DNA of 64,000 nucleotides from Actinomycetota bacterium (GTDB taxonomy: Bacteria > Actinomycetota > Actinomycetes > Propionibacteriales > Nocardioidaceae). The position numbers and the translations under genes are program-made. Of this stretch, positions 1 through 64,000 are shown in pieces (position 1 is the first letter of the stretch; each line of letters begins with the position of its first letter). The stretch is taken from contig WLJH01000015.1 of assembly GCA_009701885.1 (NCBI GenBank), positions 29,718 to 93,717 of the forward strand, read 5' to 3'. The notes below the pieces were generated by a model. That model saw only the letters and a list, made by a program, of their open reading frames with translations, was not told the origin of the DNA and did no database searches.

Positions 1-144
1 GAGCGGCAGGAAGACACCCAGCACCTGCTCGGGGGCCTCGAGGGGTGCGGTCAGGAAGAAGACGGCCAGCGACAGGAGGCCCAGGCCCAGCCCGAGTCCG
101 ACCAGCCCGCCGCGCCGGACCTGTGCGCGACGGGGCGGAGCCAT
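1..144 (-). CDS. Membrane protein, N-terminal part only (runs off left edge)
   Basis: Only the first 48 codons are in the window. The reading frame starts MAPPRRAQVRRGG, a basic N-terminus, followed by a hydrophobic stretch (about residues 14-32, LVGLGLGLGLLSLAVFFL) that reads as a signal anchor or first transmembrane helix. A TAGGGT hexamer lies 6 bases before the ATG, which suits a leaderless start. The ORF track misses it because the gene is cut. The family cannot be told from this fragment. Confidence 0.55.
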   Translation of the reverse strand, partial: MAPPRRAQVRRGGLVGLGLGLGLLSLAVFFLTAPLEAPEQVLGVFLPL

Positions 145-181
145 GGCCGCACCCTAGGTCGGTGGTCGGAGCAGTGGGTAC

Positions 182-619
182 TCAGCCCGCCAACGGCGCC
201 TGGTGCGCGGCGGCGGCGCCGTGGACGAGCGCGGCCATCTCGGGGAAGCCGCGCAGCAGCGAGTCCAGGTCGCGTGGGGTCATGACGCACACGGTGAGGG
301 GGGTCAGCGCGGTCGCCGACGCCGTACGACGGCGGCGACGGTCGAGGACCGCGAGCTCGCCCACGACCTCGCCGGGGCCGAGCACCGCGAGCAGGTCGCC
401 GTCGTGGCTCACGGCCACCGAGCCCTCGACGAGCAGGAAGGCCTGGGTCTCGTAGGCGCCCTCGGTGGTGAGGGTGGCCCCGGTCGGGAGGGTGACGACG
501 TCCATGAGGGACGCCATGCGGCGCAGCTGTCGGGACGAGCAGCCGGCGAGCGCGGGGATGCTGCGCAGCAGGTGCTCCGTGGTGCGGGCCGTGCCGGAGG
601 CCTGGGTGTGCTGTGCCAT
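182..619 (-). CDS. Cyclic nucleotide-binding domain protein (Crp-like effector domain alone)
   Basis: A 145-residue protein consisting of one cyclic-nucleotide-binding beta-barrel. Visible features are the LTTEGAYETQAFLLVEGSVAV strand-turn core and the phosphate-binding-cassette-like GEVVGELAVLDRRRRRTASATAL (about residues 80-105). There is no C-terminal helix-turn-helix, so it is a sensor or adaptor rather than a Crp-type activator. I start at the ATG at 619, which has an AGGAG 7 bases upstream; the longer ORF only reads back through the promoter region. It is divergent from recQ. Whether it binds cAMP is not shown. A second stand-alone domain of this kind lies at 33871-34251. Confidence 0.85.
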   Translation of the reverse strand: MAQHTQASGTARTTEHLLRSIPALAGCSSRQLRRMASLMDVVTLPTGATLTTEGAYETQAFLLVEGSVAVSHDGDLLAVLGPGEVVGELAVLDRRRRRTASATALTPLTVCVMTPRDLDSLLRGFPEMAALVHGAAAAHQAPLAG

Positions 620-649
620 GGGGACTCCTGGGGTGGGGGAGTGATGACC

Positions 650-687
650 GTACTGACGGTATGTGTCGAACGTACTCCTGGTATGTG
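650..687. promoter_or_regulatory. 22-bp direct repeat in divergent promoter
   Basis: Two copies of GTAC-N4-GGTATGTG begin at 650 and 672, spaced exactly 22 bases (two helical turns). The first also lies in a small inverted repeat, ACCGT-N4-ACGGT. The site sits between the cNMP-binding gene and recQ and could be an activator or repressor site for either. The binding protein is unknown. Confidence 0.4.
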
Positions 688-786
688 AACTCTCAACTCC
701 ATCGGGGTGAGCGAGGAGGTGACCTGCCTCGCACCCTGTGGAGGAGGACGCCGGCGCCGTCGGCGGGCACTGGTAGACACGCACCC

Positions 787-2916
<2,130 letters not shown>

Positions 2917-2963
2917 GGCGGCTGCGGGCGCCGGTGACCCCGCAGCGGCGGTACCGTCGCGGC

Positions 2964-3644
2964 ATGGCTCGGGACCGACGTACGACGACCGTGCTCGCGC
3001 TCGTGGCGCTGCTGCTGGGCGGGGTGACCGGCTGCTCCGACGACGCCGTCGACGCCGAGGAGGCGACCCCGCAGTCGCTGGCAGCGGCGGCGCTCGCGCA
3101 CTACGACGAGCCGCTGGCGGCCGTGGCGCCGATCTTCGGCGACGAGCGGTTGCGGCGCGGCGACCTGGCCGTCGAGCTGGCCTTCGACCGGCCCGAGGGC
3201 GACAACACCCACGTGCGCGTGGTGGTCTCCGACCGGCTTCCGTACGGCCGCGACGACGAGGACCCCTGCGCCGGGCCGTGGAAGTGCCAGGACGTCGGCA
3301 CCGACGAGGTCGCGGGGACCCTCCTCTACGAGGCGGGCTACCCCGAGGAGGACCCGGGGGTGGTCCTCGCCTGGTCCGAGCGCGGGGACGAGGTCGTGTG
3401 GGCCTACGCCTACGGCCCCTTCATCGCACCCGACGACGAGGGCGGCCCGGACGAGGAGGCCTCGGCCCTGGGCGACGCGCTCGCGGCGATCGTCACCGAC
3501 CCGGCGGTCGGCCGGCGCACGAGCGAGGCCTACGCCGAGGCCGGGCAGGAGCTGTGCGGCGGCGGGGACTGGCTGGAGTGGTACGGCCAGGGCAACGGCT
3601 CGCCGCGGCCGGAGGACTTCCGCGACTGGTGCGCGGAGGACTAG
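2964..3644 (+). CDS. Putative lipoprotein, unknown function
   Basis: A 226-residue protein with a lipoprotein signal peptide: basic MARDRRTTT, hydrophobic core LALVALLLGG and a lipobox ending VTGC, so it should be exported and acylated. The mature part is very acidic, with conserved-looking Cys pairs (DPCAGPWKCQ; ELCGGGDW), possibly disulfides. I recognise no family. It lies downstream of recQ, and its stop codon is inside the operator palindrome of the next gene. Confidence 0.75.
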   Translation: MARDRRTTTVLALVALLLGGVTGCSDDAVDAEEATPQSLAAAALAHYDEPLAAVAPIFGDERLRRGDLAVELAFDRPEGDNTHVRVVVSDRLPYGRDDEDPCAGPWKCQDVGTDEVAGTLLYEAGYPEEDPGVVLAWSERGDEVVWAYAYGPFIAPDDEGGPDEEASALGDALAAIVTDPAVGRRTSEAYAEAGQELCGGGDWLEWYGQGNGSPRPEDFRDWCAED

Positions 3645-3655
3645 AACACGTTCTA
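3642..3655. promoter_or_regulatory. KstR-type operator palindrome
   Basis: TAGAACACGTTCTA matches the mycobacterial KstR consensus TnnAACnnGTTnnA exactly and is a near-perfect palindrome (CTAGAAC-N2-GTTCTAG, 3641-3656). It sits 21 bases before the ATG of the DapB-like oxidoreductase. KstR is the TetR-family repressor of cholesterol/steroid catabolism genes, so that gene may be under steroid control. No kstR gene is in the window. Confidence 0.6.
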
Positions 3656-3667
3656 GCGGGCCGCTAG
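3653..3667. promoter_or_regulatory. Second palindrome overlapping the -10 of the oxidoreductase gene
   Basis: CTAGCGGGCCGCTAG is a perfect 7-base-arm inverted repeat. It shares CTAG with the KstR-like site on its left and overlaps the likely -10 TAGCCT (3665-3670), which lies 6 bases before the ATG. This looks like a compact leaderless promoter covered by two operators. Confidence 0.45.
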
Positions 3668-3676
3668 CCTCCCGGC

Positions 3677-4732
3677 ATGACGCCTGCGCACCGCGACACC
3701 CCGATCCGGGTCCTGCAGTGGACCACCGGCAACATCGGGCGCCGCTCGCTGCACGCGATCCTGGCCCGGCCCGACCTGGAGCTCGCCGGGGTCTTCGCCT
3801 TCGGCGGTGACAAGGTCGGTCGCGACGCCGCCGAGCTGTGCGGCTGGCCCGGGCCGACGGGCGTCCTGGCCACCGACGACGTGGACGCCCTGCTCTCGAC
3901 CGGCGCGGACGCGTGCGTCTACAACCCGCTCTGGCCCGACCTCGACCACCTGTGCGCGCTGCTCGCCGCCGGCATCGACGTGTGCACCAGCGCCGCCTGG
4001 ATCACCGGCGGCAAGCAGTCCCCGGCCGACCTGGCGCGGATCCGGGCCGCGTGCGAGGCGGGTGGGTCGACGATCTTCGGCAGCGGCGCGCACCCCGGCA
4101 TGACCAACATGGTCGCGATGGTGCTCTCGGGCGCCTGCGAGCGGGTCGAGGAGGTGCGGATCACCGAGAGCGTCGACTGCTCGACGTACGAGAGCGCCGG
4201 CACTCAGAGCGCGATGGGCTTCGGTCGGCCGCTGGACACCCCCGGGCTGGAGGAGTCGGTGCGGGTCGAGTCGGAGGTCTTCGCCGAGTCCGCGGCGATG
4301 ATGGCCGACGCGATGGGCGTGACCCTCGACCGCCTGACCTTCGACGTCACCTTCACCGAGGCCACCGGCCACACCGACCTGGGGTTCATGGAGATCCCCG
4401 AGGGCACCGTCGGGGGCGTGATGGGCTACCACCGCGGCTGGCTCGGGGAGCGCAACGTGGTGAGCGTCGGCTTCAACTGGACCATGGGCGACCACGTCGT
4501 CCCGCCCAAGCCCCTGGCCCACGGGCACGTCGTCCAGGTGTTCGGCGTGCCCAACATGCGCACCGTCATCTCCTGCCTGCCGCCGCGCGACTGGGCCGAG
4601 GAGGGGTTCATGGGGCTCGGGATGATCTACACCGCGATGCCGGTGGTCAACGCGCTGCCGCTGGTCGTCGCGGCGGCGCCGGGGATCGTGACGCTGGCCG
4701 ACCTGCCGCCGGTGACGGGACGCGTCTACTGA
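3677..4732 (+). CDS. DapB-like NAD(P)-dependent oxidoreductase (amine dehydrogenase / 2,4-diaminopentanoate dehydrogenase family)
   Basis: A 351-residue protein with an N-terminal Rossmann fold. VLQWTTGNIGRRSLHAIL (about residues 12-29) is the dinucleotide-binding loop of the dihydrodipicolinate-reductase-like family often annotated NAD(P)H-dependent amine dehydrogenase. The C-terminal half carries the family's substrate domain. The true substrate is not known for most actinobacterial members. The KstR-like palindrome just upstream makes a role in steroid or lipid catabolism worth considering. The ATG at 3677 follows TAGCCT by 6 bases, so translation is probably leaderless. Confidence 0.8.
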   Translation: MTPAHRDTPIRVLQWTTGNIGRRSLHAILARPDLELAGVFAFGGDKVGRDAAELCGWPGPTGVLATDDVDALLSTGADACVYNPLWPDLDHLCALLAAGIDVCTSAAWITGGKQSPADLARIRAACEAGGSTIFGSGAHPGMTNMVAMVLSGACERVEEVRITESVDCSTYESAGTQSAMGFGRPLDTPGLEESVRVESEVFAESAAMMADAMGVTLDRLTFDVTFTEATGHTDLGFMEIPEGTVGGVMGYHRGWLGERNVVSVGFNWTMGDHVVPPKPLAHGHVVQVFGVPNMRTVISCLPPRDWAEEGFMGLGMIYTAMPVVNALPLVVAAAPGIVTLADLPPVTGRVY

Positions 4733-4744
4733 CCTCCGACCTGC

Positions 4745-4857
4745 GGACGTCATCCGCAGCGCAGAAGCGGACATCCCGTCCGTATGACGTCCCCGGCGGG
4801 GCGGGCTGGGACGTCATACGCCCCGCAGTGAGGGACCTCCCGCCCGCATGACGTCCC
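4745..4857. repeat. Two copies of intergenic palindromic repeat family A
   Basis: Two units of about 50 bp (4745-4793 and 4808-4857), each opening with a version of GGACGTCATNCG and closing with its inverse, YATGACGTCC. They fill the gap between two convergent genes. The same family recurs at 18520 and 20653-20777. A bidirectional terminator or REP-like element is plausible. Confidence 0.7.
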
Positions 4858-4870
4858 CGGCGGGCCGGTG

Positions 4871-5368
4871 TCAGGCGCCGACGACCTGCTCGATCGCGGT
4901 GACCAGGCGCGGGTCCTGCGGCTCCACGCCGGGACGGAAGCGGGAGATGACCGAGCCGTCGGCGGCGAGGAGGAACTTCTCGAAGTTCCACTGCACGTCC
5001 CCGGCCTCGCCCTGCTCGTCGGGGGTGCCGGTCAGCTCGGCGTAGAGCGGGTGGCGGCCGTCCCCGTTGACCTCGATCTTCTCGGTCATCGGGAACGTGA
5101 CGCCGTACGTCGCGGAGCAGAACTCCTGGATCTCCTCCGCGCTGCCCGGCTCCTGGCCCATGAACTGGTTGCAGGGCAGGCCGACGACGGTGAAGCCGCG
5201 CTCGCCGTAGGTCTCCTGGAGCTGCTCGAGCCCGGTGTACTGCGGGGTCAGGCCGCACTTGGAGGCGACGTTGACCAGCAGGGCCGGCTTGCCGCCGGTG
5301 ATCTCGCCGAGGGTGGCGGGGGTGCCGTCGAGTCGTGCGATCGGCAGGTCGAGTAGTTCAGTGCCCAT
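4871..5368 (-). CDS. Glutathione peroxidase-family thiol peroxidase
   Basis: A 165-residue peroxidase. The catalytic tetrad is visible: Cys in NVASKCGLTPQY (about residue 38), Gln in GLPCNQF, and Trp-Asn in VQWNFEKF. The peroxidatic residue is Cys, not Sec. Actinobacteria use mycothiol and thioredoxin rather than glutathione, and bacterial Cys-type members are usually thioredoxin-dependent, so that is the likely reductant. I start at ATG 5368, where the homologous N-terminus begins and a TACGCT hexamer lies 7 bases upstream. Confidence 0.93.
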   Translation of the reverse strand: MGTELLDLPIARLDGTPATLGEITGGKPALLVNVASKCGLTPQYTGLEQLQETYGERGFTVVGLPCNQFMGQEPGSAEEIQEFCSATYGVTFPMTEKIEVNGDGRHPLYAELTGTPDEQGEAGDVQWNFEKFLLAADGSVISRFRPGVEPQDPRLVTAIEQVVGA

Positions 5369-5445
5369 GGCCGTGAGCGTAGCCACGCCCTGCCAGCCCG
5401 GGGGGCGGGGTGTGCAGGCACGCTCGTGCGGGCAGGACACCGCCC

Positions 5446-6828
5446 ATGATCGACGTGCTCTGGGGTGTCGGGGGGATGGCGGCGCTGCTGCTCATCGCCG
5501 TGCTGTGCTCGAGCGACCGCCGCGCCATCCGGCCGCGCACCGTGCTCGCCGCGCTGCTGCTGCAGGTCGGCTTCGGCATCCTCGTCCTGTCGTGGTCGGT
5601 CGGCGGCCGGGCCCTCGAGGCGACCTCGAGCGGCGTGCAGGCGGTGATCGACTCCTCCGGGGAGGGCATCGGCTTCCTCTTCGGGCCGGTGCTGCCCGCC
5701 GAGGACCAGGGCACGGTCGTGGCCTTCCAGGTGCTGCCGGTGATCATCTTCTTCGCCTCGCTGACCGCGGTGCTCTACCACCTCGGCGTGCTGCAGCGCG
5801 TCGTCCAGGTGCTCGGCGGGGGCCTCGGCCGGCTGCTCGGCACCGGCCGCGAGGAGTCGGTCAACGCCGCGGCCAACATCTTCGTCGGCCAGACCGAGGC
5901 GCCCCTGGTCATCAAGCCGTACGTCGCCGGGCTGTCGCGCTCGGCGCTCTTCGCCGTCATGGTCGGCGGGCTCTCCACCGTCGCCGGCTCGGTGCTCGTG
6001 GGCTACTCGCTGCTCGGCGCCGAGCTGGACTACCTCATCGCCGCGTCCTTCATGGCCGCGCCCGGGGCGCTGCTGATGGCCAAGATCATCCTGCCCGAGC
6101 CGCGGGGGGAGGAGGCTGGCGCTGGGTCTGCTTCAGGGTCCGCGGCTGGGTCCGCCGCTGGGTCTGCCGCGCCCGAGCGCGAGGTCGCGGCCGGCTGGGA
6201 GGCTGCCGTGGCACCCGCCGACGGGTCCCGCGGGGAGGCGGCCGCTCCCCGCGGCGGGTCGACGACGTCGTACGACGAGGGCGACCCGGTCGGGGAGGAG
6301 TCGCCGGAGCGGGCGCGCAACGTCATCGACGCCGCCGCGAACGGAGCGGCCGACGGGCTGCGGCTGGCGCTGACGATCGGCGCGATGCTGCTGGCCTTCA
6401 TCTCCCTCATCGCGCTCGTGAACCTGCTGGTCGGCGGGATCGGCGGCTGGTTCGGCGCCGAGGACCTGACGGTCGAGCAGGTGCTGGGCTACGTCTTCGC
6501 GCCGGTGATGGCGCTGATCGGCGTGCCGTGGAACGAGGCGGTCGAGGCCGGCAGCTTCGTCGGGCAGAAGATCGTGCTCAACGAGTTCGTGGCGTTCGCC
6601 GACTTCGGGCCGGTGGCCGGGGAGTACTCCGAGAAGACCGCCGCGATCATCACCTTCGCCCTCACCGGCTTCGCCAACCTCGGCTCGCTCGGCATCCTGC
6701 TGGGCGGCCTCGGCGGGATCGCCCCCGAGCGGCGCGGGGACATCGCCTCGCTCGGGTTGCGCGCGATCCTGGCCGCCACGCTGGCGAACCTGATGAGTGC
6801 TGCGATCGCGGGGATCCTGATCGGCTGA
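5446..6828 (+). CDS. Concentrative nucleoside transporter (NupC/CNT family)
   Basis: A 460-residue membrane protein of the CNT family, which imports nucleosides with H+ or Na+. Evidence includes the N-terminal helix (MIDVLWGVGGMAALLLIAVL), the repeated gate segments with NIFVGQTEAPLVIKPY and the late GSFVGQKIVLNEFVAFADF signature, and the C-terminal LTGFANLGSLGILLGGLGGI. An extra cytoplasmic loop (about residues 220-290) is rich in Ala, Gly, Ser and acidic residues, and its DNA contains short tandem repeats (6120-6170); it should not affect the transport core. It is divergent from the peroxidase gene. Confidence 0.9.
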   Translation: MIDVLWGVGGMAALLLIAVLCSSDRRAIRPRTVLAALLLQVGFGILVLSWSVGGRALEATSSGVQAVIDSSGEGIGFLFGPVLPAEDQGTVVAFQVLPVIIFFASLTAVLYHLGVLQRVVQVLGGGLGRLLGTGREESVNAAANIFVGQTEAPLVIKPYVAGLSRSALFAVMVGGLSTVAGSVLVGYSLLGAELDYLIAASFMAAPGALLMAKIILPEPRGEEAGAGSASGSAAGSAAGSAAPEREVAAGWEAAVAPADGSRGEAAAPRGGSTTSYDEGDPVGEESPERARNVIDAAANGAADGLRLALTIGAMLLAFISLIALVNLLVGGIGGWFGAEDLTVEQVLGYVFAPVMALIGVPWNEAVEAGSFVGQKIVLNEFVAFADFGPVAGEYSEKTAAIITFALTGFANLGSLGILLGGLGGIAPERRGDIASLGLRAILAATLANLMSAAIAGILIG

Positions 6829-6840
6829 GGGGTCGAGGTC

Positions 6841-6906
6841 GGGGTAGTCCGAACTCGATTTCACCCTCAGCTCGAGTCGAGGGTGAGATCTCGTGCGGAG
6901 TACCCC
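6841..6906. terminator. Long palindrome after the transporter gene (repeat family C)
   Basis: A 66-bp imperfect inverted repeat starting 12 bases after the nupC-type stop codon. Its outer arms are GGGGTAGTCCG and CGGAGTACCCC; its centre CACCCTCAGCTCGAG is shared with the copy at 31300. With no T-run, it suits a GC-rich actinobacterial terminator. Confidence 0.6.
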
Positions 6907-7000
6907 GGCGCCGACGGCCCCGGGAACGTCCTGTCGGCGCGGGTCGTTAGCGTCGGGTCAGCCTCCGCCCGGGGGCGGCTGGGATCGAGGGAGGTCGCCC

Positions 7001-9879
<2,879 letters not shown>

Positions 9880-9883
<4 letters not shown>

Positions 9884-10596
9884 CGGGCGTGAGCGGGGAG
9901 CCGGTCGCCGTCACCCACCCCCGGCTGCCCCCGCGCACCCGCACGGCTCGCGCCACGAGCTGGTGGGGGCGCGCCTGGGTGCGGGGCGTCGAGGAGGCGG
10001 CGTACGCCGAGGAGGACCTGGTCGCCGCGCGCAGGCTGGCCCGCGCCGGGAAGGTCGGCGGGATCCGGGTCGAGCAGGGTCGGGCCTGGGCCGCGGTCGA
10101 GGACACCGGCGGGCTCTGGGCGGCCGACGTCGTCGTACCCGTGCTCGACGACGACCTCGCCGACGCCCTCGTCGAGACCGTCGCCGCCGCTGCCGGGCGG
10201 ATCACCTCGCTGCTGGCCGGCGACCTCCCGCACGAGCTGGTCGAGCACGCGGAGGAGGCCGGCGTCGAGCTCCTGCCGTACGGCGGTGAGCTGGTCGCCT
10301 CGTGCACCTGTGACGCCTGGGTCGACCCCTGCGTCCATGCGCTGGCGCTGCTCCAACAGGTCGGGTGGCTGCTGGAGGCCGACCCGTTCGTGCTGCTGCA
10401 CCTGCGGGGGCTGCCGCGCGAGGAGCTGCTCGCCCGGCTGCACGCGCTCGGGCCCGGCTCGGCCGGCGGCCGCGCTCCCGAGCCCGCTGCCCCGGAGGAC
10501 CCGGACCTCGACGCAGCCCTCGACGCCGCTGCCCGCGCAGCCCGGTTCCTCGAGCGGCTCGAGGCCGGGGATCCGGCGGTCGAGCACCTGCTGTGA
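9880..10596 (+). CDS. SWIM zinc-finger protein, partner of the SNF2 helicase
   Basis: A 238-residue protein with a SWIM domain: CTCDAWVDPCVHALALL gives CxC-x6-CxH (about residues 142-153), a zinc-binding fold used for DNA or protein contacts. The N-terminal TSWWGRAWVRGVEEAAY is the usual opening of the SWIM proteins that accompany bacterial SNF2 helicases. The GTG start overlaps the helicase stop (GTGA), so the two are translationally coupled and probably form a complex. Confidence 0.88.
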
Positions 10597-10638
10597 CGGG
10601 TGGTGCTGGTGAGAGGTGTGTGGGGGGTGGAGGTGTGA

Positions 10639-10850
10639 GGTTCAGCGGGGGGCCGCTGGACCTCACGGTCCGCCGCTGCACCTGCGTGCGGGTGCCGTGA
10701 GTTTCAGCGGGGGGCCGCTGAACCTTCGGCGCGGGGCGCCCCGGGGTGTGTGAGTTTCAGCGGGGGGCCGCTGGACCTCACGGTCCGCCGGTGCACCTGC
10801 GTGCGGGTGCCGTGAGTTTCAGCGGGGGGGCGCTGAACCTCACACCCGTA
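10639..10850. repeat. Four copies of repeat family B (TTCAGCGGGGGG hairpins) in a direct-repeat array
   Basis: TTCAGCGGGGG followed by CCGCTGRACCT (with small variants) occurs four times, near 10641, 10703, 10755 and 10818. Each forms a hairpin. A longer segment of about 75 bp containing CCTGCGTGCGGGTGCCGTGA is directly repeated about 116 bp apart. The array fills the whole gap between the SWIM gene and selO. Related hairpins are at 27887-27976 and, more diverged, at 37117-37190. Confidence 0.75.
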
Positions 10851-10861
10851 CCGTGGTGGGG

Positions 10862-12360
10862 ATGACCCTCCACCTCGACCACCGCTTCGCCGACGCCCTC
10901 CCCGAGCTGGCGCTGGACTGGCGTGCGGAGGCCGCACCTGACCCCCGGCTGCTGGCGCTGGACGAGGACCTCGCGAGGGAGATCGGCCTCGACCGGCCGC
11001 GCTCCGGACCCCCGACGGGCTGCGGCTGCTCACCGGCGAGCAGCCGCCGGAGGGCGCGCGGCCGGTGGCCCAGGGGTACGCCGGGCACCAGTTCGGCGGG
11101 TACTCCCCGCGCCTCGGCGACGGCCGCGCCCTGCTCCTCGGCGAGCTCACTGCTCCCGACGGCCGGCTGCTCGACCTGCACCTCAAGGGCTCCGGCCGCA
11201 CCCCGTGGTCGCGCGGCGGCGACGGGCTGGCCGTGGTCGGGCCGATGCTGCGCGAGCACCTGGTCAGCGCCGCGATGCACGCGCTCGGCGTCCCGACTAC
11301 CCGCAGCCTCGGCGTGGTCGGCACCGGCCGGGTCGTGCAGCGCGACACCCCCATGCCCGGCGCGGTCCTCGCGCGGGTCGCGGCCAGCCACCTGCGGGTC
11401 GGGACGGTGCAGTACGCCGCGGCGCACTACGCCCAGCGCGCGGCCGCGGCCGGCACGGACCCCGGTGACGACTGCCTCCTCGCCCGGGTCGTCACCCACG
11501 CCGCCGAGCGCCACCACCCCGAGGTGCTCGAGGCCGAGGTGCCGGCACTGGCGCTGCTCGAGCGAGTCGTGGAGGTGCAGGCCCGGCTGGTCGCGCGGTG
11601 GATGTCGGTCGGCTTCGTCCACGGCGTCATGAACACCGACAACGTGACGCTCTCCGGCGAGACCATCGACTACGGCCCGTGCGCGTTCCTCGACGGGTTC
11701 GACCAGGCCGCGGTCTTCAGCTCCATCGACACCCGGGGCCGCTACGCCTTCGGCCAGCAGCCCGCGGTCATGCAGTGGAACCTCACCCGTCTCGCCGAGG
11801 GCCTGCTGCCGCTCGTCACGGCGGCGACCGGCGACCAGGACAAGGCGATCGCGCGGTGCGTGGAGGTCCTGGAGCGCTTCCCGGCGCTCTACGGCGAGGA
11901 GTACGCCGCCCTGCTGGCCGCCAAGATCGGGCTGCCGCCCGCCGTCTCGGCCGGGCTCGACCCGGTCACCCGCACCGACCTCGTCGGCGACCTGCTCTCG
12001 GTCATGGCCGGGGCCCGGGTCGACCACACCGGCTTCTTCCGCGACCTCGCCCGGGAGCTGCGCGGCCGGGGGGCCCCCGCGCGCGACCGGGTGCTCGACC
12101 TGCCGGCGTACGACGCCTGGGCCGGGCGGTGGCGCGCCCTCGGCCCCGACCCGGACGCGATGGACCGGGTCAACCCCGTCCACGTCCCTCGCAACCACCT
12201 GCTCCAGGCCGCGCTCGACGCCGCCGACGCCGGTGACCTCGCGCCGTTCGATCGCATGCTCGAGGTCGTCACCCACCCGTACGACGAGCGTCCGGAGTGG
12301 GCGGAGTACGCGCTGCCCGATCCCGCGGGCGGGCCGTTCGTGACGTACTGCGGCACGTGA
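10862..12360 (+). pseudogene. selO: selO (YdiU) protein AMPylase, interrupted by a 1-base frameshift
   Basis: SelO is a pseudokinase-fold enzyme that AMPylates proteins, linked to redox stress. The N-terminus ([20 protein letters not shown]) is in one frame, and from about 10994 the rest ([19 protein letters not shown]..., [20 protein letters not shown], ...) is in another. Restoring one C in GACCGGCC at 10991-10998 (to GACCCGGCC) joins the frames as ...[12 protein letters not shown]..., a normal SelO sequence. So one base is missing from a C run. The downstream part keeps the active-site motifs ([29 protein letters not shown]). There is no C-terminal Sec/Cys tail. A sequencing error is as likely as a real mutation. 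Confidence 0.85.
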
Positions 12361-12363
12361 GCC

Positions 12364-12428
12364 GGGGTACTCCGAATCATTTCTGATGCTGGGCACGCGG
12401 CGAGCATCACTTCTGATTCGGACTACCC
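12364..12428. terminator. Long palindrome between selO and TetR gene (repeat family C)
   Basis: A 65-bp inverted repeat starting 3 bases after the selO stop. The outer arms are GGGGTACTCCGAATCA and TGATTCGGACTACCC; the inner arms are GATGCTG and CGAGCATC. It sits between convergent genes and should stop transcription from both sides. Confidence 0.65.
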
Positions 12429-12995
12429 GGCCGCAGCCCCCGCCCCCACCGGTACCCCCAGCGCCCCGAGCGCCATGGAGCGCAGCACCTCGCGCATCTG
12501 GTCGTCGGGGAGCAGGCCGGAGTGGGGGGTGGAGTTGATCAGGCCGAAGGCGACGTGGGCCATCGAGCGGGCCCGGTCGAGGCCGAGGTCGGGGTGGAGC
12601 AGCCGGAGCTGGTCGGCCCAGACGTCGACGTAGGCGCGCTGGGTGCGGCGGACCTCCTCGCGCGCCTCGGCGGGGAGCGAGGACCAGTCGCGGTCCTGCA
12701 CGACGATGAGCGGGCGGTGCCCGAGGGCGAAGCCGACGTGGTGGTCGACCAGCGCGGCTAGCGCGGCGGCCGGGTCGGGGGCCGCGGCCACGCACGCCCG
12801 GCCGCCGTCGAGCAGCCAGCGGCTGATCGAGACCAGCATCTCCGCGAGCAGGGCGTCCTTGGACGGGAAGTGCTTGTAGAGCGCCGGCCCGGAGATCCCG
12901 CAGGCAGCACCGAGGTCCGCCACCGAGACGCCGTGGAAACCCCGCGCGGCGAAGAGCTCCGCCGCGGTGTCGAGGATCTGCTGGCGCCTGCTCAC
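12423..12995 (-). CDS. TetR-family repressor of the leucine-degradation acyl-CoA carboxylase genes
   Basis: A 190-residue TetR regulator. The helix-turn-helix is clear (TAAELFAARGFHGVSVADLGAACGISGPALYKHFPSKDALL, about residues 10-50), and the C-terminal ligand domain resembles the regulator next to accA1/accD1 in mycobacteria. An 18-bp palindrome 21 bases upstream of the GTG recurs, 16 of 18 bases identical, on the promoter of the carboxylase gene at 14928, which argues for autoregulation plus repression of that operon, probably relieved by an acyl-CoA. The start has TAGTCT 6 bases upstream (leaderless pattern). Confidence 0.88.
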   Translation of the reverse strand: MSRRQQILDTAAELFAARGFHGVSVADLGAACGISGPALYKHFPSKDALLAEMLVSISRWLLDGGRACVAAAPDPAAALAALVDHHVGFALGHRPLIVVQDRDWSSLPAEAREEVRRTQRAYVDVWADQLRLLHPDLGLDRARSMAHVAFGLINSTPHSGLLPDDQMREVLRSMALGALGVPVGAGAAAG

Positions 12996-13015
12996 CGGCC
13001 CAGACTAGGACGCGG

Positions 13016-13033
13016 GGTTAGCGGTCGCTAACC
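13016..13033. promoter_or_regulatory. TetR operator, copy 1 (autoregulatory)
   Basis: GGTTAGCGGTCGCTAACC is a perfect palindrome with 8-base arms and a 2-base centre. It lies upstream of the TetR gene's TAGTCT -10 and pairs with the copy at 14903. Confidence 0.75.
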
Positions 13034-13163
13034 GATCCGGGTCGCGGTCGGTCGGCGCGTCGTCGCCGAACGCCTCGCGCGCCGGCGGCACGAAGCCGCG
13101 CCCCGGCAGCGCCACCGCGGAGAACGCCGCGCCCAGCGGGTCTGCTTCGCCGCGCCGCCCGAG

Positions 13164-13472
13164 GTGGTGCTGGCCGGTGGTCCGGCGTACGCCGGGACCG
13201 AGCACCCCGCGGACCCGGCTGCCGCGGCCCAGGCCGCCCCCCACCTCGACGCGGACCCGTTCGCGGTGCTCAACCGGGCCCTCGACGACCTCGTCGACGG
13301 CGGCTGGCTCCCGGAGGAGCGGCGCCCGGGCGCGGAGGTCCTGTGCTGGTCGGTCGTCCACGGCTTCGCGACCCTGCACCTCGACGGCCCCCTCGCCGGC
13401 ACCGCCGCCCCCGACCGCGAGCAGGCCCTGGCCGCCGCCCTCGCCCACGTCTCGCGCGCGCTCGGTCCCTGA
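13164..13472 (+). pseudogene. C-terminal fragment of a second TetR-family regulator
   Basis: The frame reads FAVLNRALDDLVDGGWLPEERRPGAEVLCWSVVHGFATLHLDGPL, which is the ligand-domain end of TetR proteins with the WHG-type C-terminal domain. The open frame extends back to a stop at 13029-13031 but contains no helix-turn-helix; upstream residues (RRVVAERLARRRHEAAP) do not look like one. It is best explained as the remnant of a decayed or deleted regulator. Its position directly beside the operator at 13016 is notable. The GTG at 13164 is only a nominal start. Confidence 0.5.
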
Positions 13473-13567
13473 GCCGACCGGCCCGGCAGGAGCCCGCGAG
13501 CGGGGGACTACCCCGCCGCCGCAGCCGAACCGCTGCCGATCCTTGCGGGATCGCGGATCATGGACCC

Positions 13568-14818
13568 ATGTCCGGGGGGAGCAGGAGGTCCCGGCGTGCG
13601 TCGGCGCTGATCGCCACGTGCGCCGCCCTCGCCGCGACCGGTGGCTGGCACGCGGCCCGGACCGCGGGCGCCGAGGAGGCGTCGCCGGGCCCCTCGGGTA
13701 CAACGCCGGCGGCCCGCCCCGTCGCGACGGCGTCTCCCTGGCCGAGCGCCGACCCGTCCTCGACCGCGCCGACGTTCCCCGCCACCGGGCCGACCGCTGT
13801 CTCCTCCAGCGCCCCCGCCCGCACCTGCACCCCCGAGGTGCCCCCCGTCGACCCCGACGCGACGCCCGCCGCCCGGTGCGCGGCCGAGACCCTCGACCGC
13901 TGGCTGGCCGAGGGGGCGACCGCGGTCGGGCAACAGGTCAACATCTCCAACGACCGCTGGAGCGCCCCGCTGCGCGCGTGGCGGACCGGCTCACCCGCGG
14001 TGGTCGGCTTCGACCTCGACGAGCTGGTCGACGCCGCCCGTCGTGGCCAGGACCGCACCGAGGACCTCGCCCTGCTCGCCGAGGACGGGGCGCTGCTCAC
14101 CGCCTCCTGGCACGCCCACAACCCGTGGACCGGCGGGGACTCCTTCGACCGCACCGGCGCGGAGCGGCTGGCCGAGCTCCTGGACCCGACGACGCCTGCC
14201 GCGCGCCGGTTCGCCGCGGACTGGGCCGAGGCGCTGGCCCTGCTGGCCCCGCTCCAGGAGCGCGGGGTGGCCGTCGTGCTGCGCCCGCTGCACGAGGCCG
14301 GCGGGGGCTGGTTCTGGTGGGGCCGCCCCGACCCGACGACGTACCGCGCCCTCTTCGCGCGGCTCCAGCAGCAGGCCGCCGACGCCGGGCTGCACCACTT
14401 CCTGTGGTCCTACGGCGCGGCGGTGCGCACCTGGGAGGGGGTCGACGAGCCGCGCTCGTTGCTGCCGGACGCCGTCGACCTCGTGGGCCTGGACACCTAC
14501 GACTGCGAGAGCGTCCACCCCGACTGCGGCGGCCGCGGCGCCGAGCAGCTGGCCGTCGACGAGGTCGACCTCACGGGGTACGCCGAGCTGGCCGCCGCTG
14601 CCCCGCGCGCCGCGCTGACCGAGGTCGGCCCGGCGCACTCGCCCGACGGCGACTGGGACCCCGCCGTCATCACCAGCACCCTGCGCGCGCAGGGGCTGCC
14701 CGCGGCGTACGCGCTGCTGTGGTTCGACGACGCTGCCGGGCGCAAGCAGCTCTCCTCGCTGCGGGGTGGTCGGGAGTGGCTGGGCTCGTGCCCGGACGGG
14801 GTGTGCTCGGTGCGCTGA
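13568..14818 (+). CDS. Secreted GH26-family glycoside hydrolase (beta-mannanase type)
   Basis: A 416-residue exported enzyme. A Tat- or Sec-like N-terminus (MSGGSRRSRRASALIATCAALAATGG) is followed by a Thr/Pro/Ala linker to about residue 85, then a TIM-barrel. RPLHEAGGGWFWWG (near residue 243) matches the GH26 acid/base motif, and ALTEVGPAHS (near 350) places the nucleophile Glu. GH26 enzymes cleave beta-mannans or related beta-glycans; the exact substrate is unknown. It sits between the TetR regulator and its carboxylase operon, where it has no obvious metabolic link. Confidence 0.85.
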   Translation: MSGGSRRSRRASALIATCAALAATGGWHAARTAGAEEASPGPSGTTPAARPVATASPWPSADPSSTAPTFPATGPTAVSSSAPARTCTPEVPPVDPDATPAARCAAETLDRWLAEGATAVGQQVNISNDRWSAPLRAWRTGSPAVVGFDLDELVDAARRGQDRTEDLALLAEDGALLTASWHAHNPWTGGDSFDRTGAERLAELLDPTTPAARRFAADWAEALALLAPLQERGVAVVLRPLHEAGGGWFWWGRPDPTTYRALFARLQQQAADAGLHHFLWSYGAAVRTWEGVDEPRSLLPDAVDLVGLDTYDCESVHPDCGGRGAEQLAVDEVDLTGYAELAAAAPRAALTEVGPAHSPDGDWDPAVITSTLRAQGLPAAYALLWFDDAAGRKQLSSLRGGREWLGSCPDGVCSVR

Positions 14819-14822
14819 GTCC

Positions 14823-14884
14823 GGATACTCCGCATCAGAATTGATGCCGAGCGCGCGCCGAGCATCAGATCTTATTCGGACTAC
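14823..14884. terminator. Long palindrome after the GH26 gene (repeat family C)
   Basis: A 62-bp inverted repeat starting 4 bases after the stop codon. It has outer GGATACTCCG and CGGACTACC arms and inner TGATGCCGAGCGC / GCGCCGAGCATCA arms. It should insulate the GH26 gene from the carboxylase operon that follows. Confidence 0.6.
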
Positions 14885-14902
14885 CGCGCGCCTGGCGCCC
14901 CC

Positions 14903-14920
14903 GGTTAACGATCGCTAACC
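14903..14920. promoter_or_regulatory. TetR operator, copy 2 (carboxylase promoter)
   Basis: GGTTAACGATCGCTAACC differs from copy 1 at two positions. Its right arm contains the -10-like TAACCT (14916-14921), which is 6 bases before the GTG start of accD1. Repressor binding here would cover the promoter of a leaderless transcript. Confidence 0.75.
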
Positions 14921-14927
14921 TGGCGCG

Positions 14928-16481
14928 GTGAGCACTCAGACAGCCCCGCCGGACCTGAGGAGCCTGGTCGCGCAGCTGCGCGAGCGGCTGGCGCAGGTGC
15001 GCCTGGGCGGCAGCGAGGCCGCGCGCGAGAAGCACACCAGCCGCGGGAAGCTGCTGGTCCGCGACCGGGTCGACCGGCTGCTGGACCCGGGCAGCCCGTT
15101 CCTCGAGCTGAGCCCGCTGGCGGCGTACGGGATGTACGGCGCGCCGGGGGAGACCCCCGTGCCCAGCGCCGGGGTGGTCGGCGGCATCGGTCGCATCCAC
15201 GGCCGCGAGTGCGTGGTCGTCGCCAACGACGCGACCGTCAAGGGCGGCACCTACTACCCGATGACGGTCAAGAAGCACCTGCGGGCGCAGACGATCGCGG
15301 CCGAGAACAACCTGCCGTGCATCTACCTCGTCGACTCCGGCGGGGCGTTCCTCCCGATGCAGGACGAGGTCTTCCCCGACCGCGAGCACTTCGGCCGGAT
15401 CTTCTTCAACCAGGCCACCATGTCCGCCCGCGGCATCCCGCAGATCGCCAGCGTCATGGGCTCGTGCACCGCCGGCGGCGCCTACGTGCCGGCGATGTCC
15501 GACGAGACGGTGATCGTCAAGGAGCAGGGCACGATCTTCCTCGGCGGCCCGCCCCTGGTGAAGGCCGCGACCGGCGAGGTCGTCACCGCCGAGGAGCTCG
15601 GTGGCGGCGAGGTGCACGCCCGCCGCTCCGGGGTCGTCGACCACCTGGCGGAGGACGACGCGCACGCGCTGGCGATCGTCCGCGGGATCGTCGACACCCT
15701 CAGCTGGCCGCGCACGACGGCGCCCTGGCAGGTCCGCGACGTCGAGGACCCGCTGGAGGACCCGGAGACGGTCTACGACGTCGTCCCCGCCGACGTGCGC
15801 ACGCCGTACGACGTGCGCGACGTCATCCGCCGCGTCGTCGACGGCAGCCGGTTCACCGAGTTCAAGGCGCTCTACGGCGAGACGCTGGTCTGCGGCTTCG
15901 CGCACGTGTGGGGCCACCCCGTCGGCATCGTCGCCAACAACGGGATCCTGTTCAGCGAGTCCGCGCTCAAGGGCGCGCACTTCGTCGAGCTGTGCAACCA
16001 GCGCGGCATCCCGCTGGTGTTCCTGCAGAACATCTCCGGCTTCATGGTGGGTCGGGAGTACGAGAACAACGGCATCGCCCGCGACGGCGCCAAGCTCGTC
16101 ACCGCGGTCGCCTGCTCGGTGGTGCCGAAGCTGACGGTGGTGATCGGCGGCTCGTACGGCGCCGGCAACTACGGCATGTGCGGGCGTGCCTACGACCCTC
16201 GCTTCCTGTGGATGTGGCCCAACGCCCGGATCTCGGTGATGGGCGGCGAGCAGGCGGCCTCCGTCCTCGCGACGGTGGCGAACCGGCCCGACGACGAAGA
16301 GTTCAAGGCCCCGATCCGCGCCCAGTACGAGGAGCAGGGCTCGCCCTACTACGCCACCGCGCGGCTCTGGGACGACGGGATCATCGACCCCGCCGACACC
16401 CGCCGGGTGCTGGGCATGGCGCTGGCCACCTGCGCCAACGCACCCGTGCCCGAGCCCTCCTACGGCATCTTCCGGATGTGA
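14928..16481 (+). CDS. accD1: Acyl-CoA carboxylase beta subunit (methylcrotonyl-CoA carboxylase type)
   Basis: A 517-residue carboxyltransferase subunit. It transfers the carboxyl group from biotin to the acyl-CoA, most likely 3-methylcrotonyl-CoA in leucine degradation. Diagnostic stretches are [61 protein letters not shown] and [16 protein letters not shown], all typical of MCC beta rather than propionyl-CoA carboxylase. No ribosome-binding site is present; the TetR operator ends 8 bases before GTG, fitting a leaderless start. It precedes the alpha subunit by 68 bases. Confidence 0.93.
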
Positions 16482-16549
16482 ACTCACCCCATGACCTTCT
16501 TCGCTCCCCCGCTCCGCTCCTCCGCGAACAACGCCACGGGGACCCCGAG

Positions 16550-18499
16550 ATGAGCGCGATGATCCAGATCCGCACCCTCCTCATCGCCAACCGCGGCGAG
16601 ATCGCCCTGCGCGTCATGCGCACCGCGGCCCGCCTCGGCATCCGCACGGTCGCGGTCTTCACCGAGCCCGACGCCCACGCGCTGCACGTGCGCGCGGCCG
16701 ACGACGCGGTCCAGGTGCCGTCCTACCTCGACGTCGAGGCGATCGTCGCCGCCGCCGTGGCGAGCGGCGCCCAGGCCGTCCACCCCGGCTACGGCTTCCT
16801 CTCCGAGCGCGCACCCTTCGCCCGCGCCCTGGAGGCGGCCGGGGTCCGGCTGGTCGGACCGAGCGCGGAGGTCATCGACCTCATGGGGCGCAAGGACGCC
16901 GCCCGCGAGGTCGCCGAGCGCGCGGGGGTGCCGGTCGTGCCGTCGTACGACCCCGAGGCCGACCCGACCACCTTCGCCTTTCCCGTGCTGGTGAAGGCCG
17001 CGGCCGGCGGCGGCGGCAAGGGCATGCGGGTGGTCCGCGACGCGGGGGAGTACGCCGAGGCGATCGCCGCCGCCCGCCGCGAGGCCGCCAAGGCGTTCGG
17101 CGACGACGCCATGCTCGTGGAGCGGTACGTCGAGCGCGGCCGCCACGTCGAGGTCCAGGTCGTCGGTGACGACCACGGCGACGTGGTGCACCTCTTCGAG
17201 CGCGACTGCTCGGCCCAGCGCCGGCACCAGAAGGTCCTCGAGGAGGCACCCGCGCCCGGCATCACGGCCGAGCTGCGGCACCGGATCACCAGCGCGGCCG
17301 TCGACCTGGCGAAGGAGGTCGGCTACTCCGGCGCCGGCACCGTCGAGTTCCTGCTCGACACCCGCTCCGACGACTTCTACTTCCTGGAGATGAACACCCG
17401 CCTCCAGGTCGAGCACCCCGTCACCGAGGCGATCTGCGGCGGCGTGGACCTGGTCGAGGAGCAGCTGCGCGTCGCCGAGGGCCACCCCTTGTCGCTCGAG
17501 CAGGGCGACCTGGTGATCCACGGCCACGCCATCGAGGCCCGCGTCTACGCCGAGGACCCGTACGCCGGGTTCCTGCCGCAGGCCGGCACCGCCTCGATCG
17601 TGCGCTGGCCGAGCGGCGCCGGCGTCCGCGTCGACCACGCCCTGGAGTCCGGCCAGGTCGTCTCCACGAGCTTCGACCCGATGCTCGGCAAGGTCGTCGT
17701 GCACGGCCCGGACCGCGAGGCCGCACGGCTGGCCCTGGTCGACGCGCTCGACCGCACGTCGGTGCTCGGCCTGACCACCAACACCGGCTTCCTGCGCGCC
17801 CTCGCCGCCAGCGACGCCTTCCGCGACGTCGGAGCCCCCGGCGGCCTGGACACCGCGTGGCTGGACCGGGTCGACATCCCGGCCGAGCTGCCGGCGCCGA
17901 CCGACGACCTCCCGCGCGTCCTCGCCGCCTGGACCGCCGCGATGGTGCGCGCCTCCGACGGCCACGGCACGGCGTACGTCGCCGACGGGTTCCGCCTCGG
18001 CGCCGACCCGGCCCCGACGACCGTCGAGCTCGACCGGCCGGTCGTGGTCCACCGGCGACCCGACGGCACCGGCACGGTCGACGGGCTCGAGGTGCGCCAG
18101 CTCTCGGCCGCCGAAGACGTGCTCGACCTGGTCGTCGACGGGCAGCGCGTCCGCGCGGTCGTCAACGCCCGGCTCGGCCTGGACGGCCGCGGGTTCGTCG
18201 AGGTCGCCCACCGCGGCCAGCTCTTCCGCTTCACCCCGCCCGACCGGCTCGCCGGCCACGCCGACGACCACGACGGCGACCTGCTCGCCCCCATGCCCGG
18301 CACCGTGCTCGACGTCCGGGTCGAGGCCGGCCAGCAGGTCGAGGAGGGCCAGGTGCTCGGGGTGCTGGAGGCGATGAAGATGGAGCTCGCGATGAAGGCG
18401 CCGTACGCCGGCACCGTCACCATCGTCGACGCGGCCGTGGGGCGGCAGGTGCCCCTGGGGCACGTGTTGTTCCACGTGGAACAGGAGGGATCGGAGTGA
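16550..18499 (+). CDS. accA1: Acyl-CoA carboxylase alpha subunit (biotin carboxylase + BCCP)
   Basis: A 649-residue biotin carboxylase with a biotin carrier domain. Order: N-terminal domain LLIANRGEIALRVMRTA, ATP-grasp with KAAAGGGGKGMRVV (about residues 147-160), EMNTRLQVEHPVTE catalytic loop (about 280-295), and the C-terminal biotinyl domain with EAMKME (Lys near residue 607). It charges biotin with bicarbonate for the beta subunit upstream. I use ATG 16550. The final codons contain the palindrome TGTTCCACGTGGAACA. Confidence 0.94.
   Translation: MSAMIQIRTLLIANRGEIALRVMRTAARLGIRTVAVFTEPDAHALHVRAADDAVQVPSYLDVEAIVAAAVASGAQAVHPGYGFLSERAPFARALEAAGVRLVGPSAEVIDLMGRKDAAREVAERAGVPVVPSYDPEADPTTFAFPVLVKAAAGGGGKGMRVVRDAGEYAEAIAAARREAAKAFGDDAMLVERYVERGRHVEVQVVGDDHGDVVHLFERDCSAQRRHQKVLEEAPAPGITAELRHRITSAAVDLAKEVGYSGAGTVEFLLDTRSDDFYFLEMNTRLQVEHPVTEAICGGVDLVEEQLRVAEGHPLSLEQGDLVIHGHAIEARVYAEDPYAGFLPQAGTASIVRWPSGAGVRVDHALESGQVVSTSFDPMLGKVVVHGPDREAARLALVDALDRTSVLGLTTNTGFLRALAASDAFRDVGAPGGLDTAWLDRVDIPAELPAPTDDLPRVLAAWTAAMVRASDGHGTAYVADGFRLGADPAPTTVELDRPVVVHRRPDGTGTVDGLEVRQLSAAEDVLDLVVDGQRVRAVVNARLGLDGRGFVEVAHRGQLFRFTPPDRLAGHADDHDGDLLAPMPGTVLDVRVEAGQQVEEGQVLGVLEAMKMELAMKAPYAGTVTIVDAAVGRQVPLGHVLFHVEQEGSE
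18468..18483. promoter_or_regulatory. parS-like palindrome inside the end of accA1
   Basis: TGTTCCACGTGGAACA is a perfect 16-bp palindrome that differs from the consensus ParB site TGTTTCACGTGAAACA at one symmetrical pair. It encodes LFHVEQ near the end of the protein. It may be chance or a degenerate ParB site. Confidence 0.3.
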
Positions 18500-18519
18500 C
18501 CACCGCGACCCGGACCTTC

Positions 18520-18570
18520 GGGACGTCATCCGGACGGGACGTCCCCCACCACCGAACGCATGACGTCCCG
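18520..18570. repeat. Intergenic palindromic repeat family A, one copy
   Basis: It opens GGGACGTCATCCGGACGG and closes GCATGACGTCCCG, and fills most of the 85-base gap between accA1 and the HMG-CoA lyase gene. Here the two genes run in the same direction, so a full terminator would be polar; attenuation or mRNA processing is possible. Confidence 0.7.
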
Positions 18571-18584
18571 CGAGGGGCTGCCGC

Positions 18585-19529
18585 GTGACCGGGGTGATCC
18601 GCCACGCGATCCCGGTCCCTGCCGCCGGGATGCCGGACCGCGTCACGATCTACGAGGTCGGACCCCGCGACGGCCTGCAGAACGAGCAGGCGGTCGTCCC
18701 GGTCGCGGTGAAGGAGGAGTTCGTCCGCCGGCTGCTGGCCGCCGGGCTCCCCGTCGTCGAGGCCACGAGCTTCGTGCACCCCAGGTGGGTCCCGCAGCTG
18801 GCCGACGCCGCCGACCTGATGACCCGTCTCGGCCCCGACGGCCTCGACTGCCCCGTGCTGGTGCCCAACGAGCGCGGCCTCGACCGCGCGCTCGAGCTCG
18901 GCCTGCGCCACGTCGCGGTCTTCGCCAGCGCCACCGAGGCCTTCGCCGCCAAGAACCTCAACCGCACCCTCAAGACCCAGCTCGCGATGTTCGAGCCGAC
19001 CGTCGAGCGCGCCCTGGCGGCCGGCCTGGACGTCCGCGCCTACGTCTCCATGTGCTTCGGCGACCCCTGGGAGGGCCCCGTGGCCCCCGAGCAGGTCGTC
19101 ACCGTCGGGCAGCGACTGCTGGACATGGGCGCCACCCAGCTCAGCCTCGGCGACACGATCGGCGTCGGCACCGCCGGCCACGTCACCGCGCTCGTCGAGG
19201 CGTTCACCGCCGCGGGCACCCCGCTCGATCGGCTCGCGCTGCACTTCCACGACACCTACGGCCAGGCCCTCTCCAACGTCCAGGCCGGCCTGCGCGCCGG
19301 CGTGACGACGTACGACGCCAGCGCGGGCGGCCTCGGCGGCTGCCCCTACGCCGAGAGCGCGACCGGCAACCTCGCGACCGAGGACCTGGTCTGGCTGCTC
19401 GACGGCCTGGGCATCGAGCACGGGGTCGACCTCGACGCCCTCGTGGCGACCAGTGCGTGGATGGCTCGGCAGCTCGGTCGGCCCAGCCCCTCCGCGGTGG
19501 TCCGGGCGCTGGCACAATCCACCTCGTGA
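18585..19529 (+). CDS. mvaB: Hydroxymethylglutaryl-CoA lyase
   Basis: A 314-residue HMG-CoA lyase that splits HMG-CoA into acetoacetate and acetyl-CoA, the last step of leucine degradation. It shows IYEVGPRDGLQNEQ (metal-binding Asp, about residues 23-36), the LSLGDTIGVG segment, LHFHDTYGQAL with the metal-binding HxH, and GGLGGCPYAESATGNLATED with the catalytic Cys. The GTG at 18585 has a GAGGGG upstream. Its stop overlaps the start of the sulfotransferase-like gene by 4 bases (GTGA), an odd pairing of functions. Confidence 0.93.
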   Translation: MTGVIRHAIPVPAAGMPDRVTIYEVGPRDGLQNEQAVVPVAVKEEFVRRLLAAGLPVVEATSFVHPRWVPQLADAADLMTRLGPDGLDCPVLVPNERGLDRALELGLRHVAVFASATEAFAAKNLNRTLKTQLAMFEPTVERALAAGLDVRAYVSMCFGDPWEGPVAPEQVVTVGQRLLDMGATQLSLGDTIGVGTAGHVTALVEAFTAAGTPLDRLALHFHDTYGQALSNVQAGLRAGVTTYDASAGGLGGCPYAESATGNLATEDLVWLLDGLGIEHGVDLDALVATSAWMARQLGRPSPSAVVRALAQSTS

Positions 19530-20623
19530 CATCCCAGCGTCGGGTCTACCTGCACATCGGTGCGCCGAAGACCGGCACCACCTACGTGCAGGACCGGCTC
19601 AGCCGCAACGCCAAGACGCTGGCCCAGCACGGCGTGCACTTCCCGAGCCGCTCCCCGCTGGTGAGCCCCGGGATGTTCCAGTTCCGCGCAGCGCTCGACC
19701 TGCTCGGCCAGGACTGGGGCGGCGACCCCGGCCACGCCGACGGCAACTGGGACGCCCTCGTGCGGCGGGTGCGGCGCACCCGCGGCAGCGTCATCGTCAG
19801 CCACGAGATCCTCGCCCCCGCACCCGCCGAGGCCGTCGCCCGGGCCAAGGCCGAGCTCGGTGCCGGCGACGACCTGCACGTCGTCTACGGCGTGCGCGAC
19901 CTGGCCCGACAGCTCCCCGCGGCGTGGCAGGAGAGCATCAAGCAGGGCCGCAAGTGGACCTACCGCGGGTTCCTGCGCAAGGTCCGCACGGGCAAGCCGT
20001 GGTTCTACCGCGCCTTCGACGTGCCGGCCGTGCTCAGCACCTGGTCGGCCGGCCTGCCGCCGGAGAACGTCCACGTCGTCACCGTCCCGCAGTCCGGCAC
20101 CGCCGGCCCCGACGAGCTGTGGCACCGCTTCTGCCGCGCCGTCTCCATCGACCCGGCCTGGGCGCCGGAGGAGTCCCGGCGCACCAACCCCTCGCTGGGG
20201 GTCGCCGAGGCCGCACTCATCCGCCGGCTCAACAAGCGGCTGGGCCGCACGGTGCGCCGCGACGCGACGTACGACGACCTGGTCCGCGGCCTGCTCGCCG
20301 AGCAGGAGCTCGCCGGCCGCGAGAGCGCCAAGCTGCTGCTCCCCCCGGGCATGCACGACTGGGTCGAGGCCGAGTCCGCGCGCTGGGTCGAGTGGCTGGA
20401 GCAGAGCGGGGTCGACGTCATCGGCGACCTCGAGGACCTCCGCCCCCTCCCGACCCGCCGTGTCGACTACACCAACCCCGACAAGGTCACCTCCAAGGCC
20501 CAGCTCGCCGCCGCGCTCGACGCCCTCACCGTCATGACCCAGGAGGCGGCGCGGCGCGAGGACCCCGAGCAGCAGCTCACCCACCGCCTGCGCTCCGGCG
20601 TACGCCGGCTGCGCGAGTCGTGA
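19526..20623 (+). CDS. Sulfotransferase-like protein 1 (PAPS P-loop type)
   Basis: A 365-residue protein with the sulfotransferase 5'-phosphosulfate loop at its N-terminus, LHIGAPKTGTTYVQDRL. Further conserved blocks are VVYGVRDLARQLPAAWQE (3'-phosphate-binding Arg region), LPPENVHVVTVPQSG and LLLPPGMHDWVEAESARWVEWL. It probably transfers sulfate from PAPS to a surface glycan or lipid; the acceptor is not known. It begins with GTG overlapping the HMG-CoA lyase stop. It is a close paralog of the protein at 22046. Confidence 0.8.
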   Translation: MTSQRRVYLHIGAPKTGTTYVQDRLSRNAKTLAQHGVHFPSRSPLVSPGMFQFRAALDLLGQDWGGDPGHADGNWDALVRRVRRTRGSVIVSHEILAPAPAEAVARAKAELGAGDDLHVVYGVRDLARQLPAAWQESIKQGRKWTYRGFLRKVRTGKPWFYRAFDVPAVLSTWSAGLPPENVHVVTVPQSGTAGPDELWHRFCRAVSIDPAWAPEESRRTNPSLGVAEAALIRRLNKRLGRTVRRDATYDDLVRGLLAEQELAGRESAKLLLPPGMHDWVEAESARWVEWLEQSGVDVIGDLEDLRPLPTRRVDYTNPDKVTSKAQLAAALDALTVMTQEAARREDPEQQLTHRLRSGVRRLRES

Positions 20624-20652
20624 CCGGGGCGACCGGGCTGTCCCCGGGCCGC

Positions 20653-20777
20653 GGGACGTCATACGGACGGGACGTCCGCCCGTGCCGAGCGCATGACGTC
20701 CCGCGACGGGCGACCCGCCCCCGTCCGGAGACGTCATACGGCGGGCACGTCCGCCCGTGCCGAGCGCATGACGTCCC
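20653..20777. repeat. Two copies of intergenic palindromic repeat family A
   Basis: Units at 20653-20703 and 20728-20777 lie 75 bases apart and share CCGCCCGTGCCGAGCGCATG. Each opens with GACGTCATACGG and closes with GCATGACGTCCCG. They fill the gap between sulfotransferase-like protein 1 and the next gene and are the most similar pair in the family. Confidence 0.8.
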
Positions 20778-20792
20778 GTCGTCGAGGCCCCA

Positions 20793-22049
20793 GTGAGCGC
20801 CCCGGATCCCGGCGCCGCGCGCGCGACCGCCTGGGTCGCGCACCTGCGTGCCGGCGGCACCACCCCGTGGGCGGCATGGACCGGCACCACCGACGGCCCG
20901 GCGCCGCGGGTGCTGCCCGGCGCCCAGCAGCTGGAGCTCCTGCGCCGGCTCAACGAGGTCGGCCCGGTGCCGGGGGACCTCACCGAGCGGGTGCTGGCGG
21001 CGAGCGCCGCCGGTCGCGGCCGCCCCGACCAGGAGCTGGTCGGCTCGCGGCCGCCCTCGGAGTTCGGCCCGCCGCCGGTCGACCCGGCCGACCTGCCGGC
21101 CGAGGAGCTGCTGCGCGTCGCCGCGCTGCTGCTGGCCGAGGACCTCGCAGCCGCGGACACCGGCGCCCCGGAGGACGACGACCTCCGTCGGCTCGCGGCG
21201 GACGCCGCCCGCCGGGTGCGCCGCCGCGCCGCGTGGCACCGGCCCTGGCGCACCCGCTACCGCCTCGTCGGCGACCCCTGGCGCGCGGACGTCCTGCGCC
21301 GCGACCTGGTCGCGCGGGGCCGACCTCCCGGTGGCCGGGGGGCGCTGGTGCTGGTGGTGGCCGACGACCTGGCCACGATGCTCGCCGACCTCTGGACCGA
21401 CCGCTGCTTCTCCACCGGTGTCGCCGTGCCCGCGTGGGGCGCCTGGCTGGACTCGCTGGCCGGCGCACGCCGGGTCGCCCGTGGAGCGGACCCCGCCGCC
21501 GTCGCGGCCCGCTGGGCGCCGGGCGTCGGGCGGGACCGGATCCGCATCGTCCTGGACGACCGTGCGCTGGCCGACCTGCTCGGCGTGGACGAGGTCGCCG
21601 CCCGACCGGTGCTGCCCGCGCACGCCGTCGAGCTCGCCCGGCTGGTCTCCGGTGCCCTCGGGCTGCTCGTCACCCCCGAGCCCGGCCGGAGGCTGATGCG
21701 GGAGGTGCTGCTGCCACGGCTCCTGGAGCAGGCGGCCCGCACGGGTGGCCCGCCCCTCGGCGTCCCCCCCGAGCACCACCGGTGGGTGCACCGTCGCTCG
21801 CTGCGGCTGCGAGATGCCGTGCGCGCCGGTGACTACCCTGTGCTCGGCCAGGTCGAGGACCTGGTCAGCCGGCCGCGCGTCCTCGCCGCCCGCGCCCCCG
21901 CGCCCGCCGCGGTCGCGGACGATCGGGTGCTCGCGCTCGCGGCCGACCTGCTGCTGGGTCGGACCGGGCCGGACGGGACAGCACAGGGGCAGGCAGCAGC
22001 ACAGGGCCAGGCGGGGCCGGGTCGGGCACGACGAGAGGAGCAGGCGTGA
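20793..22049 (+). CDS. Sulfotransferase-related protein lacking the PAPS loop (putative pseudoenzyme)
   Basis: A 418-residue protein. By eye its second half follows its neighbours: VVADDLATMLADLWTDR matches the position of VRDLARQLPAAWQE, RWAPGVGRDRIRIVLDD matches WSAGLPPENVHVVTV, and LGVPPEHHRWVHRRSLRLRD...GQVEDL matches LLLPPGMHDWVEAE...GDLEDL. Where the neighbours have IGAPKTGTT, this one reads RLVGDPWRADVLRRDL, so the PAPS loop is gone. About 150 extra Ala/Arg/Asp-rich residues precede this part. Alignment is by inspection only; a non-catalytic partner of the two sulfotransferases is my inference. GTG start; the next gene overlaps its stop by 4 bases. Confidence 0.6.
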   Translation: MSAPDPGAARATAWVAHLRAGGTTPWAAWTGTTDGPAPRVLPGAQQLELLRRLNEVGPVPGDLTERVLAASAAGRGRPDQELVGSRPPSEFGPPPVDPADLPAEELLRVAALLLAEDLAAADTGAPEDDDLRRLAADAARRVRRRAAWHRPWRTRYRLVGDPWRADVLRRDLVARGRPPGGRGALVLVVADDLATMLADLWTDRCFSTGVAVPAWGAWLDSLAGARRVARGADPAAVAARWAPGVGRDRIRIVLDDRALADLLGVDEVAARPVLPAHAVELARLVSGALGLLVTPEPGRRLMREVLLPRLLEQAARTGGPPLGVPPEHHRWVHRRSLRLRDAVRAGDYPVLGQVEDLVSRPRVLAARAPAPAAVADDRVLALAADLLLGRTGPDGTAQGQAAAQGQAGPGRARREEQA

Positions 22050-23260
22050 GCGCGAAGGTCCTGCTGCACGTCGGCACCCCCAAGACCGGCACGTCCCACC
22101 TCCAGGACGTCCTCTTCCGCAACCGCGAGCGGCTCGAGCGGCACGGCGTGCTCTACCCCGCCGACCGGTTCGACGCGCACTTCCTCGCCGCACTCGACCT
22201 GATGGCACTGCCCTGGGGCGGCCTCCAGGCCGAGGCGATCGGCCGCTGGGACGCCCTGGCCGAGCAGGTCCGACGCCACGGCGGCACCTCGATCATCAGC
22301 CACGAGATCCTCGCCACCGCCTCGCGCAGCCAGGTCGGTCGGGCGCTGTCCTCGCTGGCCCGGGACGACGGCACCGAGGTGCACCTGGTGCTCTCGGTGC
22401 GCGACCTCGTGCGCCAGATCCCCGCGGAGTGGCAGGAGAACGTCAAGCACCGCAGCACCGTCTCCTACGAGGAGTTCCTCGCCCAGCTGCGCGACCCGGC
22501 GCGCTCGAGCCGGATCGCCAGCTGGTTCTGGGGCGTGCAGGAGATCCCCGACATCCTCGACCGGTGGGGCCACGACCTGCCGCCCGAGAACGTCCACCTC
22601 GTCACCGTCCCGGCCCCCGGCGGCCCGCCGGACGTGCTGTGGCAGCGCTTCAGCGCTGCGTTCGGCCTCGACGGCCTCGACCTCGACCTCGAGGCCGAGC
22701 GGGCCAACCCCTCGCTCGGGGTGCCCGAGACCGCGCTGCTGCGGCGGATCAACAAGGCGGTCAACCCCGTCCTGGACCCGCCCGACTACCGCCCCCTGGT
22801 CCGGGAGCTGCTCGCCCACCAGACGCTGTCGCGGCGCACCCGCACGCCCCGGCTCGCGCTGCCCCCGGACCTCCACGAGTGGGCCCGCGACCTGGGCCAG
22901 CGGTGGAGCGAGGAGGTGCGCCGCCGCGGGTACGACGTCGTCGGGGACCTCGCCGACCTCGAGCCCGGCCCGCCGCCCGAGCACTGGGCCGACCCGGACT
23001 CGCCCCGCGAGTCACAGGTCGCCGGCGCGGCCGTCGAGGCGATCCGTGCGTTGCTGGTAGAGAACGCCCGCATCCGCTCCGAGGAGCAGCGGCTGGCCCA
23101 CGAGCTGCACGAGGCCCGGGCCGCGCTGGACCGCGCGTACCTGCGTCCGGCGTACCGCGTCCGCGAGAAGCTCCTGCGCGGGGTGCGCCGCACCGCCGTC
23201 GGGCGCGGGCTGCACCGGGTCTACCGGCTGGCGCGCGGGCGGAGCTCGCGGCCGGCGTAA
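22046..23260 (+). CDS. Sulfotransferase-like protein 2 (PAPS P-loop type)
   Basis: A 404-residue paralog of protein 1, with LLHVGTPKTGTSHLQDVLFRN at the N-terminus, IISHEIL, LVLSVRDLVRQIPAEWQENVK and LPPENVHLVTVPAPGG. Relative to protein 1 it has a longer C-terminus: a helical, probably coiled-coil stretch (LLVENARIRSEEQRLAHELHEARAAL, near 330-360) and a very basic tail (YRVREKLLRGVRRTAVGRGLH), which could bind membrane. GTG 22046 overlaps the previous stop and has AGAGGAG upstream. Its 3' end overlaps the opposite-strand EcsC-like gene by about 40 bases. Confidence 0.8.
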   Translation: MSAKVLLHVGTPKTGTSHLQDVLFRNRERLERHGVLYPADRFDAHFLAALDLMALPWGGLQAEAIGRWDALAEQVRRHGGTSIISHEILATASRSQVGRALSSLARDDGTEVHLVLSVRDLVRQIPAEWQENVKHRSTVSYEEFLAQLRDPARSSRIASWFWGVQEIPDILDRWGHDLPPENVHLVTVPAPGGPPDVLWQRFSAAFGLDGLDLDLEAERANPSLGVPETALLRRINKAVNPVLDPPDYRPLVRELLAHQTLSRRTRTPRLALPPDLHEWARDLGQRWSEEVRRRGYDVVGDLADLEPGPPPEHWADPDSPRESQVAGAAVEAIRALLVENARIRSEEQRLAHELHEARAALDRAYLRPAYRVREKLLRGVRRTAVGRGLHRVYRLARGRSSRPA

Positions 23261-23913
23261 CGGCCGATCTTCCAGGTGGCGTAGCCGTCGGCGCCCATGC
23301 CGACCACGCCGCCGACGACCGGGACCCGGCGGCCCACGGTGACCGCGAGCCGCTTGCCGGTCATCCGCGCGACGATCTCGGTGCCGACCTGCGTGGCGAT
23401 CGTGCGGTGCAGCGTCGGGTCGACGACCGGGGCGGTGGCCAGGGCCATCGGGGGCGCGGGCAGGGTGCCCCGCTTGAGCAGGTCGTCGACCTGGTCGGCG
23501 CCCAGCAGGCAGGCCATGATCGCGTTGCGCACCCGCGGGTCGGCCAGGTCGTAGCCGCGCAGGTGGGCGATGCCGGCGATCATGCGGCACTGCACCAGCG
23601 CGAGGCCGGTGATGTTGGCGGGGATGGCCACCGCCGCGGTCACCACGCCGCCGATGTTGGTGAGGAAGCCCTGCGCGCCGGCGTACCGCACGTGGTTCTC
23701 GACCACCTCGTGCACCGCCTTCTCGACGTCTCCGCCCTGCTCGCGCAGCTGGGTCTCGGCGGCCTGCGCTGCACCGGGCAGTGGCCCGACGCCGCGGATG
23801 GCGCGCTCGAGGGCCTCGCGGACGAAGGTCTCGGTGATCCCGGGGGCGGCGCCGGCCACCCTGGGCGCCAGCTGGCGGCCCACCAGACCGGCGACGCTGC
23901 GGCTCCTGCTCAC
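23221..23913 (-). CDS. EcsC-family protein
   Basis: A 230-residue protein that matches the EcsC-like family: GFLTNIGGVVTAAVAIPANITGLALVQCRMIAGIAHLRGYDL (about residues 85-125) and VVGGVVGMGADGYATWKIGRYA at the end, both hydrophobic and probably membrane-associated. EcsC proteins have no firm biochemical role; in Bacillus the name comes from the third gene of an ABC transporter operon. No transporter gene is nearby. It is convergent with, and overlaps, the sulfotransferase-like gene. Confidence 0.8.
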   Translation of the reverse strand: MSRSRSVAGLVGRQLAPRVAGAAPGITETFVREALERAIRGVGPLPGAAQAAETQLREQGGDVEKAVHEVVENHVRYAGAQGFLTNIGGVVTAAVAIPANITGLALVQCRMIAGIAHLRGYDLADPRVRNAIMACLLGADQVDDLLKRGTLPAPPMALATAPVVDPTLHRTIATQVGTEIVARMTGKRLAVTVGRRVPVVGGVVGMGADGYATWKIGRYAGRELRPRASR

Positions 23914-23952
23914 GGACCCTCCTGCTGGTGATCGACCGCGGTGAGGAGCGCG

Positions 23953-23985
23953 GTGTGCTCGTGGTGTGCTCGTCGTGTGCTCGTG
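23953..23985. repeat. 11-bp tandem repeat, three copies
   Basis: GTGTGCTCGTG, GTGTGCTCGTC and GTGTGCTCGTG follow each other at 23953, 23964 and 23975. They lie in the gap between the divergent EcsC-like and aat genes. I see no further elements in this 176-base gap beyond the aat promoter. Confidence 0.55.
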
Positions 23986-24089
23986 CGGGGAGGGGGTGCT
24001 GCCCCTGCGGACGATCCTACGAAGGGTGCGCTCACCCCCCGGGTCCGAGGGTGTGCCGCCGCGGCGCCAAGAGGCGTACGTTCACGGGA

Positions 24090-24767
24090 ATGCCCGTCGA
24101 GCCCCCTGCTACCGCGTGGACGTTCAGCGACCCCCGGGGATTCGACGCGCTCGACGACCTGGTCGGCATCGGTGCGGACCTGGAGCCGGGGACCCTGCTG
24201 GCGGCCTACCGGCGTGGGCTGTTCCCGATGCCCTCGGGGCACCCCGGGGACCCGATGTACTGGTTCTGCCCGGTGCTGCGCGGCGTCCTGCCCCTCGACG
24301 GGCTGCACGTCTCGCGCTCGCTGCGGCGCTCCACCCGCGACTTCGAGTCGCGTGTCGACACCGCTTTCGAGGAGGTCGTCGCGGCCTGCGCGGACCCGAG
24401 TCGCGAGCAGGGCTGGATCGACGACGACATCCGCGAGGCCTACTGCGAGCTGCACCGCCTCGGCTGGGCGCACTCCGTGGAGACCTGGCAGGACGGCCGG
24501 CTGGTCGGCGGGCTGTACGGCGTGGCCATCGGTGGCCTCTTCGCCGGCGAGTCGATGTTCCACCGGGTCACCGACGCCTCCAAGTCCGCGCTCGTCTCCC
24601 TCGTGGGGCTGCTCCGGGACGAGCACGCCTCCGAGCGGCTCATCGACGTCCAGTGGCGCACCGAGCACCTGGCCAGCCTCGGGGTCGTCGAGGTGCCCCG
24701 GGTGGCCTACCTCGCACGGCTCGAGGTGGCCATCGGGCTCCCGCTGCCCGCCGTCTTCGCCGGCTGA
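24090..24767 (+). CDS. aat: Leucyl/phenylalanyl-tRNA--protein transferase
   Basis: A 225-residue transferase that attaches Leu or Phe from aminoacyl-tRNA to N-terminal Arg/Lys of proteins, marking them for ClpS-ClpAP/ClpCP degradation (N-end rule). It shows LLAAYRRGLFPMP near the N-terminus, SLRRSTRDFESRVDTAFEEVV, GWIDDDIREAYCELHRLGWAHSVE and LYGVAIGGLFAGESMFHRVTDASK, the family signature. The start ATG 24090 follows TACGTT by 7 bases; the longer ORFs upstream are not homologous. Tandem 22-bp repeats follow the stop. Confidence 0.93.
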   Translation: MPVEPPATAWTFSDPRGFDALDDLVGIGADLEPGTLLAAYRRGLFPMPSGHPGDPMYWFCPVLRGVLPLDGLHVSRSLRRSTRDFESRVDTAFEEVVAACADPSREQGWIDDDIREAYCELHRLGWAHSVETWQDGRLVGGLYGVAIGGLFAGESMFHRVTDASKSALVSLVGLLRDEHASERLIDVQWRTEHLASLGVVEVPRVAYLARLEVAIGLPLPAVFAG

Positions 24768-24772
24768 CCCCC

Positions 24773-24870
24773 ACCGCCGAACCGTCAGTTGTGAACCGCC
24801 GAGCCGTCACTTCTGAACCGCCGAGCCGTCGGATCTGGACCCCCGGAGCGTCGGTTGCGCCCCGCCGAGG
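24773..24870. repeat. 22-bp tandem repeats, four and a half copies (family E)
   Basis: Units begin at 24773, 24795, 24817 and 24839, each exactly 22 bp and reading like ACCGCCGAGCCGTCACTTCT, with the second half more variable than the first; a partial fifth follows. They begin 5 bases after the aat stop. Related units occur at 35617-35660 and 38041-38107. There are no spacers, so this is not CRISPR. Confidence 0.75.
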
Positions 24871-24977
24871 CGTGTCCCTCGCGTCGGCGGGGCCGCCGTC
24901 CCAGGGCGTTCAGGTGCCTCTTGGGTCGGGATGGCACCGTCAGGGCCGCACCCGATGCACCCGACGGAAGGTCCCCC

Positions 24978-25448
24978 GTGAAGCTCGCCCTCGTCCCGAT
25001 CGCCCTGGTCCTCGGCCTGTCCCTGGCAGCCTGCGGCGCCGGCGACCCCGACGACGCCGGGCAGTCCTCGCTCGGCTCCGGCACCGTCAGCCCCGGGATC
25101 GACTCGGAGGAGGAGGCCACCTCGGTCGCCCCCTTCTGCGAGGCGCTCCTGGCGACCGCGAGCGTGGGCGACGGCCAGGACGTGGCCGACCTGCGCGACA
25201 GCCTCGCCGAGGCCGGGCTCCCCGAGGAGGCGGGCGAGGACGCGCAGGCGGGGCTCGCGGTCTACCTCGACGTGCTCGACCGGGTCGAGCCCGACGCCAC
25301 GGCGCGCGACCTCGCCACCCTGGAGGACCCGGACCTGACCCCGCGCGAGCAGGCGCAGGTCGACGCGATGGTCGGCTACGCCACGACCGCGTGCGCCGCG
25401 GGGGCCGGGCAGGACCCGGAGGTGCCGGAGTCGCCGTCGGCCGAGTGA
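24978..25448 (+). CDS. Small putative lipoprotein
   Basis: A 156-residue protein with signal peptide MKLALVPIALVLGLSLAACG and lipobox LAAC. The mature chain is acidic and helical, with two widely spaced cysteines (APFCEALL; TTACAAG). No family is recognised. GTG 24978 is chosen because GGAAGG lies 6 bases upstream and the signal peptide begins there; the track ORF starts earlier in unrelated sequence. Confidence 0.75.
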   Translation: MKLALVPIALVLGLSLAACGAGDPDDAGQSSLGSGTVSPGIDSEEEATSVAPFCEALLATASVGDGQDVADLRDSLAEAGLPEEAGEDAQAGLAVYLDVLDRVEPDATARDLATLEDPDLTPREQAQVDAMVGYATTACAAGAGQDPEVPESPSAE

Positions 25449-25506
25449 GGTCGCACGGGGCGGCCGCCGTCGCCGTACGTCGTCGGGCTGCCGTCGTACG
25501 CCGATG

Positions 25507-26118
25507 TCAGCCCAGCAGGGCCCGCATCCGCTCGATCTCCGCGGTCTGGCCCGCCACGACGTCCTCGGCCAGCTCGACGGCCGGGCGGTAGGTGCCCTCG
25601 GCGGCCTGCTCCTCGGCCATCGCCACGGCCCCCTCGTGGTGGGCGATCATCAGCTCCAGCCAGAGGTCCTCGAACTCCGCGTCGCCCGCCTCCTCGAGCC
25701 CGCGGAGCTGCTCGGCGGTGAGCATGCCGGGCATGTCGCTCCCGCCCGTGCCTTCCATGCCTTCCATCGCGTCGGCCGCGGAGTGGTCGCCATGGCCGGC
25801 GTTGGAGTGGTCGCGCATGGTCGCGGGCACGTCCTCGTCCCAGTCGACCAGCCAGTCCGTCATCAGCTCGATCTCCGGCGCCTGGGCGTCCCGGACCTCC
25901 TCGGCCAGTGCCGCGACCTCGGGGTCCAGCGGGCGGCCGCGGGTGAGGTCGACCATCGAGAGCGCCTGCGCGTGGTGCTGGACCATGTCGGTGGCGAAGG
26001 CGACGTCCTGCTGGCTGTGCTCGGTGTCGGAGAGCACCTGGTCGGCCTCGTCGCTTCCGCAGCCGGCGAGCGCGAGCGCGGGAAGGAGGACGAGCATCGT
26101 GGCGATTCGGTCGAGCAT
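25507..26118 (-). CDS. DUF305 lipoprotein, probably copper-responsive
   Basis: A 203-residue DUF305 protein (four-helix, ferritin-like fold). A lipoprotein signal (LVLLPALALAGCG) is followed by the two DUF305 repeats, FATDMVQHHAQALSMVDL and LMIAHHEGAVAMAEEQ, with the paired His and Met residues expected to bind metal. A Met/His-rich segment (DHSNAGHGDHSAADAMEGMEGTGG) lies between them. DUF305 proteins often occur with copper-handling genes. It is divergent from the DUF4396 gene, with a shared TACCC-N5-GGGTA site between. Confidence 0.88.
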   Translation of the reverse strand: MLDRIATMLVLLPALALAGCGSDEADQVLSDTEHSQQDVAFATDMVQHHAQALSMVDLTRGRPLDPEVAALAEEVRDAQAPEIELMTDWLVDWDEDVPATMRDHSNAGHGDHSAADAMEGMEGTGGSDMPGMLTAEQLRGLEEAGDAEFEDLWLELMIAHHEGAVAMAEEQAAEGTYRPAVELAEDVVAGQTAEIERMRALLG

Positions 26119-26128
26119 GTGTGGAATA

Positions 26129-26143
26129 TACCCCGGTGGGGTA
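26129..26143. promoter_or_regulatory. RicR/CsoR-type copper operator
   Basis: TACCCCGGTGGGGTA fits TACCC-N5-GGGTA, the motif known for the mycobacterial copper-responsive repressor RicR (CsoR family). It lies 11 bases upstream of the DUF305 start and 15 bases before the DUF4396 start, so one site could control both. No csoR/ricR gene is in the window. Confidence 0.65.
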
Positions 26144-26157
26144 CCTGTTCCCACCCT

Positions 26158-26817
26158 ATGGACCACAGCACCCATGCCCACGAGGGCCACACCGCACACG
26201 CGCAGGACCACGCCGGTCACTCCGGTCATGACATGGCCTCGAACCGGATGGCGGTCTCCGCCACGCTCCACTGCCTCACCGGTTGCGCCATCGGTGAGGT
26301 GCTCGGCCTGATCATCGGCACCGCCCTGGGCCTGTCGACGATCGCCACGATCGCCCTGGCCGTCTCGCTGGCCTTCTTCTTCGGCTACACCCTGTCGACC
26401 CTGCCGCTGCTGCGCGCCGGTCTGGGCGTCGGCACGGCGCTCAGCGTCGTCCTGGCCGCGGACACCCTGTCCATCGCGGTCATGGAGGTCGTCGACAACG
26501 CCGTGATGGCGCTGGTCCCCGGCGCCATGGAGGCCGGACTGGTGAACCCGGTCTTCTGGCTCTCGATGCCGCTCGCGCTCACGATCGCCTTCTTCGCCGC
26601 GCTGCCCGTCAACAAGTGGCTGCTCGCCCGGGGCAAGGGCCACGCGCTGACCCACGAGTTCCACGGCGCCGACGTCGTCCGCCCCTGGATCCCTGCCCTG
26701 CAGACGCCGGTGCTGGTCGCCGCGATCGCCGCGTTCTTCGTGGGCGGTCTGGTCGTCTCGGTGGCCGACGAGGTCGGAGCGGGTGAGTCGGGCAGCCACG
26801 CCTCGGCCCTGCGCTGA
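26158..26817 (+). CDS. DUF4396 membrane protein with His-rich N-terminus
   Basis: A 219-residue integral membrane protein of the DUF4396 family. The first 25 residues (MDHSTHAHEGHTAHAQDHAGHSGHD) hold 9 histidines and look like a metal-binding tail. The core has about five transmembrane segments, including ATLHCLTGCAIGEVLGLIIGTALG (Cys pair) and PVFWLSMPLALTIAFFAALPVNKWLL, a family signature. DUF4396 is frequently found with copper genes; a role in copper export or buffering is inferred from this and from the operator. Confidence 0.85.
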   Translation: MDHSTHAHEGHTAHAQDHAGHSGHDMASNRMAVSATLHCLTGCAIGEVLGLIIGTALGLSTIATIALAVSLAFFFGYTLSTLPLLRAGLGVGTALSVVLAADTLSIAVMEVVDNAVMALVPGAMEAGLVNPVFWLSMPLALTIAFFAALPVNKWLLARGKGHALTHEFHGADVVRPWIPALQTPVLVAAIAAFFVGGLVVSVADEVGAGESGSHASALR

Positions 26818-26849
26818 CCCCTGGGTCTCCCAGCCCGACCGTTTCCCGC

Positions 26850-26895
26850 GGGCCGAGCCGGCGCACAGTTCCGGAAGGATGCGCCGGCTCGGCCC
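26850..26895. terminator. Perfect 16-bp hairpin between convergent genes
   Basis: GGGCCGAGCCGGCGCA (26850-26865) and its exact inverse (26880-26895) enclose a 14-base loop. It lies 33 bases after the DUF4396 stop and 26 bases beyond the stop of the convergent DNA glycosylase gene, with no T-run. Confidence 0.75.
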
Positions 26896-26921
26896 CCGAC
26901 ATGCGCCCCCCGGCGCCGTCG

Positions 26922-27803
26922 CTACTTCAGCAGCCGCGACATCCGGCGGTCGGCGAGCGGCTTGCCGCCGGTCTGGCAGGTGGGGCAGTACTGCAGGCTG
27001 GAGTCGGCGAAGGACACCTCGCGCACGACATCTCCGCACACCGGGCACGGCTGGCCGGTGCGGCCGTGCACGGCCAGGTTGCTCTTCTTCTCGCCCTTGA
27101 GCTCGCTGGCCGCCAGCCCGCGCGAGCGCTCGACGGCCTCGCCGAGGGTGGTGCGCAGCGCGGCGTACAGCGTGGTCAGCTCCTCGGGCTCCAGCGTGCC
27201 GGCCGGCTTGTACGGCGACATGCGGGCCGCGTGCAGGATCTCGTCGGAGTAGGCGTTGCCGATGCCGGCGATCGTGCCCTGGTGGCGCAGCACCCCCTTG
27301 AGCTGCTTGCGTCCCTCGGCGGCCAGGATCGAGCCCAGCACCTCCTCGGTGAACTCCGGCGCCAGCGGGTCCGGGCCGAGGGAGGCGATCCCGGGGACGT
27401 CGAGGGGGTCGCGCACGACGTACATCGCCAGGCTCTTGCGGGTGCCGGCCTCGGTGACGTCGAGCCCGGGGGAGACCCCGGTGCCGTCGTCGTCGAGCAC
27501 GATCCGCACCGCCAGGGTCGACTTGCTCGACGGCTTCGGCGGGATCGTCGGCACCTCGTCACGCCACCGCACCCACCCGGCCCGCGCGAGGTGCAGCACG
27601 AGGTGGGTCCCGGAGCAGTCGAGGTCGAGGAACTTGCCGTGCCGTCGTACGCCGTCGACGAGCGTGCCGTGCAGCGCCGAGATCGGCGGGTCGAAGGTCT
27701 TGAGCGCCGCGAACTGCGGCACGTGGACCGTCACGATCGCGCGCCCCGCCAGCCGGCCGGTCAGGTCCTGGGCCAGCGCCTCCACCTCGGGCAGCTCGGG
27801 CAT
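26922..27803 (-). CDS. Fpg/Nei-family DNA glycosylase
   Basis: A 293-residue base-excision repair glycosylase/AP lyase. It starts MPELPEVEALAQDL, so the catalytic Pro-2 and Glu-3 are in place; a Lys of the beta-clamp is in GVRRHGKFLDLD. The helix-two-turn-helix lies in LRHQGTIAGIGNAYSDEILHAARMSPYK, and the C-terminal zinc finger is CPVCG...YCPTCQTGGKPLADRRMSRLLK. Whether it prefers 8-oxoguanine or oxidised pyrimidines cannot be decided from sequence. The start has TAGGAT 6 bases upstream. Confidence 0.92.
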   Translation of the reverse strand: MPELPEVEALAQDLTGRLAGRAIVTVHVPQFAALKTFDPPISALHGTLVDGVRRHGKFLDLDCSGTHLVLHLARAGWVRWRDEVPTIPPKPSSKSTLAVRIVLDDDGTGVSPGLDVTEAGTRKSLAMYVVRDPLDVPGIASLGPDPLAPEFTEEVLGSILAAEGRKQLKGVLRHQGTIAGIGNAYSDEILHAARMSPYKPAGTLEPEELTTLYAALRTTLGEAVERSRGLAASELKGEKKSNLAVHGRTGQPCPVCGDVVREVSFADSSLQYCPTCQTGGKPLADRRMSRLLK

Positions 27804-27886
27804 GGGCCGATCCTAGGGCGGTCGCGGCACCCGGCCGGGTCCGTCGGCGATCTCGTGCCGGCGGGCCGGGGCCGGGGCGCCGTCCG

Positions 27887-27976
27887 GAAGGTTCAGCGGC
27901 CCCCCGCTGAACCTGACGGGCCCGGGGCGCAGGTGCATCGGTGCGCCGGAAGGTCCAGCGGCGCCCCGCTGAACCT
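27887..27976. repeat. Two copies of repeat family B hairpins
   Basis: GGTTCAGCGGCCCCCCGCTG (from 27890) and GGTCCAGCGGCGCCCCGCTG (from 27952), each followed by AACCT, are hairpins in the divergent gap between the glycosylase and the ATPase gene. They match the array at 10639-10850 in core sequence. Because the flanking genes are divergent, a terminator role is unlikely for this copy. Confidence 0.65.
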
Positions 27977-28037
27977 CACGCCGGCCGCGCCGCACGGAAT
28001 CTCAGGATTTCCCTAGACACCCCGATACCGTCCGATC

Positions 28038-29234
28038 GTGGACCCGGTACGCAACCCCTATGCCCCCGGCGCCGGTCAGCGCCCGCCCGAGCTGGCGGGC
28101 CGCGACGAGCAGCTGGCCGCCTTCGACGTGGTGCTCGAGCGGGTGGCGCGAGGCAGGGCCGAGCGCAGCCTGGTGCTGACCGGCCTGCGCGGGGTCGGCA
28201 AGACGGTGCTGCTCAACGCCCTGCGCGGCGCGGCGGTCCGCCGCGGCTGGGGCACCGGCAAGCTCGAGGCCCGCCCCGACCAGCCGCTGCGCCGGCCGCT
28301 GTCGAGCGCGCTGCACCAGGCGGTCCGCGAGCTCGGTCACCCCGAGGAGGACCAGCGCGACCAGGTGCTCGGCGTGCTGCGCGCCTTCGCCGAGCGCGAC
28401 GCCGGTCGCGACGCGAAGCTGCGCGACCGCTGGAGCCCGGGCATCGACGTGCCGCCCGCGCGCGGGCGCGCCGACTCTGGTGACATCGAGATCGACCTGG
28501 TCGAGCTGCTCGGCGACGTCGGCGGCCTGGCGCAGGACGTCGGCAAGGGCGTCGCGGTCTTCATCGACGAGATGCAGGACCTCGGCCCGGCTGACGTGAG
28601 CGCCCTGTGCGCCGCCTGCCACGAGATCAGCCAGTCCGGCCTGCCCGTGATCGTCGTCGGCGCCGGCCTCCCGCACCTGCCGGCGGTGCTCAGCGCCAGC
28701 AAGTCCTACTCCGAGCGGCTCTTCTCCTACCAGCGCATCGACCGGCTCTCACGCGACGCCGCCGACCGCGCGCTCGCCGCCCCGGCCGCCGAGGAGGACG
28801 CCGAGTTCACCCCCGAGGGCCTCGAGGCGATGTACGCCGCCACCGGCGGCTACCCCTACTTCATCCAGGCCTACGGCAAGACCGTCTGGGACCTCGCCCC
28901 GCGCAGCCCGATCACGGCCGAGGACGTCGAGGTCGCCGCTCCCGAGGCCGAGCGCGAGCTGGCCGTCGGGTTCTTCGGCTCCCGCTACGAGCGCGCCACC
29001 CCCGCCGAGCGCGACTACCTCCGCGCCATGGCCGACGCCGCCCTCGGGCAGGAGACCGACGCGGTCGGGGCCGTCGCCACCGCCGACGTCGCCGCCGTGC
29101 TCGGAAAGAAGCCGCAGTCGCTGTCGCCTGCCCGCGACGCCCTGCTCAAGAAGGGCCTCATCTACTCCGGCGAGCGCGGGCGGATCGCCTTCACGGTGCC
29201 GCACTTCGGCCGCTACCTGCTCGGCCAGGAGTAG
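28038..29234 (+). CDS. AAA-type ATPase with C-terminal winged helix
   Basis: A 398-residue P-loop ATPase: Walker A LTGLRGVGKTVLLNAL (about residues 50-65), Walker B VAVFIDEMQDLGP (about 175-187), sensor-like VIVVGAGLPHLP, and a C-terminal winged-helix-like part (TADVAAVLGKKPQSLSPARDALLKKGLIYSGERGRIAFTVPHFGRYLL). This layout is that of archaeal-type Orc/Cdc6-like and STAND-related ATPases; the cellular role is unknown. GTG 28038 follows TACCGT by 6 bases. Confidence 0.8.
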   Translation: MDPVRNPYAPGAGQRPPELAGRDEQLAAFDVVLERVARGRAERSLVLTGLRGVGKTVLLNALRGAAVRRGWGTGKLEARPDQPLRRPLSSALHQAVRELGHPEEDQRDQVLGVLRAFAERDAGRDAKLRDRWSPGIDVPPARGRADSGDIEIDLVELLGDVGGLAQDVGKGVAVFIDEMQDLGPADVSALCAACHEISQSGLPVIVVGAGLPHLPAVLSASKSYSERLFSYQRIDRLSRDAADRALAAPAAEEDAEFTPEGLEAMYAATGGYPYFIQAYGKTVWDLAPRSPITAEDVEVAAPEAERELAVGFFGSRYERATPAERDYLRAMADAALGQETDAVGAVATADVAAVLGKKPQSLSPARDALLKKGLIYSGERGRIAFTVPHFGRYLLGQE

Positions 29235-29332
29235 CCGGCCGTACGCCGTACGCCGGCGGCCGGACGCACGCGGAGAGCAACCCGCTCGACCGGGTGGTGT
29301 CCGGGCGCTCGGCCGCGGGCACGGTCGGGGTC

Positions 29333-29557
29333 ATGGACCACGCGAACCCCGACAGCCAGGGCGACCGGACCACGGTGGTGCTCGAGCGCACCATCCGGCA
29401 CGTGGAGGACGAGCTGCGCGGAGCCCCGGAGGAGGAGGTCGTGGCGCGGCTGCGCGCCGAGCTGCCGGCCGACGTCGACGTGCCCGAGCACAACCTGCTG
29501 GCTGCGGCCCGCGCCATCGCCGAGGGACGACGCGAGGACGGCACGCCGGAGCGCTGA
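29333..29557 (+). CDS. Small conserved-looking protein, unknown
   Basis: A 74-residue acidic protein (TTVVLERTIRHVEDELRGAPEEEVVARLRAELPADVDVPEHNLLAAARAIAEG). It is predicted to be helical and is not in the ORF track as a separate ORF. Its frame shows normal third-position GC and it has an ATG after a gene-free 98 bases. I recognise no family. It may be co-transcribed with the ATPase upstream. Confidence 0.6.
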   Translation: MDHANPDSQGDRTTVVLERTIRHVEDELRGAPEEEVVARLRAELPADVDVPEHNLLAAARAIAEGRREDGTPER

Positions 29558-29597
29558 TCGCTCACCCGGACGGGCGACCTGGCCCCATCATGGAGCC

Positions 29598-30401
29598 ATG
29601 CAGGACCGGCCCCTCGTGCTCGCCCACCGCGGAGCCAGCCACGACCACGCCGAGCACACCCTCGGCGCCTACCTCGCGGCGCTGGAGGCCGGTGCCGACG
29701 GCGTGGAGTGCGACGTGCGGCTGACCGCCGACGGGCACCTGGTGTGCGTGCACGACCGCGACCTGCGCCGCACCGCCTCCACGCGCGGGATCGTCTCGAC
29801 GATGGACCTCGCCGAGCTGAGCGAGCTGGACTTCTCCAGCTGGAAGCACCCCTGGGCCGACCTCGACGACGAGCGGCCCGACCTGGTCGAGGAGCACGGG
29901 CGGGTGCTGACCCTGCGCAAGCTCTTCGAGGTGTGCGCCGACTTCGACCGACGGATCGAGATCGCGGTCGAGACCAAGCACCCCACGAGGTACGGCGGGC
30001 TGGTGGAGCGCCGGGTGGCCGACCTGCTGCAGGACTTCGGCTGGGACAGGCCCGGCGGACCGGCGCGGGTGATGTCGTTCTCGCACACCGCGTTGCAGCG
30101 GATGGAGCGGATCGCGCCGGGCGTGCAGGTGGTGCAGCTGGTCGAGCACATCCCCTACTGGCCGGTGCTGCGCCGCATCGTGGGCCGTGACTGGCTGATC
30201 GGCCCGGGGGTCAAGCTGCTCCACGAGAGCCCCAGGCTGGGCCGCAGCATCACCGCCGCGGGCCACGACATGCACGTCTGGACGGTCAACACCGACGACG
30301 ACCTGCGGGTCTGCCAGGAGCTCGGCGTGAAGGCCGTGATCAGCGACCGACCGGCGTACCTCCTCGACCTGCTGGACGGGCAGTCGGACCAGGCCGGGTA
30401 G
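29598..30401 (+). CDS. Glycerophosphodiester phosphodiesterase
   Basis: A 267-residue GDPD that cleaves glycerophosphodiesters to glycerol-3-phosphate and an alcohol. The family's active-site pieces are present: LAHRGAS (His), the metal-binding GADGVECDVRLTADGHLVCVHD (Glu, Asp, His), IEIAVETKHP and the C-terminal MHVWTVNTDDDLRVCQELGVKAVISDRP. There is no signal peptide, so it is cytoplasmic. It lies 10 bases before the DUF5926 gene, probably in one transcription unit. Confidence 0.92.
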   Translation: MQDRPLVLAHRGASHDHAEHTLGAYLAALEAGADGVECDVRLTADGHLVCVHDRDLRRTASTRGIVSTMDLAELSELDFSSWKHPWADLDDERPDLVEEHGRVLTLRKLFEVCADFDRRIEIAVETKHPTRYGGLVERRVADLLQDFGWDRPGGPARVMSFSHTALQRMERIAPGVQVVQLVEHIPYWPVLRRIVGRDWLIGPGVKLLHESPRLGRSITAAGHDMHVWTVNTDDDLRVCQELGVKAVISDRPAYLLDLLDGQSDQAG

Positions 30402-30411
30402 TTTCACCGCC

Positions 30412-31266
30412 ATGGCCAAGAAGAACCGCACCAAGGGCAAGCCCAAGAAGACGATGCCCGCCTTCGTGAAGCGTCCCTTCGAGGGGCTGCCCTCGGAGTG
30501 CGACGTGATCGCGCTGCGCGAGCTGGTCCCGGCCGGTACGGCGCCGCTGACCCTCGAGGGGTCCGACCGCGAGGTCGTGCTCTGCTCGCTGCTGCCGATG
30601 GCGGCCCCGGCGATGGTGCGCGAGTCCGGTGCGATCTGGCTCGGCATGCAGGTGCAGCACCACTTCGGCGACCCCGCCCGCGACCTCGGTGCGGTGCTCC
30701 GGAAGGCGGTCGCCCAGGCCGAGGCCAGTGAGCCCGGCATCGTCGGGCTGACCGAGCTGCCCGAGGACGCCCCCCGCCTGCAGGACCTCGTCACCGGCGA
30801 CTCCCTCGACGTGACCGTGCACGAGGGCTTCGACTTCTGGCTCGCCGACGTCGAGGACAAGGACGACCTCGCCGGCGCCCTCGACCAGGCCAACGCCGCG
30901 GCCGTCCCGACCTCGCGCCTGAGCGGCGTCGAGGCGGCGTACTGGACCAACATCGGCACCAAGGAGCACCTGCGCTGGGTCATGCCGCACCCCGAGGACG
31001 CGCTGCTCACCGCCCTCGCCCGCCTGCACGCCGCCGGCAAGGACGTCCTGGTGCCCGGTGCCCGCTTCGTCGGGATGTTCCGCGCCCACGGGCTGCTCGC
31101 CCCGGTGTGGGACCTCGAGGTCGGCACCGGTGCCGACGCGCTCGAGGAGCCGGCCGCCGCGTTCCAGCAGGAGCTCGAGGCCGCGCTCGCCGACGACTCC
31201 GACCTGACCCAGGAGGAGCGCTCGGCCCGCAACGGGCTGGCCAACCGCCAGGTCACGCTGCGCTGA
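30412..31266 (+). CDS. DUF5926 family protein
   Basis: A 284-residue actinobacterial protein of the DUF5926 family. It has the typical basic N-terminus MAKKNRTKGKPKKTMPAFVKRPFEGLPSECDVIALRELVPA and the C-terminal QEERSARNGLANRQVTLR. It has no membrane segment or catalytic motif that I can identify, and no function is established. TAGTTT lies 7 bases before the ATG, so it may also have its own leaderless promoter. A 50-bp perfect palindrome follows. Confidence 0.85.
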   Translation: MAKKNRTKGKPKKTMPAFVKRPFEGLPSECDVIALRELVPAGTAPLTLEGSDREVVLCSLLPMAAPAMVRESGAIWLGMQVQHHFGDPARDLGAVLRKAVAQAEASEPGIVGLTELPEDAPRLQDLVTGDSLDVTVHEGFDFWLADVEDKDDLAGALDQANAAAVPTSRLSGVEAAYWTNIGTKEHLRWVMPHPEDALLTALARLHAAGKDVLVPGARFVGMFRAHGLLAPVWDLEVGTGADALEEPAAAFQQELEAALADDSDLTQEERSARNGLANRQVTLR

Positions 31267-31308
31267 CCGCCTGGCGCTGAGGCTCGCGGGCCGGCGAGCG
31301 GGGTTACT

Positions 31309-31358
31309 CCGAACTCTTTTTCACCCTCAGCTCGAGCTGAGGGTGAAAAAGAGTTCGG
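31309..31358. terminator. Perfect 50-bp palindrome between convergent genes (repeat family C)
   Basis: The 25-base arm beginning CCGAACTCTTTTTCACCCTC is followed directly by its exact inverse. Transcribed from the left it ends ...GAAAAAGAGTTCGG. Outer flanks GGGGTTACT (31300) and ACTACCCC (to 31366) match the other family C members. It lies between DUF5926 and the MFS gene and is the strongest terminator candidate in the window. Confidence 0.8.
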
Positions 31359-31359
31359 A

Positions 31360-32652
31360 CTACCCCGCCGCGACCGCCTGCCCCGGCGCCCCCACCCGCA
31401 CCAGGTGCCGCTCGGCGGCCCGGGCCGCGGGGGCGATGGCGGCTGCTGCGAGGACGACGAGGGCGCCGATGGTGATCCAGCCCCAGGTGCCGACCTCCAT
31501 GGCGAGGAAGGTGTAGGCGGCGGGCGCCCAGACCGAGCCGAGGATGAACCCCAGCTGCGAGACGCCCTGGTACTCCCCGCGGCGGTCGGGGTCGGACAGC
31601 TCGGCCTGCAGGCCCCACGCACCGGCGGAGTCGTAGAGCTCGGCGAAGGTCACCGTGATGTGCCCGATCCACATCAGCGCGATGGTGACCCAGCCGATCG
31701 TGTCGTGGGTGACGAGCAGGATGCCGCACGAGAGCACGAAGAAGAACGCCCCCCGGCGCACCGCCCGCAGCGACGTGCCCACGTCGGACACCCCGCGCGC
31801 GGTGGCCACCTGCAGCGCCACGGCCATGACGGTGTTGGTGCCGAAGAGCCACGCCAGCAGCACTCGCGGGGCGTCGGTCTCCGCGACCAGCCACAGCGGC
31901 ACCACGACGTTGAGCAGCACCTGGTGGGTCGACAGGATCCCGCTGAGGGTCGAGGTGAGGATGAAGGGCCGGTTCCGCAGCGCGGCGCGCGGGTCGCTGC
32001 GCCGGCTGCCCGCCACCGCCGCCTCGAGGGCGGTGTCCCCGGCCTCGGCGTGCGCCTCCGCCTCGCGCGAGAGCCGCGGCATCCGGGTGATCCACGCGGT
32101 GTTGAGCAGCAGGATCACCGCGGTCACCAGCGGGATCGCCATGATCGGTCCGTCGGAGCCGGCGGCCAGTGCGAGGCCGCCCGCGCCGGCGCCGAGGGTG
32201 TAGCCGACGTTGCGCGAGGCCCGCATGTAGGCCAGCGACCGCACGCGCGTCTCCCGCGGGAACACCTCGAACCGGTAGGCGTTGCGCCCCGACCGCATCC
32301 ACGAGGCGGCCAGCTCCAGGGCGATGGTGACGGCGACGTACGCCGCGAACCCCTCGACCAGGAACCACGAGCCGAAGAGCAGCGCCTCGAGGAGCGAGCC
32401 CAGGATCCAGGTACGCCGGGTGCCGACCGCGTCCGCGAGCCGGCCGAGCGGCACCGAGGCGCAGAAGACCACGACGCCGCCGATGGTCAGGCCCAGGCCG
32501 ACCTGCGCAGGGGAGAGCCCGACGATCTGCGTGAAGTAGACCGCCGACCCGGTGAGGAACGCGCCCTCGCCGAAGGCCGACAGCACCGACTGGTAGGACA
32601 TCGAGCGGATGAGCGGGTCGTCGGAGAGCACCTTCGTCATCAGCCGGGTCAC
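31360..32652 (-). CDS. MFS transporter
   Basis: A 430-residue major facilitator protein with about 12 transmembrane helices. The loop 2-3 signature is SVPLGRLADAVGTRRTWILGSLLEA (about residues 67-91). A charged central loop (EAEAHAEAGDTALEAAVAGSRRSDPRAALRNRP) separates the two six-helix halves. The substrate is unknown; drug efflux is a common guess for this layout but not shown. GTG 32652 follows TAGGAT by 6 bases. Only 2 bases separate its stop from the palindrome. Confidence 0.88.
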   Translation of the reverse strand: MTRLMTKVLSDDPLIRSMSYQSVLSAFGEGAFLTGSAVYFTQIVGLSPAQVGLGLTIGGVVVFCASVPLGRLADAVGTRRTWILGSLLEALLFGSWFLVEGFAAYVAVTIALELAASWMRSGRNAYRFEVFPRETRVRSLAYMRASRNVGYTLGAGAGGLALAAGSDGPIMAIPLVTAVILLLNTAWITRMPRLSREAEAHAEAGDTALEAAVAGSRRSDPRAALRNRPFILTSTLSGILSTHQVLLNVVVPLWLVAETDAPRVLLAWLFGTNTVMAVALQVATARGVSDVGTSLRAVRRGAFFFVLSCGILLVTHDTIGWVTIALMWIGHITVTFAELYDSAGAWGLQAELSDPDRRGEYQGVSQLGFILGSVWAPAAYTFLAMEVGTWGWITIGALVVLAAAAIAPAARAAERHLVRVGAPGQAVAAG

Positions 32653-32759
32653 CGGCGCATCCTAGGTAAAGGGCCGGGCCCCGGCGTACTCGATACTGGC
32701 GGGTCCCGCGTCGCCGCGTCGTCGGCGTACGACGGCAGGCGCTGGGCCGGGGGCACGGG

Positions 32760-33704
32760 TCAGCCCGAGCGGTCGCCGTCGTCCTCGCGCCGGCGCAGCG
32801 CCCACGGCCGCAGCGAGGAGTAGCCCTTCACCGAGGTCCGCGGCACCCGGCGCAGCGACCACGTCGGGTCGTCCCCGAGCTGCTCGCGCATGCCGTCGTC
32901 GACCAGCACGGTGCCGTCGCGGGCGATGCCGGTGAGGCGGGCAGCGATGTTGACGGTCGGGCCGAGCACGTCTCCGAGGCGGGTCACGACGTCGCCGTAC
33001 GCGATGCCGGCGCGCACCTGCGGGAACGGGTCGTCCTCGTCGGAGCCCATCGCCACCAACGTCAGCGCGATCCGCGCGGCCGCGGCGGGGTCGTCGGCGA
33101 CGAGCAGCACCTCGTCCCCAATGTTCTTGATGACCCGGCCGCCGTGGTCGACGACGACCTCGGTGGTGCGGGCCTCGAAGGTCTCGATCCACGCGACCAG
33201 CTCGGCGTCGCGCATCGAGCGGGAGCGGGAGGTGAAGCCGACGATGTCGCAGAAGCAGACCGCCTGCGGGGTCGTCCCGGCCGTGGCCCCGGTCTCGTCG
33301 GACTCCGTGCCGGCCATCAGCCGACCGGAGGCGCCGGCGAGGTGCCGGCGCCAGACGTAGGACTGCAGCCGTTCGACCCGGGGGAGGACCTCACCGGTCA
33401 GCACCCGGAGCCGCTCGACCGGGTCGGCGTCGGGGTCGGCGGCCGCGACCCGGGCCAGCAGCGTGGTCTGCCACTCCGCGAGCCGGGCGAAGGAGCGGCC
33501 CCAGGTGCGCACCAGCGCCGCCTGGGAGTCCTCGCCGAGGATGCCGAGCCCCACGAGGTCCCCGGCCAGCTGCAGCGCCTCGACGTCGGCGGCGGTGAAG
33601 GCCGGGTCGTCGTCGGCGGTGGCCGCGAAGCCGAGCAGGCGCCACAGCTCGCGCGCGACCTCGAGGGGGACGCCGGCGGCGGCCGCGACCTCGAGCCGGG
33701 TCAA
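32760..33704 (-). CDS. Class III adenylate/guanylate cyclase domain protein
   Basis: At least 314 residues. The C-terminal cyclase domain is complete: metal-binding Asp in AVCFCDIVGFTSRS and in VIKNIGDEVLLVAD, and the transition-state Asn/Arg in VNIAARLTGI. The N-terminal 150 residues match the regulatory domain seen in actinobacterial cyclases. The only standard start codon is the TTG at 33704, but the frame stays open upstream and reads LDDEGSVEELLLGERPSLTRLEV, which belongs to that domain. A CTG at 33851 (reading STPEQPGRPED) with GGAG upstream is a possible true start. Confidence 0.85.
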   Translation of the reverse strand: MTRLEVAAAAGVPLEVARELWRLLGFAATADDDPAFTAADVEALQLAGDLVGLGILGEDSQAALVRTWGRSFARLAEWQTTLLARVAAADPDADPVERLRVLTGEVLPRVERLQSYVWRRHLAGASGRLMAGTESDETGATAGTTPQAVCFCDIVGFTSRSRSMRDAELVAWIETFEARTTEVVVDHGGRVIKNIGDEVLLVADDPAAAARIALTLVAMGSDEDDPFPQVRAGIAYGDVVTRLGDVLGPTVNIAARLTGIARDGTVLVDDGMREQLGDDPTWSLRRVPRTSVKGYSSLRPWALRRREDDGDRSG

Positions 33705-33870
33705 CGAGGGGCGCTCGCCGAGCAGCAGCTCCTCGACCGACCCCTCGTCGTCGAGGTCGGGTGCGGGGTCAGGTACTGGGTCGGGCGCGGGCGGCGGGGC
33801 GCCGGGACCGGCCGGGTCCTCGGGCCGTCCGGGCTGCTCGGGGGTGCTCAGCGCGGGGCTCCGGACCGGG

Positions 33871-34251
33871 TCAGGACTGCTCGCCGCCCCCGGCGAAGCG
33901 TTCCTTGGCCACCGCTTCGAGCTGCTCGCCGAACTTCGGCATCTCGACCGCGAGCCGGTTGAGCTGGTCGGCGGTGAAGTGGATGAGCTCCAGCGGGGTC
34001 AGCGCCACGATGCTGGCCGAGCGCAGCGAGTGGTTGAGGATCGCGGCCTCGCCGACGATGTCACCCTCCCCGACCTGGGCGATCTCCTTGCCGTGCTGAC
34101 GCACCGAGACCGTGCCGGACAAGATGATGTAGGCCTTGTCGGCGCCGGTGCGCTCCGAGATCGGGGCCCAGCCCTCCGGCAGGGTCACGCGGGTGCCGGC
34201 CGAGCTGATCTTCGCGATCTCCTGAGGAGTGAACGCGCTGAAGAACGACAT
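33871..34251 (-). CDS. Stand-alone cyclic nucleotide-binding domain protein
   Basis: A 126-residue single-domain cNMP-binding protein: KAYIILSGTVSVRQHGKEIAQVGEGDIVGEAAILNHSLRSASIVAL, with the phosphate-binding cassette around GEAAILNHSLRSAS. It is encoded just upstream of the cyclase on the same strand and may bind its product or regulate it. It has no DNA-binding part. AAGGACC lies upstream of the ATG. Confidence 0.88.
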   Translation of the reverse strand: MSFFSAFTPQEIAKISSAGTRVTLPEGWAPISERTGADKAYIILSGTVSVRQHGKEIAQVGEGDIVGEAAILNHSLRSASIVALTPLELIHFTADQLNRLAVEMPKFGEQLEAVAKERFAGGGEQS

Positions 34252-34345
34252 GGGGGTCCTTTCCGCCGGTCGTGGGTCCTCCCGGCCGCATCCTCGCGGA
34301 CGCGTGTCAGAGGTGTAAAGGAAGCGTCTCGCGGGTCACAGCAGG

Positions 34346-35563
34346 TCAGAGCGGGTCGCGGGTGATCGGGCAGCTCATGCAGCGCGGGCCGCCGCGGCCC
34401 GAGCCGAGCTCGGATCCGGCGATCCGCACGACCTCGATCCCGGCCTCCTCGAGCCGGTCGTTGGTCTCGTCGTTGCGCTCGTAGGCGACCGCGACCCGGG
34501 GTGCCAGCGCCAGGGTGTTGTTGCCGTCGTCCCACTGCTCGCGTTCGGCGGTGACCGGGTCCAGGCCGGTGTCGATCTGGTGCAGCTGGTCGATGCCCAT
34601 CGCGCGCGCCGCCGCCACGAGGAACGGCTCGGGCTCGGCGACGCTGAGGGTCAGCGTGGCCTCGTCGCCCTGCTCGGTCATGGTCACGGCGTGGGCGACG
34701 AGGGAGTCGGCGACGTTGGGGTACATCACGACCTTGTCGACGTCGACGAGCGTGCAGATCGTGTCCAGGTGCATCGTGGCCCGCTCCTGGGCGATCGGCA
34801 CCGCCAGCACCGTGCGCGCGAGCCCGGCGTGGAAGACCTGGCGGGCGAAGCGCTCGACACCGGCCGGCGTCGTACGCTCCCCGACGCCGACGGCGATCAC
34901 GCCCGGCGCGAGGTGCAGGACGTCGCCGCCCTCGACGTGCTCGGAGTGCCAGCCGTGGATCTTGCGGGTGCCGCGGAAGCGGGGGTGCTCGGTGTAGATC
35001 AGCTCGGTCAGCTGGGTCTCGCGCGAGCGCGCCGGCATGGCCAGCGAGGTGATGGCGACCCGGTCGCGCACCCACACGCTGGAGTCGCGGGTGAAGAGCA
35101 GGTTGGGCAGCGGGTCGACCAGGAAGTCGTACGGCGAGAGCAGGCTCGTGACCAGGCCGAACCCACCGCGCACCTCGTCGTTGCGGATGCCGGCCGTGAG
35201 GTAGGCCGTCAGCTCCTCGGGCGAGGCGTCGTGGAGGAAGTGCGCGAGGTAGGTGCGCAGGGTGTCGCCGAGGTGCAGCCCCGAGAGGGCGGAGGTGACC
35301 GCGTGGTTGCGGGCGATCTCGTCCTGCAGGGTCTCGGTGAGCAGCTCGGTCAGGTAGAGCACCTCGACGTCGCGGTCGCGCAGCGCCTGGGCGAAGGCGT
35401 CGTGCTCCTCCTGCGCGCGGGCCACCCAGGGGATGCCGTCGAAGAGCAGCCGGTCGTTGTTGCGCGGGGTCAGCCGCTTCAGCTCGTTGCCGGGCCGGTG
35501 CAGCATGACCGTGCGGAGACGACCGACCTCGCTGTCGGCGTACGGGGCGGGGCGCTCGCTCAT
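34346..35563 (-). CDS. arcA: Arginine deiminase
   Basis: A 405-residue arginine deiminase (arginine to citrulline + ammonia). Family signatures: [25 protein letters not shown] near the N-terminus, [49 protein letters not shown] and the catalytic Cys in [17 protein letters not shown] at the end. No arcB, arcC or arcD homologs are adjacent, so it may serve arginine catabolism or acid tolerance rather than a full ADI operon. I choose ATG 35563 (TAGGGT 7 bases upstream) over the GTG at 35572. Confidence 0.94.
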
Positions 35564-35616
35564 GGACCGCACCCTAGTGAACGCGGGCCTAGTCCCCGGC
35601 CACCCGTGAGGTCCGG

Positions 35617-35660
35617 ACGGCCGAGCAGTCAGTTCCTCGCCCTCGAGCAGTCAGTCGCCT
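35617..35660. repeat. Family E repeat units (two)
   Basis: GCCGAGCAGTCAGTTCCTCG and CTCGAGCAGTCAGTCGCC follow each other in the gap between arcA and pheA. They match the unit of the tandem array at 24773 and the inverted set at 38041. Confidence 0.6.
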
Positions 35661-35676
35661 GCCGCCGCGTGCGAGG

Positions 35677-36522
35677 TCAGGCCTGCGCGCGGAACGGGTC
35701 GGCCGGGTAGACCCCGAGGATCGTGATGTCGGTGGTGAAGAAGGCCAGCTCCTCCAGCGCATTGCGCAGCGGCGTCTCCTCGGGGTGCCCGTCGACCTCG
35801 GCGAGGAACTGCGTCGCGGTGAACTGCCCGTCGACCATGTAGCTCTCCAGCTTGGTCATGTTCACGCCGTTGGTCGCGAAGCCCCCCAGCGCCTTGTAGA
35901 GCGCGGCCGGCAGGTTGCGCACGTTGAAGACGAAGCTGGTCACCACGGGGCCGTTGCCCGGCGGGGCCTGCACGAAGTCGCGGCTGAGCACGACGAACCG
36001 GGTCGTGTTGTGGTCCTCGTCCTCGACGTCGGCGGCGAGCACCTCCAGGCCGTAGATCTCCGCGGCCAGCGGCGGGCTGATCGAGGCCTGGGTGGGGTCC
36101 TTGGCCTCCGCGACCTCCCGGGCGGCGCCGGCGGTGTCGCCCGAGATGAGCGGGGTCAGGCCGTGCTCGCGGATGATCCGGCGGCACTGGCCCAGGGCGT
36201 GCACGTGGCTGTGCACGGTGCGGATCGTGTCCAGGCTCGCGCCCGGCACGGCCATCAGGTGGAACCGGATCCGCAGGAAGTGCTCGGCCACGATGTGCAG
36301 CCCGCTGCCGGGCAGGAAGTGGTGGATGTCGGCGACCCGGCCGGCGATGGAGTTGTCGATCGGGATCATCGCCAGCTCGGCCTCACCGCCCGCCACCGCG
36401 GCGAACACGTCCTCGAAGGAGGCGCACGGCAGGGCCTCCAGGTCGGGGTAGTGCTCCTGGCACACGATGTGGGAGTTGGCGCCCGGCTCTCCCTGGTAGG
36501 CGATGCGTCGCGGATCCGGCAC
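35677..36522 (-). CDS. pheA: Prephenate dehydratase
   Basis: A 281-residue enzyme for phenylalanine synthesis (prephenate to phenylpyruvate). It starts MPDPRRIAYQGEPGANSH, with the catalytic TTRF motif in DEDHNTTRFVVLSRD (about residues 180-190) and a C-terminal ACT domain. The ACT allosteric motif normally written ESRP reads LESYMVDGQF here, so Phe feedback may be altered. GTG 36522 has TAGACT 6 bases upstream, the leaderless pattern. Confidence 0.93.
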   Translation of the reverse strand: MPDPRRIAYQGEPGANSHIVCQEHYPDLEALPCASFEDVFAAVAGGEAELAMIPIDNSIAGRVADIHHFLPGSGLHIVAEHFLRIRFHLMAVPGASLDTIRTVHSHVHALGQCRRIIREHGLTPLISGDTAGAAREVAEAKDPTQASISPPLAAEIYGLEVLAADVEDEDHNTTRFVVLSRDFVQAPPGNGPVVTSFVFNVRNLPAALYKALGGFATNGVNMTKLESYMVDGQFTATQFLAEVDGHPEETPLRNALEELAFFTTDITILGVYPADPFRAQA

Positions 36523-36550
36523 CCGCGCAGTCTAGGCCGCGGCCGCCGCC

Positions 36551-36676
36551 CGTCGCCGTCGCGAGCGGCGCCAGACGCGTGGCCTGGCAAGGCGCCGATG
36601 CGAAGGCCCACTCGTTCGTTCGTCGAGCGTCGGCAACGCAGACAGGGCGCGCGGATGGTGTCGCGTAGCAGGCGAC
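36551..36676 (-). repeat. Dispersed repeat family G, copy 1 (about 126 bp, inverted)
   Basis: On the minus strand this region aligns along its length with 39760-39885. Shared blocks include GCGCCTTGCC, GGCGTTGC-like and CGCCGCTCGCGACGGCG. It fills the gap between pheA and the DUF4446 gene. No ORF or known RNA family is evident. Confidence 0.6.
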
Positions 36677-36706
36677 GGGCGGTGGCCGCGGGCTAGGTTC
36701 GCTGCC

Positions 36707-37105
36707 GTGGAGATCCTGGTCGTGCTCACCCTGGTGGTCGCCCTCGCCGCGCTGGCCTGTGCCGTGCAGGCCCTGCGGACCGTCCGGGCGGGCGCCCGAC
36801 GCGACTCGGTCGAGGCGCTGCCCGAGGACGTCCTGGGTCTGCGCCAGGAGGTCGCCGCGCTCCGCGCCGAGGGCCGTGATGCCCTGCGGCACCTGGCCGC
36901 GGTCCGCTACGACGCCTTCGGCGACATGGGCGGGCACCTCTCCTGGTCGGTGGCCCTGCTCGACGACGGCGGCAACGGCGTGGTGCTCACCTCGATCCAC
37001 GGCCGCTCCGAGGCCCGCACCTACGCCAAGTCGATCGCCTCTTGGCGCTGCGACCTGCAGCTCTCGCCCGAGGAGTCCGAGGCCGTCGAGGCGGCGCGTC
37101 CGTAG
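36707..37105 (+). CDS. DUF4446 family membrane-anchored protein
   Basis: A 132-residue protein with one N-terminal transmembrane helix (ILVVLTLVVALAALACAVQAL), a short coiled coil (EDVLGLRQEVAALRAEGRDAL) and a C-terminal domain ending SWRCDLQLSPEESEAVEAA. LAAVRYDAFGDMGGHLSWSVALLDDGGNGVVLTSIHGR is the DUF4446 signature. It is found in actinobacteria and Firmicutes with no known role. GTG 36707 has TAGGTT 7 bases upstream. Confidence 0.85.
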   Translation: MEILVVLTLVVALAALACAVQALRTVRAGARRDSVEALPEDVLGLRQEVAALRAEGRDALRHLAAVRYDAFGDMGGHLSWSVALLDDGGNGVVLTSIHGRSEARTYAKSIASWRCDLQLSPEESEAVEAARP

Positions 37106-37116
37106 GGGCTGGCCCG

Positions 37117-37190
37117 CGGAAGGTTCGGCTGGTGCCGGCTGGACCTTTCGGTCCACGGGCGAAGGTCCAGCCGTACGCCGAAAGTTCTGA
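37117..37190. repeat. Diverged family B hairpins
   Basis: GGAAGGTTCGGCTGGTGCCG, then GGTCCACGGGCGAAGGTCC and CCGTACGCCGAAAGTTC, form overlapping imperfect hairpins after the DUF4446 stop. They resemble the GGAAGGTTCAGCGG elements at 27887 but the core has changed. Confidence 0.4.
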
Positions 37191-37230
37191 CCCAGCCGCC
37201 GTCCCGCCGCCGTACGCCGCCGCGCCCGGC

Positions 37231-37971
37231 TCAGAGCAGGCTGAGCGCCCCGACGACGGCGAGCCCCACCGCGGCGACCGCGGCCACCTTCGTCACGATC
37301 CCGGCCGTCCGGGCCGATCCCGCGGCTGACTCCACCAGCTGCTCCTCGGTGCGCGTGGTGATCACGAGGTCGCCCTTGGCCGGTGCTCCCACGACCAGCC
37401 GGCCGTCCCGCTCGCTGACCTCCCCGCGCACGAACAGCCGCGTGCCGGGCTCCAGCACCCACTCCTCGTGCTCGAACCCGATCGTGTCCCGTCCGCCACC
37501 GCGACGACCCTCGCGGAACTCCGACACGGTCCGCCGCGCCCCGTCGACCCCCGAGGTCGGCTCGACGAGCACCTCGCCGGTGGCGTCGCGCAGCACGAAG
37601 GCCGACTCCGAGCTCTCCGAGGTGACGGTCTCCTCCGCGGTCGAGGAGGTCCGGTTGCCCTGGGCGTCCTTGCTGACCTTCGTGTAGCGCCGGGTCACCA
37701 CCTGGCGGTGCCACACGCACGGCGTACCCGTCTCCGGGGACCGCAGCGGACCACCGGGCCCGGGCGCCGCCTCGCCGGAGAGCTCGACGACCTCGCGGTA
37801 GGACCCGGCCCCGGCTGCCGCCGAGGCGGCCGCCGCGAGCTCGCGCAGCGTCGCGACCGTGGAGGTCTCGGTCGCCAGCATCGCCCCGCGTCGCCGCTCG
37901 GCCGACCGGCCCATCCACCAGGCCACGCCCGCGACCGCCGCCGCCACTGCCGCCGCCACCAGGAATCCCAT
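37231..37971 (-). CDS. GIDE-domain membrane protein (E3 ligase-like fold)
   Basis: A 246-residue protein with an N-terminal transmembrane helix (FLVAAAVAAAVAGVAWWMG), a central GIDE/BAM-like domain (TPCVWHRQVVTRRYTKVSKDAQGNRTSST...; GFEHEEWVLEPGTRLFVRGEVSERDGRLVVGAP) and a C-terminal helix (VTKVAAVAAVGLAVVGALSLL). The GIDE domain is named from the mitochondrial E3 ligase MULAN, but no RING domain is present here. The bacterial function is unknown. Confidence 0.82.
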   Translation of the reverse strand: MGFLVAAAVAAAVAGVAWWMGRSAERRRGAMLATETSTVATLRELAAAASAAAGAGSYREVVELSGEAAPGPGGPLRSPETGTPCVWHRQVVTRRYTKVSKDAQGNRTSSTAEETVTSESSESAFVLRDATGEVLVEPTSGVDGARRTVSEFREGRRGGGRDTIGFEHEEWVLEPGTRLFVRGEVSERDGRLVVGAPAKGDLVITTRTEEQLVESAAGSARTAGIVTKVAAVAAVGLAVVGALSLL

Positions 37972-38040
37972 GCTGTGCTCCTCGACCCGTCCGTCCCGAG
38001 AGTCGGGGTCAGCCTGGCAGAGCGGGGCCCCGCAGTGCGA

Positions 38041-38107
38041 GGAAGTGACCGGTCGACCGCGAGCAACTGACCGTTCGGCCCCAAGAACCTGACTGCTCGG
38101 CGGTCCT
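38041..38107 (-). repeat. Family E repeat units, inverted
   Basis: On the minus strand the order is GCCGAGCAGTCAGGTTCTTG, then CCGAACGGTCAGTTGCTCG, then ACCGGTCACTTCCTCG. These are three degenerate units about 22-25 bp apart. They fill the gap between two minus-strand genes. Confidence 0.55.
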
Positions 38108-39699
38108 CAGCGGGGGACGCGGACGAGCACCCGGCCGTGCACGCAGCGCATCGACAGCTCCCGGCCGGGGCCGATGGAGTCGCCGTCGAGCTGGCGCGGG
38201 GTGTCGGTGGCGGCGCGGACGACGACGGTCGAGCCGGTGCGGCGGTCGATGAGCGCGTCGGTGTGCGGCCGCTTGAGCAGCACCCGCCAGGCCAGGGGGA
38301 TCCAGGCCAGGAAGTTCTTCGGGTGCAGGATCACCACGTCGAGCGTGCCGTCGTCGATGGCGGCGTCGGGCAGCAGCGGCATCCCGGCCTGGAGGAACCC
38401 GACGTTGCCGACCACGACGGTGCGCGCGCGGTGCTTGGTGAACTCTCCGCCGTCGACGGAGATCTCGACCTTGACCGCGGGGAACATCAGCGACTTCAGG
38501 CCCGAGATGACGTAGGCGATCCAGCCGACCCGCTTCTTGATGTCCTCGTTGACGCCCTCCATGATCGCGGCGTCGAAGCCCATGCCGGCCATGACCATGA
38601 AGTAGCTGTCCTCGATGCCGTCGCCGGAGACCTCGACCATGTCGATGGCCCGGTCCTGGCCGGTCAGTGCGACGTCGATGGCGGCGCGGAGGTAGAGCGG
38701 GATGTCGAGGTTGCGGGCCAGCAGGTTGCCCGTGCCGGCGGGGACGATCCCGACGGGGATGCCGGTGCCGGCGAGCTCGGCGCACACCTCGCGCACGGTG
38801 CCGTCGCCGCCGCACACCAGCACCAGGTCGGCACCGGCCACGGAGGCCTCCTCGGCCATGCCGGTGCCGGGGTCCTCGACGGTGGTCAGGTGCCAGGTCG
38901 GGTCGGCCCAGCCGGCCTCGCGGGCCATCCCGGTCACGACCGTCTGGAACTGCCGGACGTCCTCGACCTTGATCGGGTTCAGCACGACGGCCAGCCGCTT
39001 GGTGCCGGGGATGGCCACCGGCAGCGGCTCGGCCTTGACGGCGTGGCTGCGCGGCAGCGGGGAGTACGCCGCCACGACGGTCAGCAGGATGGCCGCACCG
39101 AGCAGCACGCCGGCCACGACGTCGCTGGGGTAGTGCCGGCCCAGCAGCACGCGGTCCAGGCAGATCGCCACGACCACGAGCCCGACGGCGACGTACGCCG
39201 TGCGCCGCATGCTCGCCCGACGCACCAGCATCAGCACCAGCACGCAGACGACGCCGCCGAGCGCGGCGGCGGAGGAGGCGTGGCCGGAGGGGAAGGAGTT
39301 GGTCGACAGCAGCGCCTCGGGGTCCTGCCACGGGGGTCGCTCGCGGCCCAGCCACACCTTCATGCCTGTGGTGGCGGCCGCGGTCAGCCCCGGGACGAGG
39401 GCGGCGACGAGGGCCGCGCGGCGGTAGCCCTTGGCGAGCATCAGGCCCGCCACCACGACGGTGAGGACCGTCATGCCGATCGTGCCGAAGGTCAGCTCCA
39501 CCCACCGGAGCAGGTCGTAGGCGGGGGAGCCGGCATCGACGTACGGCGTCTCCGGGCCCGAGCTGCCGCGGGCATCGACGTCGGCCAGCGGGCCCCACCC
39601 CTGGACGACGGCCACGGCGAGCAGCGCGAGGCCGGCCCAGCACAGCAGCGCCCAGGCGAGCAGCAGGGAACGGGAGCGGTCGAGCACGGGCGACAGCAT
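38107..39699 (-). CDS. Bifunctional PAP2 phosphatase / diacylglycerol kinase-family lipid kinase
   Basis: A 530-residue fusion. The N-terminal half is a membrane PAP2 phosphatase with all three motifs: KVWLGRERPPW, NSFPSGHASSAAA and RVLLGRHYPSDVVAG, plus about six transmembrane helices. The C-terminal half (from about residue 235) is a soluble diacylglycerol-kinase catalytic domain with VLVCGGDGTVREVCAEL and GIVPAGTGNLLARN. The two could interconvert a lipid and its phosphate, perhaps on a polyprenyl or diacylglycerol substrate. ATG 39699 is the first codon of the membrane domain; the longer track ORFs are not homologous. Confidence 0.9.
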   Translation of the reverse strand: MLSPVLDRSRSLLLAWALLCWAGLALLAVAVVQGWGPLADVDARGSSGPETPYVDAGSPAYDLLRWVELTFGTIGMTVLTVVVAGLMLAKGYRRAALVAALVPGLTAAATTGMKVWLGRERPPWQDPEALLSTNSFPSGHASSAAALGGVVCVLVLMLVRRASMRRTAYVAVGLVVVAICLDRVLLGRHYPSDVVAGVLLGAAILLTVVAAYSPLPRSHAVKAEPLPVAIPGTKRLAVVLNPIKVEDVRQFQTVVTGMAREAGWADPTWHLTTVEDPGTGMAEEASVAGADLVLVCGGDGTVREVCAELAGTGIPVGIVPAGTGNLLARNLDIPLYLRAAIDVALTGQDRAIDMVEVSGDGIEDSYFMVMAGMGFDAAIMEGVNEDIKKRVGWIAYVISGLKSLMFPAVKVEISVDGGEFTKHRARTVVVGNVGFLQAGMPLLPDAAIDDGTLDVVILHPKNFLAWIPLAWRVLLKRPHTDALIDRRTGSTVVVRAATDTPRQLDGDSIGPGRELSMRCVHGRVLVRVPR

Positions 39700-39759
39700 G
39701 GCAGAGGGGAGGCGGCCACCAACTGGGGTGAGCCGGGGCCAGGCCCGGCCCGCCCGCGC

Positions 39760-39885
39760 TCGCCTGCTGCGCGACGCCAGGCGGGCGCGATGGCGGCGTT
39801 GCGGACGACTCGACGGGCCTGGCGGCCCGCCTTCGCGCCCGCGCCTTGCCCTCACACCCGCCTGACGCCGCTCGCGACGGCGATC
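39760..39885 (+). repeat. Dispersed repeat family G, copy 2
   Basis: It matches copy 1 (36551-36676) in inverted orientation: CGCCTGCTGCGCGAC, GCGGCGTTGC, CCTTCGC, GCGCCTTGCC and ACGCCGCTCGCGACGGCG occur in the same order and spacing. It ends about 25 bases before the serS promoter. Confidence 0.6.
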
Positions 39886-39922
39886 GCAGACGGCCCGGGC
39901 CGCCCCGGATAGCCTGCTCTGC

Positions 39923-41200
39923 ATGATCGACCCCAAGGTCCTGCGGGACGACCCCGACCGCGTCCGTGCCGCGCTCGCCAAGCGCGGGCTGTCCGACGAG
40001 GTCGTCTCCCGCTCCCTGGAGGCCGACGCCACCCGCCGGGCCGCCATCGCGACCTTCGAGGCCAAGCGCGCGGAGCAGAAGCAGCTCGGCGCCCTCATCC
40101 CGAAGGCGCAGGGTGAGGAGAAGCAGGCCCTGCTCGCGCAGACCAAGACCCTGGCAGCGGAGGTCAAGGAGGCCGAGGCCGCCCGGATCGCCGCCGACGA
40201 GACCTGGGACGCGGCGCTGAAGGAGATCCCCAACCTCGCTGCGCCCGAGGCGCCCGAGGGCGGCGAGGACGACTTCGTCGTGCTCGAGACCGTCGGGACC
40301 CCGCGCGACTTCGCCGCCGAGGGCTTCGAGCCCCGCGACCACATCGAGCTCGGCAAGCTGCTCGGCGCCATCGACATCGAGCGCGGCGCGAAGGTGTCGG
40401 GCTCGCGCTTCTACTTCCTCACCGGCGTCGGCGCGCAGCTGGAGCTGGCGCTGGTCAACCTCGCGATGGAGCAGGCCCGCGAGGCCGGCTTCACGCAGGT
40501 CATCGCGCCCTCGCTGGTCCGCCCGCGGGCCATGGACGGCACCGGCTTCCTCGGCCAGGCCGCCGACGACGTCTACCGGATCGAGGGCGAGGACCTCTAC
40601 CTCGTCGGCACCTCCGAGGTGCCGATGGCGGCCTACCACTCCGACGAGATCCTCGACCCCGCGACGCTGCCGCTGCGGTACGCCGCGTTCAGCCCCTGCT
40701 TCCGCAAGGAGGCCGGCTCGCACGGCAAGGACACCAAGGGGATCATCCGCGTCCACTGGTTCGACAAGGTCGAGATGTTCGTCTACACGACCCTCGAGGA
40801 GTCCTACGCCGAGCACGAGCGGCTGCTGCAGTGGGAGCGTGACTTCCTCGACAAGCTCGAGCTGGCCTACCGCGTCATCGACGTCGCCGCCGGCGACCTG
40901 GGGCTCTCGGCGATCCGCAAGTTCGACTGCGAGGCGTGGATCCCCACGCAGGGCAAGTACCGCGAGCTCACCTCGACCTCCAACTGCACCGAGTTCCAGA
41001 GCCGTCGCCTCGACATCAGGGGTCGGTTCGAGGACGGCACCAAGCCGCTGGCCACGCTCAACGGCACGCTCTGCGCGATGACGCGGACCATCGTGGCGAT
41101 CCTCGAGACCCACCAGCAGGCTGACGGCTCGGTGAGGGTCCCGAAGGCCCTGCAGCCGCACATGGGCGGCCTCGAGGTGCTCAGGCCGCTCGGTGGCTGA
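39923..41200 (+). CDS. serS: Seryl-tRNA synthetase
   Basis: A 425-residue class II synthetase. It has the N-terminal antiparallel coiled coil that grips the long variable arm of tRNA-Ser (KRGLSDEVV...[22 protein letters not shown], about residues 15-95), then motif 2 [27 protein letters not shown] and motif 3 [26 protein letters not shown] lies 7 bases before the ATG, so no T-box or leader is possible. Two tRNA-Ser genes are in the same window. The next gene overlaps its end by 8 bases. Confidence 0.96.
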
Positions 41201-42047
41201 CCCCGGCGTGGGCCCTCGGGAGGGCTGGGTCCCCAAGCTGGTCGCCCTCGACATCGACGGCACCCTCCTGCGCTGGGTCGAGGGAGCCGGCATGACGCAC
41301 GCCGACGTCGCGCCCGCGGTCCGCGACGCCGTACGCCGGGCGCAGGACGCCGGCGCCCACGTGGTGCTGGCCAGCGGCCGCTCCCCGCACGGCATGACCC
41401 CGGTCGCCGACATGCTCGACCTCCACGCCGGGCCCGACGGCGAGGTCGAACCCGTGTGGGTCGTGGCCTCCAACGGTGCCGTCGTCTTCCGCTACCCGAC
41501 CCTCGAAGTCGTGCACGAGGAGACCTTCGACGCCCGCGCCGCGGTGGCCGCCGTGCTCGAGGAGCACCCGGGTGCGCTGGTCGGGGTCGAGGAGCGCGGC
41601 CGCGGCTACCGCGTCAACAAGCCCTTCCCCGACGGCGAGCTGTCGGGGGAGATGATCCCGACGCCGCTGGAGGAGATGGTCGCCGAGCCGGTCAGCCGTG
41701 TGATCATCCGCGACCCCGAGGCCACCGCCGAGGACTTCGTGGCGCTCGCGGAGCGGCTGGGCCTGCACGGCACCGACTACGTCGTGGGCTGGACGGCGTG
41801 GATGGACCTCGCACCCGTCGGCGTCTCCAAGGCCTCGGGGCTGCAGTTGGTCTGCGACCGCCTCGGCGTCTCGGCCGAGGACGCGCTGGCGATCGGCGAC
41901 GGCCGCAACGACCTGGAGATGCTGGCCTGGGCCGGGCGCGGCGTCGCGATGGGCCAGGCGATCGAGGAGGTCCGCGCCGCTGCCGACGACGTCACCGCAC
42001 CGGTCGACGAGGACGGCGCGGCACTCGAGCTGGGGCGGTACTTCTGA
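41193..42047 (+). CDS. HAD hydrolase, Cof-type, first copy
   Basis: A 284-residue HAD-superfamily phosphatase with motif [11 protein letters not shown] (nucleophile Asp), motif II LASGRS, Lys in [10 protein letters not shown] and motif [18 protein letters not shown]. The Cof-type cap suggests sugar-phosphate or cofactor phosphate substrates. It starts with GTG inside serS (8-base overlap) and is followed directly by a GNAT gene and a second HAD gene, so these four are one transcription unit. Confidence 0.9.
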
Positions 42048-42067
42048 GCACGCCCGCCCCTGCCCCC

Positions 42068-42553
42068 GTGCTCACCACCGAGCGCCTCGTCCTGCCGCTG
42101 TGGTCCTCCGACGTGGTCGCCGACCTCCGCGCCGGTCGCCGCCGCCCGGAGTGGCACCGCGACTTCCCGCGCACCGACGACCTCGACGCCGCGACGCTCT
42201 GGACCGACGGTGACCCGTGGGGTCCGCGCAGCATCGTGCGCGGCACCACCGTGCTGGGCTCGATCGGCTGCTTCGGCCCGCCCTCGCTCGCGCCGGACGA
42301 GGTGCTGGAGACCGAGGTCGGCTACGGGCTGGTCCCCGAGGCGCGCGGCTGGGGCTTCGCCACCGAGGCGCTCGCCGCGGTGCTGGCCGCCGCCGACGCC
42401 GCCGGGGTCCGGCTGCGCGCGAACGTCGAGCCCGACAACGCCGCCGGCCTCCGCGTGCTCGCGAAGAGCGGTTTCACCAGCCTGCGTGGTGCCGACGAGG
42501 AGGGCCGGCTCGTGATGGCCCGCCCGCTGCCGCCGGAGGTCTCCCGTGGCTGA
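42068..42553 (+). CDS. GNAT-family N-acetyltransferase
   Basis: A 161-residue acetyltransferase of the RimJ/RimL type: MLTTERLVLPLWSSDVV at the N-terminus, EVGYGLVPEARGWGFATEALAAVLAAA as the acetyl-CoA-binding motif (R/Q-x-x-G-x-G/A) and NAAGLRVLAKSGF at the end. I choose GTG 42068, where homologous sequence begins; the frame is open further back and a CTG at 42044 overlapping the previous stop is an alternative. It is followed by an 8-base overlap with the next gene. Confidence 0.82.
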   Translation: MLTTERLVLPLWSSDVVADLRAGRRRPEWHRDFPRTDDLDAATLWTDGDPWGPRSIVRGTTVLGSIGCFGPPSLAPDEVLETEVGYGLVPEARGWGFATEALAAVLAAADAAGVRLRANVEPDNAAGLRVLAKSGFTSLRGADEEGRLVMARPLPPEVSRG

Positions 42554-43349
42554 GCACCCCCGCCCCCGCCTGGTCGCCACCGACCTCGACGGCACCCTGG
42601 TCGACCGCGACGGCAACGTCTCCGAGTACACGCGCGAGGTCCTGCTGGAGGTCGAGCGCCTCGGGGTCCCGGTCGTCTTCGTGACCGGCCGCCCCCTGCG
42701 CTGGGCCCGCGACGTCTTCGAGCACGTCGGCTCCCACGGCCTCGCGGTGATCTCCAACGGTGCGGCCGTCTGGGACGTGGCCGCCGACCGTGCGCGGCTC
42801 GAGCGCCCGATCACCCCCGAGGCCGGGCGCGAGTTCGCCCGCCTGCTGCGCGAGGCGGTGCCGGGCACGGCGTACGCCGTCGAGACCCTGGCCGGCATCG
42901 AGCTGGAGCCGGGGTTCATGGAGCGCTACCCGATCCCCGACGTCGTGCGGCGCGCGCACGTCGACGAGCTGCTCGACGCCGGCGCCTGGAAGCTCCTGGC
43001 GCGGCACGAGGAGCTGTCACCGCAGGAGTTCTGGGACCGTGCGGAGGCGGCGACCGGCGACCGCCTGACCATCACCTGGTCGAGCTCCACCACGCTGCTG
43101 GAGATCAGCGCCGCGCAGGTCACGAAGGCCTCGACGCTGGCGATGGTCTGCGCCGACCTGGGGATCGGCCCGGAGGAGGTCATCGCGTTCGGCGACATGC
43201 CCAACGACATCCCGATGCTCTCGTGGGCCGGCCGCTCGTGGGCGATGGCCGACGCCCACCCGACGGTGGTCGAGGTCGCCGACGAGGTCGCGCCGAGCCA
43301 TCACGAGGACGGCGTGGCCCGGGTCCTGGCTGGTGTCTTCGACCTGTGA
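42546..43349 (+). CDS. HAD hydrolase, Cof-type, second copy
   Basis: A 267-residue paralog of the HAD protein at 41193: motif I LVATDLDGTLVDRDG, motif II FVTGRP, Lys in AQVTKASTLAMV and motif IV AFGDMPNDIPMLSWAG. The two flank the GNAT gene and probably arose by duplication. GTG start with 8-base overlap to the GNAT gene. Its substrate is unknown. Confidence 0.9.
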   Translation: MAEHPRPRLVATDLDGTLVDRDGNVSEYTREVLLEVERLGVPVVFVTGRPLRWARDVFEHVGSHGLAVISNGAAVWDVAADRARLERPITPEAGREFARLLREAVPGTAYAVETLAGIELEPGFMERYPIPDVVRRAHVDELLDAGAWKLLARHEELSPQEFWDRAEAATGDRLTITWSSSTTLLEISAAQVTKASTLAMVCADLGIGPEEVIAFGDMPNDIPMLSWAGRSWAMADAHPTVVEVADEVAPSHHEDGVARVLAGVFDL

Positions 43350-43366
43350 CCTGCTTCCATGGCCCG

Positions 43367-44020
43367 GTGCTGACGACCGCCCGCATCCTCGCCGCGACGC
43401 TGCTCACCAGCGCGCTGGCCGGGGCCGGTGCCGTCACCCTGGTGGCCGGCCCGCCGGCGTACGCCGCCCCGGAGCCGTCCTGCACCGACGTCGGCGTGCC
43501 CACCCAGACCCGCCAGGCGCAGGCCGTCTTCACCGGCGAGGTCCGCTCGGTCACGACCAGCCCGGTCGAGGGCGACCGTCGCGGGGTGGAGCTCGTGCAC
43601 GAGGTCACCGTCGAGGCCGTCTACAAGGCCGCGCGGGTCGACGTCCCCGCCGAGCTGCAGGTCCTCACCACCCGCGGCGTGCCCGGCGCCTGCAACCTCG
43701 GACGCCTCGCGGAGGGCGAGCAGGTCGTGTTCTTCGTGCGTGCGCAGACCGACGAGGAGGGCCAGGTCGCCGAGCCGCTGGTCTTCGTCGCCTCCGGTGA
43801 CTCCGGCACCGCCGCCGCCGACGCCGACCTGCTCGACGCTGTCGAGCGCATCCTGCCCAACCCCTCGCCGCCGGTCCCCGCGGACCCGGCACAGGCGGAG
43901 TTCGAGCCGCTCCCGGTCGACGAGCCCGCCCCGCTCAGCCGCGCCGTGGCCCCGGGCGCCGCGCTCGTCGTCGCCGGGCTGCTCGGGCTCTTCGTCGTAC
44001 GCCGGCTCAACCGCCGCTGA
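43367..44020 (+). CDS. Secreted, C-terminally membrane-anchored protein (NTR/TIMP-like domain)
   Basis: About 217 residues: a signal peptide (LTTARILAATLLTSALAGAGAVTLVAGPPAYA), a domain beginning SCTDVGVPTQTRQAQAVFTGEVRSV that resembles netrin/TIMP-like beta-barrels, a Pro-rich stalk and a C-terminal transmembrane helix with a basic end (GAALVVAGLLGLFVVRRLNRR). So it is an extracellular domain held at the membrane. The family call is by eye and tentative. GTG 43367 gives the best signal peptide; GTG 43346 overlaps the upstream stop and is possible. Confidence 0.65.
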   Translation: MLTTARILAATLLTSALAGAGAVTLVAGPPAYAAPEPSCTDVGVPTQTRQAQAVFTGEVRSVTTSPVEGDRRGVELVHEVTVEAVYKAARVDVPAELQVLTTRGVPGACNLGRLAEGEQVVFFVRAQTDEEGQVAEPLVFVASGDSGTAAADADLLDAVERILPNPSPPVPADPAQAEFEPLPVDEPAPLSRAVAPGAALVVAGLLGLFVVRRLNRR

Positions 44021-44033
44021 GGCCGGTCGGGCC

Positions 44034-44099
44034 GGGTTCGTCGGCTACCCGACAAACCTTGCGTCCGCGCCGGGCCGGGTTCGTCGGCTCCCCGACAAA
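44034..44099. repeat. GGTTCGTCGGCTNCCCGACAAAC direct repeat, two copies
   Basis: GGGTTCGTCGGCTACCCGAC (44035) and GGGTTCGTCGGCTCCCCGAC (near 44077), each continuing AAAC, lie in the convergent gap before the terminator hairpin; a third partial ACCCGACAAATC lies near 44153. Each is itself a weak hairpin (GTCGG...CCGAC). Confidence 0.55.
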
Positions 44100-44141
44100 C
44101 CCGGAAGTCCCACGACAGAACTTCGTCGTGGGACTTCCGGG
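44100..44141. terminator. Perfect 17-bp hairpin between convergent genes
   Basis: CCCGGAAGTCCCACGAC (44100-44116) and its exact inverse (44125-44141) enclose an 8-base loop. It lies between the anchored secreted protein and bpa. Confidence 0.75.
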
Positions 44142-44268
44142 TATCGACGTCACCCGACAAATCTCGCGGCGCGCCCCATCGGCGCAGGACCGTACTGAGC
44201 CGCCCCGGCCCACGAGGCGAGTGGAGTGCGTACGACGCGGCAGCCGCGTCATGCGCACTCCGGTCGGG

Positions 44269-44895
44269 TCAGAGGTACATGCCCCCGGAGTCGCCCGGCG
44301 CGTGCGGCGCCTCGGCGCCGGGCTGCGGGGCCGCCCCGCCCGGACCGACCGGCAGCCCGCGGCGCATCTGCTCGAACTGCGCCCGCGCCGCCATCTGCTG
44401 GGCGTAGATCGCGGTCTGCAGGCCGTGGAACAGTCCCTCGAGCCAGCCGACCAGCTGGGCCTGGGCGATGCGGAGCTCCCCCTCGGACGGGGTGACGTCC
44501 TCGGTGAAGGGCAGCGAGAGCCGGTGCAGCTCCTCGACCAGCTCGGGGGCAAGGCCGGCCTCGAGCTCGGTGATGGAGGCGGCGTGGATGTCGCGGAGGC
44601 GGTTGCGGCTGGCCTCGTCGAGGGGGGCCGCCTTCACCTCCTCGAGGAGCTGGCGGATCATCCCGCCGATCCGCATGACCTTCGCCGGCTGCTCCACCAG
44701 CTCGGTGATGTGCCGCTCGTCGTCGTCCTCGTCGTCCTCGGACTGCCCCGCCGCTGCGGCGGCCAGGGCCTGCGCCTGCGCGGCGGGGATGGTGCCGAGG
44801 GGCTGACCGTCAGGACCGACGACGACCACGACCTGCTCGCCGTCGGCGTCGGGACCGCCCTGCTGGTCGGCCGGGGCCTGCTGCTGCTCGCTCAT
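44269..44895 (-). CDS. bpa: Bacterial proteasome activator Bpa (PafE-like)
   Basis: A 208-residue protein matching Bpa/PafE, the ATP-independent ring that opens the 20S proteasome gate in actinobacteria. The four-helix core is ITELVEQPAKVMRIGGMIRQLLEEVKAAPLDEASRNRLRDIHAASITELEAGLAPELVEELHRLSLPF. The N-terminal 60 residues are acidic and unstructured. The C-terminus ends GGMYL, matching the HbYX-like GQYL docking tail. It implies proteasome genes elsewhere in the genome. ATG 44895 has TACGGT 7 bases upstream. Confidence 0.92.
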   Translation of the reverse strand: MSEQQQAPADQQGGPDADGEQVVVVVGPDGQPLGTIPAAQAQALAAAAAGQSEDDEDDDERHITELVEQPAKVMRIGGMIRQLLEEVKAAPLDEASRNRLRDIHAASITELEAGLAPELVEELHRLSLPFTEDVTPSEGELRIAQAQLVGWLEGLFHGLQTAIYAQQMAARAQFEQMRRGLPVGPGGAAPQPGAEAPHAPGDSGGMYL

Positions 44896-44909
44896 GTCGC
44901 CCACCGTAG

Positions 44910-45893
44910 TCACGCCCCGGTGGTGAGCAGGATCTTGCCCGTGTGGGCGCCGGACTCCATCAGCTCGTGGGCCGCGACTGCCTCCTCCAGCGGCATCGTG
45001 GTGTGCACGACCGGGCGCACGCTGCCGTCGGCGACCAGCGGCCAGACGTGCTCCACGACGCCTGCGCAGATCGCCGACTTTCCCTCCACCGGACGCGAGC
45101 GCAGCGACGTCGCGATCACGGCGCCGCGCTTGCGCAGCAGGGCGTTGATGTCGAGCTCGGCCTTCGAGCCGCCCTGCATGCCGATCACGACCAGCCGGCC
45201 CTCGAGCGCCAGGACGTCGACGTTGCGGGAGAGGTACTTCGCGCCCATGTTGTCCAGCACCACGTCGGCGCCATGGCCGCCGGTGGCCTCGCGCACGACC
45301 TCCACGAAGTCCTGCTCGCGGTAGTCGATCGTGATGTCGGCGCCCAGCGAGCGGCAGAACGCCAGCTTCTCCGCGGTCCCACCGGTCGTGGCCACCCGCG
45401 CCCCCAGGGCGTGGGCGAGCTGGATCGCGAACGTCCCGATCCCGCCCGCGCCGCCGTGCACGAGCAGCGTCTCGTCGGGGCGCAGGCCGGCCACCATGAA
45501 GACGTTGGACCACACGGTCGCCGCGACCTCCGGCAGCGCGGCGGCCGTCAGCAGGTCGACCCCGGCGGGCACCGGCATGACCTGCCCCGCGGGCACGGCC
45601 ACCTTCTCGGCGTACCCGCCTCCCGCGAGCAGCGCGCACACCTCCTGGCCCGTCTCGAGCCCGGTCACGCCCTCGCCGAGCGCCAGCACCCGGCCCGAGC
45701 ACTCCATCCCGATGATCTCCGAGGCGCCCGGGGGCGGGGGGTAGAAGCCGCGGCGCTGCAGCAGGTCGGCCCGGTTGAGCCCCGCGGCGACCACCTCGAG
45801 CAGCACCTCGCCGGCTCCGGCGACAGGATCGGGTACGTCGGTGACGGACAGGACCTCGGGACCACCGGTCCCCTGGGCGACGACGGCACGCAT
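44910..45893 (-). CDS. NAD(P)H:quinone oxidoreductase (zinc-free MDR family)
   Basis: A 327-residue medium-chain reductase of the quinone-oxidoreductase/zeta-crystallin type. The GroES-like N-terminal half has GLNRADLLQRRGFYPPPPGASEIIGMECSG, and the Rossmann half has LLVHGGAGGIGTFAIQLAHALGARV. There are no structural zinc cysteines. It probably reduces quinones with NADPH. TAGCGT lies 7 bases before the ATG. The bpa gene follows 14 bases downstream but has its own promoter. Confidence 0.9.
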   Translation of the reverse strand: MRAVVAQGTGGPEVLSVTDVPDPVAGAGEVLLEVVAAGLNRADLLQRRGFYPPPPGASEIIGMECSGRVLALGEGVTGLETGQEVCALLAGGGYAEKVAVPAGQVMPVPAGVDLLTAAALPEVAATVWSNVFMVAGLRPDETLLVHGGAGGIGTFAIQLAHALGARVATTGGTAEKLAFCRSLGADITIDYREQDFVEVVREATGGHGADVVLDNMGAKYLSRNVDVLALEGRLVVIGMQGGSKAELDINALLRKRGAVIATSLRSRPVEGKSAICAGVVEHVWPLVADGSVRPVVHTTMPLEEAVAAHELMESGAHTGKILLTTGA

Positions 45894-46035
45894 GGCCGCG
45901 ACGCTACCCAGCCGCCCGGGTGCCGGCCTCGCCCGCCCGGGGTGGCTCGCCCGCTCGGGGTGCTGGGCCCGCGTGCGTCGCCGGTGACCGGGGGTGCCGA
46001 CAGCCGGTCCGACCGTGCCCGCCGTGCCCGCCGGG

Positions 46036-46140
46036 GTCGAGGTGCGGGTCGAGGTGCGAGTCGAGGTGCGAGTCGAGGTGCGGGGACGCGCAGGAGCGCG
46101 TCCTCAGGCCTCGACCCAGGCCTCGACCCAGGCCTCGACC
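46036..46140. repeat. Two mutually inverted 12-bp tandem arrays
   Basis: GTCGAGGTGCGR is repeated four times exactly (46036-46083), and 21 bases later CAGGCCTCGACC three times (46105-46140). Each GGTCGAGG of the first array is the inverse of CCTCGACC in the second, so the arrays can pair as stems. A further GGTCGAGGTGCGGGCGGAGC is at 46187. They occupy the 349-base gap between the quinone oxidoreductase and DUF6457 genes, in which I see no gene. Confidence 0.75.
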
Positions 46141-46242
46141 CGAGAGGGGCTGTCCCGCTGGTGGAGCTGCGCCGGGCTGTCCCGGTGGTCGAGGTGCGGG
46201 CGGAGCGAGCCACGAGACCCGCCCGCGCCGTACGCCGGCGGC

Positions 46243-46572
46243 TCAGGCGTCCTCGAGGTCCCGCACGTCCGCGGTGTGGTCCACGGCGCTGTCGTCGGGG
46301 ACCTCGACGTCCACCTTCGGCTCGTCGGCACCGCGCGGCCGGTCCCAGGACTCGGCGAGGGCGCGGGCGCGGCCGGCCAGCTCCTCGACCTTCTCGGGGT
46401 CGGCGCCCTGGCGCCCGGCGGCCAGGCCGAGCAGGAACGTCGAGATCGGCGCCGCGGGACGCGTGACGTTGTGCGCGGCGACCCTGGCCAGGTCCAGCAC
46501 GAGGCCCTCGTCGACCTCGGCGTCGAGGTCCAGCGCGTCGCAGAGCTCGTCGATCCAGTCGTGCAGGTTCAC
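46243..46572 (-). CDS. DUF6457 protein (molybdopterin guanylyltransferase-associated)
   Basis: A 109-residue helical protein (NLHDWIDELCDALDLDAEVDEGLVLDLARVAAHNVTRPAAPISTFLLGLAAGRQG). This matches DUF6457, which in actinobacteria is encoded next to or fused with MobA-like nucleotidyltransferases, as here. GTG 46572 is the start of the homologous part. The 212 bases between it and the mobA-like gene hold no gene I can see. Confidence 0.8.
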   Translation of the reverse strand: MNLHDWIDELCDALDLDAEVDEGLVLDLARVAAHNVTRPAAPISTFLLGLAAGRQGADPEKVEELAGRARALAESWDRPRGADEPKVDVEVPDDSAVDHTADVRDLEDA

Positions 46573-46784
46573 TCGGCCCACTATCCGCGGGGCCACCACG
46601 GGCGACAAGCCCCCGGCAGGGTCCGGGCGCGTCGCGGGCCCGACCCTGGGCGTGCCGTCTGGTCGCGCGGGCTCGTCAGACGACGTACACAAGCGCCTCG
46701 CGCCGGCCACGCCCCCGGGGGACGGGCCCGCCGCACCTGACTTCGGTACGTCGGTTGACGAGCGGCCCGGTCGCCGCCGCGGAC

Positions 46785-47411
46785 TCAGTCCTCCGCGAGG
46801 TCCCGCAGGTCCTCCCAGGTGTCCACGTCGCGGTGCTCGTCCCCGACCGTCGGCACCTCGGCCAGCCGCAGGGGCGCGAGCAGCGCCCGCAGCGCCATGC
46901 CGTGCTGCCCCTCCCGGTCGGGCCGTACGCCGTCGAGCCGGTCGGTCCGCAGCACCAGCGCCAGGGGGTGCCGGCCTCCGGGGTCGAGCAGGCGGGCCCC
47001 GTCGGCGTCGTCGACCCCGGCCCGCAGCCGGTCGAAGGTCGCGGGCGTGACCCGGGGCATGTCGACGGCCAGCACCGCCAGGAGCGGCGGCGGCCGCAGC
47101 AGCGCGTCGCGACCGGTGAGCAGGCCGGCGACCGGACCGCCGTGCCGCGGGTCCTCCCGGACGAAGGTCACGGGGCGGTCGGTCGGCACCTCGTCGCCGA
47201 CCACCACCACCTCGCGGGCGTCCAGCACCGCCTCGAGCGCGTGCGCCAGCAGCGTGCGGCCGCCGAGCTCGACGGAGGCCTTGTCGATCCCGCCCATCCG
47301 CGCAGCGGTGCCACCCGCGAGGACGACCGCGGAGAAGGCCCCCAGCGCGGAGGGCGACGACGGGACGGGCGGCGGTGAGGACGGGCTCGGGCTCACGGGC
47401 AGCACTCTCAC
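46785..47411 (-). CDS. MobA-like NTP transferase (molybdenum cofactor guanylyltransferase)
   Basis: A 208-residue nucleotidyltransferase. AVVLAGGTAARMGGIDKASVELGG (about residues 28-51) is the GTP-binding LAGGxSxRMGxDK motif, and LAVLAVDMPRVTP carries the metal-binding Asp. It probably adds GMP to molybdopterin for DMSO-reductase-family enzymes. About 25 Ser/Pro residues precede the domain. It starts close to, and diverges from, the nitrilase-family gene. Confidence 0.85.
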   Translation of the reverse strand: MRVLPVSPSPSSPPPVPSSPSALGAFSAVVLAGGTAARMGGIDKASVELGGRTLLAHALEAVLDAREVVVVGDEVPTDRPVTFVREDPRHGGPVAGLLTGRDALLRPPPLLAVLAVDMPRVTPATFDRLRAGVDDADGARLLDPGGRHPLALVLRTDRLDGVRPDREGQHGMALRALLAPLRLAEVPTVGDEHRDVDTWEDLRDLAED

Positions 47412-47443
47412 AGACCCCGGGGCCGGGGTGGGAGGGTGGAGAC

Positions 47444-48226
47444 ATGACTCACCCCGTGCTCCGGGTCGCGCTGGTCCAGGTCGCCTCCGACCGCGACCCG
47501 GCCCGCAACCGCGAGCGCCTGGCCGAGCTGGTCCCCGAGGGTGCGGACCTGGTGGTCCTGCCGGAGGCGTTCGCCCGTGACTTCGGTCCGGTCGACGACG
47601 ACCTCGCCCCGGCGGGAGAGGAGCAGGGCGGGCCCTTCGACACCGAGCTCTCCCGGGTCGCGGCCGCCCGCGGCACGACCGTCGTCGCGGGTTCCTTCGA
47701 GCGCAGCGACGACCCGACCCGCCCGTTCAACACCCTGCTCGTGCGGGGCGGTGCGGTGGCGGCGTACCGCAAGATCCACCTCTACGACTCCTTCGGCTAC
47801 CGCGAGTCCGACCGGCTCACGGCCGGTCCCACCACCCCGGTCACCGTCGAGGTCGGTGGACTCGTCGTCGGCCTGATGACCTGCTACGACCTGCGGTTCC
47901 CCGAGCACGCCCGCGCCCTGGTCGACGCGGGCGCCCAGCTGCTCGTGGTGCCGGCGGCGTGGGTCGCCGGGGAGCGCAAGGTCGACCACTGGCGCACCCT
48001 CGTGCGGGCGCGCGCGATCGAGAACACCGTCTTCGTCGCCGCCTGCGCCCAGCCCGCCCCGCGCTACAGCGGGCACTCGATGGTCGTCGACCCGCTCGGC
48101 GACGTGCTCGCGGAGGCCGGTCCCGGCAGCGCTGACGAGGTCGAGGTCGTGCGGGCCGAGGTGGGCCTCACACGCCTGCTCGAGGCCCGTCGGACCAACC
48201 CCTCCCTGGCCAACCGACGGTTGTAA
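47444..48226 (+). CDS. Carbon-nitrogen hydrolase (nitrilase superfamily)
   Basis: A 260-residue amidase-type hydrolase with the complete catalytic triad: Glu in LVVLPEAFARDF, Lys in YRKIHLYDSFGYRESD and Cys in VGLMTCYDLRFPEHAR. It resembles the deaminated-glutathione amidase/Nit1 group and related actinobacterial enzymes; substrate uncertain. ATG 47444 follows GGAGGGTGGAG. The next gene starts 11 bases after its stop. Confidence 0.9.
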   Translation: MTHPVLRVALVQVASDRDPARNRERLAELVPEGADLVVLPEAFARDFGPVDDDLAPAGEEQGGPFDTELSRVAAARGTTVVAGSFERSDDPTRPFNTLLVRGGAVAAYRKIHLYDSFGYRESDRLTAGPTTPVTVEVGGLVVGLMTCYDLRFPEHARALVDAGAQLLVVPAAWVAGERKVDHWRTLVRARAIENTVFVAACAQPAPRYSGHSMVVDPLGDVLAEAGPGSADEVEVVRAEVGLTRLLEARRTNPSLANRRL

Positions 48227-48237
48227 GGTCCTTCGGC

Positions 48238-49530
48238 GTGTCCCGAGCCGCCCCCCGACGTCGCGCCGAGAAGCCGCGCCGCGTCCGCCGGGGTCGCGAC
48301 CGGGCCCCCGTGGCGCCCGCCTCGCTGGCCGTCGGCCCCGTCGTACGTCGGGTGTCCGACGAGCCCGCACCGGCCCCCGCCGCCGAGGCCCCCGCCGCCG
48401 ACGTCCCCGCCGCCCCCAAGCCCACCCCGCCCGCCGCGCCCGCAGCAGTCGCGGCACCGCCGTCCACCGCCGTCGCTGGCCAGGACAGCCCCGACAGCCC
48501 CGCACGCCCCGACCAGCCCTCCGCCCGCGCCACCGCCTGGCGCGAGCGCCTGACCCGCCTCCGCCGCTCCCGCGTCCCGCAGGTCGCCTGGTGGCTGACC
48601 GTCCTGACCGGCACCGCGCTGCTCGTGTGCGGCGCCGTGCCGGTCGGCCCGTCGTGGCTGGGCGGGGCCGGCTCGGTGGCGGTCGTGACGGCCTACACCT
48701 GGGCGCTCGCCGCCCGCACCGGCGGCCGGCCCGCGGTCTTCGGCACCCTGGCCCTGGTGGTGGGCGTGCTCGTGCTGCTCATCGACGACGACCGCGGTCG
48801 CACCGGTGCCGCCGTGATGACCTGCGCGATCGCCGCGGTGCTGGCGGTCATGACGACGGTCCCGGCGAAGCGGTTCCGCGAGGCGGCGCGCGAGTGCACC
48901 CTCGCGGTGGCCGTCGCCTCGGTCGGAGCGCTGGCGACCGTCGGGTTCGCCCCGGCACTGACCGTCGTGCGTTTCCAGTACGTCACCCTCGGCCTGGCCC
49001 TCGTCGGCGCCTTCCTGCTCGTGCACCGCCTCGGCGCCGGCTTCCACGGCCTCGGGCGCCGCGGCCTGCTCGCCACCGTCGGGGGCGGCGCGGTGCTGCT
49101 CGCCTTCGTCGGGTACGCCGAGCTGCTGCGCACCTACGGCCCCAGCGACCTGGTCGCCACCCTGCTCGACGGCGTGCGCTGGTGCCGGGAGAACCTCGGC
49201 GCCTTCCCGCGCCCCCTCGAGACCGTCCTCGGCGTGCCCGCCCTCGCGTGGGGCTGCCACATGCGCGCCCGCCGCCGCCAGGGCTGGTGGGTCTGCGCGT
49301 TCGGCGCCGCCGGCACCGCCTCGGTCGCCAACGCCCTCACCGACCCCTCGGTCGCGCTGCTCGAGAGCGGCCTCTCCGTGCTCTACGGGCTCGTCCTCGG
49401 CCTGGTCCTGGGGTACGCCGTCATCCGGGTCGACCTGCGCCTCACCGGCTCCCGCGGCCGCCGTGCCCGCCGCGACGAGCAGGACTCCGCCGAGCGCCCC
49501 GAGCCCGCCCGCAGCCGCGCCCTGTTCTGA
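48238..49530 (+). CDS. Polytopic membrane protein, unknown
   Basis: A 430-residue protein. The first 100 residues are soluble, basic then Ala/Pro-rich. About nine transmembrane helices follow (e.g. VAWWLTVLTGTALLVCGAVPVG, FGTLALVVGVLVLLIDDDRG, FQYVTLGLALVGAFLLVHRL, LSVLYGLVLGLVLGYAVIRVDLRL), and the tail is charged. No family is recognised. GTG 48238 is the start given by the track; TAAGGT 8 bases upstream includes the stop codon of the hydrolase gene. Confidence 0.75.
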   Translation: MSRAAPRRRAEKPRRVRRGRDRAPVAPASLAVGPVVRRVSDEPAPAPAAEAPAADVPAAPKPTPPAAPAAVAAPPSTAVAGQDSPDSPARPDQPSARATAWRERLTRLRRSRVPQVAWWLTVLTGTALLVCGAVPVGPSWLGGAGSVAVVTAYTWALAARTGGRPAVFGTLALVVGVLVLLIDDDRGRTGAAVMTCAIAAVLAVMTTVPAKRFREAARECTLAVAVASVGALATVGFAPALTVVRFQYVTLGLALVGAFLLVHRLGAGFHGLGRRGLLATVGGGAVLLAFVGYAELLRTYGPSDLVATLLDGVRWCRENLGAFPRPLETVLGVPALAWGCHMRARRRQGWWVCAFGAAGTASVANALTDPSVALLESGLSVLYGLVLGLVLGYAVIRVDLRLTGSRGRRARRDEQDSAERPEPARSRALF

Positions 49531-49649
49531 GGGCGGGGACCGCTCACGCGGCACTGCCTCGAGCGCGACTCGGCACGGGTTCGAGCGCGACTCCCCGGCG
49601 CCGGGCCGAGCGAATCGGGGTACGCACCGGTAACCCTTAGGTTCGATCC

Positions 49650-49880
49650 GTGCCCCGCGAACAGCTGATCGACATCGTGGCCGAGATGGTCGCCAACGTG
49701 CTCGAGGTGACGGTGGCCCCGGGCGCGGAGGTCGCCGCCGGGCAGACCGTGGCGCTGCTGGAGTCGATGAAGATGGAGATCCCGGTGATCTCCGAGCACG
49801 CCGGCACCGTCACCGCGGTGACGGTCACGCCGGGCGACGTCGTCCAGGAGGGCGACGTGCTGCTCACCCTCCGCGCCTGA
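49650..49880 (+). CDS. Orphan biotin/lipoyl-attachment domain protein
   Basis: A 76-residue protein consisting only of a biotinyl domain. LLESMKMEIPVISEHAGTVTAVTVTPGDVVQEGDVLLTL has the biotin-accepting Lys in ESMKME (near residue 37). Free-standing carrier domains serve acyl-CoA carboxylases or act as biotin stores; no carboxylase is adjacent here. GTG 49650 has TAGGTT 6 bases upstream, so it is probably leaderless. tRNA-Ser lies directly downstream on the other strand. Confidence 0.88.
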   Translation: MPREQLIDIVAEMVANVLEVTVAPGAEVAAGQTVALLESMKMEIPVISEHAGTVTAVTVTPGDVVQEGDVLLTLRA

Positions 49881-49920
49881 GCGCCTCCTGAGCGCCCCGG
49901 GGACGCTCCCGGCCAGCCGG

Positions 49921-50005
49921 CAGAGAGGGCGGGATTCGAACCCGCGGTAGCTCTCGCTACGACCGCTTTCAAGGCGGTTCCGATCGGCCACTCCGGCACC
50001 TCTCC
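49921..50005 (-). tRNA. tRNA-Ser (TGA)
   Basis: An 85-base tRNA. Acceptor GGAGAGG pairs with CCTCTCT, the anticodon stem is ACCGC/GCGGT with loop CTTGAAA (anticodon TGA), and a long variable arm and GGGTTCGAATCCC T arm follow. The long variable arm confirms a serine tRNA. The first acceptor pair is G-T. CCA is not encoded. Confidence 0.93.
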
Positions 50006-50164
50006 TCGGCCCGCCGCCGCAGTGCCGGACCACCGCCAGCCTAGGAGACGCTCCCCGTGCCCCCGCTGTCCGCCCCTGCGCCGGACGGTGGTGCGCCGCA
50101 CACGCCTCGACCGCGGCCGACCCGGCCCGCCGCCCGGTTGCACCCCGCTTGAGAGGATGGCGCC

Positions 50165-50632
50165 ATGTCGACGCTGCCCACGCCGTACACCTACCGCCTG
50201 GCGCCCGCCCTCGCCGCCCGGCTGGTCGGGCCGGCGCTGGTGCTGCTGGCGGTCCTCGTCCTGGGCCTCACCGCCCTCGTGGCCGCCGCCGACCTCTCCC
50301 CGGACCTCCTCGTCCTCGGCGCGGCCCTCGGCCTGCTGGCCGTCCTGGGCCTCGGCTGGTGGCTGCGCACGCGGGCGTGGGTGCTTCGCGTCGACGAGGA
50401 CGGGTACGCCGTCGGGCTGGTGCGCGGCGCCGGCACCCGCCGCGCGCGCTGGACCGACGTGGCGCAGGCGGCGACCGCGAGCCCGCGCGGCATCCCGTGC
50501 TTCGTGCTGCACCTCAAGGACGGCACCGCCACCACGATCCCGGTGCAGGCCCTGGCGGTGGACCGCGAGGACTTCGTGCGGGAGATGCAGCGCCGGCTCG
50601 CCGCCGGCCAGAAGCTCCGCCCGCTCTCCTGA
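50165..50632 (+). CDS. Small membrane protein with PH-like domain, unknown
   Basis: A 155-residue protein with two N-terminal transmembrane helices (ALVLLAVLVLGLTALVAAADL; LLVLGAALGLLAVLGLGWWLRTR). A C-terminal part, WVLRVDEDGYAVGLVRGAGTRRARWTDVAQAATASPRGIPCFVLHLKDGTATTIPVQAL, reads like a bacterial PH domain. Function unknown. It lies alone between two tRNA genes. Confidence 0.75.
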   Translation: MSTLPTPYTYRLAPALAARLVGPALVLLAVLVLGLTALVAAADLSPDLLVLGAALGLLAVLGLGWWLRTRAWVLRVDEDGYAVGLVRGAGTRRARWTDVAQAATASPRGIPCFVLHLKDGTATTIPVQALAVDREDFVREMQRRLAAGQKLRPLS

Positions 50633-50725
50633 CGCCCGCCCGGCCGACCGGGTGCGGTCCCGGCCATCCGCAGGGCGATTCGGCGGGCGCGCCGCGCTGC
50701 TAGTAGCCTGTCGGCGCTGTCGCGA

Positions 50726-50819
50726 GGAGGCGTCGCCTAGTCAGGTCTATGGCGCCCGCCTGCTAAGCGGGTTTGGGGCTACAACCCCATCGAGGGTTCA
50801 AATCCCTCCGCCTCCGCCA
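50726..50819 (+). tRNA. tRNA-Ser (GCT), CCA encoded
   Basis: Acceptor GGAGGCG pairs with CGCCTCC. Anticodon stem CCCGC/GCGGG encloses loop CTGCTAA, giving anticodon GCT. The variable arm is long, and the T arm is GAGGGTTCAAATCCCTC. The 3' end GCCA is genome-encoded, unlike the other tRNA-Ser here. The peptide gene's operator motif begins 70 bases downstream. Confidence 0.94.
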
Positions 50820-50888
50820 GCCTCGGCCCCCGTCCGCCAGGTCGGGGGCCGAGCCGTCTGCCCCGGGGCTCGCCCTCGGGTGTCGCCT

Positions 50889-50908
50889 CAGTTGCAGGTT
50901 TCTGCATT
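50889..50908. promoter_or_regulatory. Shared regulator motif upstream of the secreted peptide gene
   Basis: CAGTTGCAGGTTTCTGCATT contains GTTGCA-N6-TGCATT, an inverted repeat with 4 of 6 arm pairs. It matches the perfect GTTGCA-N6-TGCAAC site upstream of the HTH regulator at 52366-52383; read on that gene's strand both begin CAGTTGCAGG. It lies 107 bases before the peptide ATG. Confidence 0.65.
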
Positions 50909-51014
50909 GCACAGAGGTGAGCCAGCGCAGCCGTGGGGATCCCCGCGGGCCCGACGCATGATGGGTGCCGAGGGCCGTTCCGTGGGCCCGCAGCCACGAG
51001 GGAGACCACACCGC

Positions 51015-51149
51015 ATGACCATCCTCCGCAAGGCCGGCGTCGTCCTGGCCACCTCGATCATGTCCCTGGGCGTCCTCGGCGCCGTCTCGCCCGCCGAGGC
51101 CAAGGACACCAGCTGGGGCTGCGGCGGTTTCTGCCGCACCGCTCCCTGA
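51015..51149 (+). CDS. Small secreted cysteine peptide precursor
   Basis: A 44-residue precursor too short for most gene finders. A clear signal peptide (MTILRKAGVVLATSIMSLGVLGAVSPAEA, cleavage after AEA) leaves a 15-residue mature peptide, KDTSWGCGGFCRTAP, with two Cys four apart that could form a disulfide ring. GGGAG lies 10 bases before the ATG. A regulator gene faces it from downstream and shares an upstream inverted-repeat motif. I infer a secreted signal or modified peptide; no modification enzyme is nearby. Confidence 0.75.
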   Translation: MTILRKAGVVLATSIMSLGVLGAVSPAEAKDTSWGCGGFCRTAP

Positions 51150-51228
51150 CCCTCCGCTCCACCCGCAGACCCGGCCGACCACCCTCTCGGCCGAGGTGGC
51201 CACCCACCCCCCTGGGCCACCGACACCT

Positions 51229-51262
51229 GACCCGGCGCCCGGACGTCCCCCGGCGCCGGGTC
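51229..51262. terminator. Hairpin between peptide gene and regulator gene
   Basis: GACCCGGCGCC (51229-51239) and its exact inverse (51252-51262) enclose 12 bases. The right arm overlaps the regulator's stop codon. A second hairpin, GGTGGCC...GGCCACC, lies just before it (51195-51221). Together they probably end both convergent transcripts. Confidence 0.7.
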
Positions 51263-52325
51263 AGTCTTCTGTGCTGGGGCTGCCAGCGCCGCCGGCGCCG
51301 CCCGGTACGCCGCCGGGCGACGGCTCCTCGCCGGGTCGCTCGCTCCCGGTGATGCCGAGCCGTCCCATCGCGTAGCCGATCTGGAAGCGGGTCTGCACCC
51401 CGAACTCGGCCTTGAGGTCAGCCACGTAGCCGGCGTACGTGCGCGGGCTGACGCCCAGCCGCTTGGCCGAGACCGGGTCGGCGTGACCCTCGATGAGCAT
51501 CCGGATGGTCATGGCGCGCTGCTCGGCGGCGATGTCCTTGAGCATCGAGGTCTCACGGTCGCCGAACGGTCGCCCGCGCTCCCAGGCCCGCTCGAAGACG
51601 TCGACGAGGTAGGCGATGATCGACGGCTCGCGCACGGCGACCGCGACCCTGAGGTCCTCGGCGCCGGGGATCAGCGCGACCCGGCGGTCGACGATGATCA
51701 TCCGGTTGAAGAACTCGTCCAGCGTGCGCACCTCCGCGCCGCGGGCGGTCACGTCGGCGACGTACTTGTGGGTGACCGAGGACCGTCGCGCGGAGTGCTG
51801 GTAGAGCGTGCGGATCTTCACCCCGCGCTCGAGGGCGGCGACGTCGCGCAGGGCGGCGGCGGCCAGCGTCTGCGGGTCGCGGCCGGCCTGCGGCTGCGCG
51901 GTGAGGATCTCGGTCTCGACCTCGGCGACCAGTCCGGCGAGGAAGGTGCCGATGGCCTCGTCGCGCAGGTAGGTGAACGGGCCGCGGGCGTCGGAGCGGG
52001 GAGCGCGGCGCCAGGCGGTCGTGACGCCCGTGAACGCCTCGGCCCAGTCGCCGGACTCCTGCAGCAGCCGGGCGCTCTCGCTGGCCAGCGGGGAGACCAC
52101 GCGCGACTGGGCGCGGGCGGGGTCCTCGGGCAGCCAGCGGTCGGCGCCGGGGTCGAGCAGGAGCAGCCCGAGGCTGCTCAGCAGCTCCAGCGCCGCCCGG
52201 TCGGGACCGCCCTCGGCGATCCGCTCGTCGTCGACGGCGATGCCGTCCTCCTCGAGGACCCGTTCGAAGAACGCCAGGCCCTCGGACTCCAGCAGGGCCC
52301 GCTGCTCCGGCCCGTACGTCGACAC
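51261..52325 (-). CDS. LuxR-type helix-turn-helix regulator with large N-terminal sensor region, peptide-gene partner
   Basis: A 354-residue regulator. The C-terminal DNA-binding part is a LuxR-like tetrahelical HTH (EQRAMTIRMLIEGHADPVSAKRLGVSPRTYAGYVADLKAEFGVQTRFQIGYAMGRLGI, about residues 270-330). The N-terminal 60 residues look like a degenerate winged helix (LLESEGLAFFERVLEEDGI), and the middle resembles the PLD-like/TrmB sensor fold (VKIRTLYQHSARRSS...RTLDEFFNRMIIVDRRVALIPG). There is no receiver domain, so it is likely a one-component sensor. GTG 52325 has AAGGGAG upstream; the track start at 52382 lies past the operator. The perfect inverted repeat 41 bases upstream suggests autoregulation. 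Confidence 0.82.
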   Translation of the reverse strand: MSTYGPEQRALLESEGLAFFERVLEEDGIAVDDERIAEGGPDRAALELLSSLGLLLLDPGADRWLPEDPARAQSRVVSPLASESARLLQESGDWAEAFTGVTTAWRRAPRSDARGPFTYLRDEAIGTFLAGLVAEVETEILTAQPQAGRDPQTLAAAALRDVAALERGVKIRTLYQHSARRSSVTHKYVADVTARGAEVRTLDEFFNRMIIVDRRVALIPGAEDLRVAVAVREPSIIAYLVDVFERAWERGRPFGDRETSMLKDIAAEQRAMTIRMLIEGHADPVSAKRLGVSPRTYAGYVADLKAEFGVQTRFQIGYAMGRLGITGSERPGEEPSPGGVPGGAGGAGSPSTED

Positions 52326-52365
52326 CGGGCGCTCCCTTCGTCGATCCGTCCCGAGGTGGCCAAGC

Positions 52366-52383
52366 GTTGCACATTCCTGCAAC
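52366..52383. promoter_or_regulatory. Perfect inverted repeat upstream of the regulator gene
   Basis: GTTGCA-CATTCC-TGCAAC has 6-base arms with a 6-base spacer, 41 bases upstream of the regulator GTG. It shares CAGTTGCAGG (minus strand) with the site at 50889 before the peptide gene. The likely binder is the regulator itself. Confidence 0.7.
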
Positions 52384-52407
52384 TGGCCGGTCCTGCCCCC
52401 ATCACGC

Positions 52408-52443
52408 AGCGAGCCCGCCCCGGACGACCGGGACGGGCTCGCT
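52408..52443. terminator. pckG terminator hairpin
   Basis: AGCGAGCCCGCCCCGG and CCGGGACGGGCTCGCT form a 16-base stem with one mismatch and a 4-base loop. It lies 23 bases after the pckG stop and before the regulator's promoter on the same strand. Confidence 0.8.
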
Positions 52444-52466
52444 GAGGCTCCAACGGAGCGAAGGAC

Positions 52467-54293
52467 TCACATGCCCAGGCGCGCCTTGAGGCCGTCGAGC
52501 TCGGACCACAGGACGGTCGGGAGGTCGTCGCCGAACTTCTCGAACCACTCCTGGATCTGCGGCACCTCGGCCTTCCACTCCTCCACGTCGACGTGCAGGG
52601 CGGCGGCCAGCGCCTCCTCGGTCATGTCGAGGCCGTCGGTGTCGAGCGAGCCCGGCGCCGGGACGTGGCCGATGGGGGTCTCGACCGCGGCGGCCTGGCC
52701 GTCGAGGCGCTCCACGACCCACTTCAGGACGCGGGAGTTCTCGCCGAAGCCCGGCCACAGGAAGCCGCCGTCCTCGTCGCGGCGGAACCAGTTGACGTAG
52801 AAGATCTTCGGCAGCTTGAACTCGTCGTTGTCCTTGCCCATCGAGATCCAGTGGCTGAAGTAGTCACCGGCGTTGTAGCCGATGAAGGGCAGCATCGCCA
52901 TCGGGTCGCGGCGCACGACGCCGGTCGCGCCGATCGCCGCGGCGGTCGTCTCCGAGGAGAGCGTCGCGCCGAGGAAGGTGCCATGGGTCCAGTCGCGGGC
53001 CTCGAAGAGCAGCGGGATCGTGGTCTTGCGGCGGCCACCGAAGAGGATCGCGTCGATCGGGACGCCCCGCGGGTCGTCGAACTCCGGCGCCAGGATGTCG
53101 CACTGCTTGATCGGGGTGCAGTAGCGGCTGTTGGGGTGGCTGGAGAGCTCCTCGGACTCCGGCGTCCAGGGCTCGCCCTTCCAGGAGGTCGCCTTGGCCG
53201 GCGGGTTCTCCAGGCCCTCCCACCACACGTCGCCGTCCTCGGTGAGGGCGACGTTGGTGAAGACCGAGTTGCCCTTGTTGATGGTGGCCATCGCGTGCGG
53301 GTTGGTGTGCTCGTTGGTGCCGGGGGCGACGCCGAAGAAGCCGTACTCGGGGTTGACCGCCCACAGGCGCCCGTCCTCGCCGATGCGCATCCAGGCGATG
53401 TCGTCGCCGATGGACTCGACCTTCCAGCCGGGGATGGTCGGCTTGAGCATGGCGAGGTTGGTCTTGCCGCAGGCGCTCGGGAAGGCCGCGGCGACGTACT
53501 TGACGACGCCCTGGGGGCTGGTGAGCTTGAGGATCAGCATGTGCTCGGCCAGCCAGCCCTCGTCGCGCGCCATCACCGACGCGATCCGCAGCGCGTAGCA
53601 CTTCTTGCCGAGCAGCGCGTTGCCGCCGTACCCGGAGCCGAACGACCAGATCGCGCGCTCCTCGGGGAACTGCACGATGTACTTGGTGTCGTTGCACGGC
53701 CACGCGACGTCGGCCTGGCCCTCGGCCAGCGGCATGCCGACGGAGTGGATCGCCTGCACGTAGTCGGCGTTCGTCTCGGTCATCTTGTCGAGGACCGGGG
53801 TGCCCATGCGGGCCATGACGCGCATGGAGGCGGTGACGTACGCCGAGTCGGTGAGCTCGACGCCGAACATCGGGCGCTCGGCCTCGAGGTGGCCCATGAC
53901 GAAGGGGATGACGTACATCGTGCGGCCCTTCATGCACCCCTCGTAGAGGCCGCGCATGATGCCCTTCATCTGCTCGGGGTCCATCCAGTTGTTGGTGGGC
54001 CCGCAGTCCTTCTCGTCGACCGAGCAGATGTAGGTGCGGTCCTCCACGCGCGCGACGTCGATCGGGTCGCTGGCGGCGTAGAAGGAGTTCGGCTTGATCT
54101 GGGGGTTGAGCCGGGTGAACGTGCCCGTGGCCTCGAGCGCCTCGGTCAGCATGACCCACTCCTCGTCGGAGCCGGTGCACCAGTGGATGGCGTCGGGCTG
54201 GGTCAGCGCGGCCACCTCGCGGACGAAGGACAGGATGCCTTCGTGCGTGGTGGGGGCGTCGCTGAGGTCGAGGGAGTCCTGCGTGACGGTCAT
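52467..54293 (-). CDS. pckG: Phosphoenolpyruvate carboxykinase (GTP)
   Basis: A 608-residue GTP-dependent PEPCK, the usual length. It converts oxaloacetate + GTP to PEP for gluconeogenesis. Signatures: the kinase-1 P-loop [48 protein letters not shown], and [24 protein letters not shown] 54293 starts the homologous sequence ([21 protein letters not shown]); the track ORF is longer. A gene-free 291 bases lies upstream and contains the palindrome noted at 54421. Confidence 0.96.
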
Positions 54294-54420
54294 CTGGCCT
54301 CTTCGGGTCTCGCCTGGATGGGGATCGAGGTGGACCTCTGGCGCCGTTGCCGGCCACGCTCGCGATGCCGGGCCCACCGCTCGAGACGAGGGCTCCGCCC
54401 GGCTGGCGTGACCCTAACTT

Positions 54421-54436
54421 CGGACGCTCGCGTCCG
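54421..54436. promoter_or_regulatory. Inverted repeat in the pckG/antiporter divergent gap
   Basis: CGGACGCTCGCGTCCG has 6-base arms around CTCG. It is followed by CATATTGG, a possible -10 region. It lies 128 bases upstream of pckG and could bind a carbon-source regulator. Nothing else in the 54294-54584 gap is recognisable. Confidence 0.35.
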
Positions 54437-54584
54437 CATATTGGATCGAGCCAAGACTCGTGGGCCAGGTCACAAGGCTGGTCCGCGGCGTCCGGGCTAG
54501 TGCGCCGCGCCCGCCTCCGAGCGGGGGCCGGGACCATTCCGGAGGGTGTCGCGACGTCCGACCGCAAGCGGCAGCCTCGGCCGC

Positions 54585-55838
54585 ATGGACGACCTGCGGA
54601 TCGACGTGCTCGTGGTGGCGGTCGCCGTGCTCGGGCTGGCGGTGGCAAGCCTCTCCGCACGCATCGACCGGCTGCCGCTGTCGGAGCCCCTCGTCGCCAC
54701 CGGGGTCGGCGTCGCCGTGGGACCGCAGGCACTGGACCTCCTGGGATTGCCGCCGCTCGACGGCAGCGGTTCCGGTGCCGGGGCACAGGTCCTCGGCGAG
54801 GTCGCCGTCGTGCTGTTGTCGCTGTCGATGATGGCGATCGTCCTGCGCTACCCCTGGCCGGACGTACGCCGCGCGGCCCGCTCGGCCGGGGTCCTCGTCG
54901 GGGTCGCGATGCCCCTGATGGCCCTCGTCTCGGCCGGCGTCGCCTGGCTGGTGCTCGGTCCCGCGGCGGGGCTCGGTGCCGCGGCTGCGCTGCTGCTCGG
55001 GGCCGCCGTCTGCCCGACCGATCCCGTGCTGTCCTCGAGCGTGGTGACCGGCGAACTCGCGGAGCGCGACGTCGACGGGCGTGCGCGCCGCCTGCTCTCC
55101 CTGGAGTCCGGCGCCAACGACGCCCTGGCCCTGCCGCTGGTGGTCGTCGCGGTCGCGGTCGCCGGCCCACTGGCCGCCGGGGACGCGGCGGTCGAGGTGG
55201 TGCGCGGGGTGCTCGGGGGACTCGCGCTCGGGCTGGCGGTCGGGTACGTCGCCGCGCGTGCCGTGCGGCTCGGCGAGAGCCACGGTGCGACCGAGCCGGG
55301 CCCCGTCGTCGTCTTCACCCTCGTCCTCGCGGTGGGCGTGCTCGCCGCCGCCCACCTGCTGAAGGTCGCGGAGGTGCTCGCGGTCCTGGTGGCCGGTCTC
55401 GCCCTCAATGCCGGCTGGTCGGGGCACGACCGCGTCCGCGGCGCCACCCTCGACGAGGCACTCAACCGCTACGCCGTGCTGCCGTTCTTCGTCCTCCTCG
55501 GTGCGGCCCTGCCCTGGTCTGCCTGGGCGGAGACCGGCTGGGTGCTGGTGCCGCTGGTGGTGGGCGTGCTGGTCCTGCGGCGGCTGCCGGTCCTGCTGCT
55601 GCTCGCCCGACCGCTGCGGCTGCCCGTCAGGGACGCGGTCTTCCTGGGCTGGTTCGGCCCGATCGGCGTCTCCGGCCTCTACTACCTGCTCGAGGTGGCA
55701 CACCGTGTCCCCGGCTCGGCACTCGTCGTCACGACCGGCGTCGCCGTCGTCGCTGCCAGCACCGTCGTGCACGGGCTCACCGGCAGTCCCGGCCGCGTCC
55801 TGTACCGCCGATTCGGCAGCACCGCGGGCGTTCGCTAG
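54585..55838 (+). CDS. Cation/proton antiporter (CPA1/NhaP-like)
   Basis: A 417-residue antiporter with about 12 transmembrane helices. The family motif is GAAVCPTDPVLSSSVVTGELAERDVDGRARRLLSLESGANDALALPLV (about residues 135-185), where TDP and the ESGxND Asp bind the cation. I prefer ATG 54585, which begins directly before the first helix (DDLRIDVLVVAVAVLGLAV), over GTG 54546. It exchanges Na+ or K+ for protons. Confidence 0.9.
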   Translation: MDDLRIDVLVVAVAVLGLAVASLSARIDRLPLSEPLVATGVGVAVGPQALDLLGLPPLDGSGSGAGAQVLGEVAVVLLSLSMMAIVLRYPWPDVRRAARSAGVLVGVAMPLMALVSAGVAWLVLGPAAGLGAAAALLLGAAVCPTDPVLSSSVVTGELAERDVDGRARRLLSLESGANDALALPLVVVAVAVAGPLAAGDAAVEVVRGVLGGLALGLAVGYVAARAVRLGESHGATEPGPVVVFTLVLAVGVLAAAHLLKVAEVLAVLVAGLALNAGWSGHDRVRGATLDEALNRYAVLPFFVLLGAALPWSAWAETGWVLVPLVVGVLVLRRLPVLLLLARPLRLPVRDAVFLGWFGPIGVSGLYYLLEVAHRVPGSALVVTTGVAVVAASTVVHGLTGSPGRVLYRRFGSTAGVR

Positions 55839-55875
55839 TATCAACCAGTCCTCGCGGCAGCCCCGCGCAGGATGG

Positions 55876-55948
55876 GCGCCTGTAGCTCAACGGATAGAGC
55901 ATCTGACTACGGATCAGAAGGTTTGGGGTTCGAATCCCTACAGGCGCG
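55876..55948 (+). tRNA. tRNA-Arg (ACG)
   Basis: A 73-base tRNA: acceptor GCGCCTG/CAGGCGC, D arm GTAGCTCAACGGATAGAGC, anticodon stem TCTGA/TCAGA with loop CTACGGA (anticodon ACG), T arm GGGGTTCGAATCCCT. CCA is not encoded. tRNA-Arg genes are common attachment sites; the genes downstream are accessory, but I see no integrase or second copy of the 3' end in the window. Confidence 0.95.
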
Positions 55949-55961
55949 CAGATCGATCAAG

Positions 55962-55994
55962 CCGCAGGTCAGCCCGCTGACCTGCGGTTTTGTC
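55962..55994. terminator. tRNA-Arg intrinsic terminator
   Basis: CCGCAGGTCAG, CCCG loop, CTGACCTGCGG, then TTTTGTCGTTT. This is a perfect 11-base stem with a T-rich tail, one of the few classical terminators here. Confidence 0.9.
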
Positions 55995-55998
55995 GTTT

Positions 55999-56153
55999 CT
56001 GAGGTCGCCAGAACCGCTCGTTGAACCCGCAAGCAACGGGCCCAAGACCGGCTCCGGGCACTGTGCGGGCACACTCCGGGCACAGTTGCCTCTCGGCAGA
56101 GGGCTTCTGACGCCCGTCAGAGAGGCCCGTCCCCGGGCCCGCTGAGGTCGCCA
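55999..56153. repeat. Repeats in the gap between tRNA-Arg and hsdM
   Basis: The 12-mer CTGAGGTCGCCA occurs at 55999 and 56142, flanking 131 bases. Inside, CGGGCAC occurs three times at exact 11-base spacing (56055, 56066, 56077), and CTGACGCCCGTCAG is a 6-base-arm palindrome (56106-56119). The 299-base gap (55949-56247) holds no gene. The arrangement could be remnant recombinase arm sites. Confidence 0.5.
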
Positions 56154-56186
56154 AGAGGTGATCCGCGGCCGACCTTCCACGCCGTT

Positions 56187-56202
56187 GTCGGAGGCCTCCG
56201 AC
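56187..56202. promoter_or_regulatory. 16-bp perfect palindrome upstream of hsdM
   Basis: GTCGGAGGCCTCCGAC lies 46 bases before the hsdM ATG. It may be a binding site controlling the restriction-modification operon. No controller gene is present. Confidence 0.4.
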
Positions 56203-56247
56203 ATCCTGCTCGGCTGCCCGGAAGGACCGGCCGGCAGGAGGTCCTCC

Positions 56248-57744
56248 ATGTCCACGCCCACTGGCGCTGCGGTCACTAAGGTAAATCCCGTGATCACGGG
56301 TGAGTTGAAGAGCAAGATCGACCGCGTCTGGGACTCCTTCTGGTCCGGCGGCATCAGCAACCCGCTCGAGGTCATCGAGCAGATCACCTACCTGCTCTTC
56401 ATCCGCCGCCTCGACGACATCCAGACGCTGGCCGAGAAGAAGGCCCGGGTCACGGGAGCCGCCGTCGAGAATTCCGTCTTCCTGCCCGGCCAGGTGCACC
56501 TGCGGTGGAGCCAGTTCAAGAACACCTCGCCCGAGGTGATGCACAAGACGATCGCCGACGAGGTGTTCCCGTTCCTGCGCGGCCTGGGCGACGGCAGCAC
56601 CTACAGCGAGCACATGAAGGACGCCCGGTTCACCATCCCGACGCCGGCGCTGCTGTCCAAGGTCGTCGACATGCTCGACGACATCCCGATGGCCGACCGC
56701 GACACCAATGGCGACCTCTACGAGTACCTGCTCTCCAAGATCGCCTCAGCCGGCGTCAATGGTCAGTTCCGCACCCCACGCCACATCATCGATTTGATGG
56801 TGCAGATGACCGCGCCCCAGCCGGGGGACGAGATCTGTGACCCCGCGTGCGGCACGGGCGGCTTCCTCGTCGCCGCGAGCGAGTACGTCCGCGACAGGCA
56901 CGCCGACGCGCTGCTCGACCAGGCGCAGCGCAAGCACTTCCACGCTTCGATGTTCCACGGCTACGACTTCGACTCCACCATGCTTCGCATCGGCAGCATG
57001 AACATGCTGCTGCACGGGATCGAGACCCCTGACATCCGCTACCGCGACTCCCTCTCCGAGGGAGCGGCCGGGGACGCCGACAAGTACACCCTCATCCTCG
57101 CCAATCCGCCCTTCGCCGGATCGCTCGACTACGAGTCGACAGCCAAGGACCTCCAGCGGATCGTCAAGACCAAGAAGACCGAACTCCTCTTCCTTGCACT
57201 GCTACTCAAGCTGCTCAAGCCGGGCGGCCGCGCAGCAGTGATCGTTCCCGACGGCGTCCTCTTCGGTTCCAGCACTGCGCACAAAGCACTGCGCAAGATG
57301 CTGGTGGAGGAGCAGAAGCTCGATGCGGTGGTGAAGTTGCCCTCCGGTGTCTTCCGTCCGTATGCCGGCGTGTCGACGGCGATCCTCTTTTTCACCAAGA
57401 CCAACTCCGGCGGCACCGACGACGTCTGGTTCTACGACGTTCGCGCCGACGGCTTCTCCCTCGATGACAAGCGCAGCCTCGTTGAGGCCAACGACCTGCC
57501 CGACGTGCTCAGTCGCTGGCAGCGCCGCGACGTTGAGAAGAGCCGCGCCCGCACCGAGCAGTCGTTCCTCGTACCCAAGACCGACATCGTCGCCCAGGAC
57601 TACGACCTCTCGCTGAACCGCTACAAGGAGGTCGTTCAAGACGAGGTCGAGCACCGCGCGCCGTTGGAGATCATCGCCGACATGGAGACGCTTGAGGACG
57701 AGATCGCCAAGGGTCTCACCGAACTCAAGGCGATGCTCTCGTGA
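56248..57744 (+). CDS. hsdM: Type I restriction-modification DNA methyltransferase, HsdM subunit
   Basis: A 498-residue N6-adenine methyltransferase. The HsdM N-terminal helical domain (ELKSKIDRVWDSFWSGGISNPLEVIEQITYLLFIRRLDD) precedes the SAM-binding DPACGTGGFLVAASEY and the catalytic LILANPPFAGSLDY (NPPF). It methylates the host site with HsdS. ATG 56248 has AGGAGG 6 bases upstream; a GTG at 56290 with TAAGGT 7 bases upstream is an alternative leaderless start closer to the family's usual N-terminus. Its stop overlaps hsdS by 4 bases. Confidence 0.95.
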   Translation: MSTPTGAAVTKVNPVITGELKSKIDRVWDSFWSGGISNPLEVIEQITYLLFIRRLDDIQTLAEKKARVTGAAVENSVFLPGQVHLRWSQFKNTSPEVMHKTIADEVFPFLRGLGDGSTYSEHMKDARFTIPTPALLSKVVDMLDDIPMADRDTNGDLYEYLLSKIASAGVNGQFRTPRHIIDLMVQMTAPQPGDEICDPACGTGGFLVAASEYVRDRHADALLDQAQRKHFHASMFHGYDFDSTMLRIGSMNMLLHGIETPDIRYRDSLSEGAAGDADKYTLILANPPFAGSLDYESTAKDLQRIVKTKKTELLFLALLLKLLKPGGRAAVIVPDGVLFGSSTAHKALRKMLVEEQKLDAVVKLPSGVFRPYAGVSTAILFFTKTNSGGTDDVWFYDVRADGFSLDDKRSLVEANDLPDVLSRWQRRDVEKSRARTEQSFLVPKTDIVAQDYDLSLNRYKEVVQDEVEHRAPLEIIADMETLEDEIAKGLTELKAMLS

Positions 57745-58820
57745 CGGCGGTCGGCGACATCCTGGAACTCTCGTACGGGAAGGCGCTCAAAAAGGCCGAC
57801 AGGGACGGCGGAGACGTGCCGGTGGTCGGTTCCGGAGGCGTCGTCGGAGGGCACTCCAGCGGCATCACCGATGCACCGACCATCGTCGTCGGACGTAAGG
57901 GCAGCATCGGCAGCGTCACGTGGGTCGATGGTCCTGCCTGGCCCATCGATACTGCGTACTTCGTGAAACCGAAGGGGGATGACCTCGACCGACGTTGGGC
58001 CTACTGGATGCTCCGGTCGCTCCACCTGGAGACGATGAACAAGTCCGCCGCGGTGCCTGGCCTGAATCGCGATGACGTCTACCGACTTAACGTGACTGTC
58101 CCACCGGTCGCCGAGCAGCGCCGCATCGCAGCGATCCTCGACCACGCCGACGCCCTGCGCAGTAAGCGCCAGCAGGTTCTCACTCACCTCGACGTTCTGG
58201 CGGAATCAATCTTCGACGAGTTCTTCGCAGAACCGCCGAGTCGGTGGTGGCCACTGAACGACCTAGCGGAGAAGGTGGTCGTTGGACACGTTGGGCCGAC
58301 CAGCGAGTTCTTCCGTCCTACAGGGGTTCCCTTCCTGCGGACCGGGAACGTAGGCAAGGGGCGACTCGTTCGTGATGGCTTGGCCCATGTCACGACCGAA
58401 TTTCACGAACGTTTGCAGAAGAGCCAGATTCGCAAGGGCGACGTCCTTATCTCGCGAGTCATAACCGACGAGGTGCGTGCCGCAGTAACGCCACCTGAGT
58501 TCGATGGAGCCAACTGCGCGAACATCATCGTCGTCCGCCCGAGTGATCGTCTGCTGCCCAGCACAGTTCTTGGCTACATCAGTCGCGGCGGGACCCAGCG
58601 ACGACTTGTCGGGCGACGAGTTGGATCCGCTCAAGGAGTCGTCAACACAACTGTCCTAAAGGAGCTGCCGATGCCGCTCTACCCGGTGGAAGCCCAACGG
58701 CGTCTCGCAGATCGGGTAGAAAGGATGACAGTGCAAGGCGTCGCCGTCCAGCGCGCTCTCGAAGCCAACGACAGCCTCTTTGCCTCACTCCAGTCACGCG
58801 CATTCCGAGGGGAATTGTGA
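57741..58820 (+). CDS. hsdS: Type I restriction-modification specificity subunit HsdS
   Basis: A 359-residue specificity protein with two target-recognition domains. Each TRD is followed by the conserved helix: NVTVPPVAEQRRIAAILDHADALRSKRQQVLTHLDVLAESIF (about 115-155) and PLYPVEAQRRLADRVERMTVQGVAV near the C-terminus. The recognised sequence is bipartite and cannot be predicted. Base composition drops here compared with the chromosomal genes, as usual for hsdS. The next gene starts 3 bases after its stop. Confidence 0.92.
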   Translation: MTAVGDILELSYGKALKKADRDGGDVPVVGSGGVVGGHSSGITDAPTIVVGRKGSIGSVTWVDGPAWPIDTAYFVKPKGDDLDRRWAYWMLRSLHLETMNKSAAVPGLNRDDVYRLNVTVPPVAEQRRIAAILDHADALRSKRQQVLTHLDVLAESIFDEFFAEPPSRWWPLNDLAEKVVVGHVGPTSEFFRPTGVPFLRTGNVGKGRLVRDGLAHVTTEFHERLQKSQIRKGDVLISRVITDEVRAAVTPPEFDGANCANIIVVRPSDRLLPSTVLGYISRGGTQRRLVGRRVGSAQGVVNTTVLKELPMPLYPVEAQRRLADRVERMTVQGVAVQRALEANDSLFASLQSRAFRGEL

Positions 58821-58823
58821 CCG

Positions 58824-59903
58824 ATGCCCGTTGAGATGAGGATGTGGCGCATCGATGGCGACGAGCCAAAGCCGTTAACAACGTCGGTACTGCCCGCTGA
58901 GAAAGATCTGCACGAGTTCCTCAAGCGTGACCCGTCACTGCTGGGCGAGCGGCTGCTCGTGATCGGCAGCGAGGTCATCACGCCGTACGGCCCGCGCCTC
59001 GACCTGCTGGCGATCGATGCCGAGGGCAATCTCAACCTGCTCGAGCTCAAGCGTGACAAGACTCCCCGCGAAGTCGTGGCCCAGGTGCTCGATTACGGCT
59101 CGTGGGCCTCGACTCTGTCTCGTGAGGACGTCATCGACATCGCCACCAAACACCTTGATCAGCCGTTCGAGGCGGCCTTCGAGGATGTGTTCGGTAGCGC
59201 ACCACCTGATGAGCTCAACGGCGATCTTCGCCTCACCATCGTGGCGGCTGAACTCGACGCCAGTTCCGAGCGCATTGTGAACTACCTGCGCGACTTCGGG
59301 GTCCCGGTCAACGCGGTGTTCTTCTCCTACTTGGAGGACGACGACCGTCGCTACCTCGCCCGCTCGTGGCTGGCGGCGTCCGATGAGGACGCTCTTGCGG
59401 CGCCCAGCCTCAGCAAAAAGAGCAAGAAGGCGCAGTGGAACGGCATCGACTGGTACGTCTCCTATGGAGGTCACCGTGTCTGGGAGGACGGCCGCACGTT
59501 CAACTTCATCTCGGCGGGCGCAGGCAAGTTCTACTCCCAGACCATCCGTTCGCTGCCCGAGGGCGCCCGCGTCTGGGTCAACGTCCCGGGCACCGGCTTC
59601 GTGGCCGTGGGCAGGACCCTGGGACCTGCTGCTCGGTTCGAAACGGCCGAGGTGCTGATCAATGGTGAGTGGACGCCGCTGGCGGACAAGCCACTCGCGA
59701 CGGATTATGCGTTCGCTGTCGCCGACCTTCACGACGATGACGCGGAATGGGTCGTGCCGGTGGAGTGGCTCGATGCCCGACCGCAGGGCGAGGCGTTCTG
59801 GGAGAAGGGCATGTTCGCCAGCCAGCACAGTGCCTGCAAGCTCCGCCAGGAGTTCACCCTCGAGCGCCTGGCCGACCACTTCGATATCGACGAGGGCGAG
59901 TAG
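58824..59903 (+). CDS. NucS/EndoMS-like (DUF91) nuclease domain protein within the RM operon
   Basis: A 359-residue protein between hsdS and hsdR. The N-terminal part has a PD-(D/E)xK nuclease core like NucS: SEVITPYGPRLDLLAIDAEGNLNLLELKRDKTPREVVAQVLDYGSW (about residues 50-95), with Asp in RLDLL and ELK as the metal/catalytic residues. The C-terminal half (WNGIDWYVSYGGHRVWEDG...EGARVWVNVPGTGFVAVGRTLG) reads like a PUA/EVE-type beta-barrel, a fold known for reading modified bases; that call is by eye. It is translationally adjacent to both neighbours, suggesting it belongs to the defence system. Confidence 0.75.
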   Translation: MPVEMRMWRIDGDEPKPLTTSVLPAEKDLHEFLKRDPSLLGERLLVIGSEVITPYGPRLDLLAIDAEGNLNLLELKRDKTPREVVAQVLDYGSWASTLSREDVIDIATKHLDQPFEAAFEDVFGSAPPDELNGDLRLTIVAAELDASSERIVNYLRDFGVPVNAVFFSYLEDDDRRYLARSWLAASDEDALAAPSLSKKSKKAQWNGIDWYVSYGGHRVWEDGRTFNFISAGAGKFYSQTIRSLPEGARVWVNVPGTGFVAVGRTLGPAARFETAEVLINGEWTPLADKPLATDYAFAVADLHDDDAEWVVPVEWLDARPQGEAFWEKGMFASQHSACKLRQEFTLERLADHFDIDEGE

Positions 59904-59909
59904 TCGACG

Positions 59910-62900
59910 ATGGGGAACTTCGACTTCGTCCGCCAGACGCTGCCGTCACTGCACGATGACTGCGCGCGGGCCGAGTCGTACCTGTCCTCCGACCCGAGGT
60001 CGGCCTGCTTCTACAGCCGCCGGGTGGTCGAGGAGTTGGTCGGCTACCTCTACGACGTCCTAGCCCTGCCCATCCCGTACCGCGACGATCTGGCGGCGAA
60101 GATCGGCGACGCCGCGTTCAAGTCGCAGGTTCCCCAAGGCATCACGCAGAAGCTGACCGCGATCCGTCGTATCGCCAACACCGCGGTGCACGAGAATCGG
60201 CAGATTCGCCCTGACGTGTCGTTGGCGGTGCTGCGCGAGCTGTTCAACGTCGTCGTGTGGACCTCGTACCACCACTCCCCGGCGCCGACCGCGGTGCCGT
60301 TGCAGGCGCAGTTCGACCCGGCCCTGGCCGCCAAGGCTGCGCCGCTGTCGCGTGAAGACGTCGCGCGCCTCGCGGCGAAGTTCAAGGAGCAGGACGAGGC
60401 CCACTCCCGTGCGCTGGCCGAGAAGGACGACCTCGTAGCGGCACGCGATGCGGAGATCGCGGAGCTGCAGGCTCAGATCGCCGCCGCCCAAGCGGAGGCC
60501 GCGCCCGACACGCGTGACTACGACGAGGCCGCCGCCCGCGACCTGTTCATCGATGTCCTCCTCCACGAGGCCGGATGGAAGCTCGACGAGGAGCGCGACC
60601 GCGAGTACCCCGTCACCGGCATGCCGAATGCCGAGGGCCACGGCTTCGTCGACTACGTCCTCTGGGGGGCCGACGGTCTCCCGCTGGCAGTGGTCGAGGC
60701 GAAGCGGACGTCGAAGTCGCCAGAGATCGGCCAGCAGCAGGCCAAGCTGTACGCCGACTGCCTCGAGAAGCAGTTCGGTCGGCGACCCGTCATCTTCTAC
60801 ACCAACGGCTACGAGCACCGGATCTGGGACGACGCCGGCGGCTACCCGCCACGCGAGACCCAGGGCTTCTACACCCGCGACGAGCTGGAGCTGCTGATCC
60901 AGCGCCGCCAGACCAAGCTCCCGTTGTCCTCGGCGCAGGCGAACACCGACATCGCCGGACGCCCCTACCAGGTGCGGGCCATCAAGGCCGTGGGCGATGC
61001 GTTCGACCGCAAGCAGCGCGAGGCCCTGCTGGTGATGGCCACCGGGTCCGGGAAGACCCGCACCACCATCGCGCTCGTAGATCTGCTGCAGAAGGCGAAC
61101 TGGGTCAAGCGGGTGCTGTTCCTGGCCGATCGGACTGCTCTGGTCAACCAGGCAGCCAACGCCTTCAAGCAGCACTTGCCTGGCTCGACCACCGTCAACC
61201 TCGTGACCGAGAAGGCCATCGAGGGACGCGTCTACGTCTCGACGTACCCCACGATGATGAACCTCATCAACGAGATCGACGACGGCCAGCGCCGCTTCGG
61301 GCCGGGCTACTTCGACCTCATCGTGATCGACGAGGCCCACCGCTCGGTGTATGCCAAATACGGCGCGATCTTCGACTACTTCGACTCATTGCTCGTCGGG
61401 CTCACCGCGACGCCCAAGGACGAGGTCGACCACAACACCTACCGGCTCTTCCACCTCGAGGACGGCGTCCCCACCGACAACTACTCCCTCGACGAAGCAG
61501 TCGACGCCGGCTACCTCGTGCCCCCTAAGGGCATCAGCGTCGGAACCCAGTTCCTGCGCTCCGGCATCACCTACGACGACCTCACCGAAGAGGAGAAGGA
61601 TCAGTGGGACAGCCTCGACTGGGGCGAGGACGGTCCGCCCGACGAGGTCGGCGCCGAGGAGATCAACCGCTTCCTCTTCAACGAAGACACCGTCGACAAG
61701 GTCCTCGAGACCCTGATGCTGCAGGGCTACAAGGTCGCCGGCGGCGACCGGCTGGGCAAGACGATCGTCTTCGCCAAGTCCCAGAAGCACGCTGAGTTCA
61801 TCGAGAAGCGCTTCAACCTCGCCTACCCCGAGCTCGCCGGCCACTTCGCCCGGGTGATCACCCACGGCACGCCCTACGCCCAGTCGCTGATCGACGACTT
61901 CTCCATCCACGACAAGGCGCCGCACATCGCGATCAGCGTCGACATGCTCGACACCGGTATCGACGTGCCCGAGGTCGTCAACCTCGTCTTCTTCAAGATG
62001 GTCCGCTCGAAGTCGAAGTTCTGGCAGATGATCGGCCGCGGCACCCGCCTGTGCCCCGACCTCTTCGGCCCCGGGGAGGACAAGCAGGACTTCCTCGTCT
62101 TCGACTTCTGCGGCAACCTCGAGTACTTCAGCCAGGACCTCCCCGGATCCCAGGGACAGACCCAGAAGTCGCTCTCCCAGCGTCTCTTCGAGGCAAGGCT
62201 CGGACTCGTCACCGGACTCGGCGACGAAGAACCCGACCTGCGCTGGACCACCGCCGCGACGCTGCATGAGGTCGTCGCTGGCATGAACCTCGACAACTTC
62301 GTCGTCCGCCCCCACCGCCGGGCCGTCGAGAAGTACGCGGATGCAGACGCGTGGAACCGCATCGAGCCCGAGGACTCGGAGGCGCTGCTCACACTCGCCG
62401 GGCTTCCCTCCTCGGTCCGCGATGACGACGAGGACGCCAAGCGCTTCGACCTCCTCGTCCTGCGACGCCAGCTCGCCCAGCTCGACGGCGACGCTGTGCT
62501 TGCCGAGCGACTCCGCGAGCCCATCCAGCACATCGCAGCCGCGCTGCTCGGCAAGACCACCATCCCGTCCGTCGCCGAGCAGGCCGTGCTGCTGGAGTCG
62601 GTGGCCGGCGACGAGTGGTGGATCGACGTAACCCTGCCGATGCTGGAGTTAGCGCGCCTCCGCATCCGCGGTCTCGCACGGTTCATCGAGAAGACGGCAC
62701 GCAACCCCGTCTACACCGACTTCGAGGACACGATCGGTGAGGGCGTCGAGGTGGTGCTTCCACGAGTCACGCCCGGGACGAACTTCGAGCGCTTCCGCGC
62801 CAAGGCCGAGGCGTACCTCCGCGAGCACCTCGACAACCTCGCCCTGCAACGGCTCCGCCGTAACAAACAGCTCACCGCAGCAGACCTGACCGAGCTGGAG

Positions 62901-63257
62901 CAGATGCTCGTCGCTTCCGGTGGACAGCAGGTCGACATCACCTGGGCAACTGAGCAGGGCGGGCTCGGGCTCTTCGTTCGCGGTCTCGTCGGCCTCGACC
63001 GCACCGCGGCGGCGGAGGCCTTCGAGAACTACCTGGACGGCACCAGGTTCTCCGCCGACCAGGTCCGCTTCATCAGCCTCATCGTCGACGAGTTGACCAG
63101 GAACGGCGTCATGGAGCCGGCCCGCCTCTTCGAGTCCCCCTACACCGACCACGCCCCCACGGGACCCGACTACGTCTTCCCGGACGCCGATGTAGACGCC
63201 ATCGTTGCGACCCTGCATCAGATCAAGCAGACCGCTCTCCCAGAGGACGTCGCCTGA
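59910..63257 (+). CDS. hsdR: Type I restriction endonuclease, HsdR subunit with DUF4145 N-terminus
   Basis: An 1115-residue motor-nuclease. N-terminal DUF4145 domain (MGNFDFVRQTLPSLHDDCARAESYL..., to about 120), a coiled coil (REDVARLAAKFKEQDEAHSRALAEKDDLVAARDAEIAELQAQI), then the nuclease core YVLWGADGLPLAVVEAKRTSKSPEIGQQQA (Asp and ExK). The SF2 translocase follows with LVMATGSGKTRTTIALVDLL, LIVIDEAHRSVYAKY and MIGRGTRLCPDLFG. It cleaves unmodified DNA after translocation. The DUF4145 part replaces the standard HsdR N-terminus and is common in EcoKI-like relatives. Confidence 0.95.
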   Translation: MGNFDFVRQTLPSLHDDCARAESYLSSDPRSACFYSRRVVEELVGYLYDVLALPIPYRDDLAAKIGDAAFKSQVPQGITQKLTAIRRIANTAVHENRQIRPDVSLAVLRELFNVVVWTSYHHSPAPTAVPLQAQFDPALAAKAAPLSREDVARLAAKFKEQDEAHSRALAEKDDLVAARDAEIAELQAQIAAAQAEAAPDTRDYDEAAARDLFIDVLLHEAGWKLDEERDREYPVTGMPNAEGHGFVDYVLWGADGLPLAVVEAKRTSKSPEIGQQQAKLYADCLEKQFGRRPVIFYTNGYEHRIWDDAGGYPPRETQGFYTRDELELLIQRRQTKLPLSSAQANTDIAGRPYQVRAIKAVGDAFDRKQREALLVMATGSGKTRTTIALVDLLQKANWVKRVLFLADRTALVNQAANAFKQHLPGSTTVNLVTEKAIEGRVYVSTYPTMMNLINEIDDGQRRFGPGYFDLIVIDEAHRSVYAKYGAIFDYFDSLLVGLTATPKDEVDHNTYRLFHLEDGVPTDNYSLDEAVDAGYLVPPKGISVGTQFLRSGITYDDLTEEEKDQWDSLDWGEDGPPDEVGAEEINRFLFNEDTVDKVLETLMLQGYKVAGGDRLGKTIVFAKSQKHAEFIEKRFNLAYPELAGHFARVITHGTPYAQSLIDDFSIHDKAPHIAISVDMLDTGIDVPEVVNLVFFKMVRSKSKFWQMIGRGTRLCPDLFGPGEDKQDFLVFDFCGNLEYFSQDLPGSQGQTQKSLSQRLFEARLGLVTGLGDEEPDLRWTTAATLHEVVAGMNLDNFVVRPHRRAVEKYADADAWNRIEPEDSEALLTLAGLPSSVRDDDEDAKRFDLLVLRRQLAQLDGDAVLAERLREPIQHIAAALLGKTTIPSVAEQAVLLESVAGDEWWIDVTLPMLELARLRIRGLARFIEKTARNPVYTDFEDTIGEGVEVVLPRVTPGTNFERFRAKAEAYLREHLDNLALQRLRRNKQLTAADLTELEQMLVASGGQQVDITWATEQGGLGLFVRGLVGLDRTAAAEAFENYLDGTRFSADQVRFISLIVDELTRNGVMEPARLFESPYTDHAPTGPDYVFPDADVDAIVATLHQIKQTALPEDVA

Positions 63258-63320
63258 AGAGGGCGTCAGCGTGGGTTGGGCTCGGTTCAACCGCGACAAA
63301 GCCCAACCCCGGCGCAGGCC

Positions 63321-63725
63321 TCACGTGGCGAAGATGTACTCGTCCCAGGGCATGCTGACAAGGACGGCGTACCCATCAAAGGTGCCCCAAGAGTCAGAGA
63401 CGACAGCACTCGCGCGACCCTCGGCGATGTAGGCGCGGCACATGGTCAGCGCTTCCAGCCATGTGTCGAACCAGACCGCGGGACCTTGCGTGAAGCCGCT
63501 CGCGGACCGAAGGACGTTACGCAGAGACTGCTGCATAGACAGCCACTCGGAAGCGTTCGCTGACTGCTCTACTACGGCCCCGTGCAAGCAGAGGATCTCG
63601 AGTCTTTCGCCCTGGAAGAGGAGGTCAGCCTTGAAAGCGCGGGTCGAGGCCCACTTCATGTCGCTGACGGTCAAGGGGCCGCCGACAATGCCGGGAATGG
63701 GGTGAGGAAGGGAGTTGGTGCTCAT
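63321..63725 (-). CDS. Hypothetical protein, lower GC
   Basis: A 134-residue protein (MSTNSLPHPIPGIVGGPLTVSDMKWASTRAFKADLLFQGERLEILCLHG...). No family is recognised; it has no signal peptide or membrane helix. AAGGA lies 9 bases before the ATG. Its GC is visibly below that of the chromosomal genes and it is convergent with hsdR, so it belongs to the transferred region. Confidence 0.65.
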   Translation of the reverse strand: MSTNSLPHPIPGIVGGPLTVSDMKWASTRAFKADLLFQGERLEILCLHGAVVEQSANASEWLSMQQSLRNVLRSASGFTQGPAVWFDTWLEALTMCRAYIAEGRASAVVSDSWGTFDGYAVLVSMPWDEYIFAT

Positions 63726-63852
63726 TGCGGGAGTCCTTTCGAACTGTGAGACCGACTCTCGGTCTCACAGCCGCAATCGGACGGCACCAGTCGCCTGAAG
63801 AGATTTCCTGTACAGCATTTCTGGAGGTGGTGAAGGAGTCCGGCGATCCGGC

Positions 63853-64000
63853 TGTCAAGGGACAGTAGGAACTGCCCAGTGGCGGACATAAGACCTGCCC
63901 GCTGACGGTCACGAGAACTGCCCGGTGGTGGCCATGGGATCTGCCCAAAGGGGGCGGCGGCCACCACCGACCAGGTCGGTCAGCTCAAGGGGCTCACCCC
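63853..64000. mobile_element. Left end of a putative IS21-family insertion sequence (continues beyond window)
   Basis: It starts TGTCAAGGGACAGTAGGAAC. Four copies of GANCTGCCC lie at exactly 23-bp spacing (63869, 63892, 63915, 63938). Multiple short repeats inside TGT-ended termini are typical of IS21 elements, which would carry istA/istB to the right of the window. No transposase is visible, so the family is inferred from the end structure only. Confidence 0.5.

Follow-up and report, generated by a model that had tools for sequence, protein, structure and literature searches.

What does a two-domain nuclease do between the specificity and restriction genes of a type I restriction-modification operon? 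The question is raised by a 359-residue protein encoded in the window, by which we mean the whole 64,000-nucleotide stretch of DNA analysed here. Its open reading frame (58824-59903, plus strand) starts with ATG and ends with a TAG stop at 59903. The TGA stop of hsdS ends at 58820 and is followed by CCG and then by the ATG, leaving 3 bases between hsdS and the gene, and 6 bases separate the gene end from the hsdR start at 59910; the exact bases thus confirm the placement and spacing given by an earlier reading of the sequence alone (the sequence-only reading). The same reading made the gene a member of the operon, in agreement with the gene order conserved in related loci. The type I operon is complete in the window, with hsdM, hsdS and hsdR together on the plus strand: hsdM (PF02384, E 1e-65; HsdM_N, 9e-17; PADLOC MTase_I, E 3e-199) is given as its longest open reading frame, 56158-57744, the true start lying possibly further in, near 56248; hsdS (57741-58820) encodes the specificity subunit (PF01420, E 2e-19; PADLOC Specificity_I, E 1.5e-65); and hsdR (59910-63257) encodes the restriction/translocase subunit (ResIII, 2e-38; EcoEI_R_C, 5e-22; PADLOC REase_I, 3e-176) with an N-terminal DUF4145 domain (4e-10). 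Just upstream of the operon ARAGORN places a tRNA-Arg (acg) gene (55876-55949, plus strand), a probable island boundary. G+C is ~0.73 upstream of this tRNA gene versus 0.62-0.68 downstream, and the lower downstream value fits an acquired island; the region 55876-63257 is probably a tRNA-associated defence island. A terminator-like hairpin (55959-55990) lies after the tRNA gene and before the type I operon. A search for sigma-70 promoters returned no consensus match, although such a consensus search is uninformative in this organism.

A structure model built with a 69-member alignment (pLDDT 88) divides the protein into two domains joined by a disordered linker (residues 188-204, 59385-59435, plus strand; pLDDT <50 at 188-199). 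The first half (residues 1-187, 58824-59384, plus strand) has a PD-(D/E)xK core with the catalytic residues of the NucS/EndoMS type. In a fold search its best matches are the NucS/EndoMS structures 5gke and 2vld (E 2-4e-5), followed by SduA; it also matches a NucS-type profile (2vld, E 6e-6), and Pfam NucS_C aligns with E 1e-4, under the cut-off at 22.5 versus 24 bits. The NucS/DUF91-type core proposed in the sequence-only reading is thus borne out by fold and profile, the motif being real but weak at sequence level. That reading also took loss of the active-site Asp, Glu and Lys in most members as evidence against its proposal; D60, E74-x-K76 and Q87 (59001-59084, plus strand) are each invariant in 69/69 aligned members. 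The protein as a whole does not belong to the NucS family. It shares with NucS/EndoMS the PD-(D/E)xK core and the motif order, but the NCBIfam NucS model (NF003270) scores 36 bits, far under its 216-bit cut-off, with the alignment limited to residues 23-91, and the mismatch-binding N-terminal domain of NucS is absent from the protein, which carries an EVE/YTH-like barrel instead. Nor is it a Shedu protein by sequence, as SduA_C gives 14.5 bits against a cut-off of 27, and neither Mrr_N nor Mrr_cat of Pfam matches the gene product.

The C-terminal half (residues ~205-355; 59436-59888, plus strand) is a putative modified-base reader. Modelled alone, it forms an EVE/YTH-like barrel of the PUA superfamily with a pLDDT of 92 and a pTM of 0.89. 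Nearly all of the PDB matches listed for this C-only model are EVE, YTH or ASCH domains; they include YTH with m6A, THYN1 with 5mC DNA and VcaM4I, a modification-dependent endonuclease (6yex, prob 1.00), with TM-scores of ~0.45-0.55, which are moderate. Residues ~205-355 have no Pfam match, sequence models of EVE, YTH and ASCH gave no match to the 69 members at E up to 10, and solved PUA domains and PDB sequences gave no sequence-level match to the barrel. Since neither Pfam nor solved structures supply a sequence-level relative, the assignment is made from the fold and holds at superfamily level. The PUA/EVE-like character that the sequence-only reading had suggested for this half agrees with both the structure model and the fold search. 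The protein therefore combines a reader domain with a nuclease whose catalytic residues are intact, which is the type IV/MDRE architecture. Among 347 actinobacterial genomes we found no case of this barrel fused to another effector, and the 8 strong matches coincide with PDC-S11 matches.

PDC-S11 is the label under which the protein can be placed among known defence candidates. The PADLOC profile PDLC04916 matches it over its full length (residues 1-355 on profile positions 1-356 of 358, E 1e-140), and the gene lies in a defence locus both in the window and in 22 of 80 related loci (the best 80 of at least 541). Guilt-by-embedding is the basis on which PDC entries were proposed, with no mechanism attached (PMC10855318), and PDC-S11 is an unverified label that pools proteins sharing the NucS-like half with other C-terminal halves. 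In L195-L198, L200 and L201 the NucS-like half is common, and the C-terminal halves are different and non-barrel. PDC-S11 thus appears to pool several architectures. Closest in design to the window protein are VcaM4I and other PUA-superfamily MDREs (type IV), in which a PUA-superfamily reader is likewise fused to a nuclease. VcaM4I is an EVE-HNH protein with an N-terminal reader, and in its EVE pocket sits a flipped-out 5mC or 5hmC base (PMC7897488); in the window protein, by contrast, the nuclease is of the NucS PD-(D/E)xK type and comes first, and modification dependence is putative. Shedu (SduA), too, is a defence nuclease of the PD-(D/E)xK kind, and its sequence and fold weakly resemble the nuclease half, but a barrel of this sort is not part of Shedu. 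A precedent for EVE-superfamily readers next to hsd operons exists, with the proposal that they extend restriction to modified DNA (Bell et al. 2020, PMC7641849); that paper makes no mention of NucS or DUF91, and PIN-GNAT-EVE and DCD fusions have architectures unlike that of the window protein.

Comparison of related type I operons reveals a cargo slot between hsdS and hsdR. An HsdR-based search recovered the same type I family both with and without the gene; in close relatives the slot holds the gene, Mrr, Fic, MNT-HepT, HNH-type open reading frames or nothing, hsdS then being followed directly by hsdR. Mrr, the commonest alternative cargo seen, consists of Mrr_N and Mrr_cat, and several loci have its start at a distance of 1-3 bases from the hsdS stop; L048 and L049 contain both genes, one after the other. 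To fit the HsdR tree, the gene must have been gained or lost at least seven times and Mrr at least six times. Between L157, which carries Mrr, and L158, which carries the gene, homology breaks off sharply at the slot: the identity is 88% through hsdM and 92.5% from 2 bp upstream of the hsdR start, and in the slot Mrr and the gene have nothing in common. Within its closest clade the gene thus behaves as a replaceable accessory and not as a fixed part of the operon. Apparently broken gene copies, with a disrupted frame or a premature stop, occur in L041 and L042 in intact-looking type I operons and are consistent with an expendable accessory. Other occupants were also observed: a RusA-like gene (Pfam RusA just over cut-off) takes up the last 0.5 kb between the cargo (Mrr or PDC-S11) and hsdR in L156 and L158, and a Salinivibrio type I operon carries an anticodon nuclease gene in this slot (L022:3259-4434). 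Mrr is an established type IV, modification-dependent family (PMC12707154). It occupies the same hsdS-hsdR slot in the same type I family, sometimes beside the gene, but its winged-helix (wHTH) reader is unrelated to that of the window protein, and its Mrr_cat domain represents a different nuclease family. Because the Mrr that it replaces is a type IV enzyme, a type IV role of the gene becomes more likely, though not proven; a shared slot is no proof of shared function, as Fic, MNT-HepT and HNH proteins occupy it too.

A scan of ~85,000 species genomes gave at least 541 relatives, the best 80 of which were analysed; the counts below refer to these closest relatives and to sampled genomes, with simple ORF calling. 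In 22 of the 80 loci, all of the closest clade (61-83% identity), the gene follows hsdS of the same type I family at a fixed position, in nearly all embedded loci with the 3-bp spacing (L048 and L049 have a 1-bp overlap instead). The genera concerned include Nesterenkonia, Phycicoccus, Micropruina, Microbacterium and Hoyosella, and the recurrence of the 3-bp spacing in related type I loci of other genera argues that the arrangement is not due to chance. Four members of 65-70% identity (L038, L039, L045 and L046) lie outside the operon, one of them near BREX genes. Below ~60% identity, homologs among the best 80 of at least 541 are mostly outside the hsdM-hsdS-gene-hsdR operon: some belong to another restriction-modification operon, some lie close to BREX, Zorya or other type I genes, and some have no recognised defence gene around them. 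Most of the more distant homologs lack a recognised defence gene next to them, and free-standing homologs showed no clear excess of defence genes next door relative to genes >6 kb away, a comparison made with simple ORF calling in G+C-rich DNA. Since many distant homologs are away from recognised defence genes, guilt by association weakens beyond the close clade. The sequence-only reading had counted homologs lying mainly outside defence operons as evidence against it; on this point the close clade lies mostly inside, as the reading expected, and the wider family is often outside. In four genomes (L068, L090, L091 and L094) a homolog is the last gene of an operon that otherwise encodes a DEAD helicase, a GIY-YIG (T5orf172) protein and a type IIG enzyme resembling MmeI; this is a second, independent restriction-modification partnership of PDC-S11 homologs. 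On the Klebsiella plasmids L020 (7710-10044) and L023 (7668-10002) a PD-(D/E)XK nuclease-family gene precedes a distant (29%) homolog, and Salinivibrio L022 has a comparable pair after its hsdR; such a pair is possibly a two-gene unit. The distribution is patchy, any match being found in 8 of 59 relatives and in 18 of 397 genomes across the phylum. A tblastn search of INPHARED found no phage homolog, and none was found in IMG/VR with a single-sequence query that reaches close relatives only; these searches give no apparent sign of an arms race from that side.

The two halves of the protein differ in their history. Among type I-embedded members the mean identity is 80-82% in the nuclease half, 64% in barrel residues 205-266 and 42% in residues 267-306; in members outside the operon, the conservation of barrel residues 205-266 (68%) equals or exceeds that of the nuclease (61% and 51%). 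Pairs whose nucleases are 95-98% identical fall into discrete barrel types, with 73-95% identity within a type and 41-62% between types. The L037 nuclease is 97-98% identical to those of L027, L028, L029 and L033, and its barrel is 85% identical to that of L044, though the L044 nuclease is only 84% identical. The nucleotide identity crosses over at residues ~195-205, within the disordered linker, and on sequence grounds L037 is a clear recombinant. The barrel tree rejects the grouping of L037 with its nuclease kin (AU p 1e-3 for protein, 1e-15 for nucleotide); the clade test on the nuclease half, which has few informative sites, gives AU p 0.35 for protein and 0.17 for nucleotide. Synonymous differences are also higher in the barrel than in the nuclease (39% versus 31% of identical residues), which fits replacement of the barrel by a diverged allele and makes rapid amino-acid change alone a less likely cause of the divergence. 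Coupling of barrel type to HsdS was considered too and is rejected, as barrel similarity is not correlated with HsdS similarity (rho -0.14, p 0.12; 17 loci, with non-independent pairs, so that p is only a guide); nor does it track HsdM or HsdR over the same 17 loci of non-independent pairs. As judged from these alignments and trees, the barrel is exchanged separately from the nuclease and from HsdS, and its independence from HsdS argues that it does not read the operon's own methylation site.

We propose that the gene encodes a restriction nuclease of a modification-dependent, type IV-like kind, which the type I operon carries as interchangeable cargo and which has a swappable reader; we regard this interpretation as somewhat better than an even chance. 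The EVE/YTH-like barrel would recognise a modified base in DNA entering the cell, by analogy with VcaM4I probably through base flipping, and the NucS-type PD-(D/E)xK domain would then cut the bound DNA. HsdRMS attacks DNA without the host methyl mark, and the gene product would attack modified phage or plasmid DNA that escapes the type I enzyme, with barrel exchange shifting the target preference. This proposal best explains the EVE/YTH/ASCH fold, the invariant catalytic residues, the slot shared with Mrr, the independent exchange of the barrel and the second restriction-modification partnership. The sequence-only reading had left the substrate as modified or mismatched DNA; a reader of modified DNA is the better interpretation, and a mismatch role is unsupported because only the nuclease core resembles EndoMS/NucS, the mismatch-binding domain being absent.

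Four other explanations have to be weighed against this proposal. The fixed position between hsdS and hsdR with its 3-bp spacing might reflect an accessory subunit of the type I enzyme: associated with HsdRMS, it would recognise the 6mA mark that HsdM leaves and would modulate cutting at cognate sites or add to it. HsdM belongs to the N6-adenine methylase family, m6A is a mark that YTH domains read, and the barrel fold search places YTH-m6A structures high. We consider this unlikely, as barrel similarity is independent of HsdS (rho -0.14, p 0.12), HsdM and HsdR, homologs also occur with unrelated systems or alone, and in close type I operons without the gene hsdS is followed directly by hsdR or by other cargo. 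An RNA-directed or abortive nuclease, whose barrel would read modified tRNA, rRNA or other RNA and which would cut RNA or host DNA upon infection, is improbable to the same degree. RNA is the ligand of most characterised YTH domains and of many EVE domains, members of the EVE superfamily are also part of predicted RNA-targeting systems (CoCoNuTs, PMC11090510), and the slot accepts toxin-type cargo such as Fic and MNT-HepT, with the Salinivibrio anticodon nuclease also within an hsd operon; against this, the core is closest to the DNA nucleases EndoMS, NucS and SduA, the commonest alternative cargo is the DNA enzyme Mrr, and an antitoxin partner was not found.

The discrete allelic types confined to one domain would also fit diversification as an escape from phage-encoded nuclease inhibitors with the target unchanged. 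The variable part is the putative target reader, however, and the catalytic domain, equally exposed to inhibitors, is nearly frozen; this explanation, which is compatible with a modification-dependent nuclease and not exclusive of it, seems to us quite unlikely as the cause of reader diversity. Least probable of all, and only slightly less so, is a DNA repair or mismatch nuclease of the NucS/EndoMS type that came to lie in the operon by happenstance. The nuclease half does find its best matches, in sequence as in fold, among NucS/EndoMS proteins, but the NucS match is confined to residues 23-91 at 36 versus 216 bits, the N-terminal domain is missing, and a patchy distribution, exchange with Mrr and reader swapping are unexpected for a housekeeping repair enzyme.

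Taken as a modification-dependent nuclease, the protein raises a broader idea, which we put forward tentatively and rate at a little less than even: one type I locus may hold two independently reassorting recognition systems, HsdS for unmodified DNA and, for modified DNA, a cassette-swapped reader on a frozen nuclease. The reader cassettes would then do for modified bases what the shuffling of target domains does for HsdS, and barrel types would differ in the modification or sequence context that they read. PDC-S11, so far a defence candidate without a mechanism, gains an architecture (NucS-type cutter plus EVE/YTH-like reader) and a putative target class, modified DNA. Near-identical nucleases with different readers constitute a natural experiment. 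Should the readers differ in specificity, these proteins would offer a ready-made collection of modification-dependent nucleases with which new phage DNA modifications could be found, and bacteria would be seen to shuffle their readers of modified bases in much the same way as type I target domains. The exchange of Mrr and PDC-S11 at one slot speaks for the recruitment of type IV partners by type I systems against escape by modified DNA.
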